DNA of 64,000 nt, taken from the NCBI GenBank assembly GCA_030538075.1, contig JAUNUQ010000010.1:1-64000 (forward strand), written 5' to 3'. The notes under the pieces were generated by a model. The model made no database searches, was not told the origin of the DNA, and saw only the letters and a list, made by a program, of their open reading frames with translations. Of the stretch, positions 1-64,000 are shown in pieces. The DNA is from Tissierellia bacterium. GTDB taxonomy: Bacteria; Bacillota; Clostridia; Tissierellales; Peptoniphilaceae. Made by a program: the position numbers and the translations under genes. How positions within the stretch are numbered: position 1 is the first letter of the stretch; each line of letters starts with the position of its first letter.

Positions 1-1277
1 ATCTCATCCACATATGGTGCGATCAAGAGGACCGGAAGCATCATCTCAGCGAGTCCTACGGGAAACGAGGCTGCGATCTGTGCAGCATCCGGCACCTTTA
101 GCAGGTTGAGTAGTGGCAAAAAGATTAAGCCCATCCATTCAAATAAGGGTGTGTTTTCTGCGATGATCATTGCGCCTGTGCCGATTACACAGATCGTCGT
201 CACAACCTTGGGGATGACTTCTGCACTGTCGAGTAAGCTCCCCTTGATCTCACCGAGCAAGGGTGGAGCCATAAAAGCTTTCTTGATCGCTCGGTCCACG
301 CCGGTTTTTAGCACACCTGCGCCTTCAGCAGATCGTTGCGCCTTGATGTCTTCGATGGTTTGCTCTTGTCCATCGAGGTAGATATCCCTCTTTTTATTAA
401 AGGGAGGTAGACGAGCGATGATCCCGGAGATGATCAGGGTTACGACCGCCGAAGACAGATAGACAAAGACAAAATGTTCTTGTAGGCCTGCCGTCTTGAT
501 GACCATGTAAGCGAAACCCACGGATACCGCCGAGAATCCCGTTGCGACGAGAACGGCTTCTTTCTCCGTATAAACTCGTCGTCTATACAATTTATTCGTG
601 ATCAAAACCCCTACCGATGAGCTGGATAAGAATGAGACGATGGCATTGACCGCAGCTCTACCGGGCAGTTTGAAAATCGGTCGCATCAAGGGTTCCATCA
701 GAGCGCCAATAAAATCGATGAACCCGTAATTGATCAAGAAGGGCATCGCAAAGGAGCTCACAAAGATGATCCAAAAGACCGCCACGGCGATACTCGGGAT
801 AACTGTCCCACCAGTTGCCGCCCCGACGATGATCTCTGGTCCCTGAAATGAGGTCGTCGCCGTCAATGAATACAGGAGACAAAAAACTGCGCCGATGATA
901 TAGAGTATCGGATGGACGATCGAATCTCCTGCGAAATAGTCGTGGAGTTTTCCCTCTTTGGCGATGTATTTACCATAGACGGAGGATAATGCAGTGGCAA
1001 CGACCATCAGAGTAATCATCCAGAGCCCAAAGTTCCCCGCAAATTTTTGCAAGCCATTATAGATCAGTCCAAAAGTGATATCGGTTTTTCCATCGATGGT
1101 GATGGGGACAAAGAAGATAAAAATGGCGATCATGGTAAAGATCACAAATTTTATGGCTCCTATTCGGACATCCCCATTGGCGATCGAAAACGAATCGATG
1201 ACCGGGAGGTCCTCGAGGTCTAGATTTCTATCGAGGATCTCCTGTTTCGATAAGACTTCCTTTTGAGCGGCGGACAT
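1..1277 (-). CDS. YjiH-family membrane protein with nucleoside-recognition (Gate) domain, C-terminus cut by window edge
   Basis: About 425 residues are readable from an ATG at 1277 down to position 1 without a stop, so the C-terminal end lies outside the window. The protein has a hydrophilic N-terminal tail of about 45 residues and then many hydrophobic segments, for example FVIFTMIAIFIFFVP near residue 50, typical of a polytopic inner-membrane protein. The order of segments and the FQGPEIIVGAATGG loop fit the YjiH / Gate-domain group, whose transported substrate is not established. The start lies two bases after the stop of the ureohydrolase gene, so the two are surely cotranscribed and probably translationally coupled. 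By inference it moves a substrate or product of the ureohydrolase. The family call is good; the function is open. Confidence 0.75.
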   Translation of the reverse strand, partial: MSAAQKEVLSKQEILDRNLDLEDLPVIDSFSIANGDVRIGAIKFVIFTMIAIFIFFVPITIDGKTDITFGLIYNGLQKFAGNFGLWMITLMVVATALSSVYGKYIAKEGKLHDYFAGDSIVHPILYIIGAVFCLLYSLTATTSFQGPEIIVGAATGGTVIPSIAVAVFWIIFVSSFAMPFLINYGFIDFIGALMEPLMRPIFKLPGRAAVNAIVSFLSSSSVGVLITNKLYRRRVYTEKEAVLVATGFSAVSVGFAYMVIKTAGLQEHFVFVYLSSAVVTLIISGIIARLPPFNKKRDIYLDGQEQTIEDIKAQRSAEGAGVLKTGVDRAIKKAFMAPPLLGEIKGSLLDSAEVIPKVVTTICVIGTGAMIIAENTPLFEWMGLIFLPLLNLLKVPDAAQIAASFPVGLAEMMLPVLLIAPYVDE

Positions 1278-1279
1278 AA

Positions 1280-2239
1280 TTATTCTGCCTTCTCTTTTTT
1301 ATCAATGGCCAAGATCGATAAAAATTCGAATACGATATTCGCTGCTAATAGAGAAGTGATCTCAGCGATGTCATAGGGAGGTGCGACTTCCACGATGTCC
1401 ATACCCACAAAGTTCAAGCCCTTCAGATCTCTGATGATTTGAATCGCTTCCAAAGAGGTGTAACCTCCAACTTCGGGAGTACCTGTGGCAGGAGCATAAG
1501 CTGGATCCAGAAAATCGATATCGAAGGTCAAAAAGACTTTATTGTCTCCGATGACCTCTCGTGCTTTTTGGATCGTCTCTTTAATTCCCATCTCGCGAAC
1601 TTTATGGGTTGGGATCAGGGTCAAACCTAAATCCTTCGCCAGTTTGAATTCTCCAGCATCGTAGATGGATCCTCTCATGCCGATCTGTACGGATTTATGG
1701 GGATCGACCAGACCTTCTTCAATCGCACGTCTGAAGGGAGTTCCATGATTGTATTTTTCGCCAAAGACCTCGTCATTGATGTCCGCATGGGAGTCAAAAT
1801 GGAGCAGACTGACTGGACCATGTTTTTTTGCTACAGCCCGTAATTCGCCCAATGTGATCGAATGGTCTCCGCCCAGGGCAATGGGGATCGCCCCTGCAGC
1901 TAGAATTTCAGCGGTAAAAGCTTCAATGGCATCATAAGTGGGGTGAATGTAACCTGGAATGATATTGACATCCCCCAGATCTCCACCTTTTAAGTAGTCC
2001 AAAATGTTGACCTCATGTACGGGGTTGTTGGTTTTCATCATTACGGATATGTTTCGAATAGCCTGTGGACCAAAACGTGCACCTACACGATAGGAACAGG
2101 CCGTGTCGAATGGAATTCCATAGATTGCAAAATCCAATCCCTCTGCATTGTCAAATCTCTGCATCCTCATAAAGTTTCCAGAATTGCAAAATCTCGGTGA
2201 AGCAAATGCGGTTGCCGGTTGAACGATTTCCTTAGTCAT
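1280..2239 (-). CDS. speB: Ureohydrolase, agmatinase/arginase family
   Basis: This 319-residue cytoplasmic enzyme belongs to the binuclear manganese ureohydrolases, which split a guanidino compound into urea and an amine. The metal-binding residues are all present: GGDH with His126, HFDSHAD with Asp149, His151 and Asp153, and FDIDFLDP with Asp240 and Asp242. Length and the PATGTPEVGG segment match agmatinases, but guanidinobutyrase, guanidinopropionase and guanidinase share these motifs, so the substrate is not certain. The ATG at 2239 has a GGAGG-like site about eight bases upstream. The gene is first in an operon with the YjiH protein and sits behind a sigma-54 promoter at 2281-2298, which implies control by the activator gene just upstream. 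Confidence 0.85.
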   Translation of the reverse strand: MTKEIVQPATAFASPRFCNSGNFMRMQRFDNAEGLDFAIYGIPFDTACSYRVGARFGPQAIRNISVMMKTNNPVHEVNILDYLKGGDLGDVNIIPGYIHPTYDAIEAFTAEILAAGAIPIALGGDHSITLGELRAVAKKHGPVSLLHFDSHADINDEVFGEKYNHGTPFRRAIEEGLVDPHKSVQIGMRGSIYDAGEFKLAKDLGLTLIPTHKVREMGIKETIQKAREVIGDNKVFLTFDIDFLDPAYAPATGTPEVGGYTSLEAIQIIRDLKGLNFVGMDIVEVAPPYDIAEITSLLAANIVFEFLSILAIDKKEKAE

Positions 2240-2280
2240 AATACATCCTCCAATGTCATATTTTGTTACGATAATGTATT

Positions 2281-2298
2281 ATGCAATTCGCGTTCCAA
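2281..2298 (-). promoter_or_regulatory. Sigma-54 (-24/-12) promoter of the ureohydrolase operon
   Basis: Read on the minus strand the site is TTGGAACGCGAATTGCAT. GG and GC are separated by exactly ten bases, the defining spacing of sigma-54 promoters, and only one position differs from the TGGCAC-N5-TTGCA core. It lies about 42 bases upstream of the start codon. The neighbouring gene encodes a sigma-54 activator, which supports the call. Confidence 0.8.
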
Positions 2299-2304
2299 GA
2301 TGAA

Positions 2305-2331
2305 AACCGCTGGATTCAACCTCCAGCGGTT
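2305..2331 (-). terminator. Inverted repeat between activator gene and sigma-54 promoter
   Basis: Ten-base perfect arms (2305-2314 and 2322-2331) flank a seven-base loop. On the minus strand the hairpin is followed by a short TTTTC run, so it may end the activator transcript. It lies directly upstream of the -24 element, too close for a normal enhancer site, so termination is the more likely role. Confidence 0.45.
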
Positions 2332-2349
2332 CCATTGCTTTCCCATTTT

Positions 2350-2363
2350 CGGAATTATTTCCA
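2350..2363 (-). promoter_or_regulatory. Candidate activator binding site 1 (UAS)
   Basis: The + strand reads CGGAATTATTTCCA, an imperfect palindrome GGAA-N4-TTCC. It matches the second site at 2413-2426 in 13 of 14 positions. It lies about 70 bases upstream of the -12 element of the sigma-54 promoter, a normal place for an enhancer-binding protein. Confidence 0.6.
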
Positions 2364-2412
2364 ATAATCTTCTCTTCCCCATCAGAATTGCCGACTTTCC
2401 TGGTCTTAATAT

Positions 2413-2426
2413 CGGAATAATTTCCA
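2413..2426 (-). promoter_or_regulatory. Candidate activator binding site 2 (UAS)
   Basis: The + strand reads CGGAATAATTTCCA, nearly identical to the site at 2350-2363. The two sites are 63 bases apart, six turns of B-DNA, so both would face the same side of the helix. This is what is expected for cooperative binding by a sigma-54 activator. Confidence 0.6.
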
Positions 2427-2443
2427 TTTCATCTGCCATTTTT

Positions 2444-3841
2444 TCAAGTTTTCTTTGTAAAATCGATATCCAGATTGAATCGCTCAATCTTTTTTCTCAG
2501 CGTTGATTCGTTGATTTTACCGAGTTGGGCCATGGCTTTAATACTATCCGATTGGGCGTAAAGCGCTTTTATTAAGTCCATCTCATAGGCTTCGACCTTG
2601 TCCTTAAAAGATTCATGATGGCTGATCAGTGCACCTCGTCTACTCAATGCCTCTCGAACATCACGAGCACATAGTCGAGCTTCACCGCATGTGACCACTA
2701 ATCTCTCGATGACATTCTCCAATTCTCTGACATTGCCCGGCCAGGAATAATCCAGCAAAACGGAGATGGCTTCCGGCGTCATTTCAACCTGCCGGTTATA
2801 ATAGTTATTAATCCTCTTGACGAACAATTGAATTAAAGGGACGATATCCAGTCGCCTCTCCCGAAGAGGTGGGATCCTGAGGGGAATGACCTTCAAGCGA
2901 TAATACAGATCTTCACGGAAAGTCCCATCTTCAATCATCTGTTCCAAATCTTTATTGGTTGCCGAGATGACCCGGATGTTCACCGTTTCCCTCTTCACCG
3001 AACCGATGGGCTGAATGGTCTTTTCTTGTAATAGAGTCAAGATCTTCACCTGAGATGCTAGAGGCAAATCACCGACCTCGTCCAGAAAAAGAGTACCGCC
3101 ATTTGCCTCCATGACTAGTCCGACTTTGCCCCCTTTGAGAGCTCCGGTAAAGGAACCTCCTTCATATCCGAACAATTCTGATTCAATCAAGGTCTCAGGA
3201 ATGGCAGAGCAATCCACTTTGACAAAAGGACCCTTCTGTCTGGACGATCGATCATGAATCGCCTTGGCAAACTTCGTCTTTCCTACGCCGGTCTCTCCAT
3301 CCAAAAAAATCGTGGTGTCCACATTTGCGATCTGGTCAGCAAGCTCGACCATCTTCGTCATCTGGGGACTTTTTGCAACGATGAGATCCCCTTCCAGGTA
3401 TTCCGCTCTGTACTTTAACAAGTCCTCTGCCATCTCTCGGTTGGCAGCCTGTATTTCCTTTACTTGCTCTTGGAGCTTTATGATGGATTCTATATCCCTG
3501 ACATAGACAATGACCGCAGTCAAGTCCTGTCCCTCACGAACGGGGATTCCCGTAGCCAAGACATATCTTTGATTGACCCTCTGCGTGATTCTCATTTCCG
3601 AGTTCAATCGGATCACTTCTAAAGCGACGGATCTGGAAAAAACTCCTTCCTCGACCATGGTGTACATGCTTTTTCCCAAGATCTGATCTTTTTTCAGACC
3701 ATCGACCTTTTCAGCTGCTTCATTGTAATAGATACTGTAACCCTTAGCATCCACGACATGGACACCTGTATCCATCCTGTCTAAACAGCGTATCGGTAGG
3801 CAGCTATTCTTAAAAATACTATTACAGAAAACAGAGTTCAT
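2444..3841 (-). CDS. Sigma-54-dependent transcriptional activator with PAS domain
   Basis: The product of about 465 residues has a PAS sensor domain (roughly 20-125), a short coiled linker, an AAA+ domain (roughly 150-390) and a C-terminal helix-turn-helix (roughly 425-460). Seen directly are Walker A GETGVGKT (182-189), the sigma-54 contact loop as GSFTGA (229-234, usually GAFTGA), and Walker B LFLDEVG (251-257). An open frame continues upstream to a GTG at 3922 but without a ribosome site, whereas the ATG at 3841 is preceded by GGGGGA eight bases away, so 3841 is chosen. No receiver domain is present, so the signal is probably a small ligand sensed by PAS. It most likely activates the adjacent ureohydrolase-yjiH operon through the paired sites at 2350 and 2413. 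Confidence 0.9.
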   Translation of the reverse strand: MNSVFCNSIFKNSCLPIRCLDRMDTGVHVVDAKGYSIYYNEAAEKVDGLKKDQILGKSMYTMVEEGVFSRSVALEVIRLNSEMRITQRVNQRYVLATGIPVREGQDLTAVIVYVRDIESIIKLQEQVKEIQAANREMAEDLLKYRAEYLEGDLIVAKSPQMTKMVELADQIANVDTTIFLDGETGVGKTKFAKAIHDRSSRQKGPFVKVDCSAIPETLIESELFGYEGGSFTGALKGGKVGLVMEANGGTLFLDEVGDLPLASQVKILTLLQEKTIQPIGSVKRETVNIRVISATNKDLEQMIEDGTFREDLYYRLKVIPLRIPPLRERRLDIVPLIQLFVKRINNYYNRQVEMTPEAISVLLDYSWPGNVRELENVIERLVVTCGEARLCARDVREALSRRGALISHHESFKDKVEAYEMDLIKALYAQSDSIKAMAQLGKINESTLRKKIERFNLDIDFTKKT

Positions 3842-4535
3842 AGATTTTTCCCCCAAACCAGATTTTGTATAGCCAGACTCGAGCTTTGGCAGTTCGTTAG
3901 CAATGACAACATTTATGCACACAAAAAGACACTTTTCATTACAAACTAAAGACTTGGAGGCGAAAATTCTCCGAAAGCACTTTGCCCCATTGGAGCACAG
4001 GTTTCCGATTCGTTAAGAAAAGCATTATCCATGGTATATTCTACAATGACTAAGGTTATATCATTATACCACCATTTTTATAGGAATTAACGTACCCAAA
4101 ATTTCTTTTATAAAAGAACTTATAGAACTTCAATGAAAAGTTGCCATGGAAAGTAGCAAGCTTCCATGACAACTTTAGATCTCGATCATCCTGTGAAATC
4201 GAGTCGAGGGACCCAAAGCCCCACTCGCACCATCTATTATACTAATCTGCTCAAGATGATTTCTTAATAATAGCCGAAAAACGGCAAGCCCTCACTCTGC
4301 GAGAATCTCTTTGGATATTATCCCGTCATTTTGCAGCAGCTTTCGAATGTCCTTCGAATCTACAACGGATTAGCAATGCCGAACGATTGGACTTTCCCGC
4401 TCTTTTCAATTCCACCCATACTTTCTGCCCCTCCAGCCTTCATATGTGATAACGCTCTCATCCACTCAATAAACTTTTGCCAAACCTGATTGTCGTGTTA
4501 GAAAAACCCAGATCCATAATCGGATCTGGGTTTTT
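3842..4535. other. Gene-free stretch, possible decayed gene
   Basis: No intact gene is seen in about 690 bases. On the minus strand between about 4500 and 4250 there are short protein-like stretches in different frames broken by stops, such as DSKDIRKLLQNDGIISKE, which could be the remains of a gene. A minus-strand TATAAT at 4063-4068 may be part of the activator promoter, but its -35 region is poor. The hairpin at 4137-4176 is listed separately. Confidence 0.35.
4137..4176. repeat. Inverted repeat with 15-base arms
   Basis: Arms 4137-4151 and 4162-4176 match in 14 of 15 positions around a ten-base loop. No U-tract of useful length follows on either strand. It may be the old terminator of the decayed region upstream of it on the minus strand. 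Confidence 0.5.
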
Positions 4536-4537
4536 TT
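4502..4537 (-). terminator. Rho-independent terminator of the L,D-transpeptidase gene
   Basis: The hairpin ACCCAGATCC / GGATCTGGGT with a six-base loop is flanked by runs of A and T on both sides and begins inside the stop codon of the gene ending at 4536. It could work in both directions. Confidence 0.85.
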
Positions 4538-5882
4538 AGTAAATGACGACGGGAGTATTGATCTCCACATTATCAAAGATGAGCTTGGTTGGATCATAGG
4601 GTAGGTTAATGCAGCCGTAGCTTCCACTGCCGTTGTAGATGCCTCCTCCAAAACTGGTTCTCCAGCGGGAATTGTGAATCCCTACGCCGGACCAATTGAC
4701 CGGCATCCAAAAGTCCACATAGGAGGAATAGTCGGCGCTGCCCTCTGGGACGATGCCCACGAGGGAGCGGTCTTTTTCTCTGGACCATACTTTGCCTACT
4801 CCAGTGGGGGTTGCCACCCCTCGAGTCGGATCTCCGGAGACGATATTGGTGTCGGTGATCAGCTCTCCCCCTTTATAGAACCAGAGATGCTGTCGATTTA
4901 GATCGATTTCGATATAGGTGTTCCCAATATCATTGAGTCCCGGTTCCAAGCCTTCGTTCAGGTAGATGGGTGTCATCTCTTTGGACTCCCTTGCCATAAG
5001 AGCGGTCACTAGCTCTTTTGCGGATTCTTCTACATCCATCTGCCAGCCGTAGATGCCGCCCTGTACTGTGATCTCGCCAATACCCGTGGCCATGAATTTT
5101 CGTTCATTAGAGGGTCCATAGGTGTCGTATTTGATGGCGAGTTGCCTGAGATATTCGTGGACTTGGTCGTAAATGGGTTCATAGCCCTCTCCAGTGTATC
5201 GGAACATATCGAGGAGACGGTCGCCTTCCAGTACTTCCTTGTCTTCGCCAAAGCTATAGGTGAGCTTCAGTTTATGGATTTTATTGATTTCTTCCGCTTT
5301 TTTAATCAGACTAGGATCCTCTTCTGTCACCTCCGGCTTCATGTATTCCTGATCCAAGGTGAGCTCTTCTTTTCCATCTAGAAAAGCCTGTAAAATACTC
5401 TTTGCGGCATCGGTTTTTATCAATGTATCCCCAGGTTCGCTAGGCTGAACGATATATGCGTCATCCTGTAGGACGATGACTGCATTTTGTGGCTGCTTAT
5501 TATCCTGCATCAGAGTCGATGCACCGATAAAATCCTCCAGTTGTTGTTCGCTGTAGTTGTAGTTATACTCTGGGTTATGCTCATGTTTTGACAGCCAGGC
5601 AAGAGGCCATAGAAACTGGTTCTGCTGGATGACCTCACCGCTCTTTACGGACTCCGTATAGCTGAAATCCAGCGCTTTAAGCTGGAGCTCTTTGCCATTT
5701 CTACCGTGGATGATCAGTGTTCTCGCCTCGGGATTTCGGTTAAAGGCATCCTCCATCCGCACATAGCTTTTTTCTACCCCGCCTATATAGGTATTTGGGA
5801 AGGTGATCATAGTGAAGATGCCCACCCCTACCAGATAGACGATGAGTAGGACGACGATAAATCGAAGAATTATTTTTTTCAT
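4536..5882 (-). CDS. L,D-transpeptidase (YkuD domain) with peptidoglycan-binding region
   Basis: The 448-residue protein has one N-terminal membrane anchor (about 5-25), a long extracellular region resembling the peptidoglycan-binding domain often found before YkuD, and a C-terminal YkuD domain (about 320-448). It would cross-link stem peptides in the cell wall through a cysteine. The active-site region reads GIHNSRWRTSFGG followed by GSGSYGCINLP, with the catalytic cysteine in SYGC where most family members have SHGC. The start at 5882 is chosen because CAGGAGGGAACT lies just before it; the frame is open further upstream without a ribosome site. It is a single-gene unit with its own promoter and terminator, divergent from mnmA. 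Confidence 0.88.
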   Translation of the reverse strand: MKKIILRFIVVLLIVYLVGVGIFTMITFPNTYIGGVEKSYVRMEDAFNRNPEARTLIIHGRNGKELQLKALDFSYTESVKSGEVIQQNQFLWPLAWLSKHEHNPEYNYNYSEQQLEDFIGASTLMQDNKQPQNAVIVLQDDAYIVQPSEPGDTLIKTDAAKSILQAFLDGKEELTLDQEYMKPEVTEEDPSLIKKAEEINKIHKLKLTYSFGEDKEVLEGDRLLDMFRYTGEGYEPIYDQVHEYLRQLAIKYDTYGPSNERKFMATGIGEITVQGGIYGWQMDVEESAKELVTALMARESKEMTPIYLNEGLEPGLNDIGNTYIEIDLNRQHLWFYKGGELITDTNIVSGDPTRGVATPTGVGKVWSREKDRSLVGIVPEGSADYSSYVDFWMPVNWSGVGIHNSRWRTSFGGGIYNGSGSYGCINLPYDPTKLIFDNVEINTPVVIY

Positions 5883-5925
5883 AGTTCCCTCCTGATTTAC
5901 AATGGTGAATCGGTAAATCCCCTTT

Positions 5926-5955
5926 ATCATAACATAATTTTTAAATGGGTTGCAA
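5926..5955 (-). promoter_or_regulatory. Likely sigma-A promoter of the L,D-transpeptidase gene
   Basis: On the minus strand TTGCAA, an 18-base spacer and TATGAT lie about 45 bases upstream of the start codon. Confidence 0.45.
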
Positions 5956-5995
5956 TGGCGCATACCCGTGGATACCGACCCAGAATAAACTGCAT

Positions 5996-6024
5996 TTGAT
6001 GCAAAAGCCTTTACAGCGTATAAT
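5996..6024 (+). promoter_or_regulatory. Sigma-A promoter of mnmA
   Basis: TTGATG, a 17-base spacer and a perfect TATAAT end 42 bases before the mnmA start codon. Confidence 0.7.
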
Positions 6025-6066
6025 ATACCCAGAATAGAAGATAATGAAAGGATTTATTAAATATTT

Positions 6067-7179
6067 ATGAAAAGAGTGATCTTGGGAATGAGTGGCGGTG
6101 TGGATTCCTCCGTGTCGGCCGTCCTATTAAAAGAAGCAGGCTACGATGTGATCGGATTGTTTATGAAGAATTGGGACGAGAAAGATCCCAATGGAGTTTG
6201 CACGGCAACAGATGACTCCATGGATGCTCGAATGACTGCGGGCACCCTTGGAATTCCCTTTTATACGATTAATTTTGAAAAGGAATACTGGGAGCGGGTG
6301 TTTCAGTATTTTCTCAGGGAATATGAAAGGGGTCGTACACCGAATCCAGATGTGATGTGCAACCAAGAGATCAAATTCAATGCATTTTTAGATTATGCGA
6401 TGACTTTAGATGCAGACTATATCGCTATGGGGCATTATGCCCGAGTTCGCCGAACGCCCGAAGGCTCCCAATTGCTCCGTGGATTGGATCAAAACAAGGA
6501 CCAGAGCTATTTTTTATCGAGAATCACCAGTCAGGCTCTGGACCGTAGTCTATTCCCCATTGGTGAACTGGAAAAAGCAGAGGTGCGCCATATTGCCCAG
6601 CAGCATCATCTAATCAATGCCAATAAGAAGGACTCCACGGGGATCTGTTTTATCGGTGAGCGGGACTTCAATGCCTTTTTGGATCAGTTCTTACTGACCA
6701 AACCGGGAGAGATTATCGAAGTGGATACGGGAAGAGTTGTCGGTAAGCACTCCGGGCTACTCCACTATACCATCGGGCAACGTAAGGGACTCGGCATTGG
6801 TGGAGGCGGCAGTGGAGAGCCATGGTTTGTCGTGGGCAAACACCTAAAGCGAAATGAGATCTATGTCGTCCAAGGAGAACTGCACCCAGCCAATTACGCC
6901 ATAGGCCTCTATGGTGAAGATCCTCACTGGATCAGCGGTAAAGAACCGGACCTCACAAAAGACTACACAGCCAAATTCCGCTATCGCCAAGGGGACATCC
7001 CCATCACCATCGAAAAACTCGAAGATGGCAATCATCAACTCCATTTTCCAGGCGTCAAGGGCATCACACCAGGACAAGTCGCCGTGATCTATGATGAGGA
7101 GGTCTGCCTCGGCAGCATGATTATCCGAAAGAGTATTCCGATGGAAGAGAAATACGAATTTTTGACGGATATCGAATAG
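6067..7179 (+). CDS. mnmA: tRNA-specific 2-thiouridylase MnmA
   Basis: This 370-residue enzyme thiolates U34 of the tRNAs for Glu, Gln and Lys, using sulfur delivered from a cysteine desulfurase. It has the PP-loop ATP-pyrophosphatase signature SGGVDSS at residues 9-15. The catalytic pair is Cys98 in NPDVMCNQ and Cys194 in STGICFIG, both in the positions typical of the family. Length is normal. The ATG at 6067 has only a weak AGGA-like site upstream. It stands alone between a divergent and a convergent gene. Confidence 0.95.
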   Translation: MKRVILGMSGGVDSSVSAVLLKEAGYDVIGLFMKNWDEKDPNGVCTATDDSMDARMTAGTLGIPFYTINFEKEYWERVFQYFLREYERGRTPNPDVMCNQEIKFNAFLDYAMTLDADYIAMGHYARVRRTPEGSQLLRGLDQNKDQSYFLSRITSQALDRSLFPIGELEKAEVRHIAQQHHLINANKKDSTGICFIGERDFNAFLDQFLLTKPGEIIEVDTGRVVGKHSGLLHYTIGQRKGLGIGGGGSGEPWFVVGKHLKRNEIYVVQGELHPANYAIGLYGEDPHWISGKEPDLTKDYTAKFRYRQGDIPITIEKLEDGNHQLHFPGVKGITPGQVAVIYDEEVCLGSMIIRKSIPMEEKYEFLTDIE

Positions 7180-7219
7180 GATGATCCTCTGAGAGACAAA
7201 AAAATCAATGGATTTTTGC

Positions 7220-7269
7220 ATATGATAATAGCTCCCATCTCTTTAAAGAGTAGGGAGCTATTGTCATAT
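7220..7269. terminator. Bidirectional hairpin between mnmA and the hydrolase gene
   Basis: Arms of 17 bases (7220-7236 and 7253-7269) match except for one position. The two flanking genes converge here. T-runs are poor, so termination is likely but not certain. Confidence 0.6.
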
Positions 7270-7299
7270 ACTTGGTTTCTTATTGAAAAAACTTCTCCC

Positions 7300-8259
7300 C
7301 TACTCCCCGATTAAATTGGTCATATGCAGTCTATATTCAACCGGATAATCAATCCAAATATTTGCGTGGGAACTATCTTCTACGGTCCAGAGTTCTTTTT
7401 CACTTCCTCTGATGGCTTGAAAGATATCCTTGCCCATAAATTCTGGGGTGACGGTGTCTATTTTACTGTTGACGACGAGTACGGGGAGCTCAACTTTCTT
7501 CATAGCCTCTGGAACATCGGCGTCGTCATAGGAGAAGCCGAAACGCAGGCGATTGACTAGATCTCCGCAGAGGACTAGGTAATCTGCGGGAAGACCTGCG
7601 TCTAAATTCTTCATCTCCTCCCGAATCATCCATTTCATGCTGCCTACCGGGCAGTCCAGGATCATAAAATCCAGTTTATCTGCGGTGTCTTCATACCCAG
7701 CGGCAAGCCCTGCTGTCGCCCCTCCAAACGAGGTTCCCCATATACCGAGCTTCTTCTGTGGTGCTCTCTGCTTGATATAGTTGATACAGTCGATTAAATC
7801 AAACTTTTCCCAAACTCCAAATGTGGTGTACTGGGCGGTATTCTCCCCCGAACTCCGCTGATCATATGCGAGCACATTATATCCTGCCTCCAAAAAGAAA
7901 TTGGCGATTGGATAAGTGGATTCGCGATTTCCTCCTAATCCATGGACTAGGATGACCGTATCTCGATCCGATTGGGTGGGATCGCCACTCGCAAAGAGGA
8001 GATCTGCTGGGATCATATGATCCTGAAAAGTCGATGGGATCGAGGCGGTCTGCAGGCCATAGCTCTGTGTAATGGCCTGTTTTTCAACACCGAAATTAGA
8101 CCAAAAGCTGTCTGGAAGCTCCCTGGTCTGATCATTTGTGACGAGCTGTGTAGACCCTTGCACCACCTGATCTCCAATATAATAGGAGAAGCCTAAAAAG
8201 CTAAGGCCCAACAGCAAGAGAATGACGATGAGAATCTTCCGTAATTTTCCTTTTTTCAT
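7300..8259 (-). CDS. Membrane-anchored alpha/beta hydrolase
   Basis: The 319-residue protein has an N-terminal membrane anchor (about 7-27) and an alpha/beta hydrolase fold facing outward. The oxyanion region VILVHGLGGNRES, the nucleophile elbow GTSFGG, the acid in NSKIDTVTPE and the base in DSSHANI make a complete catalytic triad. Similar proteins are annotated as cell-surface hydrolases or dienelactone-hydrolase-like; the substrate cannot be read from sequence. AGGGGG precedes the ATG at 8259. It is a monocistronic gene convergent with mnmA. Confidence 0.8.
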   Translation of the reverse strand: MKKGKLRKILIVILLLLGLSFLGFSYYIGDQVVQGSTQLVTNDQTRELPDSFWSNFGVEKQAITQSYGLQTASIPSTFQDHMIPADLLFASGDPTQSDRDTVILVHGLGGNRESTYPIANFFLEAGYNVLAYDQRSSGENTAQYTTFGVWEKFDLIDCINYIKQRAPQKKLGIWGTSFGGATAGLAAGYEDTADKLDFMILDCPVGSMKWMIREEMKNLDAGLPADYLVLCGDLVNRLRFGFSYDDADVPEAMKKVELPVLVVNSKIDTVTPEFMGKDIFQAIRGSEKELWTVEDSSHANIWIDYPVEYRLHMTNLIGE

Positions 8260-8633
8260 AAATCCCCCTAAATGCTTAATTCAATTGAGTATATCAAATC
8301 TAAGACAACATTAGGATAATACCATAAAATATGCAGGTAAATTTTGCATTTTAATTCCCTTTGAGCTGCACTTTTATCCGCGATTGTCATTTATTAATAA
8401 TCTTTATATCGATGTAATTTATAGTTTAACAGCATTATTCTTTAATAATTATCACTAATATATTACTAATGGGAATTATATGAAATAATGTATCAAATCA
8501 TTGCAGATCGTTACAGAAAACCTTTTTTTATCAATTGAACTGTGCTATAATTAAGCATCACAGTGAAATATATATGTTGCTATCTATGGAAATATGATGT
8601 CCATTGACATCTAAAAATAAGGAGGGGGATTCT
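8260..8633. other. AT-rich intergenic region with MFS promoter
   Basis: No gene is visible. It separates two divergent genes. An extended -10 element, TGCTATAAT at 8543-8551, lies about 80 bases before the MFS start; its -35 region is only a T-run. Confidence 0.5.
8543..8551 (+). promoter_or_regulatory. Extended -10 promoter of the MFS gene
   Basis: TGC directly before TATAAT forms an extended -10 element, which can compensate for the missing -35. Confidence 0.5.
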
Positions 8634-9914
8634 ATGGTATCACAAGAACAGCGAAAGAAAGTCGAGAGTTATCGATGGCTCATCTGGGGTGTTCTCGCCC
8701 TGATGTACATCTTTGTAACTTTCCACAGGATGGCGGCAGGGGTCGTCCGGCCGATGTTAGAAAGCGATTTTGGAATTGGTGCATCCGAATTTGCCATGAT
8801 TGGATCTATGTATTTCTATGCATACTTTGTCATGCAAATCCCATCGGGGGTCTTTGCTGACACTCTGGGGCCTAAGAAAACGGTTACCTACTTTTCGATC
8901 CTAGCAGCTGTAGGCTCTATCTTGTTCGGGTTTTCATCAAATCTATATATGGCATATTTAGGGCGTTTTTTAGTTGGAGTTGGAGTATCCGTCGTATTCG
9001 TCTGCATTATCAAAATCCAATCCCGTTGGTTCTATGCAAAGCAGCTGGCATTTATGATGGGAATGATTGGATTAACAGCAAACCTAGGTGCATTGCTTGC
9101 GCAAACTCCCCTATTGATCGTCTCCCAGATGATCGGTTGGAGGGCCACCTTTATCGGCATGGGTGTGATCATGTTTTTCTTTGCAATCATAACTTGGTTT
9201 TTTGTGAAAAATGATCCCACCGAGATGGGCTTGCCCAGCATGGAAGAGCTCGAAGGCAGACCGGCACCGGCGAAGACGGCTGCCAAGATGACCATCGGTG
9301 AATCTTTAAAATCCGTCCTGAGTAATCCGAGAACTTGGATCATCTCCGTCGCATTTATTGGAATGTATACGGGATATATCATCCTGTTGGGTACCTATGG
9401 AGGCTCTTTCCTATCTGTAAAATACGGATACACGCCTGCTGTATCAGCCACTTTAATCATTGCAGCTGTTATTGGTTCTGCATTGGGTGGATTGTTTATC
9501 GGAGGATGGTCGGACAAGCTCAAGAAGAGAAAACTCGTCTTGGTCGTATGTGAAGTGTTAACACTGGTCGGATGGCTCATCTTCTTATATGTAGATATTC
9601 CAAATACCATCCTATTGGGAATCTTCTTATTCGTATTCGGCTTTATTATGACTGCATTTACCTTGACATGGACTCTGTCGAATGAGAGTAACGATAGAAG
9701 ACTACCAGGTATTGCGACCGGAGTGGTAAACTGTGTGGGTTTTGCTGGAACGGCGATCATCCCCGTTATGATGGGAGGTAAACTCGATACCATAGGAAAT
9801 ACACTAGAGGGTTACCAAAGTGCATTTCTCATTTTTGTAGTCGTAATGGTCGTCTCCGTAGTCGCTTCTTTCTTTACTAAGGAGACGAATGCGACGAATA
9901 TCTACCAAGAATAA
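8634..9914 (+). CDS. Major facilitator superfamily transporter
   Basis: The 426-residue protein has about twelve hydrophobic segments and the MFS signature loop after segment 2, here GVFADTLGPKKTV. It is a cytoplasmic-membrane secondary transporter for a small solute. ATG at 8634 follows GGAGGGGGATTCT, and this decides the start over a TTG 30 bases upstream. The next gene, 86 bases downstream on the same strand, is an M20 amidohydrolase, so transporter and hydrolase may handle the same N-acylated amino acid or dipeptide. That link is inference; the substrate is unknown. Confidence 0.85.
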   Translation: MVSQEQRKKVESYRWLIWGVLALMYIFVTFHRMAAGVVRPMLESDFGIGASEFAMIGSMYFYAYFVMQIPSGVFADTLGPKKTVTYFSILAAVGSILFGFSSNLYMAYLGRFLVGVGVSVVFVCIIKIQSRWFYAKQLAFMMGMIGLTANLGALLAQTPLLIVSQMIGWRATFIGMGVIMFFFAIITWFFVKNDPTEMGLPSMEELEGRPAPAKTAAKMTIGESLKSVLSNPRTWIISVAFIGMYTGYIILLGTYGGSFLSVKYGYTPAVSATLIIAAVIGSALGGLFIGGWSDKLKKRKLVLVVCEVLTLVGWLIFLYVDIPNTILLGIFLFVFGFIMTAFTLTWTLSNESNDRRLPGIATGVVNCVGFAGTAIIPVMMGGKLDTIGNTLEGYQSAFLIFVVVMVVSVVASFFTKETNATNIYQE

Positions 9915-10000
9915 TGAATTTTTTGACTGAATGGGTTCGACCAGCTTTCTGATCAAACACAATGATCTTCTATACCATAACAAATACGAAAGAGAGAGAA

Positions 10001-11194
10001 ATGATGAATATTTTAGACAAAGCCAAGGCATTAGATCGGTATATTGTCGAATTTCGCAGGGATCTACACCGAAATCCTGAGTTAAGTGGAAAAGAAGTAC
10101 GCACTCAGGAGAGACTGATGGAAGAGCTGAGTAAATTGGGGATCTCTTATCGCAAAGTCGGTAATACATCCTTGATTGCAACTCTAAATGAAGGCAAGGG
10201 AAAAGTCGTCGCACTGCGGGCGGACACCGATGCACTACCGGTATTAGAGCAGGCTGATATTGATTATAAATCTGAGATTGAAGGACTTGCCCACGCTTGT
10301 GGTCATGATGCGCATACGGCAATGCTGCTTGGAGCAGCTCGTATCCTCTCAGAGATGAAGGATGAGATTCCCGGTGAAGTTCGCTTCTTTTTCCAAGAGG
10401 GTGAGGAGACCTTTACTGGAGCTAAGCTGATCGTCCAAGCTGGCGGCATGGAAGGTGTCGATGTCGTTTTCGGTATGCATGTCTTCACCTTCTTCAAAGG
10501 GGTATATCTGCCCACTGGTACTTTTGACTTAACCCCTGGCTACAAAATGGCCGGATGCGATACGATTTTTGTCAAATTTGAAGGGGTCTCTGGCCATGGT
10601 TCTGCACCAAATCTCGCGAAGGATACCATTCATCCCGCAGCGCTATTCGTAACGGATCTGCAGGGTATTGTGACAAAAAATGTAGATCCACAGCAAGCTT
10701 GCGTACTCAATGTCGGACGATTTAGTGGTGGCACCAAGGCAAATATTATTTCTAAGTATGCTGAAGTCGATATCTCTATGCGCTATTTTGATGAAGAGGC
10801 CAGGGAAGCATTGCACGCTGGCATCCGTCGGCACGCCCAGGCCATCGCAGATATGTATGAGATCAAAGTAGATGTAGATATCCAAGAGAGTGCCTTGAGC
10901 TTATACAATGATGAAGAAGTCTCGCTACTGGCACAAGAAGCCGGATATAAGATCTTCGGTGCAGATAAGCGAGTCGAATTTGCCAGAAGCATGGGTTCTG
11001 AAGACATGCCCTATTATCTGCAGCATGCCCCCGGTTGTTATGCCTTCTTAGGGATTTACAACGAGGACATCGAAGCTATTTACTTCCCGCATCATGAGCG
11101 ATTCAAGGTAGACGAAGATGCATTAAAGCTCGGTGCTGCCTACCATGTTCAATTCACTCTGGACTACTTGAACAGCGAAGCTGGCAAAGAATAG
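10001..11194 (+). CDS. M20-family amidohydrolase / peptidase
   Basis: This 397-residue zinc enzyme belongs to the M20D group (hippurate hydrolase, N-acyl-amino-acid amidohydrolase, IAA-amino-acid hydrolase). Motifs for metal binding and catalysis are ALRADTDALPV, HACGHDAHTA, FFQEGEET and the C-terminal FPHHERF. A dimerisation domain lies between about residues 185 and 300. Two ATG codons follow each other at 10001 and 10004 with a weak GAGAGAG site; upstream in-frame codons lack any site. It probably forms a unit with the MFS gene. The exact acyl substrate cannot be told. Confidence 0.88.
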   Translation: MMNILDKAKALDRYIVEFRRDLHRNPELSGKEVRTQERLMEELSKLGISYRKVGNTSLIATLNEGKGKVVALRADTDALPVLEQADIDYKSEIEGLAHACGHDAHTAMLLGAARILSEMKDEIPGEVRFFFQEGEETFTGAKLIVQAGGMEGVDVVFGMHVFTFFKGVYLPTGTFDLTPGYKMAGCDTIFVKFEGVSGHGSAPNLAKDTIHPAALFVTDLQGIVTKNVDPQQACVLNVGRFSGGTKANIISKYAEVDISMRYFDEEAREALHAGIRRHAQAIADMYEIKVDVDIQESALSLYNDEEVSLLAQEAGYKIFGADKRVEFARSMGSEDMPYYLQHAPGCYAFLGIYNEDIEAIYFPHHERFKVDEDALKLGAAYHVQFTLDYLNSEAGKE

Positions 11195-11218
11195 CTACTA
11201 AAATGGTCTAAACCATAT

Positions 11219-11256
11219 AAAACAGGACCCCTCATCACAAAAGGGGTCCTGTTTTT
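11219..11256. terminator. Bidirectional terminator between the M20 gene and the ser operon
   Basis: ACAGGACCCCT and AGGGGTCCTGT form a strong hairpin with A-runs before and T-runs after it, serving the convergent genes on both sides. Confidence 0.85.
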
Positions 11257-12463
11257 ACATCTTATGCAAGAATAGGCCATTTAACAGTTTTGGCTCAAAC
11301 CAGGTGGACTTTGCGGGCATTAGATCCCCTCGATCGGCAACTGCGAGTAGGTCTTGGATATCCGTCGGGTACATGGCAATTGCCATACCGCCCTGTTGGT
11401 CTACCAGATCCTTCAGATAGTCCAGCCCGCGAATTCCTCCGATAAACTCCATATCGGGATCTAGGCGCGGGTCTCCCATATGGAAGATGCCCTCTAATAC
11501 GATCCTCTGCAGGTTGTAGACATCGAGTCCTCTAAGTGGGTCTGGATCTCTGTACTCGGGCTTCAATGTAAGACGATGGGAATGTCCATCGGCATAGATG
11601 GTAATCTGATATTTTGCCAGAGGTTCTGTGAATGCAGACAGCTGCTGAATCTCGCAGAACTTCTCCATCTGCGAGAGAAAGTCCGAAAACTCAAGTCCCT
11701 TCAAGCTCCGCAGATATCGGTGATAGGGCAAAATGCTCACTTCGTCCGATGGGAAAGCCACGGAGAGAAAATAGTCAGATTCCCTGATCACGCCCGACTG
11801 CTGATCCCTATCGAATACATTGACAGCGGATTTGCTGCGATGATGTCCGTCGGCTACATAGATGGCATCCAGCTTTTGGAATTCTTCAATGAAAGCAGCT
11901 GGATTGGGAATGCGAAAACCTCGATGTCTGGTCTCGTACTTTACAAAATCAAAGATCGGTTCTCCCTCTTCTACTCCTTGATCTAATAGTGCTTTGATCT
12001 GTTCGCTAGCCCGATAGATCAAGAAGATGGGTCCGATATGAAAGCCAGTGCGATCGATGTGATTGGTACGATCGGCTTCCTTCGCGGGGATGGTCTTCTC
12101 GTGGATGCGGATGATGCCTTCCAGATAATCCTGTACAGAGGACAACCCCACTAACCCCCTTTGGACACGGCCACGGAAGGTTTGTTCGTAAAGATAGAGG
12201 TTCTCCTGATCATCAAAGGCCAGCTCCCCCTTCTGGATCATCTCCTCCAGGAGAGCTCTCGCCTTTTCATATACGATGGGATCATCGAAGGCCACGCCAT
12301 CTAAGGTGGACTCCGCCCGATCCACTTTTAAGATGCTACGGGGATTGTCCTGCAAGATGGCTCTCGTTTCCTCTGTGGAGACCACGTCATAGGGATGATC
12401 TGCAATCGCCTCTGCCTCTTGATAACTCGGTCGAACCGCTGGAAACGCCTTGATTTTTACCAT
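11255..12463 (-). CDS. DUF1015 protein in the serine operon
   Basis: The 402-residue cytoplasmic protein matches DUF1015 (COG4198), with its hallmark YVADGHHRSKSA motif near the middle. The family is repeatedly found with serA and class-V aminotransferase genes in Clostridia and Thermotogae. The motif resembles the ParB-like DGHHR of archaeal free-serine kinases, so phosphoserine or serine phosphotransfer is an attractive but unproven role; no SerB-type phosphatase is in this operon. The ATG at 12463 overlaps the last base-pair of the serA stop codon (TAATG), which decides the start. Ends at the shared terminator. Confidence 0.8.
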   Translation of the reverse strand: MVKIKAFPAVRPSYQEAEAIADHPYDVVSTEETRAILQDNPRSILKVDRAESTLDGVAFDDPIVYEKARALLEEMIQKGELAFDDQENLYLYEQTFRGRVQRGLVGLSSVQDYLEGIIRIHEKTIPAKEADRTNHIDRTGFHIGPIFLIYRASEQIKALLDQGVEEGEPIFDFVKYETRHRGFRIPNPAAFIEEFQKLDAIYVADGHHRSKSAVNVFDRDQQSGVIRESDYFLSVAFPSDEVSILPYHRYLRSLKGLEFSDFLSQMEKFCEIQQLSAFTEPLAKYQITIYADGHSHRLTLKPEYRDPDPLRGLDVYNLQRIVLEGIFHMGDPRLDPDMEFIGGIRGLDYLKDLVDQQGGMAIAMYPTDIQDLLAVADRGDLMPAKSTWFEPKLLNGLFLHKM

Positions 12464-13365
12464 TAGAAATTCTCGCGAATGATCTGGACGATCTCTTCTC
12501 CGATTCGTTTTTGTGCCTCCGCTGTCGCTGCGCCAATATGGGGCGTAACCGCCACATTGGGATGGCATACGAGCTCCATGTTCTTTGTGGGCTCCTCTTC
12601 GAAGACATCCAGTGCCGCTGCCTTCACCTTTCCGGAATTCAGTGCACGGAGGAGGGCTTCTTCACTGACGACGCCGCCCCTGGCCAAGTCAACCAGATAG
12701 ACACAGTCCTTCATTTTATTAAATTGCTCATCATCGATCAGGTGGTAGTTCCCCTGTCCCCCAGGAATATGCAGGGAGATGAAATCCGCCTGTTCAAAAA
12801 GCTCGTCCATGGTGACTTTTTGTCTGCCATTGGGTTCGACTTCGCCGATGTCCGTGAAGACAACTTTCATGCCCAATGCCTCTGCTTTGTCGGCTAGGGA
12901 TTTGGCAATGCGTCCATATCCTATCAGTCCCAGAGTTTTGCCCATGATCTCAACTCCGCTGTACTTGGACTTGTTCCAAGCACCGTCTTCCATCTCCGCA
13001 TTGGCCAATGGAATATGTCTTGCGATATTGATCATCTGCGCCAATGCCAATTCCGCTACGGAGTTGGCGCTGGAGTTGGGTGTGTTGTATACGGCGATGC
13101 CCTTTTCTGTTGCATAGGCTACGTCGATATTGTCCAGTCCAATTCCCGCACGGATGGCCACTTTTAATTGTCCACCTGCTACAGCTGCGTCAACGACTTC
13201 CTTCGTGATCTTAGTTCTAGACCGAATGATGACTGCATCGACTTCTTTAATTCGCTCTAAGAGCTCTTCGGGGCTCACTTTTTCCTCGATGAGGGTATGG
13301 CCCATTTCCTTGAGTTCTTGGGCTTTTTCTTGGTCCATGCCATCTGTAATTAGAATTTTTGCCAT
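12463..13365 (-). CDS. serA: D-3-phosphoglycerate dehydrogenase, short form without ACT domain
   Basis: This 300-residue NAD-dependent enzyme oxidises 3-phosphoglycerate to 3-phosphohydroxypyruvate, the first step of serine synthesis. The NAD fold is marked by GLIGYGRIAKSLA (about 146-158). The catalytic Arg229 (DLARGG), Glu258 (DVFEEEP) and His276 (TPHIGA) are in place. It lacks the C-terminal ACT and intervening domains of the 400-530-residue forms, so serine feedback through ACT is not expected. Related 2-hydroxyacid dehydrogenases cannot be excluded, but the operon supports serA. It starts two bases after the aminotransferase stop. Confidence 0.88.
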   Translation of the reverse strand: MAKILITDGMDQEKAQELKEMGHTLIEEKVSPEELLERIKEVDAVIIRSRTKITKEVVDAAVAGGQLKVAIRAGIGLDNIDVAYATEKGIAVYNTPNSSANSVAELALAQMINIARHIPLANAEMEDGAWNKSKYSGVEIMGKTLGLIGYGRIAKSLADKAEALGMKVVFTDIGEVEPNGRQKVTMDELFEQADFISLHIPGGQGNYHLIDDEQFNKMKDCVYLVDLARGGVVSEEALLRALNSGKVKAAALDVFEEEPTKNMELVCHPNVAVTPHIGAATAEAQKRIGEEIVQIIRENF

Positions 13366-13367
13366 CT

Positions 13368-14459
13368 CTATGCCTCCAATCCCAATACTTCGATCATGGC
13401 ATCCAATAGGCCACGTACGTCTTCCACGGTGTAATCGCCCATATGGGAGATGCGGAAGGTCACATCCTTCAGGTCTCCATATCCATTGGCGATAATATAT
13501 CCTTTGGGTTCTAGCAATTTGTTTACCTCAGAGATATTCAATCCTCTGGTGTTTTCGACACAGGTGATGGTATCTGAGAGATATTTTTCATCTTTGACTT
13601 TTAATGCAAAGTATTTCTTTGCAAAAGCTTGCACCTCAAGGGCCATCTCATGATGTCTCTTGAATCGATTCTCCAGTCCCTCTGCTTCCATTCGTTCCAA
13701 TTGGTACTCCAGTCCAAAATAATGGGGCAGTGTTGGAGTTGAGGGGTATTGATCTTTTTTAAGTATGAAATCGTATAAGGTCACATAATCAAAATAAAGC
13801 CCTCTGTTCTCAATGGTGCGTGCTTTTTCGATGGATCTCTCGGTAACCCCTGCAAAGGAGATGCCTGCCGGCAATCCAAAACACTTCTGTGAAGAAGTGA
13901 TCAGGATGTCAATGCCCCACTCGTCCTGGGGAATATTCATCCCACCCAGGGAACTGACTGCGTCTACCACGGTTATTATCTCCGGAAACTCCTCTTTCAT
14001 CATGGCCATAATCTCCCCAAGGGGATTGGTCAGGCCGCTAGAGGTCTCATTGTGCTGCAGGGTGATCAGGTCATACTTGCCTTTTAGCAAGTTCTCTCGA
14101 ACATAGTCCGCAGTGATGGCTTCTCCCATCTCCACACGGTACTTGTCCGCTGGTATGCCGTTTAGCTTGCAGATCTTGTAGAATTTGTCTCCAAAGGAAC
14201 CGCAGGAAAACACGGCTGCTCGTTCTTTGGTACAAGAGCGTACAGCACCTTCCATCAAACCCGTTCCAGATGAAGTCGAAATCAGAATCCTATTCTCTGT
14301 TTGGAAGACTTTTTGCAGACCTTCCTCCAGCGTTCGCTGAAGACGGGAGGCCTCCGCACCTCTATGGCCGATCTGCTGTGTAGCAAACTTGGCCAAGACA
14401 TCTTCTTGTACATCGATTGGTCCCGGTATAAATAGCTTCTTGTGCACGTTTTTTCCCAC
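13368..14459 (-). CDS. Class V aminotransferase (phosphoserine or serine-glyoxylate/alanine-glyoxylate type)
   Basis: The 363-residue PLP enzyme has the cofactor lysine Lys192 in ITSSQKCFG, and the substrate region NETSSGLTNP. It resembles the small alanine/serine-glyoxylate aminotransferases that replace SerC in several Clostridia, so it probably makes 3-phosphoserine from 3-phosphohydroxypyruvate. It is the first gene of the operon. The frame starts with GTG at 14459 after GAGGAAAG; a second GTG four codons later has AGGTGG at better spacing and may be the true start. Confidence 0.85.
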   Translation of the reverse strand: MGKNVHKKLFIPGPIDVQEDVLAKFATQQIGHRGAEASRLQRTLEEGLQKVFQTENRILISTSSGTGLMEGAVRSCTKERAAVFSCGSFGDKFYKICKLNGIPADKYRVEMGEAITADYVRENLLKGKYDLITLQHNETSSGLTNPLGEIMAMMKEEFPEIITVVDAVSSLGGMNIPQDEWGIDILITSSQKCFGLPAGISFAGVTERSIEKARTIENRGLYFDYVTLYDFILKKDQYPSTPTLPHYFGLEYQLERMEAEGLENRFKRHHEMALEVQAFAKKYFALKVKDEKYLSDTITCVENTRGLNISEVNKLLEPKGYIIANGYGDLKDVTFRISHMGDYTVEDVRGLLDAMIEVLGLEA

Positions 14460-14479
14460 CTTTCCTCAAATTTTCTTCT

Positions 14480-14488
14480 ATTGTACCA
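14480..14488 (-). promoter_or_regulatory. Extended -10 promoter of the ser operon
   Basis: On the minus strand TGGTACAAT lies about 20 bases before the start codon, giving a very short leader. The -35 is weak. No T-box or other long leader fits between this and the gene. Confidence 0.4.
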
Positions 14489-14606
14489 CAACATCTGCGA
14501 GAACCACAAACAAATTTCTTTATTTCTATACTACTTCCTTGTAAAAAAGAGGCAAAGTGTCTAGATTCCAATCTCTTCGAGTGTTAGATTTGAAAGGGGC
14601 TCAAAC

Positions 14607-14644
14607 AAAAGCGCAGTATCTTCCCCTAAAGAAAAATGCTGCGC
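14607..14644 (-). terminator. Terminator of the deacetylase gene
   Basis: On the minus strand GCGCAGCAT and ATACTGCGC pair with one wobble around a 16-base loop, followed by TTTTG. Confidence 0.7.
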
Positions 14645-14661
14645 CTCTTTGCGTATTCGAT

Positions 14662-16398
14662 TTATTCGCTGCTTAATGGGATCTTGTCTAAGGTCTCGAT
14701 CTGATAACCTGCCGTTTGGATCCGGTCGATCAGATCGGGCATGATCGCCACATTGGTATTGGACACGGTATGGAGCAAAAGGATGGACCCATCGTGCAAT
14801 TGGCGAATGATTTGGTCTATGGCTTGGGCATAACTCGGCTGGTCGTTTACATCCCAGTCATGATACCCAAAGCTCCACTGCACCGGCACATATCCCAGCT
14901 CGTGGAGGATGGCCAGGGTCCGCTCGCTATAGTCCCCGTAGGGAGGCCGCATATACTTAGAGAGCTTTTGTCCTGTTAAGGCCGCGTATTTCGCATTCAA
15001 AGGGTCATAGTCCTGAATAAATGCAGTGATGGAGCTCTGCGCCACCTCTGATCCCCTCTTGTGATTGACGGAGTGATTTCCGATGAGATGTCCCTCTTGG
15101 GCCATGCGAATGACCAGTTCCGGACTTTGGTCCATAAACTGACCTGTGATGAAGAAGGTCGCTTTCACATTCTTGTCCTTCAGGGTATCCAGGAGTTTGG
15201 ACGTATTTGATCCATATTCATAACCCTCATCAAAGGTCAGATATACGGTCTTGGTGCCAGTGGACGGGGCTTGCCATAAACTATTATAGCGATTGAGTAG
15301 GACCTGTTTATCCTCGTCAATGGTCGTCTTGATCCCCTGATAATACGACTCTGCCGGTCGGAACCACCACTCTGTACCATAGCCACTGAGTCCCCAGAAG
15401 TAATCGGTATTGATATTCAAGCTACCGTCTGCGTTTCTGGAGATATGAGTGCCTCTGGGCACTGGCTCTAATGAGGCGGGTTTCCCCGTCAAGACATAAT
15501 CCGACAGAGATTTTTCTCCTCCGACCAAGATGATCTTGGCATCTGGGGTCCTTTGGATCTTCTCTCGAGTAAATGCTTCCACTTCCTCTGAATCGCTCAA
15601 TAGGAGGATCCCCTTCGAGCGGTGGATCAAAGAAGAGGCAGTAAAGGCATCCACCATTTCCCTGGCATTGACCAGAAAGATCTGACTCGCAGGGAGTCCC
15701 TCCGCTAATTTGACTGCTGTTTCAAAGCGGTTGCTACCGCTGATCCGCTTACTTGCTCCTAATTTTTGATATAGCTCTTGGTCGATTTGCATCTCGCCAC
15801 CGATCACTGTCTTTTCAAAGGGCAGGTCGATGACCGCTTGGGAGGGATGGTTGCGATTGACCAAGATCAGCGGAATCTCTGCGCCCCTTCTAGGGCTTGA
15901 TGCCAGGGCATCCACTTCATTGGCGGCGATTAACAATTCGAAGACTTCCACATGCTTTACAATCTCTTCATAGACTTTGAAGGAAGTCTCGTAGCGATCC
16001 TGACCACCAATTCGCTGCACCTGATAACCCTGTGACTCCAGCTGCTGTTCAACTTTTGCGCTCAGGGTATTCTCCCCGCCCAATAGATAGATCTGTTTTA
16101 CACCCAATCGCGCCAGCTCCGCTTTTGTCCCTCCATCTACCCCATCTCTCTGTGACAATAGGATGGGGGCTTGTAGTATATTAGCCAAGGTCGATGCCGC
16201 CAAGGCGTCCACGTATTGTGTGCCATTTGCCAAGATTGCGACTTGACTGGAAGAATAGCTCTTTGTGCTGATTTGGACCGCGGTTTGCTCCCGATTTGCC
16301 CCAGATATCCGCTCTATGTCCCGGTCTCTGATCGGTGCTGCAGTGGCAACCGTGGTCGCCAGGATGCAGAGTACCAGTAGGAAACTGATCTTTTTCAT
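14662..16398 (-). CDS. Secreted PdaA-like polysaccharide deacetylase with cell-wall-binding type 2 repeats
   Basis: The 578-residue protein has a signal peptide (1-21), three cell-wall-binding repeat 2 units (about 27-300, with the recurring RISGxxRxxTA and LLGGExxLS phrases) and a NodB deacetylase domain (about 380-578). Metal and catalytic residues are Asp390-Glu391 in LTFDEGYE, His442 and His446 in GNHSVNH, the RPPYGDYS motif and the late LLLH motif. TFDEGYE is typical of PdaA, which removes acetyl from muramic acid to make the delta-lactam of spore cortex. The usual protein lacks the wall-binding repeats; here they should hold it to secondary wall polymers as in clostridial S-layer-like proteins. 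AGGAGGAATT sets the ATG at 16398. Confidence 0.88.
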   Translation of the reverse strand: MKKISFLLVLCILATTVATAAPIRDRDIERISGANREQTAVQISTKSYSSSQVAILANGTQYVDALAASTLANILQAPILLSQRDGVDGGTKAELARLGVKQIYLLGGENTLSAKVEQQLESQGYQVQRIGGQDRYETSFKVYEEIVKHVEVFELLIAANEVDALASSPRRGAEIPLILVNRNHPSQAVIDLPFEKTVIGGEMQIDQELYQKLGASKRISGSNRFETAVKLAEGLPASQIFLVNAREMVDAFTASSLIHRSKGILLLSDSEEVEAFTREKIQRTPDAKIILVGGEKSLSDYVLTGKPASLEPVPRGTHISRNADGSLNINTDYFWGLSGYGTEWWFRPAESYYQGIKTTIDEDKQVLLNRYNSLWQAPSTGTKTVYLTFDEGYEYGSNTSKLLDTLKDKNVKATFFITGQFMDQSPELVIRMAQEGHLIGNHSVNHKRGSEVAQSSITAFIQDYDPLNAKYAALTGQKLSKYMRPPYGDYSERTLAILHELGYVPVQWSFGYHDWDVNDQPSYAQAIDQIIRQLHDGSILLLHTVSNTNVAIMPDLIDRIQTAGYQIETLDKIPLSSE

Positions 16399-16426
16399 AA
16401 TTCCTCCTGTTGAATTTGATAGCTCC

Positions 16427-16435
16427 ATTGTATCA
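16427..16435 (-). promoter_or_regulatory. Possible extended -10 of the deacetylase gene
   Basis: TGATACAAT on the minus strand lies about 30 bases before the start codon; a convincing -35 is missing. Confidence 0.35.
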
Positions 16436-16492
16436 TATTGCCAGTGGATCCCCCAGATAGAATCTCTTTTTTCGTATTCATGAAATCCCAAT

Positions 16493-16535
16493 AAAAGTAC
16501 CCAGGTCTGATAAAGTCACAGACCTGGGTACTTTT
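16493..16535. terminator. Terminator downstream of thiT
   Basis: Perfect 17-base inverted repeat (16493-16509, 16519-16535) with nine-base loop, bounded by AAAA and TTTT. It ends thiT on the minus strand and insulates the deacetylase gene. Confidence 0.85.
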
Positions 16536-16560
16536 GCTTTCTATTTCTATTGGAATTCGG

Positions 16561-17109
16561 TTAAATATTTGGCACTGGCGCCGCTTTTTGTATTGGGTTC
16601 CAGATCAAATACAATAGGATGGTCGAGATGACCAATTCGACGCCCATATAGCTGCCATTGTACTGGATGGCGTAGAACCAGGGATTCATCGTGCCCGCAT
16701 ATTCGCTGAAGAACACCACCCCGGAGAGCACATGAAAGACTGCCCTCCCCAGCATCCCCAAAAAGGAGGCACCGAGGACCCAACCCATTCGAGTCTTCGC
16801 ATTGTTTAAATGTCCCCTGGCGATGCCTGCTAAGCCCAAGGAGCCAAAGGCCAAGGGATAATCCAATAGTAATTGGATCGGAGAGACCATAAACGGATCC
16901 ATAATAAATTGTATCAGTCCATACAGAGTCCCAACGACCAGCCCTCTACCGGTGCCCCATCGCATTGCAAATAGCAGGATGGGAATCATCGAGCCCGCCG
17001 TCACTGAGCCGCCCTGGGGCATCTTAAAGAGTCGGATCATACTGAGAGCGGTTGCCAAGCCGATCATAATGCCCCCTTCAACCATCATTCTGAGTTTGTT
17101 TCTGTCCAT
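16561..17109 (-). CDS. thiT: Thiamine-specific ECF transporter S component ThiT
   Basis: This 182-residue membrane protein has six hydrophobic segments and the thiamine-binding loop region GGSVTAGSMIPIL typical of ThiT (YuaJ). It binds thiamine outside the cell and needs the shared EcfA/A'/T module, which is not in this window. TGGAGGTAGAA precedes ATG 17109; the frame is open further upstream but without a site and runs into the riboswitch terminator. Control by the TPP riboswitch directly upstream confirms the thiamine role. Confidence 0.93.
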   Translation of the reverse strand: MDRNKLRMMVEGGIMIGLATALSMIRLFKMPQGGSVTAGSMIPILLFAMRWGTGRGLVVGTLYGLIQFIMDPFMVSPIQLLLDYPLAFGSLGLAGIARGHLNNAKTRMGWVLGASFLGMLGRAVFHVLSGVVFFSEYAGTMNPWFYAIQYNGSYMGVELVISTILLYLIWNPIQKAAPVPNI

Positions 17110-17131
17110 TTCTACCTCCAAAACCGTATTA

Positions 17132-17165
17132 CAACAAAACACCCCATACCATGAGCATAGGGTGC
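17132..17165 (-). terminator. Expression-platform terminator of the TPP riboswitch
   Basis: On the minus strand CACCCTAT and ATGGGGTG pair with one wobble and are followed by TTTTGTTGT, placed between the aptamer and thiT. When TPP is bound this hairpin should stop transcription. Confidence 0.8.
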
Positions 17166-17172
17166 TTAAATA

Positions 17173-17262
17173 AGCCACTTTCCTACGCTGGTATTATCCA
17201 GTTCAGGTATCGGGGTTACGTTCACGTTCTCAGCCGGGTCAAGCCCAGCACCCCCAGTGCCA
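17173..17262 (-). promoter_or_regulatory. TPP riboswitch (THI element) of thiT
   Basis: The minus strand shows the conserved blocks of the THI box in order: CTGGGGGTGC, GGCTGAGA, a variable arm, ACCTGAACTGGATAATACCAG and CGTAGGAAAG. These are the pyrimidine- and pyrophosphate-binding arms. The aptamer is about 90 bases and is followed by a terminator and then thiT. Confidence 0.95.
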
Positions 17263-17320
17263 TAGGTATTTGGTTTTGTTGTTAGATTTATTATATCTGA
17301 CCTGAGCCGGATGCGCAATA

Positions 17321-20300
17321 CTATCCCGGACTCGCCTCTGAAAACTCCGTCCAGTAGAGATATCTCTCCTTAACTGGAATCCCCGTAGCCAGTTCTAGGG
17401 CTCGCTGGTAGAAATCCAGTTGCATCCGGTATTTCTCCGGATCGATTCGGGCGTCCGTCTTAAAATCGAAGAGTACATAGCCACCTTCTTCAAGGAAATA
17501 GCAATCGATCTGCCCATCTACATAGATCTCCCTTCCATCGGCTGGATCGGTCACTCGCATGGTGAAGGAGGTCTCCCGGCGGATTTCGCTACTTCTCATC
17601 ATCCTCTCTCCCAGGTCACTGGAAAAGAAAGCTGCGATCCGCTCTGTCACGATGACGATGCGCTCCTCTGGAGTCAACAACTCCTGAAAGACCAGTCGGT
17701 CCAATTCAACATCTACGCTTTGGGGATCATGTCTGGCCAAGGAGATATTCTGTAGGACGAAGTGCGTGATCGAGCCGATCTCTGCCTTTGTAAAATCCCG
17801 GATGCCCTGGAGAAAGCGAGGGATCCGCTCACCAATCCCTCGGCTGCTGGCTTGACTCGAGAAATAGAAGGGAAAATCCGCTAGATCAAGGGACTTTGTC
17901 TGATTTCTCTGGGTCAGTTCCGAGACCGTCTTCTTGTAGGGGAGAATTGTGTCCTCCTGATGGGGGTATTGATAATGAAATCGACGATCGAAGTAGAGCT
18001 TCGCTTCGTCTTTCAATTCAGGTTCCATCTCGATTCCCAGGATCGGGGTCTCCCTTTGGGTCGATAGGGGCTCATATTCGCACAGAAGGACCGAATAAGG
18101 TGAAGTTCCTATGGACCCCTCCACTGGACATAGCTGTGGATCCTTCGCCGCAATGCTGCATACCCAGTCCAAGAAGTTCGAGGATTTCTCCAAACTCAGT
18201 CCCAGTGGTTCTGCAGCTTTCCCCTCCAGATAGTCCCCTAGACTCTTCACGCTTCCCACGAGGATCAGCTTCTCGATCGCCCGAGTCATGGCAACATAGA
18301 GGAGGCGCACCTCCTCGGATCGAATGCTTCGCCTCAATTGTCCTCTGATTCGCATTTTGCGCAAGCTGTCATATTTAATATCCAGCTTAGGGTCGACGAC
18401 ATTCATTCCGATCCCCAACTGGTTGTCCAAGATCAATGGGCCATTCAGATCCATCATATGAAAGCGGGACTGCATCTCAGACAAGAAGACCACTGGAAAT
18501 TCCAGCCCCTTGCTCTTATGGATGGACATGATTCTGACCACATCATCCTCGTCCCCCAATAGCTGAGAGGGCTCCAAGCTATCCCCCGGCATTTGGAGGA
18601 GCTTGTCCACGTATTTTAGCAGGCCCACTAGCCCCGTATGGGAGATCTGGTCGTATTCTTGTACCCTCTGTAAAAAGGCCTTCAGATTCTCCACTTTATT
18701 GAGCCCCTTCGGCTGAACCTCCAAAAAGGCCATATAGCCACTGTCTTCTGCATAATAGATGGCAAAATCTGCCAGGCTCATCTGGAGGAGATCCTCCCGG
18801 TATTTGGCGATCCGACTCTGAAATGACCGGAGATCATGTAGGATGGGATCCCCCTCCGCAGCGGTTTGAGAATAGGAGACGATGGCCTCATAGAATGTGC
18901 CCTCCCGATTCGCAGCGCGGATGGTTGCCAAGTCCTCTTCGGAACAGCGACCCATTGGAGAGAGTAGGACGGTGATCAGGGCTGGATCATTCTTTTCGTT
19001 GTTCAAGATGCGGAGCATATCGATATAGGTGGAGACTTCGATATCCGTCAAACGAACGGTACTGGTATCAGAAAAATAGGGAATGCCATATGCCCCAAAG
19101 GCCTCCTCGTAGCCGCTGATCTTGGAGCGGACCGAACGCATCAATAGTACAATATCTCGATACGCATAGCCCCCTTCCACTAATCGCTGGATTTCCTCTG
19201 CAATGGCGACGGCATTGGGGCTGAGTTGATCCCCAGGATGACTGCCGATCCCTTCCGTTAAGAGCAGCTTAACCCCATTTCCCTCTCCATCCTCTGCCTT
19301 TCCTGGTATTAGGGCTTGGCCTGGCTGTCTGTAGTCGATTTCTCCCAAATCCTCACTCATCAATTCTGAGAAAATCCGATTACAATACTCCAGAATGGAC
19401 GGGGCGCTTCGAAAATTGTGGGAGAGGTCAACGGCTGTTCCCCTGTTTCCATCTCGCTGATAATCGCCATATCGAGCGGTGAATAGCCTTGGATCCGATA
19501 GGCGAAAACTGTAGATGGACTGTTTGATGTCGCCGACGAAAAACAAATTCTCTTCTCCTTGGATCTGTTCGATGATATGTTCCTGTAGGGGATTGATGTC
19601 CTGGTATTCGTCAAAGAAGATATAGGAAATCCCGGATCGGATCTGCTCACGGATATTCTCCTCCTCTAAGAGGCGCACCATCAGATGCTCCACATCGGAG
19701 AAATTCAGACTTCGCTGCTCTCTTCTCTTCCCTTCGAAGAGCTGATCAAAATGACATAGTATCCGATAAATGGTCTTTAGATAGCCGTGGCTGAGGACGA
19801 ACTCCCTCAGGATGCGCTCAGGGCTCTTTTCGCCCAGATCCTGCAGCAAGGCCTTCAAATCCTTCTTGACGGCATCTCTCAAGTCCTTCGCAGCGTTTTT
19901 CTTGTCCTCATCGGCCTCTTTTGCAGGCTTTAATCTGGCAAATTCGATCTGCTGGATTCTCTCGAGGGCAGTCTGGGGTGATAGGCTCAGCAAGTCAGTC
20001 TCTAAAGCCCTCAACTGCTCAAGTTCCCGCGCTAGATTGTCTCCATAGGCAGATGGACCTCCCGGGGACTCTGCAATGGTCAGAGCCTCTTGAAGTCGAT
20101 CCCTTGCTCTTAGGAGCTGTGTTTGGATCTCTCCCATCAAATCCCCTCGTATCAGATCCGCTGTCTGATCCTCTGCCGCCTTTCGGTAGAGTTCGACCTG
20201 ATCCCTCAGCCAGCCCAAGGGGTCGATCTGAGCCTGTATCCGGTAGTATAGATCCTCCAGGAGTTGGGGGAGCTTTTCTCCCCTTCGGCCTCCATAACCC

Positions 20301-20779
20301 TTGAGTAGTGCTACGAAATCCTCTTTCCTCTCTTTGTATTCCCCTTCCAAAGCCTCATCCATGGCCTCCTGGCGCAGGACGGCTTCCTGAGCAGAGCGGG
20401 TGATGCGAAAATTCGGATCGATCTGTAAATACTGATAGTATTTGCGCAATTGATCCATACAATAGGAATGCATCGTCGAGATCTGCGCGCTATTGATCTC
20501 TCGAAGTTGACGGAGTAAAAAGGGGTCTGGCTCCTCTGCCCCTCGGATCTCCTCTTCGAGTTTTCCCCGAATCTTATCTTTCATCTGCGCAGCTGCTGCA
20601 TTGGTGAAGGTGACGATCAACATGGATTTCAGCTCCACTCGCTCCTGGATCATCAGGCTGAGGATTCGATCCACTAATACCATGGTCTTTCCAGATCCGG
20701 CGGCAGCCGACACCAACAGATTCGTCCCCCTTGTGTATACCGCCTGATATTGGGCGGGAGTATATTGAAAATCACTCAT
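17321..20779 (-). CDS. addA: ATP-dependent helicase/nuclease subunit A
   Basis: The 1152-residue protein is the UvrD-like helicase and nuclease of AddAB, which resects double-strand breaks for RecA. Motifs in order: Walker A AAAGSGKT (25-32), FIFFDEYQDINPLQ (about 385), VDLSHNFRSAP, IMSIHKSKGLEFP, LLYVAMTRA, and the C-terminal RecB-type nuclease with DGQIDCYF and LFDFKTD. ATG 20779 overlaps the end of addB by eight bases (ATGAGTGA), which fixes the start and means translational coupling. A frame upstream of this has no site. Confidence 0.95.
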   Translation of the reverse strand: MSDFQYTPAQYQAVYTRGTNLLVSAAAGSGKTMVLVDRILSLMIQERVELKSMLIVTFTNAAAAQMKDKIRGKLEEEIRGAEEPDPFLLRQLREINSAQISTMHSYCMDQLRKYYQYLQIDPNFRITRSAQEAVLRQEAMDEALEGEYKERKEDFVALLKGYGGRRGEKLPQLLEDLYYRIQAQIDPLGWLRDQVELYRKAAEDQTADLIRGDLMGEIQTQLLRARDRLQEALTIAESPGGPSAYGDNLARELEQLRALETDLLSLSPQTALERIQQIEFARLKPAKEADEDKKNAAKDLRDAVKKDLKALLQDLGEKSPERILREFVLSHGYLKTIYRILCHFDQLFEGKRREQRSLNFSDVEHLMVRLLEEENIREQIRSGISYIFFDEYQDINPLQEHIIEQIQGEENLFFVGDIKQSIYSFRLSDPRLFTARYGDYQRDGNRGTAVDLSHNFRSAPSILEYCNRIFSELMSEDLGEIDYRQPGQALIPGKAEDGEGNGVKLLLTEGIGSHPGDQLSPNAVAIAEEIQRLVEGGYAYRDIVLLMRSVRSKISGYEEAFGAYGIPYFSDTSTVRLTDIEVSTYIDMLRILNNEKNDPALITVLLSPMGRCSEEDLATIRAANREGTFYEAIVSYSQTAAEGDPILHDLRSFQSRIAKYREDLLQMSLADFAIYYAEDSGYMAFLEVQPKGLNKVENLKAFLQRVQEYDQISHTGLVGLLKYVDKLLQMPGDSLEPSQLLGDEDDVVRIMSIHKSKGLEFPVVFLSEMQSRFHMMDLNGPLILDNQLGIGMNVVDPKLDIKYDSLRKMRIRGQLRRSIRSEEVRLLYVAMTRAIEKLILVGSVKSLGDYLEGKAAEPLGLSLEKSSNFLDWVCSIAAKDPQLCPVEGSIGTSPYSVLLCEYEPLSTQRETPILGIEMEPELKDEAKLYFDRRFHYQYPHQEDTILPYKKTVSELTQRNQTKSLDLADFPFYFSSQASSRGIGERIPRFLQGIRDFTKAEIGSITHFVLQNISLARHDPQSVDVELDRLVFQELLTPEERIVIVTERIAAFFSSDLGERMMRSSEIRRETSFTMRVTDPADGREIYVDGQIDCYFLEEGGYVLFDFKTDARIDPEKYRMQLDFYQRALELATGIPVKERYLYWTEFSEASPG

Positions 20780-23700
20780 CTTCCGGATCCTCCTTTGGCT
20801 TTTGCGCCGCCTTCCCCACATAGCGATATCTACGATCCCCAGCCTCTTTAAAACGACACATCGAGGCGTAGGGACAGTGCACACAGGCAAAATCATTTGT
20901 GGTCATGGCATAGGGGTAGGCGGAGATTTCTCCATCTAATAGGGCTTGTATGCTGTCTTTTGCCCCGAGGTAGACCCCTTCTAAAAGCTGATCAAAATCC
21001 TCTGCATCCACTAGGTTTTCCTTTGACATCAGATCTCGGGCGCGCCCCGTCAATCGCAGCACGGAATTATTCGAAAAAATATCCCGATCATATGCCTCGA
21101 GTACCCGCTCTTCCCTTCGAACAATACCGCTGAGCAAATAGTTCTCCTCCGATTTTTTGGCGATGGCAGACCCATCTGCCGTATCCAAATTCAGGGGTTC
21201 GTCCCGCAGGGGTAAATAAAATACCCCGGCGGGCAGGGCGCCCTGCATTCCCTTCAGAACGGCGAGGAGATACAAGAGAAGCTGTAATTCCAGGCCTGCC
21301 TCTACCTTTTCTCTGTCAAAGAGCCTGCCCCCCGTCTTATAGTCTAGGACGCTGACATAGAACTGTCCATCGAGCCTGGCTCCATCCACCCGATCAATCA
21401 CTCCCTCGAGCAGAACCCTATGCCCCCCAATGTCGAAAGATACCGCAGGGATTCCCCTGTTGTTCCCGAAAGGCAGTTCTAGGGCAATGGGTCGAAACTC
21501 GCCGGCGGATAACTGACGGGTCACATGTCTGGCACCTTTTCCGATGAGTTTTTTGGCCAAATCTAAGATCAACAGATTTTTAGGACTATGGGCTCGCCTC
21601 TCATCTGTGATTCGTATACGTTCTTGCTCGAAAGACGCATCGATCAATCTTTCGAAGTCCATGTCGGAATATTCTGCAAAGGGATTGGGGTCTTGGGTAT
21701 AGAGCTCCAGAATCTGGGACAATACCCCATGAACCAATGTACCCAATTCCCTATACTCCAGATCAAATTCTTCCGGTTCGTGGGGATGCAGGCCATAGCG
21801 TATGAAATGTCGATATGGGCATGCATTGAAGTCCTCGATGCGAGAGGCGGAGGCGCTGGGCATACCCCCATAAAGGGCCCTTGCGAGCTGTGGATCCAGC
21901 TTCTTACGGGCTGTGGATCCGCTATTCCCTCGGTCGATGGCAGTTAAAAGATCCTCATAGGCTCCAGTCTGACTGAGATAGGCATAGAGCTGAGCGCTCA
22001 TCTGGGACAACTGACCCGTCCCATCCCTTAAGACGGTTCGCAAATCCGTCAGGAGTTGACGGATGGGATGCCCCAGAGACAATGCCCCTGCCTGAAACAT
22101 TTTGTCCTGGGTCTGCATCAGAGCACCTGGTAAAATCTCCTGGGCACTCGTAAAATATCTGGACGGGCGCTGGTTTTCCCCTGCTGTGGTCCGATTGGAG
22201 ACAGAGAGATAAAGCCGGTCCTCTGCTTTTTGTATGAGGGAATAAATCGCCATCATCTCCTCCTGCTCCATCCGCTGCTCCTCCTTCGGCAGATGCATTT
22301 CATGCTCTTCCAATAATCCCTTCTCTCCATCACTTAAAAGAGAAGTCATCTGGCGCTTTTTGGGCAAAAAGGAGTCACTCATTCCCGCTAGGAAGAGGGC
22401 TTTTGTCTGATTGGCTCTGGTTCGCATCACCGTTCCAATGACCACTTGGTCCTGGGATGGAGGAATGATCCCGATGGACATCTCCTGCATGCCATCCAAG
22501 AGGAGCTGGGCAAATTCCCTGCCATTCATCTGCTGGGGCACGAATTCCGTCAGCTCAGCCGCCTCCTCTAAAAGGGATATAAACATCTCCCAGACCTGTT
22601 CATTCTCCGTCCTGATGGCTTCTATATGAGACAGCTTCTCGATATGATTCCCCAAGGTCTCCAGGATTTTGGGTTTCATCAATAGGGCATAGAGCTCTCG
22701 TGCATGGTCAATAGCCCCTTTTTTAACATGGGATCCCAAAAAATAATCTCCGATCAGCTCCAGTAGCTGGCTGCGAATTCGGTTGACCATCTCCAATTCT
22801 GAGAGGAGCCGTTCCTGTGTAGATGGGCGCTGTAGTTCTAAAAAACCCGGCTCCATCTGGAAGACTTCATCTCTGAAATACATATTTCCATGGATGCGCC
22901 TTCTGAGGATATAATTTTCAAAGGTGAAGATCTCCTCAGAGGGGAGGTCCAAAAAACCGAATTTCACGAAGTAGAGCACATCCTCGTCCACGAGCTCTCT
23001 CGCTCGAAGGTTCAGGATGCAGATCAAAATCTTGGTCAATTTGTTTTCGAAATAGGGCTTTCTCTGATCTAAGAAATAGGGGATCCTCTCTCGCTGAAAT
23101 GCCCTCTCCAGATAAGGCCCATATTCCTCTTGACTGGTTGTGATCACGCTGATATCTCGGAATCGATATCCCCCATTTCGCACAAGTCGTAGGATGGTCT
23201 CTGCGATATAGTCCCCCTCTTCCTCCGTGCGATTTCCCTGAAAAAGTTGTACTTTTTGTGTAGCAATCTCTAAGGTCTCTGGGCGATAGGAAAAGAGATT
23301 GTCCGCTAGGTGGATAATTTCTCCGGATCTCTCTGGTGTGAGCCCTTGGATCTGTATATCCTGCGTGAGGCCCAATAGCTTTTGAAAGAAACCATAGGTG
23401 GTGGCAAATAGCTCACCGTCTCCCAACTGTTCCAGCCGAGGGGAATTTAATAGCTTTGGATCCAGGGTGAGTGCGACACTCAAATGACAACCCAAATCCA
23501 GCAGGCCTTGGAGCACCTGGATCTCTCTCTGGTTCATATCGTGAAAAGAGTTCAAATAAAAATGGATGTCCCTGAGATAGGACGCAGACTCCAACTTTTC
23601 TGCGAGTAGATGCAGACGATCCGCCCCGTCCAAATACTTCCCCTGGATCCTCTTCTCATAGTTTTGAAAAATGAGGGCGATCTCCAGGAGTTTTTCTCGA

Positions 23701-24146
23701 AGCGTACTTGGCAGGGACTCCTCTTCGGACAGTTCCACGATCCTCTCGGCGGATATTCCCTCATTCTTCAGTTCATCGATGCTCCGTAAGATCTCTTGGA
23801 CTCCTCCGGTGGTCATAGAATCAGAGGCATATAGGCTAAGCTGATCCCCCAGATCCTGCAGGATTCCACGGATTAGCATAGACCGGCCGGACTCCCCTAG
23901 GACGCGGCGCTTGATCCCCCCTACTTCGGATAGCACTTCCCTAGAAAAGCCGGAAAAACTCTTTACCTTGACGTCGAGAATTGCATCTAATCCAAGGGCA
24001 TTCATCAGATTGATATCGCTGAGCAGCGTATACTGCTCCGGCACAAAGAGATAAGCCTGCCTCTTTTTCTTAAGGTCTCTATGAATGGAGGCGTAAATCT
24101 CTTTTGTATTCATTTCATTATCCCGTGAGAGGATGATTCGTAGCAT
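20772..24146 (-). CDS. addB: ATP-dependent nuclease subunit B with iron-sulfur cluster
   Basis: The 1124-residue partner of AddA has an inactivated helicase core and a nuclease domain. The nuclease motif is VLDYKTGGRLF. The four cysteines expected for the 4Fe-4S cluster are present: one in FNACPYRHF before the nuclease, and Cys1088, Cys1091, Cys1097 in ACVHCPYASMCRF. Oddly, the N-terminal Walker A (GRxGSGKT in most AddB) is absent; the start reads LRIILSRDNEMNTKEI. GGAG at normal spacing favours ATG 24146 over a TTG five codons upstream. It follows a terminator at 24184-24226 and so should have its own weak promoter. Confidence 0.93.
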   Translation of the reverse strand: MLRIILSRDNEMNTKEIYASIHRDLKKKRQAYLFVPEQYTLLSDINLMNALGLDAILDVKVKSFSGFSREVLSEVGGIKRRVLGESGRSMLIRGILQDLGDQLSLYASDSMTTGGVQEILRSIDELKNEGISAERIVELSEEESLPSTLREKLLEIALIFQNYEKRIQGKYLDGADRLHLLAEKLESASYLRDIHFYLNSFHDMNQREIQVLQGLLDLGCHLSVALTLDPKLLNSPRLEQLGDGELFATTYGFFQKLLGLTQDIQIQGLTPERSGEIIHLADNLFSYRPETLEIATQKVQLFQGNRTEEEGDYIAETILRLVRNGGYRFRDISVITTSQEEYGPYLERAFQRERIPYFLDQRKPYFENKLTKILICILNLRARELVDEDVLYFVKFGFLDLPSEEIFTFENYILRRRIHGNMYFRDEVFQMEPGFLELQRPSTQERLLSELEMVNRIRSQLLELIGDYFLGSHVKKGAIDHARELYALLMKPKILETLGNHIEKLSHIEAIRTENEQVWEMFISLLEEAAELTEFVPQQMNGREFAQLLLDGMQEMSIGIIPPSQDQVVIGTVMRTRANQTKALFLAGMSDSFLPKKRQMTSLLSDGEKGLLEEHEMHLPKEEQRMEQEEMMAIYSLIQKAEDRLYLSVSNRTTAGENQRPSRYFTSAQEILPGALMQTQDKMFQAGALSLGHPIRQLLTDLRTVLRDGTGQLSQMSAQLYAYLSQTGAYEDLLTAIDRGNSGSTARKKLDPQLARALYGGMPSASASRIEDFNACPYRHFIRYGLHPHEPEEFDLEYRELGTLVHGVLSQILELYTQDPNPFAEYSDMDFERLIDASFEQERIRITDERRAHSPKNLLILDLAKKLIGKGARHVTRQLSAGEFRPIALELPFGNNRGIPAVSFDIGGHRVLLEGVIDRVDGARLDGQFYVSVLDYKTGGRLFDREKVEAGLELQLLLYLLAVLKGMQGALPAGVFYLPLRDEPLNLDTADGSAIAKKSEENYLLSGIVRREERVLEAYDRDIFSNNSVLRLTGRARDLMSKENLVDAEDFDQLLEGVYLGAKDSIQALLDGEISAYPYAMTTNDFACVHCPYASMCRFKEAGDRRYRYVGKAAQKPKEDPEDE

Positions 24147-24183
24147 ATTGATCTCCTTCAAGTCCTTTGTCCCATTTTATCAT

Positions 24184-24226
24184 AAGAAAAGGTCGACGGC
24201 GAACCCGGTGGGCTTTCAGTCGACCT
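24184..24226 (-). terminator. Terminator after the selenoprotein gene
   Basis: On the minus strand AGGTCGAC and GTCGACCT pair perfectly around a GC-rich inner stem and are followed by TTTTCTT. It sits five bases after the TAA of the upstream gene and separates the transporter/selenoprotein unit from addBA. Confidence 0.8.
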
Positions 24227-24230
24227 CTTA

Positions 24231-24536
24231 TTATTCTCCTTCTCGCTGAGATCGCATCTCTTGGTAAAAGGAGAGGACTTCTCCTAACCTCTCCAAGTCC
24301 ATTATCCTGCTCTCTCGATGAACTTCTCTGCCATCCATCTCCAAGATCAGAGTTGGAAAGGCAAATATGAGATTTTGTCCCGCTAACTCCTGATTTTCAG
24401 CCTCTTTTAGGACTACCAGTTCGATATCGGGAAATCTCCTCTGTACCCGCTCCGGGGCATCTCGACTGACTCAGCAGCCCTGTGTCGTAAAGAGCAGCAG
24501 CCGAATTCCGTTAGGGCTTTGTCCCTGTTTTTCCAT
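24231..24536 (-). CDS. Thioredoxin-like selenoprotein with Cys-Sec (in-frame UGA)
   Basis: The frame from ATG 24536 to TAA 24233-24231 is open for 101 residues apart from one UGA at codon 22 (24473-24471). The whole product reads as a small thioredoxin fold: strand LLLFTT, active site QGC-U-VSRD, helix, strand IELVVLKEA, helix with ELAGQ, cis-proline segment AFPTLILEMDG (Pro61) and a final helix. UGA follows Cys21, and the usual second cysteine of CxxC is Ser24, so redox chemistry would rest on Cys21-Sec22. AGGAG lies six bases before the ATG. A GC-rich hairpin follows the UGA. The gene begins nine bases after the GDT1 transporter stop. The alternative is a simple nonsense mutation of a Gly codon (GGA to TGA), but the flanking protein is intact on both sides. 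Confidence 0.75.
24444..24473 (-). promoter_or_regulatory. UGA codon with SECIS-like hairpin
   Basis: After the UGA (24473-24471) a short stem UG-CCC / GGG-UA with one bulged C closes a GGAGC loop starting 18 bases downstream. Bacterial SECIS elements lie within the coding region just after UGA and usually carry G in the first loop positions, so position and loop are compatible. The stem is short and the assignment is by eye. Confidence 0.45.
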
Positions 24537-24545
24537 ATGCATCTC

Positions 24546-25433
24546 CTAACAATTCCCTGGATCGAATTTCCCAGATATTTTTGCCGATTTGGTTGGGTCT
24601 ACGGCCTTCATGTCTTCAAAGAACCGGATAAGGTTTCCCAAATACCGAATATCTGCCCCCAGATAGTCCTTTGTCGCCGCTTCGATATCCATTCCAACCT
24701 GGCATTCGGAGGAATGGACGCGGCAATGGCGACATCTTGCCAGAGCTCTTTCGAGAATCGCGGCTCTTTGTATGCCTCGGTTGATCCCGTTTCGATAAAA
24801 TACGAAGACAACCGCGGTGGTAACTGCGATGAGAATCCCGATGAAGATCCTCATATCCAATAATCCCAAACGGACTGTGCCGAGCAGGGAAGTAAATCCG
24901 AAGAGGATGAACACCACTCCGGCGATGAGTTTCATGGTCACTTCGGGGATCTTTTTTCCCATGACGCGACCGACGACGATGCCCAAGCTACTGACGAGGA
25001 CCATTCCGAGGGTGGTGCCCGCCAGCACCATCCAGGGCAGCTGGGATTCCAATCCCAATGTCATCGCCGTCAACTGGGTCTTGTCTCCCAGCTCTCCGAC
25101 GAAAAAGGCCAGAGCGACTGTAGCCACCGGATCCAAACCCTTACCCTTTCCCTCTTCCTCCTCTTCATCGTCATAGTCGATCTTGAAAGAGAGGATCCCA
25201 AATATGAAAAACATCAATCCTGCGATGATTTTTAAATAGTCCATATTGGCAAAGCTGGAGATCAGCTGTGCAAAGGCCACGGCGATGCCGTGATTTAGAA
25301 AGGAGCCGAGCATCACACCGAGGAGCACCTGTTTCGTCTTGTATTGGGTCGCAAAGGCGAAGGCCAAAAGCTGCGTCTTGTCCCCCATCTCCGCTAAGAA
25401 GATCAATAAGAATGCCTTAATAAAGTCCGCCAT
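24546..25433 (-). CDS. GDT1/TMEM165-family cation transporter with cysteine-rich tail
   Basis: The 295-residue membrane protein contains the two family signatures AEMGDKTQ (14-21) and GELGDKTQ (113-120), each opening a three-helix repeat, with an acidic DDEEEEE loop between them. Bacterial relatives export Mn2+ (some work with Ca2+) against protons. After the sixth helix there is an unusual soluble tail of about 80 residues with Cys234, Cys237 (CRHC), Cys244 and a final Cys295, not part of the core family. ATG 25433 has GGAGGG upstream. No manganese riboswitch (yybP-ykoY) is visible. It is cotranscribed with the selenoprotein gene. Confidence 0.88.
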   Translation of the reverse strand: MADFIKAFLLIFLAEMGDKTQLLAFAFATQYKTKQVLLGVMLGSFLNHGIAVAFAQLISSFANMDYLKIIAGLMFFIFGILSFKIDYDDEEEEEGKGKGLDPVATVALAFFVGELGDKTQLTAMTLGLESQLPWMVLAGTTLGMVLVSSLGIVVGRVMGKKIPEVTMKLIAGVVFILFGFTSLLGTVRLGLLDMRIFIGILIAVTTAVVFVFYRNGINRGIQRAAILERALARCRHCRVHSSECQVGMDIEAATKDYLGADIRYLGNLIRFFEDMKAVDPTKSAKISGKFDPGNC

Positions 25434-25457
25434 ATTCCCTCCCTGTTTTATGCAATG

Positions 25458-25487
25458 ATTATATCACGACCACAATCGAGGGCTCAA
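25458..25487 (-). promoter_or_regulatory. Sigma-A promoter of the GDT1-selenoprotein unit
   Basis: On the minus strand TTGAGC, an 18-base spacer and TATAAT with an extended TGA before it lie 25 bases upstream of the start codon. Confidence 0.65.
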
Positions 25488-25503
25488 GAGGCTCTTACAA
25501 AAC

Positions 25504-25527
25504 AACACCCTGCCGAAGCAGGGTGTT
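25504..25527 (-). terminator. Terminator of the opp operon
   Basis: AACACCCTGC-CGAA-GCAGGGTGTT is a perfect ten-base stem with a tetraloop, directly after the last gene of the opp operon and followed on the minus strand by GTTTTG. Confidence 0.85.
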
Positions 25528-25536
25528 TGCACTCTA

Positions 25537-27456
25537 TTACTGAGCAACTTCCGGGGTGTCGGACAGAAGCTCGATATTTTCCCAACTAAAGTCTGTCACT
25601 AGACTGATGTCATATGCCTTTACGCGGTTGTTGATGATACTCAACTGCAGTCTGTAATGGGTGGGAATTACAGGCACTTCCTCTTGCATCTCTTTTTGCC
25701 AATCGGAGTAGGCTCCATAGAGGACGGTTTTATCTCCAGCCAACATAGCTTCTAGGGCATCCGAAGATGCGATCTTAGCAAGGGCTGCATCATTTACATC
25801 CGATGCGAAACGAGAGAAGTTAAACTCTGCTTTTCGGCCATAAAGTCCGACTGGGTCTGGATTAGAGCCTGTGTTCCAAGCGCCCATGAAGATATCAATC
25901 TCTGGGTCATCATTTTGGACTTGCTCATAGAAAGCGTTAAACTCGAGGAGTCTTCCACCTGTCAGTTGGACATTGAGTCCGATGTCTTGCCAGTATTGGA
26001 TATAGGCTGTAGCCAAAGGCTCTGCGATCTCTCCTCCGGCCATGGAAGCGAAGTTGATCACCAGTGGTTCGCCATTTTTGTCTTCTCTAAAGCCATCGCC
26101 ATCCACATCTGCATAACCAGCTGCATCTAGGATTTCCATTGCCTTATCGGGATTGAACTCGTAAGGTGGGATGGTCTCATCATGGAAATTGTAGTGGAAA
26201 GGTGTGATCAATGTGTTCGCCGTATAGCGCAGGCTATTGTAGAACACTTCTGCGATCTCATCATTGTTCATGGCATGGGCCATTGCTTTACGCAGCTCCA
26301 CATCTGCCATCTTTGCATTTGGATCCATTTCTACTTCTTCGGTATCTGCATTCCACTTACCGAGTTTGAATCCGATATATCCATAAGCTCTGCTCATTGT
26401 GCTCAATAGTTGAATATTGGATAGATCTTTGTATTCTTCATATGCATCCACGCTGACGCCATCGATGATGTCGAAGGTACCACTCTTGATCGCTTGTACG
26501 ATGGTATCCGACGGAGTTCTCGTCATGACGATACGCTCTACCTTTGGTTTTTCAAAGGGCCAATGTGGATTGGGAACATATTCTACGGACTCCCCTTCAA
26601 CGATATTGCTCATCATGAAAGGTCCACATGCCAGTGGAGTCTTTCGTACGACATCGGAAGTTTCCAATTCTGCAACTGGGATGTCCTTTTGGACATGGGC
26701 GGGTTCTGGGTTATAGGGTAGACCTGCACCCCATGAAATGGAGGGTGTGAATTCCTTAAACTGAATCACGAGGGTCTTGTCGTCTGGTTTTGATAGACCA
26801 GAGATGGTCTCTGCTTCCCCGGCGTTGTACTCCTCGATTCCGACTACATTGCGGTAGTCATCGTCATATCGTACACCTGTGTAATCTGGATGTGCGATCA
26901 GAAGGTATTGCCATTCTAGGTCATCTGCGGTGACGGGTACGCCATCGGACCAGGTGAGCTCATCGGCGATCTTGATCGTGGCAGTCTTCGCCTCTGCATC
27001 GAAGCTGACTTGGGACATTTCACCATCAACGATCTCCACGTCAGGACCACTCTGCATAAAGGCGCCCAGCATCGGTCTCATCAACTCATAGTCTGGGTTC
27101 GCAGAATACAGGCTGGTGTGAAAAATTCCCGTGAAGGGTGAGTCGGCAATCAATGCCACATTTAGGGTACCGCCTTCAATGGCATCCCCGTCTTGCTCCA
27201 CTGCTTGAGGATATGGCAATGCATAACCGTCAATCGTCGTGTCGTCCGTTACTCCAGCCGTAGCCGTAGTGGTGGGTTCTTCTGTCTCTTCTGTGGTCTC
27301 ATCTGCTGGCTTTTCTGTCGTCTCAGCAGCTTCTGTCTTCTCCCCATCTGTAGCCTCTGTCGCCGGAGCTTCCGTCGTCTCCTTCGGTCCACATGCTACC
27401 AGGATCATCGATAGAGCCAACATCAGCGCTATCAAAACTCTCCATTTGTTCTTCAA
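25537..27456 (-). CDS. oppA: Oligopeptide ABC transporter substrate-binding lipoprotein
   Basis: The 639-residue protein starts with a lipoprotein signal ending in LVAC (Cys22), followed by a low-complexity Thr/Glu linker of about 50 residues, then a family 5 solute-binding domain (about 80-630). It binds peptides outside the membrane and hands them to OppBC. The start codon is TTG with AAGGGGG eight bases upstream; no ATG in this frame is suitable. It is the last gene of the operon, 13 bases after oppC, which is unusual because oppA often comes first, but is common in Clostridia. Confidence 0.9.
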   Translation of the reverse strand: MKNKWRVLIALMLALSMILVACGPKETTEAPATEATDGEKTEAAETTEKPADETTEETEEPTTTATAGVTDDTTIDGYALPYPQAVEQDGDAIEGGTLNVALIADSPFTGIFHTSLYSANPDYELMRPMLGAFMQSGPDVEIVDGEMSQVSFDAEAKTATIKIADELTWSDGVPVTADDLEWQYLLIAHPDYTGVRYDDDYRNVVGIEEYNAGEAETISGLSKPDDKTLVIQFKEFTPSISWGAGLPYNPEPAHVQKDIPVAELETSDVVRKTPLACGPFMMSNIVEGESVEYVPNPHWPFEKPKVERIVMTRTPSDTIVQAIKSGTFDIIDGVSVDAYEEYKDLSNIQLLSTMSRAYGYIGFKLGKWNADTEEVEMDPNAKMADVELRKAMAHAMNNDEIAEVFYNSLRYTANTLITPFHYNFHDETIPPYEFNPDKAMEILDAAGYADVDGDGFREDKNGEPLVINFASMAGGEIAEPLATAYIQYWQDIGLNVQLTGGRLLEFNAFYEQVQNDDPEIDIFMGAWNTGSNPDPVGLYGRKAEFNFSRFASDVNDAALAKIASSDALEAMLAGDKTVLYGAYSDWQKEMQEEVPVIPTHYRLQLSIINNRVKAYDISLVTDFSWENIELLSDTPEVAQ

Positions 27457-27469
27457 ATCTCATTCCCCC

Positions 27470-28372
27470 TTATCCTAGTCTTTGTTTTGCGTCGGAGGCG
27501 CGTTTGATCGCCTGACCGACATAATTTATACACAGCATCATCACGAGCAGTAGCAATGATGCAGGTAACCATACCCAAGGCTTGCTGGAGATGACCTCCG
27601 GCCTTCTAGCGTAACTGATCAGTGTACCCAAGGAGGGTACAGATGGTGGTAGCCCAAACCCGAGGAAGGACAGTCCCGTCTCTATCCCCAGATTACCGGC
27701 GAAGCCCAAAATCGCATCGACGATGATGATCGAGCTGATATTAGGTAATATACCCCCGAACATGATCTGTAAATCACTGGTTCCCATGGTCCGCGATGCA
27801 TTGATATAGTCCTTACGGTTTTCTGACAGGGCTTTTGATCGGACCAGCCTCGTGATTCCCACCCATAGGAACACCGTCATGATGAAGATAAAATGCCAGA
27901 TACTATTTGCTTGTAGAGCGACCATATAGGCGATGACGATCATCGTAATGGGCAGTACCTGAATGAAGTCACATATTCGCATGATGATATTGTCCACCCA
28001 TCCACCATAGAATCCGGCGATGAGTCCGACGGATATCCCGATGACCTCGGTCAAGATGGTGATGAGTAAGCAGATCAGAATGGAATTTCTCGCTCCAATG
28101 AGCAGCAGTCCATCCACCGGCCTGCCTCCAATATCCGCCCCTAGGACATATTTGACTCCTGGCTCTGAATACTTGTCTCTCAAGGAGACCCGCTGGACGA
28201 GCTCTTCAGGGTAGATCGCAGAGCCGATGAAGACGAAGAGCAGGATGGCCACCAAGATGATCAAGGAGATCAAGGCCACCTTATCCTTTTGAAATTCCCG
28301 GACTACGATATTTAAAAATGAAGGGGCCTGAGAGCTGGTTTTCTGTACAGTCTTATTCGTTTCTGTTGTCAT
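27470..28372 (-). CDS. oppC: Oligopeptide ABC transporter permease OppC
   Basis: The 300-residue inner-membrane protein has a long first loop after TM1 and the ABC permease coupling motif region KALSENRKDYINASRTMGTS. The extra N-terminal OppC segment (about 20-60) is present. It forms the channel with OppB. AGGAGGCGGCC precedes ATG 28372. It lies nine bases after oppB. Confidence 0.92.
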   Translation of the reverse strand: MTTETNKTVQKTSSQAPSFLNIVVREFQKDKVALISLIILVAILLFVFIGSAIYPEELVQRVSLRDKYSEPGVKYVLGADIGGRPVDGLLLIGARNSILICLLITILTEVIGISVGLIAGFYGGWVDNIIMRICDFIQVLPITMIVIAYMVALQANSIWHFIFIMTVFLWVGITRLVRSKALSENRKDYINASRTMGTSDLQIMFGGILPNISSIIIVDAILGFAGNLGIETGLSFLGFGLPPSVPSLGTLISYARRPEVISSKPWVWLPASLLLLVMMLCINYVGQAIKRASDAKQRLG

Positions 28373-28381
28373 GGCCGCCTC

Positions 28382-29347
28382 CTATTCGATCCGGATTCTT
28401 GGGTCAACTATGGACATGATGATGTCTGATAGGAGGGATCCCAGTAGTAATAAAAAACCAAACAGCAGTACCAGAGCATTGATGATGGCATAGTCTCGGC
28501 TGTTGATCGCAGAGATGAACAGTTCACCCATACCTGGGTAGGCGAAGATCGTCTCCACGAAGATGGAGCCAGAGATCAGTCCATAGAGCGTGAATCCGAA
28601 AAAGGCCGCCACAGGCAACAGAGAGTTTCGGAAGATGTGGTGGGTGTAGACTTTGTTAATGGGCACACCCTTGCTCCTAGCGGTCTTCACGTAGTCCTGG
28701 GTCTTGGCATCGATGATCTCGTTGCGCAGATACTGGATCGTACCGGTGGTGCGCAGAATCGCCGCCGTGATCGCAGGTAAGATCATATGATGCAATTTGC
28801 TCAGATAATAGTCTAGAGAACCTGGAGCCAAGCCGATCTCAACGGAGCCAGTAGTGGGAAACCACCTCAGCTGGTAGCCAAAGACCAGGAGCATGAGCAG
28901 ATAGAAGACAAATGCAGGTATGGCATAGCTGATAAAATTATATGCCACAATGGACTTGTCCAGTGGACTATCTTGATATCTCCCCGCCAGCACCCCCAAG
29001 GGAATGGCGATCAGATAGGTTAGAATCAAGGTCACGAAAGACAGGGCGATGGTATTTCCTGCCCTCTCCCCAATCTTTTGTGCTACGGGTACTTTATAAG
29101 TGTAGGATTTGCCAAAGTCTCCTTCGGTGACGATCTTTGTGATCCAATCGATATATTGTTCATGGGCAGGCTTATTTAAGCCATATTGCTCCCGCATCTT
29201 CTCCAATTGTTCCCCTTTGATATCTCCAGAAATCAATCCAGTGAAGGGATCCCCTGGCATCATCAGACCCAGGGCAAAGACGAGCACACTGAGGATGAGC
29301 AGCTGCGGAATCATGATCAAAGTCCTACGCAATATGGTTTTCCACAT
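28382..29347 (-). CDS. oppB: Oligopeptide ABC transporter permease OppB
   Basis: The 321-residue inner-membrane protein shows the typical OppB start (ILRRTLIMIPQLLILSVLVF), a loop with GDPF and the coupling helix motif EIIDAKTQDYVKTARSKG. GGAGG precedes ATG 29347. The start overlaps oppF by 23 bases, so translation is coupled. Confidence 0.92.
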   Translation of the reverse strand: MWKTILRRTLIMIPQLLILSVLVFALGLMMPGDPFTGLISGDIKGEQLEKMREQYGLNKPAHEQYIDWITKIVTEGDFGKSYTYKVPVAQKIGERAGNTIALSFVTLILTYLIAIPLGVLAGRYQDSPLDKSIVAYNFISYAIPAFVFYLLMLLVFGYQLRWFPTTGSVEIGLAPGSLDYYLSKLHHMILPAITAAILRTTGTIQYLRNEIIDAKTQDYVKTARSKGVPINKVYTHHIFRNSLLPVAAFFGFTLYGLISGSIFVETIFAYPGMGELFISAINSRDYAIINALVLLFGFLLLLGSLLSDIIMSIVDPRIRIE

Positions 29348-30290
29348 AGTTTAAGCCTCCTTCGTCTTTGATTGCCACAAAATGGGTGTCGGTAACTGGA
29401 AGTAAATCATAGACCTTGCCCTGTTCATCATAGTAGAGATGCTCGAGTTTTCTGTACTCCTCCTCCACCTCAAGTCGCCTGATTCTGAGCTCATCCCGAA
29501 TCTGTGCATTGATCTCGGGAATGGCTGCCATCAATTTCTTGGTGTAGATGTGGAGGGGATTTAGATAGATGTCCTCTTTTGTACCACATTCCACAAAACG
29601 ACCTCGATACATGATATAGATATAATCACACATATGCTTCACGACTCCCAGGTCATGGGATATGAATAGATAGCTCAGATTAAAATCCCTCTGGATCTCT
29701 TTCATGAAGTTGAGGACTTGGGCTTGAACTGATAAATCCAGAGCAGAAACTGGCTCATCGGCTACGATCAGTTTGGGATTGACCGCCATTGCCCTGGCAA
29801 CCCCGATTCGCTGCCTCTGTCCCCCTGAGAACTCATGGGGATACTTATATAGTGCGTCATCTGGCATGCTTACGATGTCCAGAAGTTCTTTGATCTTATT
29901 GAGCTCCTCTTCGGTTGAGAGCTTATCATAATTGCGGATGGGCTCAGCGATGATATCCCGAACCCTCTTCTTTGGATCCAAACTGGAGAGCACGTCCTGA
30001 AAGATCATTTGGACATCCTGATTATAGTTGAGGCGGCGGCGCTGCGACTTCTTGTTGACGGGCTGACCATTGTATAGGATCTGTCCACTCGTAGGATTTT
30101 CCAAACCGACGATGGCCTTGCCAATCGTCGTCTTCCCTGAACCGGACTCTCCAATTAAACCATAGGTCTTACCCTCTTCAATTGTGAAGTTCACTCCATC
30201 TACAGCCCGTACATAATCCTGTATGGTGTTGAAGAAACCCCCACGGATGGGAAAGTGTACCTCCAGATCTCTAACTTCTAGAAACGACAT
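29325..30290 (-). CDS. oppF: Oligopeptide ABC transporter ATPase OppF
   Basis: The 321-residue ATPase carries Walker A GESGSGKTTIGK, the signature FSGGQRQRIGVARA, Walker B LIVADEPVSALD and the H-loop in FISHDLG. The C-terminal oligopeptide/dipeptide transporter extension is replaced by a variable tail. GGGGGAGATC sets ATG 30290. It pairs with OppD and overlaps both neighbours. Confidence 0.92.
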   Translation of the reverse strand: MSFLEVRDLEVHFPIRGGFFNTIQDYVRAVDGVNFTIEEGKTYGLIGESGSGKTTIGKAIVGLENPTSGQILYNGQPVNKKSQRRRLNYNQDVQMIFQDVLSSLDPKKRVRDIIAEPIRNYDKLSTEEELNKIKELLDIVSMPDDALYKYPHEFSGGQRQRIGVARAMAVNPKLIVADEPVSALDLSVQAQVLNFMKEIQRDFNLSYLFISHDLGVVKHMCDYIYIMYRGRFVECGTKEDIYLNPLHIYTKKLMAAIPEINAQIRDELRIRRLEVEEEYRKLEHLYYDEQGKVYDLLPVTDTHFVAIKDEGGLNYVENHIA

Positions 30291-31293
30291 GATCTCCCCC
30301 CTCTCCTTCAAAATGAAAATGCTGATGACAGCTGCAGCGGACAAAATGACCTGGTTTTACCTGATGGAGCACCGGGTTCGCCTCGTGGGCGTCCTGGGGT
30401 ATCCAGGGAATCCGCGGAGCAAAGCGGCATCCTTCACGTGGAAGATAGCGAAGGGAGGGCACAACCCCTTGGATCACGTGTAGCTCCTCGTCATCGTCGG
30501 ATTGGGGTATGGACTTCATCAGCGATCTGGTATATGGATGAAGGGGATTGGAAAAAAGCTCCTTGGCATCGGCGAGCTCAACAATCTGCCCTGCATACAT
30601 AACCGCTACCCTGTCTGCCATCTGGGCGACGACGCCAAGATCATGGGTGATCAGGATGATGCCGGCTCCGATCTCCTTTTGAATCTCCACGATAAGATCT
30701 AGTATTTGTGCCTGAATTGTGACATCCAGCGCAGTCGTCGGTTCATCGGCAATAATGATATTGGGTTTACAGGATAAGGCCATCGCAATCAAAACCCTCT
30801 GGCGCATTCCTCCGGAGAGTTGGTGTGGAAACTGACGATAGGTCCTCTCTGGATAGGGTATGCCCACCTGCTCCAGTAATTCGAGGACTCGATCGTATCT
30901 CTCCTCTTTGTTTAGATCCGTATGATAAAGGAGAGCCTCCTCAATCTGTTGCCCCACTCGGTGCAAGGGGTTTAAAGATGCCAAGGGATCTTGGAAGATG
31001 AAACCAATTTCCTTCCCTCGGACTGCGTTTAATTGCTCTTCACTATAGTGTAGAAGGTTTTCCCCCATGTAATTGATTTCCCCAGAAACCCGGGTATAGT
31101 TTGGATCGTGGAGCCCGACGATCGAAGTGGCGATTGTGCTCTTGCCACAGCCAGATTCTCCAACAATTGCGAGGAACTCATTTCGATACAAATCCAGGTC
31201 TACGCCGTCCACTGCATCGAAGTACTCATCCTGAAATCGAAAGCCCGTATGCAGATCTCGAATGCTTAATAACTTTTCTTCACCCAAGTTCAT
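30271..31293 (-). CDS. oppD: Oligopeptide ABC transporter ATPase OppD
   Basis: The 340-residue ATPase carries Walker [11 protein letters not shown], signature [14 protein letters not shown], Walker [12 protein letters not shown] and the H-loop ITHDLGV. The C-terminal extension [10 protein letters not shown] to FVRC is typical of OppD/DppD. The ATG at 31293 has GGAGGTG right before it; an ATG three codons upstream lacks any site. It is the first gene of the operon and overlaps oppF by 20 bases. Confidence 0.92.
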
Positions 31294-31450
31294 CACCTCC
31301 ATATGATAATTCGAATATATATATAAATAATTTTATATATATTTACTATGAATGTCAAGTTATTTGCATTACAAACAAGATATTCATAACTATTTAACAT
31401 ATATCCACGAATTTTTAGCCATTTTTTTCTCGCTCGATCCCATGTATTGC

Positions 31451-31480
31451 ATTATACCATAGAATGAGAAGGTATGTAAA
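31451..31480 (-). promoter_or_regulatory. Sigma-A promoter of the opp operon
   Basis: On the minus strand TTTACA, an 18-base spacer and TATAAT with an extended TGG give a strong promoter. Confidence 0.75.
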
Positions 31481-31488
31481 CGATATTC
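31475..31488 (+). promoter_or_regulatory. Cre-like sequence on the opp -35 element
   Basis: TGTAAACGATATTC matches the catabolite-response consensus TGWAANCGNTNWCA except at the last two positions, and it covers the -35 hexamer. A single imperfect match is weak evidence. Confidence 0.3.
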
Positions 31489-31536
31489 TAAAGAGAAGGG
31501 AAGAACAAATACCAATTATGAATAGTTAATCACGAA

Positions 31537-31574
31537 ACCCTTTGTCGGTTCAATAGTTTGAACCGACAAAGGGT
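31537..31574 (-). terminator. Hairpin after ptsI
   Basis: Arms of 17 bases or more (ACCCTTTGTCGGTTCAA and its complement) enclose a four-base loop. On the minus strand it follows the ptsI stop but has only GGGTTTCG after it, so termination is probable rather than certain. Confidence 0.65.
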
Positions 31575-31605
31575 CCTTGAATAATCAGATTCCATTGACT
31601 CTTGC

Positions 31606-33312
31606 TCAATCTTGGTGTAGTGCCAATTGTTCTTTGATCATCTTCGACGATTCCCCTGTGAGGATCTCCTCTGCTAAAGGCTGCCATTTTTTTTGATCTG
31701 CGCTTCTGATGATGTCCTTGGTTCTCGCACAGTTGGCTGAAGCCACGCTGAACTCATCTAAGCCGAGACCCAATAGCAGTCGGGTCGCCTTTGGATCCGC
31801 CGCAAAACCACCGCACATGCCGGTCCACTTGCCCTGACGATGGGATGCATCAATGACCCTCTTAATGCTGCGAAGCACCGCTGGATGATAGCTGTCATAG
31901 AGATGGGCGATATTCTGATTGCCTCGGTCCACTGCCAGCAGATATTGGGTCAGATCATTGGTGCCGATACTAAAGTAGTCCACATATCGGATCAGCTCAT
32001 CCGCCATCAGGACAGAGGCAGGTGTCTCAATCATAATGCCCAATTCGATACTGGTATCAAAGGGGATGTCCTCCTCCTTTAGTCGATCTTTCATCTCTTC
32101 TAAGATCTCCCTAGTGCGGATGATCTCTTGCACGCTGATGACCATCGGCAGGAGGATGAGCACCTTGCCGAAGGCTGAGGCTCTCAGGATCGCCCGCAGC
32201 TGAGTTTGAAAGACTTCAGGCATATCGAAGCAGATGCGAAGCGCTCTCCAGCCTAAGAAGGGATTCTCCTCCTCTGGGAATTGAAAATAGGGTAGTTCTT
32301 TGTCGCCGCCTATATCCAAAGTCCGAATGGTGAGTGCCTTGCCCTCCAGCATCTCTGCTGCTTTCTTATAGACCTCGAACTGCTCTTCCTCAGTGGGGAA
32401 CTGACTGCCACGCATATAGAGGAATTCCGTTCGGAAGAGTCCCACCCCATCGGCGCCAAGCTGTAGTCCTACTTCTAGATCCTCTAGATTCCCGATATTG
32501 CAAAATACATCAATCCTCTTCCCGTCTAGGGTGATGGCCTCTTCAAAGCGCCTCTGCTCTACCCTCTTCTTCTCCTTTTTCCAATTCTCCATTCTCTGGG
32601 TGAAGAGCTGGACTTGGGCTGGATCGGGATCTAGAATCACCTCTTCCTGATCCGTATCCACTAGGACGAGCTGCCCCTCTTTCAATTCATCAAATATATC
32701 TTTCATACCCACCATGGCGGGGATATCCAAAGTCTGTGCGATAATAGAGGTATGCGAAGTCTTTCCCCCCAGATCCGTGATGATTCCCAGGACCATTTGG
32801 GGATCCATCAATGCGGTATCGGAGGGGGTCAGATCCCGAGCTGCGATAATCGCTGGGGACTTCATCTCCGAAAAATCACTAATGGGGATGTTCAAAATGC
32901 GGTGCAGCAGCTGCATCTTCAAGTCGCGGTAGTCGGATGCCCGCTCCCGCAGATACGGGTCATCAATGGCTTCCATCATCAGGGCAAGCTCTTCGCCTGT
33001 CTCTTCCATGCTCCAAGCCGCGTTTTTCCCCTCACCTAGGATTTTCTGCTCTACAGTCTCAACGAAAAATGGATCTTCCAGCATACCGATATGGGCTACG
33101 AAAATATCCGATTGCTTACTGCCTTCTTCAATCTTTTTCTGTAGGAACTCCATGGTGCCTTGAAGGGATTCCCGGAAGACAACGATTTCCGACTCCGCCT
33201 TTTCCCCTTTGACAATCCCCTTTGGTATCCGCAGTTCACGGCGTTCGAACTTAAAAATTGGTCCATAGGCCAGGCCATCCGATGCACAAATCCCCTTGCG
33301 TACTCTGTTCAT
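31606..33312 (-). CDS. ptsI: Phosphoenolpyruvate-protein phosphotransferase (PTS enzyme I)
   Basis: The 568-residue cytoplasmic enzyme takes phosphate from PEP and passes it to HPr. The phosphorylated residue is His187 in GGKTSHTSI. The PEP-binding half shows GLFRTEFLYM, LDIGGDKELPYF and the catalytic cysteine region GMCGGFAADP. The ATG at 33312 is twelve bases from GGAGGAG; an in-frame TTG two codons upstream has better spacing and could be the real start. It follows ptsH by 94 bases on the same strand. No sugar-specific EII is in the window. Confidence 0.93.
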   Translation of the reverse strand: MNRVRKGICASDGLAYGPIFKFERRELRIPKGIVKGEKAESEIVVFRESLQGTMEFLQKKIEEGSKQSDIFVAHIGMLEDPFFVETVEQKILGEGKNAAWSMEETGEELALMMEAIDDPYLRERASDYRDLKMQLLHRILNIPISDFSEMKSPAIIAARDLTPSDTALMDPQMVLGIITDLGGKTSHTSIIAQTLDIPAMVGMKDIFDELKEGQLVLVDTDQEEVILDPDPAQVQLFTQRMENWKKEKKRVEQRRFEEAITLDGKRIDVFCNIGNLEDLEVGLQLGADGVGLFRTEFLYMRGSQFPTEEEQFEVYKKAAEMLEGKALTIRTLDIGGDKELPYFQFPEEENPFLGWRALRICFDMPEVFQTQLRAILRASAFGKVLILLPMVISVQEIIRTREILEEMKDRLKEEDIPFDTSIELGIMIETPASVLMADELIRYVDYFSIGTNDLTQYLLAVDRGNQNIAHLYDSYHPAVLRSIKRVIDASHRQGKWTGMCGGFAADPKATRLLLGLGLDEFSVASANCARTKDIIRSADQKKWQPLAEEILTGESSKMIKEQLALHQD

Positions 33313-33406
33313 TTCCAAATGATCTCCTCCGTTGATTAACCCGAATCTAGACAATAGCTGTTGTTTGAAATAACAAATAGGATGTTCTCACATCCTATTT
33401 CTGTCC

Positions 33407-33667
33407 TTAGCCTTTTAAATTCTCAATGAAATCTATCAACTTATCCAGATGAGCTTGCTCGTCCTCTCCACTCACTCGAACGATGACTTCTGTCCCCTTG
33501 GAAATACCCAATGCCATCACATTGAAAATGCTCTTCGCATTGGCCACTTTACCGTCTTTCACAATTTCTACAGACCCCGGAAAATTCTTTACAAATTGGA
33601 CCAAGGACGCTGCGGGTCTAGCATGCAATCCCGTTTCATTTTGGATGACGATAGTCTTTTCAACCAT
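33407..33667 (-). CDS. ptsH: Phosphocarrier protein HPr
   Basis: The 86-residue protein carries the phosphoryl acceptor His15 in GLHARPA and the regulatory Ser46 in NAKSIFNVM. Ser46 is the site used by HPr kinase in Gram-positive bacteria, and HPr-Ser-P is the CcpA corepressor, so this copy should serve both transport and catabolite repression. AGGAGGAATTGAT precedes the ATG. Confidence 0.95.
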   Translation of the reverse strand: MVEKTIVIQNETGLHARPAASLVQFVKNFPGSVEIVKDGKVANAKSIFNVMALGISKGTEVIVRVSGEDEQAHLDKLIDFIENLKG

Positions 33668-33722
33668 ATCAATTCCTCCTATCTATTCATTTCAAATATT
33701 TGTATTTCTCTGATGTATTGTT

Positions 33723-33751
33723 ATTTTAACAGATACCTGCCGATAAATCAA
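33723..33751 (-). promoter_or_regulatory. Sigma-A promoter of ptsHI
   Basis: On the minus strand TTGATT, a 17-base spacer and TAAAAT lie about 55 bases before ptsH. Confidence 0.65.
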
Positions 33752-33874
33752 CCATTGTCCCTACCCACAATCGTTGTCCCGTTCGCAATCCCATTCCCTA
33801 GACTGGCTTTTTTTCTATATTACGATTATAATGAATGAGAATTAATTATTAAAATTTTGAATAGGAGGTAAGAA

Positions 33875-34807
33875 ATGGACATTCGGCAATTAGAAACTTT
33901 TATTAGTGTAGTGCACCATAAGAGTTTCACAAAAGCGGCAGAGACCTTGTATTTGACCCAGCCCACTGTCTCCAACCACATCAGCAGTTTGGAGCGGGAG
34001 CTGGACTCCGTGCTCTTCATTCGAACACGCAAATCCGTCTTCTTGACGAAGTCTGGAAGTGTTTTCTTCGAGCATGCTCAGAACATCCTGCGCAATTACC
34101 AGGAGATGCTCGATGGATTAAACTGCGTACGGGATGCAATGGATGGTCATATCAATCTATACGCCAGTTCTGTGCCAAGAAAACATTTTGTACCGAAGCT
34201 GATCAAGAGCTTCTCCGATCTACATCCCCAAGTCACTTTTTCTCTGGTGAACGAGGACTCTGAGGCGGTATTGAACAGCCTTATCAGCGGAGAGACGAAC
34301 TTTGGCTTCGTTGGGATGAAACTGAAGTCATCGAAGCTGGAGTTCACGGACATCATGAAGGATGAACTGGTACTGATCACTTCACTGGATGCCTATCCTC
34401 AGCTGGAGAACTACAGTGCGATCCCCATCGAGGAGGTCTTAGACCATAAGCTGATCCTCAGAGAGGAGGGTTCGGGAACCAGAAATATCTTTGAATCTGC
34501 ACTCTCGGAAAAATCCATCGCCCTCAGTGAGCATCAAATTCTGGGCTATGTGGAAGATCCCTCAACGATCATCGAAATGGTGCGCACTGGCATCGGCTAC
34601 TCTGTCATCTCGATTCATGAGGCGAGAGACCTCGTTCGATGTGGACTACTTAAGGCCTATCATATTCAGGATTTGGACCTGAAGCGCAGCTTTTACTTCG
34701 CTTACAGCCCAGATATGCAATATGTACCCATCAATCGAATTTTCAAGGCCTTCGTCCAAGAGAATTACAGCAAACTTTTCTCGGATGAAAAGACCCCACT
34801 AGAGTGA
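33875..34807 (+). CDS. LysR-family transcriptional regulator
   Basis: The 310-residue protein has an N-terminal winged helix (about 1-60, SFTKAAETLYLTQPTVSNH) and a LysR substrate-binding domain (about 90-300). AGGAGGTAAGAA precedes the ATG. It is divergent from ptsH but with 200 bases between, and convergent with the LacI gene. The target is not evident. From memory its N-terminus resembles LysR proteins that NCBI links to selenium metabolism in Clostridia; this is unverified. Confidence 0.85.
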   Translation: MDIRQLETFISVVHHKSFTKAAETLYLTQPTVSNHISSLERELDSVLFIRTRKSVFLTKSGSVFFEHAQNILRNYQEMLDGLNCVRDAMDGHINLYASSVPRKHFVPKLIKSFSDLHPQVTFSLVNEDSEAVLNSLISGETNFGFVGMKLKSSKLEFTDIMKDELVLITSLDAYPQLENYSAIPIEEVLDHKLILREEGSGTRNIFESALSEKSIALSEHQILGYVEDPSTIIEMVRTGIGYSVISIHEARDLVRCGLLKAYHIQDLDLKRSFYFAYSPDMQYVPINRIFKAFVQENYSKLFSDEKTPLE

Positions 34808-34920
34808 CTTGACCCAAACAGGATCTTGGATCCTAAAAATGGAGCTGCCTTCTCCCATCAGGGTCAAGATGCAGCCCCAAATTTGAATATGCCTCTAGGA
34901 AGCGCATGGAATTCCGGCGC
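34808..34920. other. Convergent gap between LysR and LacI genes
   Basis: CTTGACCC near 34811 and GGGTCAAG near 34861 are complementary and enclose smaller stems (GGATC repeats), so a long imperfect hairpin may end both transcripts. No T-run supports it. Confidence 0.3.
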
Positions 34921-35967
34921 CTACTCTTCTGTGGGCGCTGGTTTTTTTGCCCTGCTTCGCTTTACCTTCGGCTTGGCACTCGATGCCCTCTCCATGATCT
35001 GGGTCGGTAGATATACCGTATCCTCAATTCGATCCTCTTTCTTCAATGCCTTGATCAATCTGCGCATCGCAACTGCCCCTATATCATAATAGGGCTCTTG
35101 TACCGTGGTCAGAGTTGGACGGTAGATCGACGACAGATAGCTGTCTCCAAAACCCACTACGGTTAGATCCGTAGGTACTTGAATGGACTTGTCATAGCAG
35201 TAGTTGATCAATCCGATGCCTAAATTGTCCTCACTGGCAAATACCGCAGTAATTCCATGCTCTTTGACCATTTTCAGAACCTCATCTCCAAGATCATAGC
35301 CGTCGTTCACATCGACCCCCTCAACGGTAATGCTATAGTCCTCGAGACCGGCTTTTTTAATCGCCTGATTGTAACCATCGTATTTCTCTTTTCCTATGCG
35401 AGAATTGTGAAATTCTTTGATGAATAGGATTTTTTTATGCCCTAATTCAAATAGGTATTCCGTCATATTCAGACAAGCTTCGCTGTAGTCGATGGTGACA
35501 GTATTGATGATCCCGTCATAGAATTTATCTAGCTGTATGAAGGGCGTCTCATTTTCCTTTAATTTGACGACGACCTCAGCACTCACGTTCTCGGTGACAA
35601 GGAGAATGGCTTCCGCCTGCTTGCGGAAGAGAAAGTCCACGATATTCTTTTCTTGTTCCGAATCCCCATATGAGCTCGACAACAGGATATCATAGCGGTA
35701 CATACGGCCGATCTCTTCAACCCCTCGGATAATCTGTGCCATATAGGGTATCCCGATATCCTTGACGACGACTCCAATCACATTGGACCTTTTCATTACA
35801 AGACTTCGCGCGAGTTCGTTTCGCTTGAAATCCAGTTTTTTAATGGCGTCTTCTACTTTCCTTCTGGATTCTGGACTGACGGGTTTCGACTCGTTCATAA
35901 CTCTTGAGACAGTCGAAATGGATACACCCGCCAGTTTCGCCACATCTTTAATAGTTGGTGATGACAC
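34921..35967 (-). CDS. LacI-family transcriptional regulator (CcpA-like)
   Basis: The 348-residue repressor has the LacI helix-turn-helix TIKDVAKLAGVSISTVSRVMN at its start, the hinge helix NELARSL and a periplasmic-binding-like sensor domain. The C-terminus has a Lys/Arg-rich tail (PKVKRSRAKKP) not usual for CcpA. The chosen start is GTG at 35967, eight bases after GGGGAG; another GTG three codons upstream is too close to that site. It overlaps the lipid kinase gene by 20 bases. Target unknown. Confidence 0.85.
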   Translation of the reverse strand: MSSPTIKDVAKLAGVSISTVSRVMNESKPVSPESRRKVEDAIKKLDFKRNELARSLVMKRSNVIGVVVKDIGIPYMAQIIRGVEEIGRMYRYDILLSSSYGDSEQEKNIVDFLFRKQAEAILLVTENVSAEVVVKLKENETPFIQLDKFYDGIINTVTIDYSEACLNMTEYLFELGHKKILFIKEFHNSRIGKEKYDGYNQAIKKAGLEDYSITVEGVDVNDGYDLGDEVLKMVKEHGITAVFASEDNLGIGLINYCYDKSIQVPTDLTVVGFGDSYLSSIYRPTLTTVQEPYYDIGAVAMRRLIKALKKEDRIEDTVYLPTQIMERASSAKPKVKRSRAKKPAPTEE

Positions 35968-36877
35968 TTGGATCACTCCCCTTATTCTTATTGTTTACAA
36001 CCACACGAAAACCTCTGGGTATTGTTGAGAATTGGATGGGTAGAATCCCACCATGTTCCCCATCTATATCAATCTCCACTTCATTTTGTGACAGGGATTC
36101 TACAGTGAGCCTCTCGGTTTGAAAATACAATACATCTTCGTTTTCCGTATGTTCCCCCGTCAAGGACTTGAAGAATACATCTGCAATGCTGAAGAAATTC
36201 GTCTTCTTTATCAAGAGTACGTCAAATTTTCCATCACTTAAATCCGCCTCAGGGGCCAGATTCGTGAATCCACCGATGGATTTTGTGTTCGATATAACGA
36301 GAAGCATCGCCTCCCCTTCAAAGTGGAATTCTCCACTTTGAAGCCTCAGATGCATCGATTCCGTGAGCAATTCCGGTAGTTTTCTAAGTCCTTGCAGATA
36401 ATATGCCATGGCTCCAAATCTTGCCTTGGTTTCCTTGTCGACCTCATGGGCGATATTTGAAGCGGTGCCCATAGCCGCTACATTGACGAAATAGGAGTCG
36501 TTGATCCTCCCCAAATCCACATCTATGGTATTGCAATTCTCAATCATCTCAACGAAGTCTTTGGGATCGGAGGGCATCTCCAAGAATTTCGAGAAGTCGT
36601 TGACCGTCCCATTGGACAATATGGCGACTGGTAGCTGGGAACGTTTGTCCCCTATGGAATTTGCAATCTCATTAACAGTCCCGTCCCCTCCAGATACGAT
36701 CAATAGGTCAACCCCATCTCGGATGGCATCGTCGGTTGCGAGTGTGGCATCATCTTTTTTCTCGGTGTAAAACACCTCTAAGACATGCCTTTCTTCGAGC
36801 ATCCGACAGATCTCCTCGATCTGTAAGTCGTGATCCTGGGAACCAGAGGACTGATTGATGATAAATTTTATCCTCAT
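35948..36877 (-). CDS. Diacylglycerol kinase-family lipid kinase (YegS/BmrU type)
   Basis: The 309-residue enzyme has the nucleotide-binding signature IVSGGDGTVNEI (about 60-71) and the second family motif LSNGTVNDFSKFL. Relatives phosphorylate diacylglycerol or similar lipids at the membrane inner face with ATP. The exact lipid is unknown. It is translated into the overlapping LacI gene. Confidence 0.88.
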   Translation of the reverse strand: MRIKFIINQSSGSQDHDLQIEEICRMLEERHVLEVFYTEKKDDATLATDDAIRDGVDLLIVSGGDGTVNEIANSIGDKRSQLPVAILSNGTVNDFSKFLEMPSDPKDFVEMIENCNTIDVDLGRINDSYFVNVAAMGTASNIAHEVDKETKARFGAMAYYLQGLRKLPELLTESMHLRLQSGEFHFEGEAMLLVISNTKSIGGFTNLAPEADLSDGKFDVLLIKKTNFFSIADVFFKSLTGEHTENEDVLYFQTERLTVESLSQNEVEIDIDGEHGGILPIQFSTIPRGFRVVVNNKNKGSDPSVITNY

Positions 36878-36931
36878 TTATTACTCCATATAATGTTTTA
36901 TTGCTATATTTCTGTTTATTCCGTCAGCACT

Positions 36932-36961
36932 AATAAAGAGAGCCAGCTGGCTCTCTTTATT
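36932..36961 (-). terminator. Perfect palindromic terminator after the DUF948 gene
   Basis: AATAAAGAGAGCCAG and its exact complement form a 15-base stem without free loop in the sequence; the end overlaps the stop codon of the gene at 36960. Confidence 0.75.
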
Positions 36962-37412
36962 ATTTTTTACCAAGTGCATTTCGAACAACTTGAATGACCT
37001 CGAAAATCAGAGCTAGGTAATCGGTGACCGAATCCACTCCGTATTTGATATTCGATGTGGTATCCGCAACAGAAGAAGAGATAAAATTGACCGTATCGGT
37101 GACATTCCCCGTCGCGGCCTCCGCCTTGTCGACGATCTTGGACACCTGATTTGAGATATTGGAGACATTGGGCTGGATCTCTGCGATCATCAGATTGGAT
37201 TGTTGCGTGATCTGATTGATGTTCTCTGTGATCTCAGGCAGGTTTTTTAGCACTTCGTCCAATTCGCTCTTATTGCCATCTAATAGCTCATTGAGGGACT
37301 TGATGGTCTTCGTTGCATTCATAAATAGATTTGCCAGGAAAACCAGTGCCGCTATCCCGGCTAGGGATAAGAGGATTAGGAACAGATCCCCCAGTGTAAT
37401 ACTCATCTGCAT
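36960..37412 (-). CDS. DUF948-like membrane-anchored coiled-coil protein
   Basis: The 150-residue protein has one N-terminal membrane segment (about 8-30) and then heptad-rich helices with Asn/Ile/Val periodicity (NINQITQQSN, NVSNISNQVSKIVDKAE). This fits DUF948 proteins, which are general-stress or envelope proteins of unknown biochemical role. AGGAGTAACAC precedes the ATG. It follows the YtxH gene by 42 bases, a pairing that is frequent in Firmicutes. Confidence 0.75.
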   Translation of the reverse strand: MQMSITLGDLFLILLSLAGIAALVFLANLFMNATKTIKSLNELLDGNKSELDEVLKNLPEITENINQITQQSNLMIAEIQPNVSNISNQVSKIVDKAEAATGNVTDTVNFISSSVADTTSNIKYGVDSVTDYLALIFEVIQVVRNALGKK

Positions 37413-37454
37413 GTGTTACTCCTGTCTTCGTTCGTATTTGTAGTGCAAACTCGA

Positions 37455-37997
37455 TTATATTTTCTCTTCGTCCTTGAGTTCTTCGTAGACTTCCTGGGCT
37501 TCATCTTTGACTTCTTCCACTTTGTCTTCTGCTGCCTCTTTAACTTCTTCTACCTTGTCTTTTGCAGCCTCTTTGACTTCCTCAGCGCCAGCTTGAATAT
37601 CTTGGCCCAATTCTTGAATCGCGTCCTTTGTTTCGCTGATGTCAATCATATGTCGATCAGAAAACTGCTGATACTTCTCTTGAACCGTATCCGACAGATC
37701 CTTGGATTTTTCTTTAATCAAATCACTGACCTCGTGGGATTTGTCTTTGAGGCTGTCCACGGTGTCATTAAATGCCTTTTGCGTATTCTCTGCTCCTTCT
37801 TTCGCGAGTTTCTGAATGTCTTCTCGCGTTTCCTTGCCTGATTTTGGCGCAAATAGTAGCCCGGCTGCTGCCCCTACGACGGAACCTAGAATCGTGCCAA
37901 CAGCAACTTTTTTGGCTTTATTGATTTCTTCTTGACGCAGTGCGCGTTCTCTCTCTCGCCGTTTCGCTTCTAATAAATCTCTTAGACTCACAATCAT
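37455..37997 (-). CDS. YtxH-family stress protein
   Basis: The 180-residue protein has a charged N-terminus, one short membrane or glycine-rich segment (GTILGSVVGAAAGLLFAPKSGKETR, the YtxH signature, around 35-60) and a long amphipathic tail. The tail carries repeated KVEEVKEAAEDK units of apolipoprotein-like heptads. YtxH proteins belong to general stress regulons; function is not known. ATG 37997 is taken; a GTG one codon upstream is too near the GGGAG site. A structured RNA with its own terminator lies between its promoter and the gene. Confidence 0.8.
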   Translation of the reverse strand: MIVSLRDLLEAKRRERERALRQEEINKAKKVAVGTILGSVVGAAAGLLFAPKSGKETREDIQKLAKEGAENTQKAFNDTVDSLKDKSHEVSDLIKEKSKDLSDTVQEKYQQFSDRHMIDISETKDAIQELGQDIQAGAEEVKEAAKDKVEEVKEAAEDKVEEVKDEAQEVYEELKDEEKI

Positions 37998-38089
37998 CAC
38001 TCCCTAATTTATTTATGTTTCTTAAATAATTATACCCAGCAAGTGCTGGTTCAAACTTGCCCAAGCAGAAAACGTCTGCATTCTAACAG

Positions 38090-38116
38090 AAAAAAAGACA
38101 TTGCCGAAGCAACGTC
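38090..38116 (-). terminator. Terminator of the structured RNA upstream of ytxH
   Basis: GACGTTGC-TTCG-GCAATGTC with one wobble is followed by seven T on the minus strand, a classical intrinsic terminator with UUCG tetraloop. Confidence 0.88.
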
Positions 38117-38296
38117 TGTCATTCTCAGCGGCAGTTAACCCTCTAATTTAAGACCTTCTGTTTGTGAAGGTGGGTTAGCTGTCAATTGTTTTCTGACTTC
38201 CCTTCGTAGAGGGCTTGTCATCCACGTTCGAACAAACGCTGTCCCTTATAATTAGCGTAGGTTTAATTATACAGGTTAACACACCGATCTGAGAAC
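38117..38296 (-). ncRNA. Structured non-coding RNA or leader of ytxH, class not identified
   Basis: A strong minus-strand promoter (38303-38331) precedes about 180 bases with several clear helices: a closing stem CAGCG/CGCTG (38237-38241 with 38126-38130), a long arm CAGCTAACCC/GGGTTAACTG (38172-38181 with 38132-38141) topped by the perfect ACCTTC/GAAGGT hairpin (38153-38171), and a GAC-CCCT/AGGG-GTC hairpin, then the terminator. No long reading frame exists. It may be a free small RNA (6S or raiA type were considered) or an attenuator of the downstream gene; I do not recognise the conserved core of any class. Confidence 0.6.
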
Positions 38297-38302
38297 ATAA
38301 TC

Positions 38303-38331
38303 ATTATACAACATTCGAGGAAAAGGTTCAA
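38303..38331 (-). promoter_or_regulatory. Sigma-A promoter of the structured RNA
   Basis: TTGAAC, a 17-base spacer and TATAAT on the minus strand, just after the end of the pseudouridine synthase gene. Confidence 0.75.
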
Positions 38332-38335
38332 CCCC

Positions 38336-39193
38336 TCATCTCAGATTCGCCCATAATTTTTCCATGTCTTCCGGCAGTTCTGAAAACACTTCCACAAGCC
38401 GCTCCTCTCGTAGGGAATAAAAGGCGAGATGGCTGGCGTGGAGGGCTTGTCGAGTCATCTTAGAATCAGCTCCTCCATAGAGGCTATCTCCGAATATCGG
38501 ATGTCCTATTGCCGCCATCGCAGCTCTGATCTGATGGGTTCTACCGGTCTTTAGCTCAATTTCTAGCAGACTCGCTGCCTTGGAGCTATCCATCGTCCGA
38601 TAGTCGGTGATTGCCTCTTTCCCCTTATCGGAGAGAATGTATTGATGGGAGCTGGGGTCCTGCGCAAAGCGCTGTTTCAATAAGCCGGATTTCGGCTTCA
38701 GATGACCGACGACGACTGCGCGATAAGCCCTTTTCATCCCCCTCTTCTCGATGGCATGCTGCCCATAGGGATGCTTTGCGATGAGCACGATGCCCGAGGT
38801 GTCCATATCCAATCGGTTGACAAAGCGAATCTTTCTCTTTAATCTCCTCTCGTGAAATAAAAAGCTGATCCCCTCCGTCAAGTTGACCCTATGGCGATAG
38901 GAGTGCATACAGAGTCCAGGGGGTTTATCGATCGCCAAAAAGTCCGGATCCTCATAGAGTACTTTGAGGCCTAAGTCCACCGGTTCGTAATCATTCTGCT
39001 CATCTTCTAATAAGATGTCCAAGCACTCGCCCTGATATAAATAATCGTTTCTCTTTAGAATCTGTCCACCTCTTTGAAATAGACCTCTTCGAAACCCCTC
39101 GAGCATGAGATTCGTAGAGATGTCATTCCCCTTGAGTAGATCCCCTGCCTTACAGCGTTCTTTTTCACATTGAAATGAGATAAACGGTTCCAT
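38336..39193 (-). CDS. RluA-family pseudouridine synthase
   Basis: The 285-residue enzyme has an S4-like N-terminal part (LMLEGFRRGLFQRGG) and the RluA catalytic domain with the aspartate in NRLDMDTSG (HRLD in many relatives). KTGRTHQIRAAM and GDSLYGG are the other family motifs. It isomerises specific uridines in rRNA or tRNA; the site cannot be predicted. GGGGGCTGT sets ATG 39193 over an upstream open frame. It is divergent from nadK. Confidence 0.9.
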   Translation of the reverse strand: MEPFISFQCEKERCKAGDLLKGNDISTNLMLEGFRRGLFQRGGQILKRNDYLYQGECLDILLEDEQNDYEPVDLGLKVLYEDPDFLAIDKPPGLCMHSYRHRVNLTEGISFLFHERRLKRKIRFVNRLDMDTSGIVLIAKHPYGQHAIEKRGMKRAYRAVVVGHLKPKSGLLKQRFAQDPSSHQYILSDKGKEAITDYRTMDSSKAASLLEIELKTGRTHQIRAAMAAIGHPIFGDSLYGGADSKMTRQALHASHLAFYSLREERLVEVFSELPEDMEKLWANLR

Positions 39194-39203
39194 ACAGCCC
39201 CCT

Positions 39204-39231
39204 TTGAAATTCATTTGGATCATGCTATAAT
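39204..39231 (+). promoter_or_regulatory. Sigma-A promoter of nadK
   Basis: TTGAAA, a 16-base spacer and TATAAT with extended TGC end 19 bases before the start codon. Confidence 0.65.
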
Positions 39232-39250
39232 CGATGCAAGGAGGCAACAG

Positions 39251-40054
39251 ATGACCCCGCATGCATTCAATATCTATTCGAACAACAATCAGCGTTCCCT
39301 GGCCATCCGAGCTGTCCTCATCGACAAGCTCCAGTACCGCGCCCTTCAGGTCAACCAGGATCCCCGACCAGACGCCGACCTAAATATCTGTATCGGCGGC
39401 GATGGCTCTTTTTTGCGAGCCGTACATAGCTCGGGTTTCTCTCAGGTGCCCTTTGTTGGCATCAACACAGGCCATCTGGGTTTTTATCAAGAGATTTTGG
39501 TATCCGAGATCGACAGTTTTATCGATCAATTCATCCATGGGGAATATATCAACACAGAACTTGGCCTATTATCGGGTCGAATCGCCCATGGAGATTCCTC
39601 ACAGGAGCTCTTTGCACTCAATGAATTCGTCGTGCGAACCCAGAACAGTACGATTGCCCACATGGAGGTCTATGTGGACGACTATCACCTGGAGAATTTC
39701 GCAGGAGATGGTTTGATCGTGTCTACACCCTCTGGAAGCACCGCATATAATTTTTCCGTCGGCGGCTCTGTCCTCTATCAGACTATGAAAGGCTTCCAAA
39801 TGGTCCCCATCGCCCCTATCAACTCCAGGGCATACCGTTCCCTCCTAAACCCATTGGTGATGCCGAATACCACGAAGCTCCGGCTCGTACCCACACCGAG
39901 GGAAGGCGACAATATTCTCGTGATCGCCGATGGAATCAATTTGGACTTCAAGGAAATTGAGTATATCGAATTCACCTTCGGTAAAAAACATATCAACCGA
40001 ATTGTATTCAATCCGATGTGGTATTGGATCAATATCAAAGATAAATTCTTATGA
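39251..40054 (+). CDS. nadK: NAD kinase
   Basis: The 267-residue enzyme phosphorylates NAD to NADP with ATP or polyphosphate. The GGDG motif is at 49-52 with the catalytic aspartate, and the substrate motifs LNEFVV and DGLIVSTPSGSTAYN follow. AGGAGGCAACAG precedes ATG 39251. Length is typical for Firmicutes. Confidence 0.95.
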   Translation: MTPHAFNIYSNNNQRSLAIRAVLIDKLQYRALQVNQDPRPDADLNICIGGDGSFLRAVHSSGFSQVPFVGINTGHLGFYQEILVSEIDSFIDQFIHGEYINTELGLLSGRIAHGDSSQELFALNEFVVRTQNSTIAHMEVYVDDYHLENFAGDGLIVSTPSGSTAYNFSVGGSVLYQTMKGFQMVPIAPINSRAYRSLLNPLVMPNTTKLRLVPTPREGDNILVIADGINLDFKEIEYIEFTFGKKHINRIVFNPMWYWINIKDKFL

Positions 40055-40074
40055 GATTGAAATAGGGACACAGA

Positions 40075-40108
40075 CCGAGCGAAATCGCCGGTCCGGGTCC
40101 CTTTTTTT
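40075..40108 (+). terminator. Terminator of nadK
   Basis: GGGAC...ACCG / CGGT...GTCCC hairpin followed by seven T. It overlaps the end of the convergent PBP gene. Confidence 0.85.
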
Positions 40109-41510
40109 AGTCTATGGTGAAATAGCCCTGTTCCAGCATCGCCGCTCCAATTGGGGCTGCGGTAGTGCCGCCGAGGGTTCCGTCCTCCTCTAATACGACC
40201 GCTACGGCGAATTTGGGGTCCTCTGCAGGTGCAAATCCAATATACCATGCATGGGATAATCCAGAAGCCGTCTCTGCAGTACCTGTCTTGCCTGCAGAGC
40301 TGATGGAACCAATTTGCGCCGTGGAATAGTTCTCCACCACATTGGTCATATATTCTCTGAGTTCATTGGCGACCTCGGGAGTCGTCACTGTGGATAGTAC
40401 ACGGGTCACATTGTCTCTGAGCAGTTCTCCGTCCGCTTTGATGATGCGACTGACCAGTATGGGTTTGACCATTTTCCCCTCGTTGGCAATCGCCGAGGCG
40501 ACCATGGCCATATTGAGTGGGGTCACTAGGGTCGTACCCTGTCCATAGGAAGCAGCAGCTAAATCCGTGATGCTCATCCCCGCTTCAAAGGGCGATTGGG
40601 AGACTTCTACCGGGATGTCGAATTCGATCTCCTTATTAAAGAGATATCTCTCCATGACTGCTTTCATTTTTTCAGAGCCGATCTCCATTGCCTTCTCCAC
40701 AAAATAGGTATTGGAGGAATGGATCAATGCCCATTTTAGATTGATGTCCCCATGGGAGAGGAATTCAAAGTTGTTGATCGTATAGCCCTCTACTTCGATT
40801 TTTCCCTCATCATGGTAGTTGAGGTCGATCTGCCCCTGTTCTTCCAGCAGAGCCGTCGCCGTAATGACCTTTATGACGGAACCGGGAGTGTAGAGTCCCT
40901 GGGTGGAGCGGTTGAGCAGCGGTGCAGTGCTATCGGTGATCAACTGTTCCCAGTCCTCAGAGATCTGGTTGGGATCAAAATTCGGATTCGCCACCATGGC
41001 GTAGACTTCCCCGGTCTTCGGATTCATCAATACGATGGACCCCTTGTGCCCATCCAATTTCTCCATGGCGAATTGTTGGAGGGTCACATCCAATGTGGTC
41101 ATCAGATTGTTCCCATCTGAATTCTCGATCATTTTGATCTTGAGCTCGTCGATGGGGGTGTTGCGACTGATATTGAGAAGCTCATTATTGTATGAGGATT
41201 CTAGGCCCGTCTTGCCGTATTCTGTCGAAGTGTAGCCGAGTACATGACTAAATAGTCTGCCGTAGTAATACTGACGTGCGATCGTCCCATCCTCTGCCTC
41301 GGTGGATTCTGCGAGGACGGTGCCGTTTCGATCCAGGATCTTACCCCGGAAATACTTGGACTCATCCACCCATAGCCTCGAGTTATAGGGGTTGTTGACA
41401 ATGGTCTCCGCTTTGACGACTTGAAAATACGCCAGATAGAGCACCAGACCGATGAAGACTAGGACGATCCCAGATAAGACGATGATGACGCGTTTATTCT
41501 CCTTCTGCAT
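40107..41510 (-). CDS. Penicillin-binding protein, class B-like transpeptidase
   Basis: The 467-residue protein has one membrane anchor (about 8-30), a short N-terminal dimerisation part and a transpeptidase domain. Active-site motifs are Ser211-x-x-Lys214 (PGSVIKV), SSN (265-267) and KTG (408-410). It is shorter than usual class B PBPs and resembles the PbpA type. It overlaps the FtsW/RodA gene by 17 bases, so the two form the polymerase/transpeptidase pair of cell-wall synthesis. Confidence 0.92.
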   Translation of the reverse strand: MQKENKRVIIVLSGIVLVFIGLVLYLAYFQVVKAETIVNNPYNSRLWVDESKYFRGKILDRNGTVLAESTEAEDGTIARQYYYGRLFSHVLGYTSTEYGKTGLESSYNNELLNISRNTPIDELKIKMIENSDGNNLMTTLDVTLQQFAMEKLDGHKGSIVLMNPKTGEVYAMVANPNFDPNQISEDWEQLITDSTAPLLNRSTQGLYTPGSVIKVITATALLEEQGQIDLNYHDEGKIEVEGYTINNFEFLSHGDINLKWALIHSSNTYFVEKAMEIGSEKMKAVMERYLFNKEIEFDIPVEVSQSPFEAGMSITDLAAASYGQGTTLVTPLNMAMVASAIANEGKMVKPILVSRIIKADGELLRDNVTRVLSTVTTPEVANELREYMTNVVENYSTAQIGSISSAGKTGTAETASGLSHAWYIGFAPAEDPKFAVAVVLEEDGTLGGTTAAPIGAAMLEQGYFTID

Positions 41511-42813
41511 CCATATCCTCCGATCCCGGAATAATCTCCGAAGTGTATTGTAGTACCCCTAAGGCGATAAAACTGGCCATGATGGAAGAGCCGCCATAGG
41601 TGACAAAGGGCACGGTGATCCCCGTCAAAGGGATCAGTTTTAGCACTCCCCCCACGATGATGAAGGCCTGTATCGCAAAACTCATGGAAATTCCGAGTGC
41701 TACGATGCTGAAAAAGCGGTTTTTCTGGGACAGGGAAATCTTAAAGCCACGATAGACTAGGATTAAGAAGAGCATGATTACTCCAATGCCCGCAAAAATA
41801 CCCATCTCTTCGCAGATGGCGGAGAAGATGAAGTCCGTATACGCCCTGGGGATTAACTCCGGCTGTCCCATGCCGATCCCCGTTCCAAAGAAACCGCCAC
41901 TGCCGATGGCAAAGAGGGACTGGGTGATCTGATATCCCGTGTTGTCGATATCCGACCAGGGGTCCAGCCAAGTGTGTACTCGTATTTTGATATGATCGAA
42001 GAGAATATAAGCGGCAATTGCTCCGATGACGGCTAAACCGAGGTTGAGCAGGAGCAGTTTTTTATCCTCCTCGTAGATGAACTGATTTAGAAAGAGTAGA
42101 CCATAGAAGATAATGGCCGTCCCCAACTCCGCTTGGAGGAATAGCATCCCAATAAAGAGATAGATGCTGCCCATGAGTAGATATTTTCCAATCTTGAATC
42201 CACGGAAGGAAAATTCCTTCACTTTTTCATAGTTGGCATAGTGATAGGCGATTAGGAACACCAGAATGATCTTGATGAACTCTGTTGGCTGTATGGAGAT
42301 GCCATTTTCACCGCCGATGATAATCCAGTTTTGTGCCCCACCTCGCACGGATCCAAAGACCAATGTGACGATGAACAGCACAAAGATCAGGATGAAATAA
42401 GCCACTCCCCATTTCTCCCAACCGCGAATCAGCTTCAACATAAAATAAGTAGCAAAATAGGCGAGAACTCCAACGAGTAACCAGATCACCTGCTTGACTG
42501 CCAAGGTGGGCTCGAGTCGGTAGATCATGATGGAGCCGATGGAGAAGAGCATCAGGGCGATGAGCAGGATATAATTGTCTCCATTGGTGAATTTAGGGGT
42601 GTAGAGATTGGTCAAATAGACCCCTCCCACGAGCCCAACAGAAAAGATCAGGCGATGGGTATAGGGGATCTCTGGATGCAAAAAGAGCACGGTGATCAGA
42701 GCCAGCACCTGAAAGAGGACGATCAGCTCACGAAGGGATCTCGCATTGGTCATCCCCCTCTTATTCATCGGCCTAAGCTCTAGCGATGAGTTGATCTGCG
42801 GCGAATTATTCAT
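41494..42813 (-). CDS. FtsW/RodA/SpoVE-family peptidoglycan glycosyltransferase
   Basis: The 439-residue membrane protein has about twelve transmembrane segments and SEDS family motifs QPTEFIKI, FLQAELGTA and the late PFVTYGGSSIMA. SEDS proteins polymerise lipid II together with a class B PBP. The start at 42813 overlaps the stop of the FHA gene (ATGAATAA) and has GGTGGGGACT before it. Whether it serves division, elongation or sporulation cannot be told. Confidence 0.92.
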   Translation of the reverse strand: MNNSPQINSSLELRPMNKRGMTNARSLRELIVLFQVLALITVLFLHPEIPYTHRLIFSVGLVGGVYLTNLYTPKFTNGDNYILLIALMLFSIGSIMIYRLEPTLAVKQVIWLLVGVLAYFATYFMLKLIRGWEKWGVAYFILIFVLFIVTLVFGSVRGGAQNWIIIGGENGISIQPTEFIKIILVFLIAYHYANYEKVKEFSFRGFKIGKYLLMGSIYLFIGMLFLQAELGTAIIFYGLLFLNQFIYEEDKKLLLLNLGLAVIGAIAAYILFDHIKIRVHTWLDPWSDIDNTGYQITQSLFAIGSGGFFGTGIGMGQPELIPRAYTDFIFSAICEEMGIFAGIGVIMLFLILVYRGFKISLSQKNRFFSIVALGISMSFAIQAFIIVGGVLKLIPLTGITVPFVTYGGSSIMASFIALGVLQYTSEIIPGSEDMDAEGE

Positions 42814-43309
42814 AGTCCCCACCGTCCACAAAGAGGAATTCTACCTGACCGATGTCGATGATATCCTTGTCCTTGAGTTCTATTGCATCGAAGATCTGCT
42901 GTCCATTTAAGAAGGTCCCATTTGCCGAACCCAAATCCTCCAAAAAATAGATGCCCTCATCCCGGATGATCTGGGCATGGGTCTTGGAGATAAAGCGATC
43001 CTTAATGACGATGTCGTTGCTATCCTCTCGGCCAATGAGCACACTATTGGATAGATAGTAATGCTCCATGACCTTGAAGGGCAGCTGTTCCTTGCGATTG
43101 ATCAGCTTTAGATAAGTATCGGATTCTTTTCCCACCGTCTCCGTGCTGGAAATATCCAGATAGATCATCTTGATGATATTGTATATAAAGTAGAACACGA
43201 TGAAGACGAAGATATATTTGAAGACCGTGGAGATCAGCTCATATAGCTGAAAATCTCCGAAGACCTTCATCGTAAACACGCCTTCTAGTGTTTTAAACAA
43301 TGATTCCAT
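42806..43309 (-). CDS. Membrane-anchored FHA-domain protein
   Basis: The 167-residue protein has one membrane segment (about 25-42) and a C-terminal forkhead-associated domain (about 85-165) with the phosphothreonine-binding residues in GREDSNDIV, SKTHAQI and LGSANGTFLNG. It should recruit a phosphorylated partner to the SEDS/PBP pair encoded next in the operon, as in the actinobacterial fhaB-rodA-pbpA cluster. GAGGTGAGAAT sets ATG 43309. Confidence 0.88.
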   Translation of the reverse strand: MESLFKTLEGVFTMKVFGDFQLYELISTVFKYIFVFIVFYFIYNIIKMIYLDISSTETVGKESDTYLKLINRKEQLPFKVMEHYYLSNSVLIGREDSNDIVIKDRFISKTHAQIIRDEGIYFLEDLGSANGTFLNGQQIFDAIELKDKDIIDIGQVEFLFVDGGDYE

Positions 43310-43404
43310 ATTCTCACCTCTTGTACATATTACCATATTTACAGGCGGATTTAAATATAAAACGGCAAGATTACAATATTGTTCGATTACAATTTCCATC
43401 CGAG

Positions 43405-43413
43405 TGGTATAAT
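43405..43413 (+). promoter_or_regulatory. Extended -10 promoter of the pspC gene
   Basis: TGGTATAAT lies about 65 bases before the gene; the -35 region is weak. Confidence 0.5.
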
Positions 43414-43479
43414 GATCATGAAGACGAATGAGCTTGGCCTCATCAAATCAAATTGCAATAATTCTCTAGGAGGAGAACG

Positions 43480-43764
43480 ATGAATCGACTCACCAGATCG
43501 ACAAACGATCGCATGGTCGCAGGTGTATGCGGCGGACTGGGACAGTATTTTAATATTGACCCGACAATTATCCGAATTATTTGGGGACTGATGATCTTCA
43601 GCGGAGTCGGGTTGCTCCTGTACATCCTCTGTGCCATCATCATCCCTAAGGATACGGCCATCTATGGCCCCTATGGCGATGAACGTAGAACGAATAGCTT
43701 TTCAGATTATAGAACTGGATATACGAACAAAAACAATTCCTCCGGCGATGGTTGGGTGGACTGA
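43480..43764 (+). CDS. PspC-domain protein
   Basis: The 94-residue protein matches the PspC domain: RSTNDRMVAGVCGGLGQYF followed by DPTIIRIIW and one hydrophobic segment (about 35-55, LMIFSGVGLLLYILCAIIIP). The C-terminal 35 residues are polar. PspC proteins sense or respond to membrane stress. AGGAGGAGAACG precedes the ATG. Single-gene unit with a terminator at 43835. Confidence 0.88.
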   Translation: MNRLTRSTNDRMVAGVCGGLGQYFNIDPTIIRIIWGLMIFSGVGLLLYILCAIIIPKDTAIYGPYGDERRTNSFSDYRTGYTNKNNSSGDGWVD

Positions 43765-43834
43765 TCCCTGGCGCATCTATCATTAATTGAAATGGAGACT
43801 TCTATGATTTAGGATGGAAATGGAGAACCGATGA

Positions 43835-43859
43835 GACCGATCGAAACGATCGGTCTTTT
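43835..43859 (+). terminator. Terminator after pspC
   Basis: GACCGATCG-AAA-CGATCGGTC followed by TTTT. Confidence 0.8.
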
Positions 43860-43894
43860 GCTTTGAAGTATTCCAGTATCGATCCGTATATTCA

Positions 43895-43923
43895 TTGACT
43901 TTAGCCCTGAGATTCAATATAAT
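43895..43923 (+). promoter_or_regulatory. Sigma-A promoter of sdaAB-sdaAA
   Basis: TTGACT, a 17-base spacer and a perfect TATAAT, about 95 bases before the start codon. Confidence 0.8.
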
Positions 43924-43941
43924 GAAACGTAGAAAGACAGG

Positions 43942-43977
43942 GACCATAAACCGCCAAATACAGCGGTTTATCTGGTC
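43942..43977 (+). promoter_or_regulatory. 5' leader hairpin of the serine dehydratase operon
   Basis: GACCATAAACCGC pairs with GCGGTTTAT-CT-GGTC around an eight-base loop, starting about 12 bases after the expected transcription start. No T-run follows. It may protect the mRNA 5' end or take part in regulation. Confidence 0.5.
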
Positions 43978-44016
43978 TATCAGCAATTGGAAATCCCAGA
44001 GAATCCGGAGGTAAGT

Positions 44017-44682
44017 ATGAAAAAATATGATCTTTTCGACATTCTGGGACCGATTATGATCGGTCCATCCAGCTCCCATACCGCGGGGGCCGCACGCATC
44101 GGCAAGATGGCTCGTACCATTTACGGAGCTCCTTTCAAGGGAGTGCGATTCTATCTCCATGGTAGCTTTAAAGAGACTTATCGAGGCCACGGCAGCGATC
44201 GCGCCCTGATCGGTGGCGTATTGGGCATGAATCCCGACGACGAAAACCTCGTTCAATCCCCAGAACTGGCGGAATCCAACGGCGTATCCATCGAGTTCAT
44301 CCCAGCTGATTTGGGTTATGTCCACCCCAATACGGTCAAGGTCGCATTTCTTGGTGACAGTGACGAAGAGAAATTCTATGTAATCGGCTCCTCCGTCGGT
44401 GGAGGGAAGATCGAGATCATCGATATCGATGGTGTAAAGGTTCGCTTTACTGGTGAATATCCGACCATCATCGGCGAATACGCAGATCGATTTGGAATGA
44501 TCCGCGATATTTCCACGATTCTGACGGAAACGGGCTTAAATATCGCAGGGCTCAAAGTAACCCGAGAAGATGGGATGGCCCAATTGGTCATGGAAATTGA
44601 TCAAGATTTCCCAGACACCACGATCGACGCCATAAGGCAGTTGCCGAATATGCGCTATGCCATCGGCATTAAGACCATCTAA
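44017..44682 (+). CDS. sdaAB: L-serine dehydratase, iron-sulfur-dependent, beta subunit
   Basis: The 221-residue subunit has the N-terminal beta-chain domain with GPSSSHTAGAARIG (about 15-28) and a C-terminal ACT domain (about 145-221). With the alpha chain it deaminates L-serine to pyruvate and ammonia, feeding amino-acid fermentation. GGAGGTAAGT sets ATG 44017; the frame is open further upstream. Eleven bases separate it from sdaAA. Confidence 0.93.
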   Translation: MKKYDLFDILGPIMIGPSSSHTAGAARIGKMARTIYGAPFKGVRFYLHGSFKETYRGHGSDRALIGGVLGMNPDDENLVQSPELAESNGVSIEFIPADLGYVHPNTVKVAFLGDSDEEKFYVIGSSVGGGKIEIIDIDGVKVRFTGEYPTIIGEYADRFGMIRDISTILTETGLNIAGLKVTREDGMAQLVMEIDQDFPDTTIDAIRQLPNMRYAIGIKTI

Positions 44683-44693
44683 GGAGGAATAGC

Positions 44694-45584
44694 ATGTATA
44701 ATAAAGCAGAGCAACTCTTAGCGATATGTGAAAAAGAAGGCATTTCGATCGCTGAAGCCACCCTCCGCAAGATCGTTGAGGAAGATGGCAAGGATCGACA
44801 AGTCTATTTGGATTATTGTAAAAAGGTATTGGAAGTCATGAAATCCTCTTCCAGCAGAGGACTAGAAGAAGAGGTTAAGACCATGTCTGGGTTAACCGGA
44901 GGCAATGCAAAGCGCCTCTATGAATACGGAAAAACCGGTCAAGCCCTCTCTGACGAGCTGCTTTTGGATATGATGGCAAGAGCGCTCTCCACCCTAGAAG
45001 TCAACGGGGCCATGGGCAAAATCGTAGCGGCACCAACGGCGGGAGCATCTGGAATCCTACCTGCCTCTTTGGTCAGTATGCAAAATAAATACGGCTATGA
45101 TGACGATCAATTGGTCCAAGCCCTCTTAACGGCTTCCGCTGTAGGTGCGATCGTGGCAATGAACGCGACCATCGCAGGTGCAGAAGGTGGATGTCAAGCA
45201 GAGACCGGTGCCGCAGCGGCCATGTCTGCAGCTGCCCTAGTTGAACTGACGGGCGGAACTCCCGTGGAGGCCTTCAATGCAGCCAGTTTTGCCATCGTCA
45301 ATCTGTTGGGCCTCGTATGCGACCCGATCGCAGGCCTAGTGGAATTCCCCTGCGCCTTGCGAAACGCCTCTGGTGTCAGCATCGCCATGATCAGCTGTGA
45401 TCTGGCGAAAGCAGGTGTGCAATCCCTGATCCCCTTCGACGAAGTCGTCGAAGCCATGTATGCCGTCGGCAGATCCATGCCAGCTGCTCTTAGAGAGACA
45501 GCCCTCGGAGGACTAGCCGCAACAAAATCCGGTCGTGACCTCAGTGAGTGGGTAACCTGCGGAACTTGTACTAATTGTAGTTGA
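44694..45584 (+). CDS. sdaAA: L-serine dehydratase, iron-sulfur-dependent, alpha subunit
   Basis: The 296-residue subunit holds the oxygen-sensitive 4Fe-4S cluster; candidate ligands are the cysteines in AEGGCQAE, GLVCDPIAG and the C-terminal CGTCTNC. The glycine-rich core GKIVAAPTAGASGILP is typical. AAGGAGGAATAGC precedes the ATG. The operon is the catabolic counterpart of the serine synthesis operon at 11255-14459. Confidence 0.94.
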   Translation: MYNKAEQLLAICEKEGISIAEATLRKIVEEDGKDRQVYLDYCKKVLEVMKSSSSRGLEEEVKTMSGLTGGNAKRLYEYGKTGQALSDELLLDMMARALSTLEVNGAMGKIVAAPTAGASGILPASLVSMQNKYGYDDDQLVQALLTASAVGAIVAMNATIAGAEGGCQAETGAAAAMSAAALVELTGGTPVEAFNAASFAIVNLLGLVCDPIAGLVEFPCALRNASGVSIAMISCDLAKAGVQSLIPFDEVVEAMYAVGRSMPAALRETALGGLAATKSGRDLSEWVTCGTCTNCS

Positions 45585-45600
45585 TTATATCAGATTGAAA

Positions 45601-45641
45601 AAGGGCATATGCCAGAAGAGAGATCTCTGGCATATGCCCTT
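45601..45641. terminator. Bidirectional terminator between sdaAA and xpt
   Basis: Arms AAGGGCATATGCCAGA and TCTGGCATATGCCCTT are perfect complements around a nine-base loop; the flanking genes converge. Confidence 0.8.
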
Positions 45642-45666
45642 ATCCTTTATCATATCCTCTTTTCAT

Positions 45667-46236
45667 CTAACGAAAGACGACCTTTCCATCATCGAAACGG
45701 TCAATGACGGCGAGGGAATGGACGTCATAGCCATTTTCTCTGAGCTGCTTGCCCCCCGGCTGAAATCCCTTTTCGATGACGATCCCAACTCCGGCAACTT
45801 CACACTTCGCCTGATTGCAGATGTCGATGAGGCCGAACATCGCCTGGCCATTCGCTAAAAAGTCATCGACGATCAATACCCTTTCTCCTGCTTCGAGAAA
45901 TTTTGCGTCGACGCGAACTTTATAGGTGGTGTTTTTCGTGTAAGAAAAGACATCGGTCTCATAGCAGTCCACCGACAAGGTCTTTGAGACGGTCTTTTTC
46001 GCAAAGAGCACCGGCACCTGGAGTATATAGCCCGTCATCACTGCAACGCCAATACCCGACACTTCCAATGTCAACACCTTGTCGATTGGCTGACCTGAGA
46101 AATACGTAGCAAACTCCTTGCCAATCTCCATAAAGAGCTGGGGGTCGATCATATGGTTAATAAAACTATCGACCTTGAGAATATTACCCGGAAGCACCCT
46201 GCCATTTTCCACAATACGCTGTTTTAATAAATCCAT
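45667..46236 (-). CDS. xpt: Xanthine phosphoribosyltransferase
   Basis: The 189-residue enzyme makes XMP from xanthine and PRPP. The PRPP-binding motif is RVLIVDDFLANGQA (about 122-135). The start MDLLKQRIVENGRVLPGNILKVD is nearly the family consensus. GGAGGG precedes ATG 46236. In many Firmicutes this gene follows a purine riboswitch; none is visible here. Confidence 0.93.
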   Translation of the reverse strand: MDLLKQRIVENGRVLPGNILKVDSFINHMIDPQLFMEIGKEFATYFSGQPIDKVLTLEVSGIGVAVMTGYILQVPVLFAKKTVSKTLSVDCYETDVFSYTKNTTYKVRVDAKFLEAGERVLIVDDFLANGQAMFGLIDICNQAKCEVAGVGIVIEKGFQPGGKQLRENGYDVHSLAVIDRFDDGKVVFR

Positions 46237-46431
46237 CAAAGCCCTCCTGCCATAGATTGAAAAGATGAAACCGAATACTTAGCTCTTATTGTAATGCTTT
46301 CCCAACAGAATTACCAGTAAAAGGTGCTGCGACATGCTTTTTTGCCAGCTATTTCTCCAATCACTTTATAAAATATACGATGTGTAGTATAATATATGAA
46401 AGAAAGTGAAAAAATAATGGAGGTTGATACT

Positions 46432-46938
46432 ATGCACGCAATGCTACAAAAGAACATCGATACTGGATTTATCACAGAAGAGCAAGGCAAGTACATCGAG
46501 GAGGCCATCAATAACGGTGAATCTCTAATCGTATCCGGTCACCGCTCCGCAGGCGTACGTGGATTCATGGCAGCCTGCATGGCCATCGCAAAAGGCCAAT
46601 ATGACTCCGTTCAAGTAAAGAACGAAGACGCCATCGACAAAGATGCAAAATACTATCTGATCCCAGGTCAAGAGGGAATCGACTTCGAAGCACTCGTACA
46701 AAAGGCATTTAATAAACCAAACGCCGCATTTGTCACATTGAAAGAGCCCGAGCTCCCCTACTCCATCATGAAGATCATGAAGAAGGGCTTCAAGGAAACG
46801 GGAGATGCCTCTAAGGTCGTCACTCTCCTCGAGTGCCGTAAGATTGATGATGTACCTTACATGATCAATTTGACGAGAACTTATTATGATGAGAAGGGCA
46901 AAATCCTCAAAGAGGACATCGAAAGAGTATTCGAATAA
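46432..46938 (+). CDS. Unrecognised protein with a degenerate P-loop
   Basis: The 168-residue cytoplasmic protein is not recognised with certainty. Its N-terminal half, EAINNGESLIVSGHRSAGVRGF, is laid out like the start of a secretion or type-IV-pilus ATPase (helix, Asn-Gly, strand, P-loop), but the loop GHRSAGVR lacks the Lys-Thr needed for ATP. The rest (FVTLKEPELPYSIMKIMKK, TYYDEKGKILKED) is well-formed mixed alpha/beta. GGAGGTTGATACT sets ATG 46432. It stands alone between xpt (divergent) and the glycogen operon (convergent). Confidence 0.7.
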   Translation: MHAMLQKNIDTGFITEEQGKYIEEAINNGESLIVSGHRSAGVRGFMAACMAIAKGQYDSVQVKNEDAIDKDAKYYLIPGQEGIDFEALVQKAFNKPNAAFVTLKEPELPYSIMKIMKKGFKETGDASKVVTLLECRKIDDVPYMINLTRTYYDEKGKILKEDIERVFE

Positions 46939-46954
46939 CAGAGATTAGATTTAA

Positions 46955-46994
46955 AGAGATCCGCTACGGTCAGTGACCTGCAGCGGATCTTTTC
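46955..46994. terminator. Bidirectional terminator
   Basis: AGATCCGCT and AGCGGATCT pair around a long loop and are flanked by AAAG and TTTT, between two convergent genes. Confidence 0.75.
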
Positions 46995-47004
46995 AATTCA
47001 CTCA

Positions 47005-48693
47005 CTATTCAACTGCGTCGATCCTCGCCTCGGCCGTCTCTTTGATCATGCGGATCTTGTTCTTCGAATCCTCAAAATCCTTGCCGATGGTATAGATATA
47101 TAATTTGATCTTGGGCTCTGTACCGGAAGGTCTGAGTGCAAACCAAGATCCGTCCTCGTAGTAACACTTCAATACATTGGACTTCGGATTGCCCGTCTCG
47201 TCTAACAGATAGTCAATGACCTTGGTCTGTTTGATACCACCGATCTCAGCAATAGGATTCTTGCGCACTTCCTCCATAATTCGCTTGATCCTCTGCTGTC
47301 CATCAAAGCCTGCCAAAGTGATGGAGATCAGATCTTCATCATAATAGCCGAATTCCTCGAACAGTCCCATCAGGACCTCCCAAAGGGTAATGCCCTTGGA
47401 CTTGTAGAAGGCGGCCATCTCAGCGATCATCATAGAGGCGTTGACGGCGTCCTTGTCCCTAACGGAGTCCCCATAGGTGTAGCCGATACTCTCTTCGTAA
47501 CCGAATAAGAATACCTTCTCTCCTGTGATGTCATATTCGTTCGCCTTGCCACTGATATTCTTGAAACCGGTCAGGGTTTCGATCATCTCCACCCCATATT
47601 TTTCTGCTAGAGCAGTGGAGAGATCCCCGGTGACGATGGATTTCACGATGACGCCATTCTTTGGCAAATTGTCCATTTTCGCTCGTTCCGATAGAATATA
47701 CTGAATCAGCAGTGCACCAATTCGGTTTCCATTGATAAATACATATTCCCCGTCGGGATTTAAAATCTGAATGGCGACGCGGTCGCAGTCTGGATCTGTG
47801 GCTATCAACAGCTCCGCACCGACCTCCTTGCCCAGCTCGATGGAGAGCTTGAATGCCTTGGGGTCCTCTGGGTTGGGATAGCCTACGGAAGTGAAGTCTG
47901 GGTCAGGATCTTCCTGTACTGCGACGACATGTACATTACTAAATCCTCTGCGCTTCAACACATCCTGTACGGGCACGCTGCCCGTTCCATTTAGTGGAGA
48001 GAACACGATGCAGATGTCCTTGGCGATGTCGTCATGGATACTGTAGTTTAGTACGTCTTGGATATAGGTCTCATAGACCTCTTCTCCGATATACTCCACC
48101 ATGCCCGATGCCAGTGCCTCATCTAAGGGCATTTTTTTAATGGCACCATAGTTTTCCAAGGCATTGATATCCCCTAGTACTTCATCCGCCAAATCCTCTA
48201 GGATCTGTGAGCCCTCTTCCCAATAGGCTTTGTATCCATTATAATCCCTTGGGTTATGGGAGGCAGTGATCATAACTCCAGCGATGGTCTTTAGATGCCG
48301 AATCGTATAGGACAGGATTGGCGTCGGATAGCAAGTGGTATGCAGATAGACTTTGATGCCATTGGCTGCAAAAACGCTGGCGGTCAAGTCCGCAAATTCT
48401 TTCGAACAGTGACGCACGTCATAGGAGATGGCAACACCGCGTTTCATCGCTTCTTCTCCCCTCTTCGCGATGGTGTCTGCAAACCCCTGGGTAGCCAGTC
48501 CAACTGTATACTCGTTCATGCGGTTTGAGCCTGGTCCCAGCTTGCCCCGTAAACCTGCAGTGCCAAATTCCAGATTCATATAGAACCGATCTTTGATATC
48601 CTCTTCATCCGTCATCTCGCGAAGCTCAGCTTTCGTCTGCTCATCGATGTTTGGATCATCCAACCATTCTTGGTATCTCTTCTTATAGTCCAT
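47005..48693 (-). CDS. Phosphoglucomutase (alpha-D-phosphohexomutase family)
   Basis: The 562-residue enzyme interconverts glucose 1-phosphate and glucose 6-phosphate. The phosphoserine loop is TASHNPRDYNG, the Mg2+ loop DPDCDR, the sugar loop GYEESIGY and the phosphate loop RPSGTEPK, all in order. It is the last gene of the glycogen cluster, which makes a role in linking glycogen to glycolysis clear. Phosphomannomutase activity is possible as in other members. Located 26 bases after the upstream gene. Confidence 0.93.
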   Translation of the reverse strand: MDYKKRYQEWLDDPNIDEQTKAELREMTDEEDIKDRFYMNLEFGTAGLRGKLGPGSNRMNEYTVGLATQGFADTIAKRGEEAMKRGVAISYDVRHCSKEFADLTASVFAANGIKVYLHTTCYPTPILSYTIRHLKTIAGVMITASHNPRDYNGYKAYWEEGSQILEDLADEVLGDINALENYGAIKKMPLDEALASGMVEYIGEEVYETYIQDVLNYSIHDDIAKDICIVFSPLNGTGSVPVQDVLKRRGFSNVHVVAVQEDPDPDFTSVGYPNPEDPKAFKLSIELGKEVGAELLIATDPDCDRVAIQILNPDGEYVFINGNRIGALLIQYILSERAKMDNLPKNGVIVKSIVTGDLSTALAEKYGVEMIETLTGFKNISGKANEYDITGEKVFLFGYEESIGYTYGDSVRDKDAVNASMMIAEMAAFYKSKGITLWEVLMGLFEEFGYYDEDLISITLAGFDGQQRIKRIMEEVRKNPIAEIGGIKQTKVIDYLLDETGNPKSNVLKCYYEDGSWFALRPSGTEPKIKLYIYTIGKDFEDSKNKIRMIKETAEARIDAVE

Positions 48694-48718
48694 ATTCTCT
48701 CCTCCTCTGTGTCCGTTT

Positions 48719-49324
48719 TTATGTGAAATAGATTAAACTACGATGTATTGAGAAGCCGCGAACCCAGTTTGCAAGGGCATATCGATAGCGAATCCCCCAG
48801 TTCGAGGCGATCAGCATCCTCTTATCCTCTTCTAAACCGATCCCCGTGATGCTCACCCAGTGATTTCGAAAGGACAGATCATGATGATTCCAAGTCAATA
48901 GGAGCACCGGCGTATTTTCACGGATGCCACCATGGATAAATTCAAAGTTCTCCTCCTCTCGCCAACTACCGCGATAGAGATGTGGGTTTAAGGTCAATCC
49001 CTTGGATCTGGCAAAATGCTGGACACCGCGAATCATCTGACGAGGTAGAAAGATCCCAGCATAGGTCGGATATAGATGCTGCGTCAAATCCCGTAGATAT
49101 GCCATATAGTGATCCCTCGTCAAAGGGGAGCCAGGCCATAGATCGGCGTATGCCTCTCTTGTGAATCCCAGATACAAAAGTGCATGAGAGGCAGCTATGA
49201 TACCACAGCCGCGCTGTGCGAGATACTCCCCCCTCTGCCCCTCTAAAAACCAGCTCTGCCTACCCCCATAACTCTGCAGATGCTGGAATATCTCCTCAAA
49301 ATCCGGGAGCTGATAATCAGGCAT
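48719..49324 (-). CDS. Papain-like (C39-type) cysteine peptidase-like protein in the glycogen operon
   Basis: The 201-residue protein has features of the C39-like papain fold: Cys40 in QRGCGIIAASHALLYLG, His155 in RNHWVSITGIG and Asn175 in IASNWGIRY, a complete possible triad. No signal peptide is seen, so it would act in the cytoplasm. ATG 49324 lies within the last codons of pulA (ATGCCTGA), so translation is coupled to the debranching enzyme. I know no glycogen-related function for such proteins; it might be inactive or act on an operon product. Confidence 0.7.
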   Translation of the reverse strand: MPDYQLPDFEEIFQHLQSYGGRQSWFLEGQRGEYLAQRGCGIIAASHALLYLGFTREAYADLWPGSPLTRDHYMAYLRDLTQHLYPTYAGIFLPRQMIRGVQHFARSKGLTLNPHLYRGSWREEENFEFIHGGIRENTPVLLLTWNHHDLSFRNHWVSITGIGLEEDKRMLIASNWGIRYRYALANWVRGFSIHRSLIYFT

Positions 49325-51233
49325 CGTCAGCATCCTTTTGAACGGATAAGATGGTGGTGGCAATCCGGTCCAGATAGAAGCTCCCCCTTCGGTTCATCCT
49401 GCGATTGCAGTTGCCGGATCCCCCAAAGATCATCTTCACCTTTTTCCCCAGTTGGATATCATATGCCTTCTCCACCGATTCCAGCAGCTTATCCATATCC
49501 TGCTCCGTTACAGCCCATCCAGCATTGTGAATGACCAAGAGCATTTCATTCTCTACGAGGATTGAAATACCCACCATATATTCCGGCAAAGTCGACAGTA
49601 TTTTAATGCGTTCCTTGATCTGGAACCGGTTCATCAACTTGAAGTGGGGATAGTTTTTTCGCAACCATATGATATCTCGAGTGTAAGTGAACACATCGTA
49701 GTATTTGCTTTTTAGTGCCCAATCAATCCCATTGATCGTCAAATCCGAATTATAGGTATTCTTGACGAGTTTTTTATCTCTTGCAAATTCATTGCCTGCA
49801 TGGAAAAAGGGGATGCCTTGACTGGTCAACAACATAGACATCACCAGCTTGCTCATCGATGCAAGCTCTGGGATATCACCAAACCACTGTTTGAATTTAT
49901 CCATGACGATTAGATCATCATGGGAATTAAAATAATTAATGCTCTCCTCCGGCTCTTTGCAGAATCCGGAATGGTGATTATCAAAGTGGATGGAACCCAA
50001 CATCCCCGTCTCTACGGCATTTTTTGTCTTCTTCTCTCCTTGGACAAAGCCATTCTGCATGCTATTGCCATCCCCTTTAAGGGCGTCTCGAAAATATGGG
50101 TTAAAGAAGGCAAAGCCCTTTCCTCTCTGGGCTCCAAAACCACATCGCTCAGCCTCTGGTAAGGGTGAGTTCTGGGCAACCCATGGTTCTCCGTAGATCA
50201 GACAGTTCGGGTCTTCTTTACGAAGTACCTTGATCGCCTGATAGATGGTCTCTTTGTCGATGAGAGCCATCAGATCAAAACGAAAACCATCCAGTCGATA
50301 TTCCCGCTGCCAATACAGTAGGGATTCGATGATAAAGCTCCTTGCCATCGGCTTCTCACTGGCGATTTCGTTCCCAGTGCCCGAGCCATTGGAAAAAGTA
50401 CCATCATCAAAGCGGCGGTAATAATAATTGGGGACGAGGGTGTTGAAATTGGAATCAAAGGTCCGATAGGTATGGTTATACACCACATCCACCACCACAT
50501 TCATTCCAGCTTGATGGAGATGCATAATCAATGTCTTCAGCTCGATGATCCGGTTTTCAGGATCATAGGGATCCGTGGCATAGCTGCCTTCTGGCACATT
50601 GTAGAGCTCTGGGTCATAGCCCCAGTTGTAGTTATCGCTCTTAAAGAAGTTAGCCGGTTCCTCGCGAACGGTGATAAAATCGGCTACGGGTAGTAGATGT
50701 ACATGGGTCACGCCCAGTTCCTTTAGATGTTCAATCCCCGTACTCAAATTCTTGAACTTGCCCTTTACATCCACAAAGCCCAAGTATCTCCCCCGATGAT
50801 GCACTCCTGAAGTCATATCCACCGTAAAATCCTTGATGTGGACCTCGTAGATGATGGCGTCCTTTCGGTTATTCTTTGGTTTTTCATAATCTCGAAAGCC
50901 AGCAGGGTCTGTATTCTCCATGTCCATGACGACGGATTTAAGACTGTTGATCGAAGCCGCCTTACTGTAGGGATCCGTCACCTCATAGGTCTCGTCCAGG
51001 CGATAGGTATAGAAAACCCCGTTGAGATCTCCCGATATCTCCGCTTGATAAACTCCATCCAGCTTTCGATACATGGGATATGATCTGCGCCTAACCTCAT
51101 TGTATTCATCGTACAAGAGGAGCTCCACTTTTTTTCGAGTCGGTGCCCAGACTCGAAACACGGTGGAGTTCTTTCGATAGATCACACCTAATTGCCGACT
51201 TGTAGGTCTTGAGCTCTGATTAAAAATGTTCAT
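49317..51233 (-). CDS. pulA: Type I pullulanase (GH13 debranching enzyme)
   Basis: The 638-residue enzyme cleaves alpha-1,6 branches. It has an N-terminal CBM48 domain (about 15-100) and a GH13 barrel. The pullulanase marker YNWGYDP and the four conserved regions DVVYNHTYR, GFRFDLMA (nucleophile Asp), YGEPW (acid Glu) and NYFNSHDD are present. No signal peptide: it works on glycogen in the cell together with GlgP. The start overlaps glgP by 14 bases. Confidence 0.92.
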   Translation of the reverse strand: MNIFNQSSRPTSRQLGVIYRKNSTVFRVWAPTRKKVELLLYDEYNEVRRRSYPMYRKLDGVYQAEISGDLNGVFYTYRLDETYEVTDPYSKAASINSLKSVVMDMENTDPAGFRDYEKPKNNRKDAIIYEVHIKDFTVDMTSGVHHRGRYLGFVDVKGKFKNLSTGIEHLKELGVTHVHLLPVADFITVREEPANFFKSDNYNWGYDPELYNVPEGSYATDPYDPENRIIELKTLIMHLHQAGMNVVVDVVYNHTYRTFDSNFNTLVPNYYYRRFDDGTFSNGSGTGNEIASEKPMARSFIIESLLYWQREYRLDGFRFDLMALIDKETIYQAIKVLRKEDPNCLIYGEPWVAQNSPLPEAERCGFGAQRGKGFAFFNPYFRDALKGDGNSMQNGFVQGEKKTKNAVETGMLGSIHFDNHHSGFCKEPEESINYFNSHDDLIVMDKFKQWFGDIPELASMSKLVMSMLLTSQGIPFFHAGNEFARDKKLVKNTYNSDLTINGIDWALKSKYYDVFTYTRDIIWLRKNYPHFKLMNRFQIKERIKILSTLPEYMVGISILVENEMLLVIHNAGWAVTEQDMDKLLESVEKAYDIQLGKKVKMIFGGSGNCNRRMNRRGSFYLDRIATTILSVQKDADDA

Positions 51234-53580
51234 TATTTATTCTCCATACTCGGTCTGAAAAGTCGAGGATCGTGTGGTCCATCGTAAACTGTCCAGAATT
51301 GGCAATGTTCACCAAGGACATTCGATTCCATGCCGACTTGTCCGAATATCTCTTTTCCAGTTCTTCCTGTGCATTAATATAGGACAGGAAATCACGCATG
51401 ACAAAGAAACTGTCATTGTATTTGATCAGCATATTGTAGATGGTCTTAAAATCATAGGGAAAAATCTGCCAGGGCAAACTCAGCAGGCGATTGATCAGAT
51501 CCCGGATCTGAGGAGAGCCATTGTAGTAATCATAGGCATTATAGGCATTTGATTTGTTCATCTCCTGGACCTCTTTCACAGATAGGCCGAATGGAAAACA
51601 GTTGTCATTTCCCAGCATCTCAAATACCTCTTTGTTGATCCCGTCTCTCGTGCCAATCGTAATCGCTCCGTTCATCATGAACTTCACCGTGCTCAGACTG
51701 GTGGCCTCCTTCGAAGCGGTGGCTAAGCTCTCGTTGATCTCTGCTGCTTTGATCAAATACTCGGCTTTCTCCATATTGTAGTTCTCAATAAAGACGATGC
51801 GCAGTTTATCTTTGATCAGGCGATCCTTGTTGACCATGTCCTTCACCGCATTGATGAAGGAGATGATCTCCTTGGCAAAGTAATAGCTCGAAGGCGCCTT
51901 CCCACCGAAGAAATAGGTTCTGGCAGGCAAGTCGTAATTGGCATTCTCCTTCAGCCGAAAATACTCATAACAAATGTGTAGAGTATTGAGCAATTGGCGT
52001 TTGAACTCGTGGAAGCGCTTGAATTGAAAATCATAGATCGAATGGGGATTGATCACCAGATTCATCTCCCGTTTTACACAGGCCGTGATCTCGATCTTAT
52101 TCTGCATTTTCACATCCCCCAGTCGATCTAGGAAGGATTCGTCCTCACTATAATCCAATAGATCGATCATGCGGTGAGAATTGTATCGATATTTGTCACC
52201 GATCGCCTCGGTGATCAGGTTCTCCAGTTTTCCATTGTCCTTTAAAAGCCATTTTCTATGGGATACACCACAGGTACGGGCTTCGAATTTATGTGGAAAT
52301 AGCTGGTAATATCCTCGCAATACATCATTTTGCAGGATCTCCAGATGGGATTGGGACAGACCACTGATATGCCTTGCCACATAACAGGCCAAGTTGACCG
52401 AGTTGAGATGAGAGCCCTGTATGATCTGCATTCCATAGCGATCCGGATCCGGCACTTTCTTTTCTGCAAAGTATTTATTCGCTTCTGCATCCAACTGTCT
52501 TATGGATTCACACAATTGGGGTATGGTCTCGTCGATTAAAGCCATATCCCAGAGTTCAAAGGACTCGGAAAGGACGGTGTGATTCGTATAAGTGAACAGC
52601 TTCATCGCGATCTCTCGGCTCTCGTTATAACTCATCCCATAATCCACTTTGAGGCGGTAAAATAGTTCTGGTATGGCCAATATGGGATGTGTATCATTTA
52701 GATCAATACAGATCCTCTCCCCCATCTTGCTGATATCTTCTTTGTATTTGAAATACCTACGAATGATGTCTTGGATGCTGGCTGAGATATAAAAATACTC
52801 CTGCTGCAGACGAAATTTCTTACCATTTCTCGTACTGTCGTCTGGATACAAAAACTCAGAGATGGACTTGGCCCGAATATAATCATCATAGGCATCCATC
52901 AGATCTCCCTTGGAAAAGGACTCGAAGTTCAAGTCTTCCACCGGTTCTGCGCCCCATAGGCGCAGAGTGTTGACAGAATTGTTCTTATATCCCAAATACG
53001 GGATGTCATAGGATTGCGCGCGCACCTTAAAATCCCGATATTGGATCGTATGATTGTAGTATTTTCGAATCTCCCAGACATTCAGCTTTTGAAGCCAATT
53101 ATCCGGTTGCTCTACCTGCGCTCCGTTTACGAATTTTTGCACCATAAGTCCCCTCTCATACCGCATCCCATAGGCAAAACCGGGAAACTCCAAGGTTGAA
53201 AGGGAATCTAAATAAGAATCGGAGGTAACTCCGAGCCCGCCATGGCCTATGCCGAGCTCGGATTCCTCCTCCAATATTTGGTGTAAGTCAAAGCCCATCT
53301 CCGCCAATACTTCTGCCGTGAGCTTTCGTAATCCCAGATACATCAGGTTTTTCTCCAGCATCTTACCGGGTAGGTATTCAAAGGAGAGGATATAAACCGT
53401 CTTGAGATTGTTATAACGGGTTTTTGAACTCTCCCAATTCATTCCAATGATCTCCCTTAATATGAAGCAAAGGGCGATATAGATGTCATTGTGATTGGCC
53501 GTACGCTGGTCTTTCCCCTGTATCGAGTAAAGATATCGAATCAGTTTGTCCTTCATCGACTCTCTTGTTAATTCAAGCAT
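51220..53580 (-). CDS. glgP: Glycogen/starch phosphorylase
   Basis: The 786-residue PLP enzyme releases glucose 1-phosphate from glycogen ends. Landmarks are GHGGLG near residue 110, the DLNDTHP region and the cofactor segment SKEATSLSTVKFMMNGAIT, a variant of the usual TGN-MKF phrase. ATG 53580 is seven bases past the glgA stop with a weak GATGTGAG site; an open frame upstream is disregarded. Relative to the best-known phosphorylases some residues near the PLP lysine differ, but the fold landmarks are complete. Confidence 0.92.
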   Translation of the reverse strand: MLELTRESMKDKLIRYLYSIQGKDQRTANHNDIYIALCFILREIIGMNWESSKTRYNNLKTVYILSFEYLPGKMLEKNLMYLGLRKLTAEVLAEMGFDLHQILEEESELGIGHGGLGVTSDSYLDSLSTLEFPGFAYGMRYERGLMVQKFVNGAQVEQPDNWLQKLNVWEIRKYYNHTIQYRDFKVRAQSYDIPYLGYKNNSVNTLRLWGAEPVEDLNFESFSKGDLMDAYDDYIRAKSISEFLYPDDSTRNGKKFRLQQEYFYISASIQDIIRRYFKYKEDISKMGERICIDLNDTHPILAIPELFYRLKVDYGMSYNESREIAMKLFTYTNHTVLSESFELWDMALIDETIPQLCESIRQLDAEANKYFAEKKVPDPDRYGMQIIQGSHLNSVNLACYVARHISGLSQSHLEILQNDVLRGYYQLFPHKFEARTCGVSHRKWLLKDNGKLENLITEAIGDKYRYNSHRMIDLLDYSEDESFLDRLGDVKMQNKIEITACVKREMNLVINPHSIYDFQFKRFHEFKRQLLNTLHICYEYFRLKENANYDLPARTYFFGGKAPSSYYFAKEIISFINAVKDMVNKDRLIKDKLRIVFIENYNMEKAEYLIKAAEINESLATASKEATSLSTVKFMMNGAITIGTRDGINKEVFEMLGNDNCFPFGLSVKEVQEMNKSNAYNAYDYYNGSPQIRDLINRLLSLPWQIFPYDFKTIYNMLIKYNDSFFVMRDFLSYINAQEELEKRYSDKSAWNRMSLVNIANSGQFTMDHTILDFSDRVWRINNEHF

Positions 53581-53584
53581 GTTC

Positions 53585-55006
53585 TCACATCTTCTCGTAA
53601 AGTTGTATATACGCTTTCGATGAATCGTCCCAATTGTGTTCACTGGTCATGGCATTCTCGACGATCTGTTGAAAATGTTCAGGATCATCGTAGAAGCTAA
53701 GTGCTCGATCAATGGTGTACATCATGTCATGGGCATTGATATTTGTAAAGCTAAAGCCATTGCCCTTGCCCGTGTCTTCCAAGTAGGGCTGTACAGTATC
53801 CTTTAAGCCCCCTGCCTCGCGAACGATGGGGATCGTCCCATATCGCATGGCGATTAACTGGGAAACTCCACAGGGCTCAGATAGAGATGGCATTAGGAAA
53901 TAGTCACTGCCCGCATAGATCAAATGCGATTCATCATTGTTGTAATAGATTCGGGCTCGCATCTTGTCAGGGAATTTCCATTCAAAGTACCGCAGGGAAT
54001 CCTCATACATAGCGGTGCCAGTTCCCAGTACGACGAATTGAATATCCTTTTGTAACAGCTCCTCTAGAGCATGATTCACTAGGTCCATTCCCTTCATCTC
54101 CACGAGTCTCGTAACCATGGAAATGATGGGGACATCGTCTCTTTCTGGCAGTCCGTATAGCTTTTGTAAAGCCAGTTTGTTTTGGCGCTTTCCTTCCAGG
54201 TCGTCCTTGCTATAATGATGGGGTAAGAAAGCATCGGTCTCTGGATTCCACACTTCATAGTCAATGCCATTGACGATACCCGAGAGCTTGTAGTCGTATT
54301 TTCGAATGACCCCATCCAATGTCTCACCAAAGAAGCCATTTTTAATCTCTAACGCATAGCTACCAGAAACGGTGTTGAAGGCATCACTATAGATAATGCC
54401 CCCCTTCATAAAGCTGATCACGTCATAGAACTTTAAGGCATCCTCACTAAAATAATATGGGTTTAAGCCCGTCAGCTGCAGTAGATCCGGTGGAAACAAC
54501 CCCTGATATTTCAGGTTATGAATCGTAAAGAGCAATTTGATGTCGCGATAATAGGGATCACCTATGGCGAAATCCTTCGCCAATACATTGACCATGGCGC
54601 AATGCCAATCGTTAGAATGTATGATGTCCGGTTTGAAATTAATCATCTTCGGCAACATGGTGACGGCTTTGGAGAAGAAGATAAATCTCTCCCCATCATC
54701 AAGCTCACCATAGAGCTCTGACCGATCAAAGTACTGCTTGTTATCGATAAAATAGAAGATGGTATTGTCCAGCTTGTATTCGTAGACACCAGCGTATTGA
54801 TGTCTCCAATCCAGGTCCACATAGAACTGGGCTATTAGCTCCATTTCTTCTGTATACTTTCGGTCAATTCGACTGTATAAGGGCAGAACCACTCTCACAT
54901 CCTGTCCCATATTGTTGAGGGATAGGGGCAGAGAACCGGCTACATCTGCTAGGCCGCCAGTTTTGATAAAGGGATAGGCTTCCGCCGCTGCATATAGAAT
55001 TTTCAT
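53585..55006 (-). CDS. glgA: Glycogen synthase
   Basis: The 473-residue GT5 enzyme transfers glucose from ADP-glucose to glycogen. The ADP-glucose motif KTGGLADVAG (16-25) and the C-terminal SLSEPCGVSQ motif are clear. ATG 55006 shares one base with the glgD stop (TGATG) and has GGGGA upstream; a GTG one codon earlier is less likely. Confidence 0.95.
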   Translation of the reverse strand: MKILYAAAEAYPFIKTGGLADVAGSLPLSLNNMGQDVRVVLPLYSRIDRKYTEEMELIAQFYVDLDWRHQYAGVYEYKLDNTIFYFIDNKQYFDRSELYGELDDGERFIFFSKAVTMLPKMINFKPDIIHSNDWHCAMVNVLAKDFAIGDPYYRDIKLLFTIHNLKYQGLFPPDLLQLTGLNPYYFSEDALKFYDVISFMKGGIIYSDAFNTVSGSYALEIKNGFFGETLDGVIRKYDYKLSGIVNGIDYEVWNPETDAFLPHHYSKDDLEGKRQNKLALQKLYGLPERDDVPIISMVTRLVEMKGMDLVNHALEELLQKDIQFVVLGTGTAMYEDSLRYFEWKFPDKMRARIYYNNDESHLIYAGSDYFLMPSLSEPCGVSQLIAMRYGTIPIVREAGGLKDTVQPYLEDTGKGNGFSFTNINAHDMMYTIDRALSFYDDPEHFQQIVENAMTSEHNWDDSSKAYIQLYEKM

Positions 55007-56133
55007 CACTGATTCCCCTTGACGATGACTTGTGATTTTCCGACGACATAGGGCTGCAGCGGATTGCCGACGACGGTGACTCCATCGCCGATGCTGGCGT
55101 ATTTGTCCGTGATGACATTTACGACGATGGCGTCAGAACCGATTGAGGACTTTTGTATGATGATCGAATTGCGAACGATGGAATCCTTCCCGATCTTAAC
55201 CCCACGGAATACGATGGAGTTCTCCACATGACCTTCGATTATACAACCATTGGCGATCAGTGAATTGTTGACCTTTGAGGTGCTTTTATAGGTCGTGGGA
55301 GGTTCGTCCTTCGATTTCGTATAGATCATATTTCGACCAAAGAACAGCTCATGATAGATATCTGGATTGAGCAGATTCATATTTGCTTGATAATAGGTTC
55401 TGGTATCTCGGATGACTTCCACATGGCCGTCTAAATGGTAGGTCCCAATCTTTAAAATATGCTTATTATTGATGATGGCCTGTCTGAGATTGTGGGCATT
55501 GCCCTTTTCTACCGCTTCCTTGACCAAAGTGATGAACAGGTCCTTCTTGATCAACATCTTCCCTAAATACAGATTGAACTCATTCTCCGTACCCAGATTC
55601 ATGCCGATATTCAATAATTTGCCCTGCTCATTGAGTATGATTTTACTCGTATTGAGATAATATCCATCCGGATCTTTTTGTGTCTTATAGAAGAGCATGA
55701 CATCAAGGTCCTCTTCAATGAACTTTTCAAAGGCATCTTGAAGGTCCATCTTGACGACGGTCATTGGATTGTCTATGAACATATTCTTTTGGGTGGAATG
55801 CTCATAGAAAGTCAATGTGTTGTAATAGTTGGCGATATCCGTCGGTACGATCATATCTGAATGATAGATAGGAGGGAAGACGAATAGACCATTTCGTCTG
55901 CGGTTCAACTCCCAAGATTGACCATTTCCAAGATGATCCAAGGTGGATCTCAAGTTCTTTCCACCATATACCACGACATTGGACACATTGTGGTTGGACA
56001 TATTGGACAGAGCAAAGTCTATGAGGCGGTATCTGCCTGCAAAGGGGAGCATATATGTGGGTCTTGTCTTACACAGGGTGTCGAAAATCTCTGTCGTCAC
56101 ACCGCTGTTTATCACGCCGATACATTTTTCCAT
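55006..56133 (-). CDS. glgD: ADP-glucose pyrophosphorylase regulatory subunit GlgD
   Basis: The 375-residue protein is a GlgC paralogue, with nucleotidyltransferase fold and a C-terminal left-handed beta-helix (ISGDxVxxSIV-type repeats such as CIIEGHVENSIVFRGVKIG). The start CIGVINSGVTTEIF lacks the catalytic GGxGxRL of GlgC, so it is expected to be an allosteric partner in a GlgCD complex as in other Firmicutes. Confidence 0.93.
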   Translation of the reverse strand: MEKCIGVINSGVTTEIFDTLCKTRPTYMLPFAGRYRLIDFALSNMSNHNVSNVVVYGGKNLRSTLDHLGNGQSWELNRRRNGLFVFPPIYHSDMIVPTDIANYYNTLTFYEHSTQKNMFIDNPMTVVKMDLQDAFEKFIEEDLDVMLFYKTQKDPDGYYLNTSKIILNEQGKLLNIGMNLGTENEFNLYLGKMLIKKDLFITLVKEAVEKGNAHNLRQAIINNKHILKIGTYHLDGHVEVIRDTRTYYQANMNLLNPDIYHELFFGRNMIYTKSKDEPPTTYKSTSKVNNSLIANGCIIEGHVENSIVFRGVKIGKDSIVRNSIIIQKSSIGSDAIVVNVITDKYASIGDGVTVVGNPLQPYVVGKSQVIVKGNQ

Positions 56134-56142
56134 GGCTTCCTC

Positions 56143-57282
56143 CTATTCGATATTGATCCCTTGATCTGAGACCAAGTAGACATTTCCTTCTTCCCCCACG
56201 CCGATCTGCTCATCTTCTTCGATGACAATCCCGTCCATAACGACCGCATTATTGATCGTTGCATTCTTTCGGATATGGCAGTTTGGCAGCAGAACACTGT
56301 TGGTGACAGAAGCCCCCTCTTCGACGATGACACCGGAGAAGAGTACGGAATGATTCACTTTTCCGTAGATCTCGCAGGCCTCATTGACCATCGCATCCCG
56401 GACCACTGCATCCTCAGCAATATAATGTGGCGGTAGGTTCAGACCACGGGTGTAGATTCTCCAGCTCTTGTCGTAAACATCCAGATCATTTTCATCTGAT
56501 AACAGATCCAGGTTTGCTTCCCAATAGGACCGTACCGTTCCAACGTCCTTCCAATAGCCATCGAATTTCCATACGAACATCGGATGTCCATCATTTAAAA
56601 GTTTCGGTAATACATTCATACCAAAGTCATGATTGGACTCAGTATTTTCATTGTCCTCGATAAGAGCTTGGCGCAAAGTGGGCCAATTGAACATATAGAT
56701 GCCCATGGAGGCCATATTATTCTTCGGGTTTTCCGGCTTTTCATCAAATTCAACGATCTTGTCTTCTTCATCCACATTGACAATACCAAATCGAGAAGCC
56801 TCTTCCCATGGCACTTCCATTACGGCAATCGTGACGTCGGCGCCCTTTTTCTTATGATACTTGAGCAGTTCATTGTAGTTCATCTTGTAGATATGGTCTC
56901 CCGAGAGGATCAATACATAATCCGGACCGAGTCTCTCCAGATAATCCATATTCTCATAAATTGCATTTGCAGTACCCTCATACCACTTTCCACCCTCTTC
57001 CGTGGAATATGGAGACAATATACGCAGTCCTCCATAATTGCGGTTGTAGTCCCAAGCCGCTCCAATTCCCAAGTGCTCATTAAGGAGGAACGGTTTGTAT
57101 TGTGTCAGAATACCGATGTCTCGAACATCCGAATTTGTCGAATTACTCAGTGCAAAGTCGATGATTCGATATTTGCCGCCGAAGGGCACGGCTGGTTTTG
57201 CCTGATCTTTGGTCATGGCCTTTAATCTAGAACCCTGACCTCCGGCTAAGAGCATGGCAACTACTCTGTTCGTGTTTCTCAT
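56143..57282 (-). CDS. glgC: Glucose-1-phosphate adenylyltransferase
   Basis: The 379-residue catalytic subunit makes ADP-glucose from glucose 1-phosphate and ATP. It has [14 protein letters not shown] at the start, [15 protein letters not shown], the catalytic Asp region [10 protein letters not shown] and the substrate region EFDEKPENP. The C-terminal beta-helix is intact. It is second in the operon, between glgB and glgD. Confidence 0.95.
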
Positions 57283-57305
57283 GTTTGCCTCCTTTTACCC
57301 CTTGT

Positions 57306-59210
57306 TTACTTTATTTTCTTTCTGATGAAGAAGCCACCAAATGGTGGTATGTCCACATTGATGCGGAACTTACGCCCATGAACCGGATCGTCAATCGAAC
57401 GGAAATACTTATTTCGTTTGGTATCCCCTCCGAATTTCGCATGATCCGTATTCAGTATAATGCTGTAGTTTCCGCTTTCATCGACTCCTATGGGATATTT
57501 CTGTCTCGCTACGGGAGTGAAGTTAAAAACACAAATTACCTTATTTCCCTTTCGGTCAATCCGCTCAAAAGCGATAATAGACTCCTTATGATTGCCATGT
57601 TCGATCCATTCGAATCCATCAAAACTGTCATCAATCTCATAAATTGCTTTTTCTTTGCGGTATAGCTTATTCAATTCAGCTACATAGGTTTGCATTTTTG
57701 CATGTGTCTCGTATTCTAACACCTCCCAAGATAATTCTCCCCACTCATTCCATTCATCAAACTGGGCAAACTCATCGCCCATAAACATCAGTTTTTTGCC
57801 TGGGTGGGAGTACATATAGGCATATAGTAGTCTAAGCTGTTTAAATCGATCTTCATAGCTGCCAAACATCTTATTGATCATGGAACCCTTTGCATGGACC
57901 ACTTCATCATGGCTAAAGGGTAGGATGTAATTTTCAGAAAAGGCATATGTCATTGTAAAGGTCAGCGCATTTTGATGGGCTTTTCGGTAGATGGGGTCCA
58001 TATTCATGTATTTGATGATGTCATTCATCCAACCCATATTCCACTTAAAACTAAAGCCCAGCCCCCCCTTGTCCACTGGCATAGTGATCCCTGGATAGGC
58101 GGTGGACTCTTCCGCTATCATCATCGTATTCGGGTAGTGGGAATAGATCATGGTGTTTAAGTGCTTAATAAATGCAACTGCCTCTTGGTCGATATTCGTC
58201 CCATCGGGGTTTTTGTAACCGGTGTTACCAAAGTCCGTATATAGCATGTAGGCAACAGCATCCATGCGGATTCCATCGATATGAAAATAGTCATGCCAAT
58301 ACAGGGCTGAAGAGAGGAGGAAATTGACTACCTCCTTTTTACCGTAGTCAAAATTCAATGTGCCCCAAGCATAGTTGTTCGCCTTTGAAGGGTCGAAGCT
58401 CTCATAGCAGAAGGTGCCATCAAAGCGTGCCAAGCCATGGTCATCCTTGCAAAAATGTACAGGAACCCAATCCAAAATGACGCCTATGCCATTTTGATGT
58501 AGCTGATCAATCAGATACATCAGATCTTTAGGGGTTCCAAATCGAGAGGTCGGTGAGAAATATCCAGTTGCCTGATATCCCCAAGACCCGTCATAGGGAT
58601 ACTCTGTCAAGGGCATAAACTCCACATGTGTGTAATTCATGTCCTTCACATATTTCACAAGTTCCTCCGCGAGCATCCGATAGGAGTAATTGCTATTGTC
58701 ATCCGTCTTTTTCCACGAGGACAGATTCACTTCGTAGATAGACATGGGCATATTGTAGAGATCTACCTTTTTCATCTGTTTTTGCCATGCCTGATCTCCC
58801 CATTCGTAGCCCTTGATGTCGTAGACCTTGGATGCGCTCTTCGGTCTCTCCTCGGAATGGAAAGCATAGGGGTCCGCTTTATATCGGATCTCATCCTCCG
58901 GTGATACGATGCGGTATTTATAGGCGTCGTATTGTTTCACCCCTCGAACGATGATCTCCCATACCCCACTTTCGGAGATTCTCCGCATTGGCAGATTGAA
59001 TTCATGCCATTCGTTGAAATCGCCTATCAAATTTACAAATTTAGCGGCCGGTGCCCATACACAAAACCGTACGGTATCCTCCGTCTTATCTGTATCTACA
59101 AAATGTGCTCCTAAAAACTCATAGGATTTGTCATGTTTCCCCTGATGAAATAGATGGGCATCCAATGACAAATCGTCTGAATAAAAAAACTCGAAGTTTT
59201 CACGTCTCAT
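57306..59210 (-). CDS. glgB: 1,4-alpha-glucan branching enzyme
   Basis: The 634-residue GH13 enzyme introduces alpha-1,6 branches. A CBM48 domain (about 25-120) precedes the barrel with DWVPVHF, GIRMDAVAYML (nucleophile Asp), MIAEESTAYPG (acid Glu) and FSHDEVVHAKGSM. ATG 59210 has CAGGAGGACAGT upstream; an ATG six codons earlier lies within this ribosome site. It is the first gene of the glycogen operon. Confidence 0.95.
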   Translation of the reverse strand: MRRENFEFFYSDDLSLDAHLFHQGKHDKSYEFLGAHFVDTDKTEDTVRFCVWAPAAKFVNLIGDFNEWHEFNLPMRRISESGVWEIIVRGVKQYDAYKYRIVSPEDEIRYKADPYAFHSEERPKSASKVYDIKGYEWGDQAWQKQMKKVDLYNMPMSIYEVNLSSWKKTDDNSNYSYRMLAEELVKYVKDMNYTHVEFMPLTEYPYDGSWGYQATGYFSPTSRFGTPKDLMYLIDQLHQNGIGVILDWVPVHFCKDDHGLARFDGTFCYESFDPSKANNYAWGTLNFDYGKKEVVNFLLSSALYWHDYFHIDGIRMDAVAYMLYTDFGNTGYKNPDGTNIDQEAVAFIKHLNTMIYSHYPNTMMIAEESTAYPGITMPVDKGGLGFSFKWNMGWMNDIIKYMNMDPIYRKAHQNALTFTMTYAFSENYILPFSHDEVVHAKGSMINKMFGSYEDRFKQLRLLYAYMYSHPGKKLMFMGDEFAQFDEWNEWGELSWEVLEYETHAKMQTYVAELNKLYRKEKAIYEIDDSFDGFEWIEHGNHKESIIAFERIDRKGNKVICVFNFTPVARQKYPIGVDESGNYSIILNTDHAKFGGDTKRNKYFRSIDDPVHGRKFRINVDIPPFGGFFIRKKIK

Positions 59211-59366
59211 ACTGTCCTCCTGACTCATAAGTCTATTCCTTCTGTTATCCCTTTTATATCCGTTTTACATAAAATGAAACAAGATTATTCATCCTGTTAT
59301 AGTGGTCAAATCATAAAGTGCTTGAAAATGCACGGAATGATCGCCACTTGAATACCTCAGCTTCGA

Positions 59367-59600
59367 CTAGTCTTCCATGTTATATGTATTGTCTTCATGA
59401 TGCCCTCTCACCTTTTGGGCCGGATATGAGCCCATACTATTTCCGAGATGATCTCCAAAATAGTGGAAAGCGTTTTTACGCCCTTGACGAAAGATCTGGT
59501 ATAACATATTTAGACTGTATCGAAGGGATTTCGACAAAGTAGGCATAGCACCCATCGTCTGGATCAATTGAGGAATCAGTGGCTCGCAAATTTCCTTAAT
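59367..59600 (-). CDS. Possible small gene with AUU start
   Basis: Behind a strong promoter, GGGAG (59609-59613) stands eight bases before an ATT (59600) that opens a frame of 77 codons, ending at TAG 59367. The product would start MKEICEPLIPQLIQT and continue with LRYSLNMLYQIFRQGRKN; I do not recognise it. A TTG at 59567 in the same frame has no ribosome site. AUU starts are rare and known mainly from infC, so this could also be a leader RNA of glgB or a decayed gene. Confidence 0.35.
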   Translation of the reverse strand: MKEICEPLIPQLIQTMGAMPTLSKSLRYSLNMLYQIFRQGRKNAFHYFGDHLGNSMGSYPAQKVRGHHEDNTYNMED

Positions 59601-59626
59601 ATAATATTCTCCCTTTTCTATTATCT

Positions 59627-59655
59627 ACTATAGCATTTATCAGAATTGATTTCAA
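59627..59655 (-). promoter_or_regulatory. Strong sigma-A promoter facing glgB
   Basis: On the minus strand TTGAAA, a 17-base spacer and TATAGT with extended TGC. It is 400 bases upstream of glgB. Confidence 0.65.
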
Positions 59656-59685
59656 GCGTAACAATCCCTTGGATCTCACCATTCA

Positions 59686-59714
59686 TTGACTTCCCAGTAA
59701 AACTCGTGTAAAAT
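59686..59714 (+). promoter_or_regulatory. Sigma-A promoter of ssrA
   Basis: TTGACT, a 17-base spacer and TAAAAT end nine bases before the mature 5' end of tmRNA. Confidence 0.8.
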
Positions 59715-59722
59715 ATTCATGA

Positions 59723-60079
59723 GGGGGCGAGCTTGGTTTCGACGGGGATGTGGAGCCAAGAGTAGCGAGTCGCTGTGCCAATCAGCGTTAAAAGTGGCAA
59801 CTAAAAATAAACGCTAAAAACGAAACTAATTTTGCACTAGCTGCTTAATTGCAGCTAAGCGGTCACAGGTAGAAGGCCCACGAGCTCCTCTGACCTCAAA
59901 TTGAGTGGGGAACCGCACACGGCTAAGCTTTGCACCGTGGACGGAATTCATGAAGCTACCGAGGGCGAAATCCTTTCAGCCGGAGTTCGTCTAAGGGAAT
60001 AAAAAAAGACTGAATGCACTCGGAGAAGCTCTTGAGGAAGTGTTTCCGGACGTGGGTTCGACACCCACCGCCTCCACCA
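59723..60079 (+). ncRNA. ssrA: Transfer-messenger RNA (tmRNA)
   Basis: The 357-base RNA starts GGGGGCG...GGTTTCGAC and ends GGTTCGACACCC...CGCCTCCACCA; the first and last seven bases pair with one wobble as the tRNA-Ala-like acceptor stem. The tag reading frame ends NFALAA followed by TAA, within AKNETNFALAA. It rescues stalled ribosomes with SmpB, which is not in the window. CCA is encoded. Confidence 0.97.
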
Positions 60080-60085
60080 TAGTCT

Positions 60086-60136
60086 GCGTGTTTTCTCGAA
60101 TCGTCAATGATATGAGAAAATGCGCATTTTGTTTTT
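60086..60136 (+). terminator. Terminator of tmRNA
   Basis: GCGTGTTTTCTC pairs with GAGAAAATGCGC using two wobbles; ATTTTGTTTTT follows. Confidence 0.75.
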
Positions 60137-60346
60137 ATGGCATCTCGTAACTTCTCGTGTTTTCTAGCCCGGGTAGCAACACGTAGCAGGTCAACTCCCT
60201 AGTTTTCATATTCTCTTTTTCGCATTGTCCTTAGTAGTGAATTTCATATAGTTTTGAGAACTGCTCTCAATAACTGCATATTCTTCAGATTACCGGGTAT
60301 GAATAGCACAAATGACGATAAAACAAATGAAATGAGAGAGGATAAT

Positions 60347-60754
60347 ATGGAACTAAAGCCAATTGGAAGGATTACCAGCCCCTATAAGACCCATCAAGAT
60401 GCACCTAGGCAGGGCAAAATGTCGAAAGAGGAAATGATCGTAGAGATTTTCCCAGAATATACCGATGCCATGCTCGGCATGAGAGAAGGAGATCCTATCT
60501 TCCTGATCTACTGGGGTGATCGTGCAGACCGCAGCGCTCTGAGAACCGTACCGCCAGGCCACAGTGAAGAGCATGGGGTGTTTACGACACGCTCCCCTCA
60601 TAGACCCAATCCCCTAGCTGTCAATATATGCCGAGTAGTTAAAATCGAGGGAAATATCTTGACCGTCGTAGGGCTTGATGCCTTGGATGGCAGTCCCCTA
60701 CTAGATATAAAAAATCATGTACCGATGCTGGATACCCATCTGGATGTCCAGTGA
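60347..60754 (+). CDS. trmO: TrmO/TsaA-family tRNA methyltransferase
   Basis: The 135-residue protein matches the TsaA/TrmO domain: LKPIGRITSPYKT at the start, GVFTTRSPHRPNPLAVN in the middle and LDALDGSPLLDIK near the end. E. coli TrmO uses SAM to methylate N6-threonylcarbamoyl-A37 of tRNA-Thr. This is a short single-domain form without the C-terminal domain of TrmO, common in Firmicutes, so the substrate is less certain. GAGAGGATAAT precedes ATG 60347; upstream starts are possible. Confidence 0.82.
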   Translation: MELKPIGRITSPYKTHQDAPRQGKMSKEEMIVEIFPEYTDAMLGMREGDPIFLIYWGDRADRSALRTVPPGHSEEHGVFTTRSPHRPNPLAVNICRVVKIEGNILTVVGLDALDGSPLLDIKNHVPMLDTHLDVQ

Positions 60755-60780
60755 TCATTGCCTGGGGCAATGATTTTCTT
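60754..60780 (+). terminator. Terminator of the trmO-like gene
   Basis: ATCATTGCC-TGG-GGCAATGAT overlaps the stop codon and is followed by TTTCTTC. A second hairpin, AATCCCATGCT/AGCATGGGATT at 60782-60811, lies just after it. Confidence 0.75.
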
Positions 60781-60937
60781 CAATCCCATGCTGCTGAAAT
60801 AGCATGGGATTCTGTTATTAGATCGACACCCATTGCTCTTATAAGTGAAAATATTCCCGATATAGACAGCTCCAGATTTCTACTGTGATAAATCAATCGC
60901 CATTATTAGATATTTCAATCTCATTATGTTTTTCCCA

Positions 60938-60966
60938 TTGAAAATATTATGTATTTATTGTAAACT
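60938..60966 (+). promoter_or_regulatory. Sigma-A promoter of the acetate transporter gene
   Basis: TTGAAA, a 17-base spacer and TAAACT lie about 45 bases before the start codon. Confidence 0.55.
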
Positions 60967-61010
60967 ATGGTGTAGTGAGAATTCACAAATACTTTTAAAG
61001 GAGCAATTAT

Positions 61011-61568
61011 ATGAACTCATCAAAACCTTCTATCGCCAATCCGAGTCCCTTGGGCCTATTGGGCTTCGGAATGACCACCGTGCTGCTGAACCTGCACAAC
61101 GCTGACCTCATTCCCCTGTCCGTCGTCATCGTAGCCATGGGATTCGCCTTGGGAGGCGCCGCACAGATCATCGCTGGCGTCATGGACTTCTTAACAGGAA
61201 ATATGTTTGGCGCCACTGCATTTACTGCCTATGGCTTCTTCTGGTGGTCTCTGATCTTTATTTGGATCGCACCCTTTGGCGTACAAGCAGCTGACCCCAT
61301 GAGCATGGGCTTCTATCTGCTATTATGGTGCCTATTCACCCTGTACATGTTCATCGCCACTCTAAACCATAATAAGGGCATTCAAGTGGTCTTCGGATCT
61401 TTGACCATCCTCTTTCTACTATTGGCGGTGGCCAATTTCACGGGATCTCATTTGATCCATGTGATTGCTGGGTATATCGGTATTTTCTGCGGACTGTCTG
61501 CCATCTACAATTCCGCTGCACAAATTCTGAATGCTGAATACAATAAAGTGGTTCTCCCATTGGATTAA
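61011..61568 (+). CDS. satP: Acetate/succinate transporter, GPR1/FUN34/YaaH (SatP) family
   Basis: The 185-residue membrane protein has six hydrophobic segments and the family signature NPSPLGLLGFGMTT near the start, which lines the acetate channel. In an amino-acid fermenter it could export acetate or take it up. TTAAAGGAGCAATTAT precedes the ATG. Single-gene unit with promoter and terminator. Confidence 0.9.
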   Translation: MNSSKPSIANPSPLGLLGFGMTTVLLNLHNADLIPLSVVIVAMGFALGGAAQIIAGVMDFLTGNMFGATAFTAYGFFWWSLIFIWIAPFGVQAADPMSMGFYLLLWCLFTLYMFIATLNHNKGIQVVFGSLTILFLLLAVANFTGSHLIHVIAGYIGIFCGLSAIYNSAAQILNAEYNKVVLPLD

Positions 61569-61583
61569 TTTCTTCTACTACTT

Positions 61584-61610
61584 AGCTGCGCAGTTCGCGC
61601 AGCTTTTTTT
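61584..61610 (+). terminator. Terminator of satP
   Basis: AGCTGCGC-AGTTC-GCGCAGCT followed by seven T. Confidence 0.9.
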
Positions 61611-61698
61611 GTCTTATTTTCATAACGTATTCATTAATTACTCTAATGATCTATTCTCTATTGATAGAATATCCAAATACTTATTCCCTAAAGCACTA

Positions 61699-61707
61699 TG
61701 CTATACT
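61699..61707 (+). promoter_or_regulatory. Extended -10 promoter of the activase operon
   Basis: TGCTATACT lies about 30 bases before the TTG start; the -35 is weak. Confidence 0.45.
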
Positions 61708-61738
61708 TGAAATTAATAATGAAAAAGGAGGACTGGAC

Positions 61739-62521
61739 TTGCATTTTATTGGGATTGATATTGGCTCCACCTCTACCAAGGTGGCTATTCGCGGGGACGT
61801 GAATGCCGAATTCCTACTGCCCACAGGATGGAACAGCAAGGAAACAGCCCTATCCGTACAGCAAACCCTCAGGGAAAGTTATGGGATCGACACTCAGGGA
61901 CCTGATGCCTATGTGGTGTCAACGGGCTACGGCAGGGTCTCCGTACCCTATGCCGATACATCGATCACGGAGATCACCTGTCATGCTAGGGGGATCCAGG
62001 ACTTTACGGATCTGGAAAGCTGCACCGTCATCGACGTGGGAGGACAGGACACCAAGGTAATCAGCATAAAAGATGGCATGGTGGAGGATTTCATCATGAA
62101 CGATAAATGCTCTGCTGGGACGGGCAGATTCTTGGAGATTATGGCCAATCGACTCAGTATGACCTTGGAAGAGCTCTTTCGCATGGCTCATACTGGAGAA
62201 GTGATCAAAATTAGCTCTATGTGTACGGTTTTTGCGGAGTCTGAAATCATCGGATTGATCGGCATTGGCGAAAAAAGAGAGAATATTGCTGCTGGCGTCG
62301 TGGACTCCGTCATTCAGAAGGTCTTACAGTTGGCCCATCGCCATGGTATTGAAGGAGATGTCGTCCTGACAGGAGGACTTTCTCTCAATCGGGATTTCAT
62401 AGAGATCCTGTCCGAACAATTGGGCAAGGATGTCATAACCGGTCCGAGGGCAATCTATGCTGGCGCCATCGGAGCAGCTCTATTGGGCACAAAAAAAATG
62501 AAAAGAAGAGGTGTAAAATGA
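61739..62521 (+). CDS. 2-hydroxyacyl-CoA dehydratase activase-type ATPase (HgdC/YjiL family)
   Basis: The 260-residue protein is an ASKHA ATPase that binds one 4Fe-4S cluster between two subunits and drives electrons into its partner by ATP hydrolysis. ATP-site phrases are GIDIGSTSTK (5-14), IDVGGQDTK (98-106) and VLTGGLS. The cluster ligands are Cys124 (NDKCSAGTGRF) and Cys162 (SMCTVFAESE). The start is TTG at 61739 after AGGAGGACTGGAC; no ATG fits. Its stop overlaps the start of the next gene (ATGA), so the partner is the double-cubane protein. Confidence 0.92.
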   Translation: MHFIGIDIGSTSTKVAIRGDVNAEFLLPTGWNSKETALSVQQTLRESYGIDTQGPDAYVVSTGYGRVSVPYADTSITEITCHARGIQDFTDLESCTVIDVGGQDTKVISIKDGMVEDFIMNDKCSAGTGRFLEIMANRLSMTLEELFRMAHTGEVIKISSMCTVFAESEIIGLIGIGEKRENIAAGVVDSVIQKVLQLAHRHGIEGDVVLTGGLSLNRDFIEILSEQLGKDVITGPRAIYAGAIGAALLGTKKMKRRGVK

Positions 62522-63663
62522 TCGATATTCAAAAAGAACTCCCCGAAATATTTGACGATTTTGCAGATAGTAGAAAAGAAGCTTTCTTAAAGGTAAAGGA
62601 AGTTAAGGACCAGGATATACCTGTCATTGGACAATTCTGTACTTTCTTTCCTCAGGAACTGGCTGTCGCCATGGGGGCAACTTCTGTATCCTTATGTTCT
62701 ACGAGCGACGAGACGATTCCCGAAGCGGAAAAGCATCTTCCAAAAAACCTCTGCCCGTTGATCAAGTCCAGCTACGGATTTGCCATCACGGACAAATGCC
62801 CCTTCTTCTATTTTTCGGATCTAGTCGTCGGCGAAACGACCTGTGATGGGAAGAAGAAGATGTACGAATATCTAGCAGAAGTGAAGAATGTCCATGTCAT
62901 GGAATTGCCGAATAAAAATAATGAAAATAGCTTGATGCTCTGGAAAGATGAGATCATCAAGATGAAGGAGATCTTAGAGGAGCAGTTTGGCGTTGAGATC
63001 ACCGAAGAAAGAATTCGAAAAGCGGTTCGAATCAAGAATGCAGAACGCAGCGCGATGAAGGACTTCTACGGTATCATGAAAGAAGATGAGCTGCCCATGA
63101 TGGGTCTGGATCTTTGGCATGTCCTCTATGGAGTACAATTCGTATTCGATAAAGAGGCCATCCCAGGACAGATGAAAGAACTAAAGAAAAAAATCCTGTC
63201 TGAATCCAAAAAGATCACCGGCAAGCCCCGCATCCTGATCACCGGTTGCCCCATCGGTGCAGCGACGGAAAAGGTCATCGAAGCTGTAGAAAACAACGGA
63301 GGGGTTGTCGTTGCATATGAAAACTGCGGTGGAGCCAAGGCGATTGATGAGAATGTAGACGAGGGCGCAGAGGATATCTACGATGCGATTGCCCGTAAAT
63401 ACCTAAATATTGGATGCGCCTGTATCTCCCCCAACAAAAAGAGATTGGACCTATTAGACCGAATGGTCGACGAGTACAAAGTAGACGGTATTTTGGATAT
63501 GCAGCTCCAGGCCTGTCAACCTTATCAGGTGGAGTCCCTTGCAATCAAACGCTTTGCCAATAGAGACAAGGACCTGCCCTTTATGGCCATCGAAACCGAC
63601 TACTCCCAGTCCGATATTGGCCAGCTGAATACTCGTATTGCAGCATTTATCGAAATGATCTAG
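62518..63663 (+). CDS. Double-cubane cluster protein (2-hydroxyacyl-CoA dehydratase-like, YjiM family)
   Basis: The 381-residue protein is a single-chain relative of the dehydratase beta subunit. Cysteines at 41 (GQFCTFFPQEL), 79, 94 (TDKCPFFYFSDL), 109 (VGETTCDGKKKMYE), 244, 270, 300, 302 and 333 are spaced as in the double-cubane cluster protein of Carboxydothermus, whose [8Fe-9S] cluster is reduced by an activase-type ATPase. That protein can reduce acetylene and other small molecules; its natural substrate is not known. Genuine dehydratases need two different subunits, and only one is here, which favours the double-cubane type over HgdAB. Confidence 0.88.
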   Translation: MIDIQKELPEIFDDFADSRKEAFLKVKEVKDQDIPVIGQFCTFFPQELAVAMGATSVSLCSTSDETIPEAEKHLPKNLCPLIKSSYGFAITDKCPFFYFSDLVVGETTCDGKKKMYEYLAEVKNVHVMELPNKNNENSLMLWKDEIIKMKEILEEQFGVEITEERIRKAVRIKNAERSAMKDFYGIMKEDELPMMGLDLWHVLYGVQFVFDKEAIPGQMKELKKKILSESKKITGKPRILITGCPIGAATEKVIEAVENNGGVVVAYENCGGAKAIDENVDEGAEDIYDAIARKYLNIGCACISPNKKRLDLLDRMVDEYKVDGILDMQLQACQPYQVESLAIKRFANRDKDLPFMAIETDYSQSDIGQLNTRIAAFIEMI

Positions 63664-63687
63664 TCTTTAATCTGAGTGTATGGATGT

Positions 63688-63722
63688 GAAGGGCCCTCTG
63701 TCTACGTGACAGAGGGCCCTTC
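63688..63722. terminator. Perfect inverted repeat after the double-cubane gene
   Basis: Fifteen-base perfect arms (GAAGGGCCCTCTGTC) with a five-base loop lie between convergent genes. There is no T-run on either strand, so it may act as an mRNA end stabiliser instead. Confidence 0.6.
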
Positions 63723-63744
63723 ATAAATTGGAAACAATGAAAAT

Positions 63745-64000
63745 CTATCTATACTTCTGTCTCTCCAGCATATGCTTTGCATCGAGATAGGACAGGATTC
63801 CACTGAAGATAATGACGGCCATACCGATATAGCTGGTCAATCCCAGGGTCTCTTTGAACATTAACAATCCAATGACTGCAGCAAAGATGACACCTGTGTA
63901 GTCAAATACGCTGATCTCGCTGGCATCTGTCAAGCTATAGGCCAAGGTGACGAAGTATTGGCCTCCTGCTGCAAAGATTCCGATCATCAAGAGCATCAGG
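63745..64000 (-). CDS. EamA/DMT-family transporter, N-terminus beyond window
   Basis: About 85 C-terminal residues are visible, ending in a charged tail (MLERQKYR). They contain the last hydrophobic segments of an EamA-domain drug/metabolite transporter: YFVTLAYSLTDASEISVFDY, then GVIFAAVIGLLMFKE and IGMAVIIFSGILSY. The phrase with A-x-S..S-x-F.Y and FKE is typical of this family. The start lies outside the window; the substrate is unknown. Confidence 0.85.
   Translation of the reverse strand, partial: LMLLMIGIFAAGGQYFVTLAYSLTDASEISVFDYTGVIFAAVIGLLMFKETLGLTSYIGMAVIIFSGILSYLDAKHMLERQKYR

Follow-up and report, generated by a model that had tools for sequence, protein, structure and literature searches.

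Selenocysteine is usually thought to replace a catalytic cysteine one for one. A locus in the window, as we call the whole 64,000-nucleotide stretch of DNA analysed here, raises the question of whether selenocysteine can also be used one residue along from that site, because an in-frame UGA directly follows a cysteine at the active-site position of a thioredoxin-like frame. On the minus strand, this frame reads MEKQGQSPNGIRLLLFTTQGC-UGA-VSRDAPERVQRRF...SQREGE-TAA and encodes 101 residues, with UGA22 as its sole internal stop. The plus strand of the same interval is interrupted by TAG and TAA stops and was ruled out, and the standard-code ORF list holds no minus-strand entry of at least 60 amino acids at 24231-24536. 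The original prediction had described this 101-codon frame, its single UGA after Cys21, a ribosome-binding site, and a terminator, and the analysis recovered each of them on the minus strand (Table 1). None of 200 shuffled sequences was as stable as the terminator hairpin following the stop codon.

Table 1. Coordinates of the features discussed; positions are those of the window unless a locus handle is given, and motif positions are numbered 0 to 3.
Feature	Position	Strand	Remarks
Thioredoxin-like selenoprotein gene (predicted)	24231..24536	-	101 codons + TAA; UGA at codon 22; translated with TGA=U
In-frame UGA (predicted Sec22), motif position 1	24471..24473	-	Same alignment column as the UGA of G603, G1161, and G1162
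Cys21, motif position 0	24474..24476	-	Single cysteine of the whole protein
Ser24, motif position 3	24465..24467	-	Cys there in 98/98 non-UGA homologues
Pro61, cis-proline position of the thioredoxin fold	24354..24356	-	Column invariant in the family alignment
Shine-Dalgarno-like AGGAG	24543..24547	-	6 nt 5' of ATG
Candidate SECIS hairpin UGCCC[CGGAGC]GGGUA	24444..24459	-	Loop 16 nt past UGA; 13.7% of shuffles as good, not significant
Intrinsic terminator	24182..24229	-	Fold -25.3 kcal/mol, z = -5.9
Upstream GDT1 (TMEM165-like) cation/proton antiporter gene	24546..25433	-	PF01169, E 3.2e-41
Promoter-like site, 5' of the GDT1 gene	25487-25458	-	
G603 clade, first locus	L103:1489-1824	+	Phe-UGA-Gly-Ser/Asn
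G603 clade, second locus	L183:1258-1578	+	Phe-UGA-Gly-Ser/Asn
G603 clade, third locus	L184:1062-1381	-	Phe-UGA-Gly-Ser/Asn

The AGGAG sequence overlaps the TAG that ends the upstream GDT1 gene (24546-24548), and this overlap, together with the promoter-like site, suggests that the two genes are probably co-transcribed. Past the UGA, the GC content by codon position (0.63/0.33/0.48) resembles that of the adjoining genes. The open frame alone is nevertheless weak evidence and lies within chance: a scan of the window for frames that continue far past a single UGA identified six, the five others without evident meaning. What raises this frame above chance is its homology with other genes carrying an active-site UGA.

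The genome can decode selenocysteine. In this 65-contig assembly, which is 98% complete, tRNA-Sec (73 bits; also found by ARAGORN) and selB (351 bits) scored above their cut-offs, and selD, selA, and selB stand side by side upstream of tRNA-Sec, so that all of selA, selB, selC, and selD are present. The original prediction also pointed to the frequent use of selenocysteine by amino-acid-fermenting Clostridia, and selenoenzyme genes of this fermentation were found: in-frame UGA codons occur in grdA (ECFV-U) and in three copies of grdB (TST-U-GTCTRCG or MVST-U), as well as in selD (KTSG-U-AAKVGP). The candidate SECIS hairpin has a GG-containing loop and, unlike selD and grdB of the same genome, lacks a GGU triloop; grdA likewise lacks it, and its absence from the candidate is therefore not decisive. 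The Rfam scan revealed no match at the selenoprotein gene.

The general thioredoxin models did not recognize the protein, which scored 12.9 of the required 23.5 bits with Pfam Thioredoxin PF00085 and 18.5 of 96.8 bits with TIGR01068. Its active site is neither CxxC nor UxxC: it reads Cys-Sec-Val-Ser, with selenocysteine at position 1 rather than in place of the first cysteine, and with serine at position 3 rather than a retained second cysteine. In related genomes, a plain protein search gave a best homologue (in G070) at 5.4e-10, and profile searches returned the selenoprotein at 8.1e-26 and 7.3e-24, values obtained with profiles of which it is itself a row. As predicted, the sequence is thus protein-like on both sides of the UGA. 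Homologues were traced by profile through the order, class, and phylum, and a separate scan found family members in Neomarinimicrobiota. The nearest solved structure is PDB 4EUY (1.2e-32 by family profile, 6.6e-7 by the selenoprotein alone), which is titled 'Uncharacterized protein' and on which a literature search found nothing. The sequence comparisons, in which similarity extends along almost the entire protein, place the selenoprotein in this family of small, stand-alone, 4EUY-like thioredoxin-like proteins, with which it shares the fold, the cis-proline position, the G[KR]E..RESR stretch, and small size. It differs from these CxxC proteins in its Cys-Sec-Val-Ser motif and in a helix alpha-1 that lacks 3 or 4 residues present in its relatives.

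The thioredoxin fold is supported by three results. In the AlphaFold model (pLDDT 91), strands and helices follow one another as in thioredoxins, and helix alpha-1 begins with residue 22; Foldseek returned thioredoxins (E 8.7e-7 to one of them); and Pro61, at the cis-proline position ahead of a central strand, is invariant in the family. No signal peptide was apparent by eye, and the protein is probably cytosolic. The NCBIfam release searched contained no selenocysteine-specific model above its cut-off for this family, and genes of the family are therefore likely to appear in annotations as truncated entries or not at all.

Searches with conserved stretches differed in their yield. With the single protein, whose own short peptides are too specific, no relatives were found, and in a second family alignment no stretch was sufficiently conserved; a later alignment identified 23 cellular loci, each of them CxxC, and five loci on viral contigs, whose motif is CSAC. 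No conserved neighbour was seen around 17 family loci, and tblastn against plasmids gave no match. One homologue (L029/L014, G041:C1 about 9308-9565) carries a mid-gene in-frame TAA (NDVN-TAA-VRG) and is a pseudogene or a sequence error. CxxC homologues also occur in Gudongella sp. and Bacillota bacterium CSMAG_1285 (L210 and L221), and the protein of the latter is identical to that of G228.

The UGA codons of the family are confined to the active site. Among 112 members with a readable motif, the selenoprotein under study included, all 98 without UGA have CxxC, and all 14 with UGA have it at motif position 0 or 1. Ten of the 14 have selenocysteine for the first cysteine, nine as U0xxC3 and one, G235 (L066:865-1167, minus strand), as U0xxS3. 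UxxC members also occur in another class of the phylum (L196:1088-1399, plus strand; L197; L198; L125). G235 contains no cysteine anywhere in its 110 residues and, judging from this composition, is possibly a thioredoxin-like protein with one selenol and no thiol. Three related species of another clostridial order (G603, G1161, and G1162) have F0-U1-G2-S/N3, with a conserved cysteine seven residues past the motif, and the selenoprotein under study has C0-U1-V2-S3; outside its own gene, UGA at position 1 without cysteine at position 3 occurs only in this three-species clade. The homologues are therefore not uniformly glycine at codon 22 with an intact CxxC: thirteen carry UGA at the active site, and in three of these it occupies the identical motif position. 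Together with selABCD, they support the predicted reading of UGA as selenocysteine. Tryptophan appears at the UGA position in no homologue, and the genome has tRNA-Sec and selB, which speaks against a reading of UGA as tryptophan. The genome G1251 holds a second, UGA-free copy of the family elsewhere.

Six congeneric pairs, among them the G603 clade, which shares the UGA position of the gene under study, keep the UGA, and the codons downstream of it are under purifying selection, with pN much lower than pS (for example, 0.010 vs 0.194, 0.101 vs 0.528, and 0.000 vs 0.370). These values demonstrate that the UGA genes of the pairs are translated through the codon. This within-genus conservation concerns the homologues, as the gene under study has no congener among the genomes compared, and we infer selenocysteine incorporation for that gene. 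A survey covering the UGA-member genomes other than G1161, G1162, G1251, G1433, and G1447 revealed a full selB in all of them except G235, which is 55% complete and has a 171-residue piece of selB. In the tree, where many forks are unresolved, UGA genes are scattered over several places, and the G603 clade is solid (100/99).

An alternative is that a former CxxS or CxxC gene has recently acquired a stop at codon 22, leaving a young pseudogene and a 21-residue peptide. The observations that count against selenocysteine decoding would suit such a nonsense mutation: the gene has no close relative in which its own UGA could be compared; it stands alone on the longest branch of the tree (1.19 changes per site), a possible sign of relaxed constraint; its SECIS candidate is weak, as its shuffling result indicates; and position 1 is commonly serine or glycine (44 and 28 of the 98 non-UGA homologues), some codons of which, TCA and GGA, are one base from UGA. 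Against this alternative, the frame has stayed intact along that long branch, as have the ribosome-binding site, terminator, cis-proline, and RESR stretch; the genome decodes selenocysteine; and chance would put a stop at motif position 0 or 1 in about 2/101 of cases. The mutation would also require the loss of the cysteine at residue 24, which occurs in none of the 98 UGA-free homologues yet is present in other selenocysteine lineages. Position 3 lacks cysteine in 5/14 UGA members vs 0/98 others (Fisher p 1.5e-5) and, counting one member per genus, in 3/9 UGA genera (p 4e-4), p-values that are indicative only, since the rows are related. This restriction to UGA members suggests that Ser24 belongs with selenocysteine use and not with a chance nonsense mutation, and we regard the pseudogene explanation as quite improbable. 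That codons 21-24 of a true CxxC gene were misassembled or miscalled is more improbable still, to the point of being hard to credit. The 65-contig genome was judged from its assembled sequence; however, turning CSVC into CUVS (TGC-TGA-GTC-AGT) takes several base changes and no frameshift, and the corresponding motif of G603, G1161, and G1162 would also have to be erroneous. We therefore consider it very probable, on sequence grounds, that UGA22 is decoded as selenocysteine in a thioredoxin-fold protein and that this residue is displaced by one position to form a vicinal Cys-Sec pair.

Under selenocysteine decoding, SelB and tRNA-Sec would insert the residue at UGA22, and the N-terminal end of helix alpha-1 would bear Cys21-Sec22, with Ser24 where the usual resolving cysteine was. 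Sec22 would be the likely attacker of disulfides or other oxidised targets, and the intermediate might be resolved either internally, with Cys21 forming a vicinal selenenylsulfide, or by thiols of an external system. Because Cys21 is the sole cysteine, any internal resolution would have to take the form of the Cys21-Sec22 selenenylsulfide. The protein would then act as a thiol reductase built on a single cysteine plus a single selenocysteine. The N-terminal side aligns without gaps and puts Cys21 at the first-cysteine position, as predicted, and the alignment puts Ser24 on the second cysteine. The predicted Cys21-Sec22 arrangement stands as a feature of the sequence; a functional pairing of the two residues is an inference.

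Alignment in the shortened helix alpha-1 is ambiguous, 3 or 4 residues being absent past the motif, and on the alignment and models either residue may take the place of the usual first cysteine. This ambiguity leaves room for a competing account of the mechanism, though not of selenocysteine decoding, in which a one-residue loop insertion has made Sec22 the ordinary N-terminal catalytic residue of a U-x-S site, with Cys21 as a spectator. Single-selenocysteine members such as G235 exist, and phenylalanine precedes selenocysteine in the G603 clade, so that the Cys-Sec pair is dispensable and a neighbouring cysteine is not required for selenocysteine use in the family. The gap-free N-terminal alignment and the start of the model helix at residue 22, just after Cys21, argue instead for a displaced selenocysteine, and we hold the loop insertion to be a real possibility, if not a probable one.

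In mammalian thioredoxin reductase, Gly-Cys-Sec-Gly forms the C-terminal, flexible tail of a flavoprotein. The selenoprotein shares with it the Gly-Cys-Sec sequence and a possible vicinal selenenylsulfide, but would carry the pair at a helix N-terminus within a 101-residue thioredoxin fold. A 2026 inventory of prokaryotic selenoproteins (PMC13188914), in the part considered here, lists thioredoxin as UxxC (PF00085). With these proteins and the nine homologues of the UxxC type, our selenoprotein shares the thioredoxin fold and an active-site selenocysteine; it differs in that its selenocysteine lies one position later, the second cysteine is missing, and neither the PF00085 nor the TIGR01068 cut-off is reached. 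Adjacent Cys-Sec, as in our protein, is described there for SaoC, SaoB, HgcA, CopZ-like, and KCU-star proteins, and the same part of the inventory contains no protein in which the pair occupies the CxxC site of a thioredoxin fold and no thioredoxin-like protein with CUxS or xUxS. It also describes Sec.1 and Sec.2, which are likewise thioredoxin-like with a redox-pair spacing other than CxxC; these belong to another Pfam family (PF13192), and their spacing is CxU or UxC rather than CU. A literature search on CU thioredoxins found nothing.

The genome has one PF00085 match, a signal-anchored thioredoxin (L229:1357-2007, minus strand) with a CIYC motif and a hydrophobic N-terminus that adjoins a CcdA-like membrane protein; 'CcdA-like' and 'signal-anchored' are assignments made by eye. 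No cytosolic TrxA was found in the 98%-complete genome, although trxA may sit in the missing part of the assembly. The glycine/sarcosine reductase operon starts with a TrxB-type reductase (L154:1373-2332, above the TIGR01292 cut-off), and within L154:1373-3705 (plus strand) trxB lies directly 5' of a grdE/grdG-like gene with no trxA between them. In C. difficile, trxA3/trxB3 in the glycine/sarcosine reductase operon reduce GrdA (PMC10880999). Because trxB heads this operon although no cytosolic TrxA was found, the selenoprotein could, by analogy, fill the missing TrxA's place for GrdA. A fuller and speculative scenario, which we rate as unlikely, is that two separate lineages of this one family have moved selenocysteine to the second place of the active-site motif and given up the resolving cysteine, that in the protein studied here the vicinal Cys-Sec pair at a helix N-terminus is the whole redox centre, and that the selenoprotein may carry electrons to GrdA.

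The family comprises UxxC several times, UxxS without any cysteine once, and selenocysteine one position along in two lineages. It thus offers a natural series for examining how far selenocysteine can shift from the cysteine site and whether a thioredoxin fold can do without a resolving thiol. Elsewhere in the window, a ThiT/YuaJ-type thiamine transporter gene (16561-17178) is directly preceded by a TPP riboswitch (17163-17265, minus strand), and the genes for 6S RNA (38119-38297, minus strand) and tmRNA (59723-60079, plus strand) were also identified.
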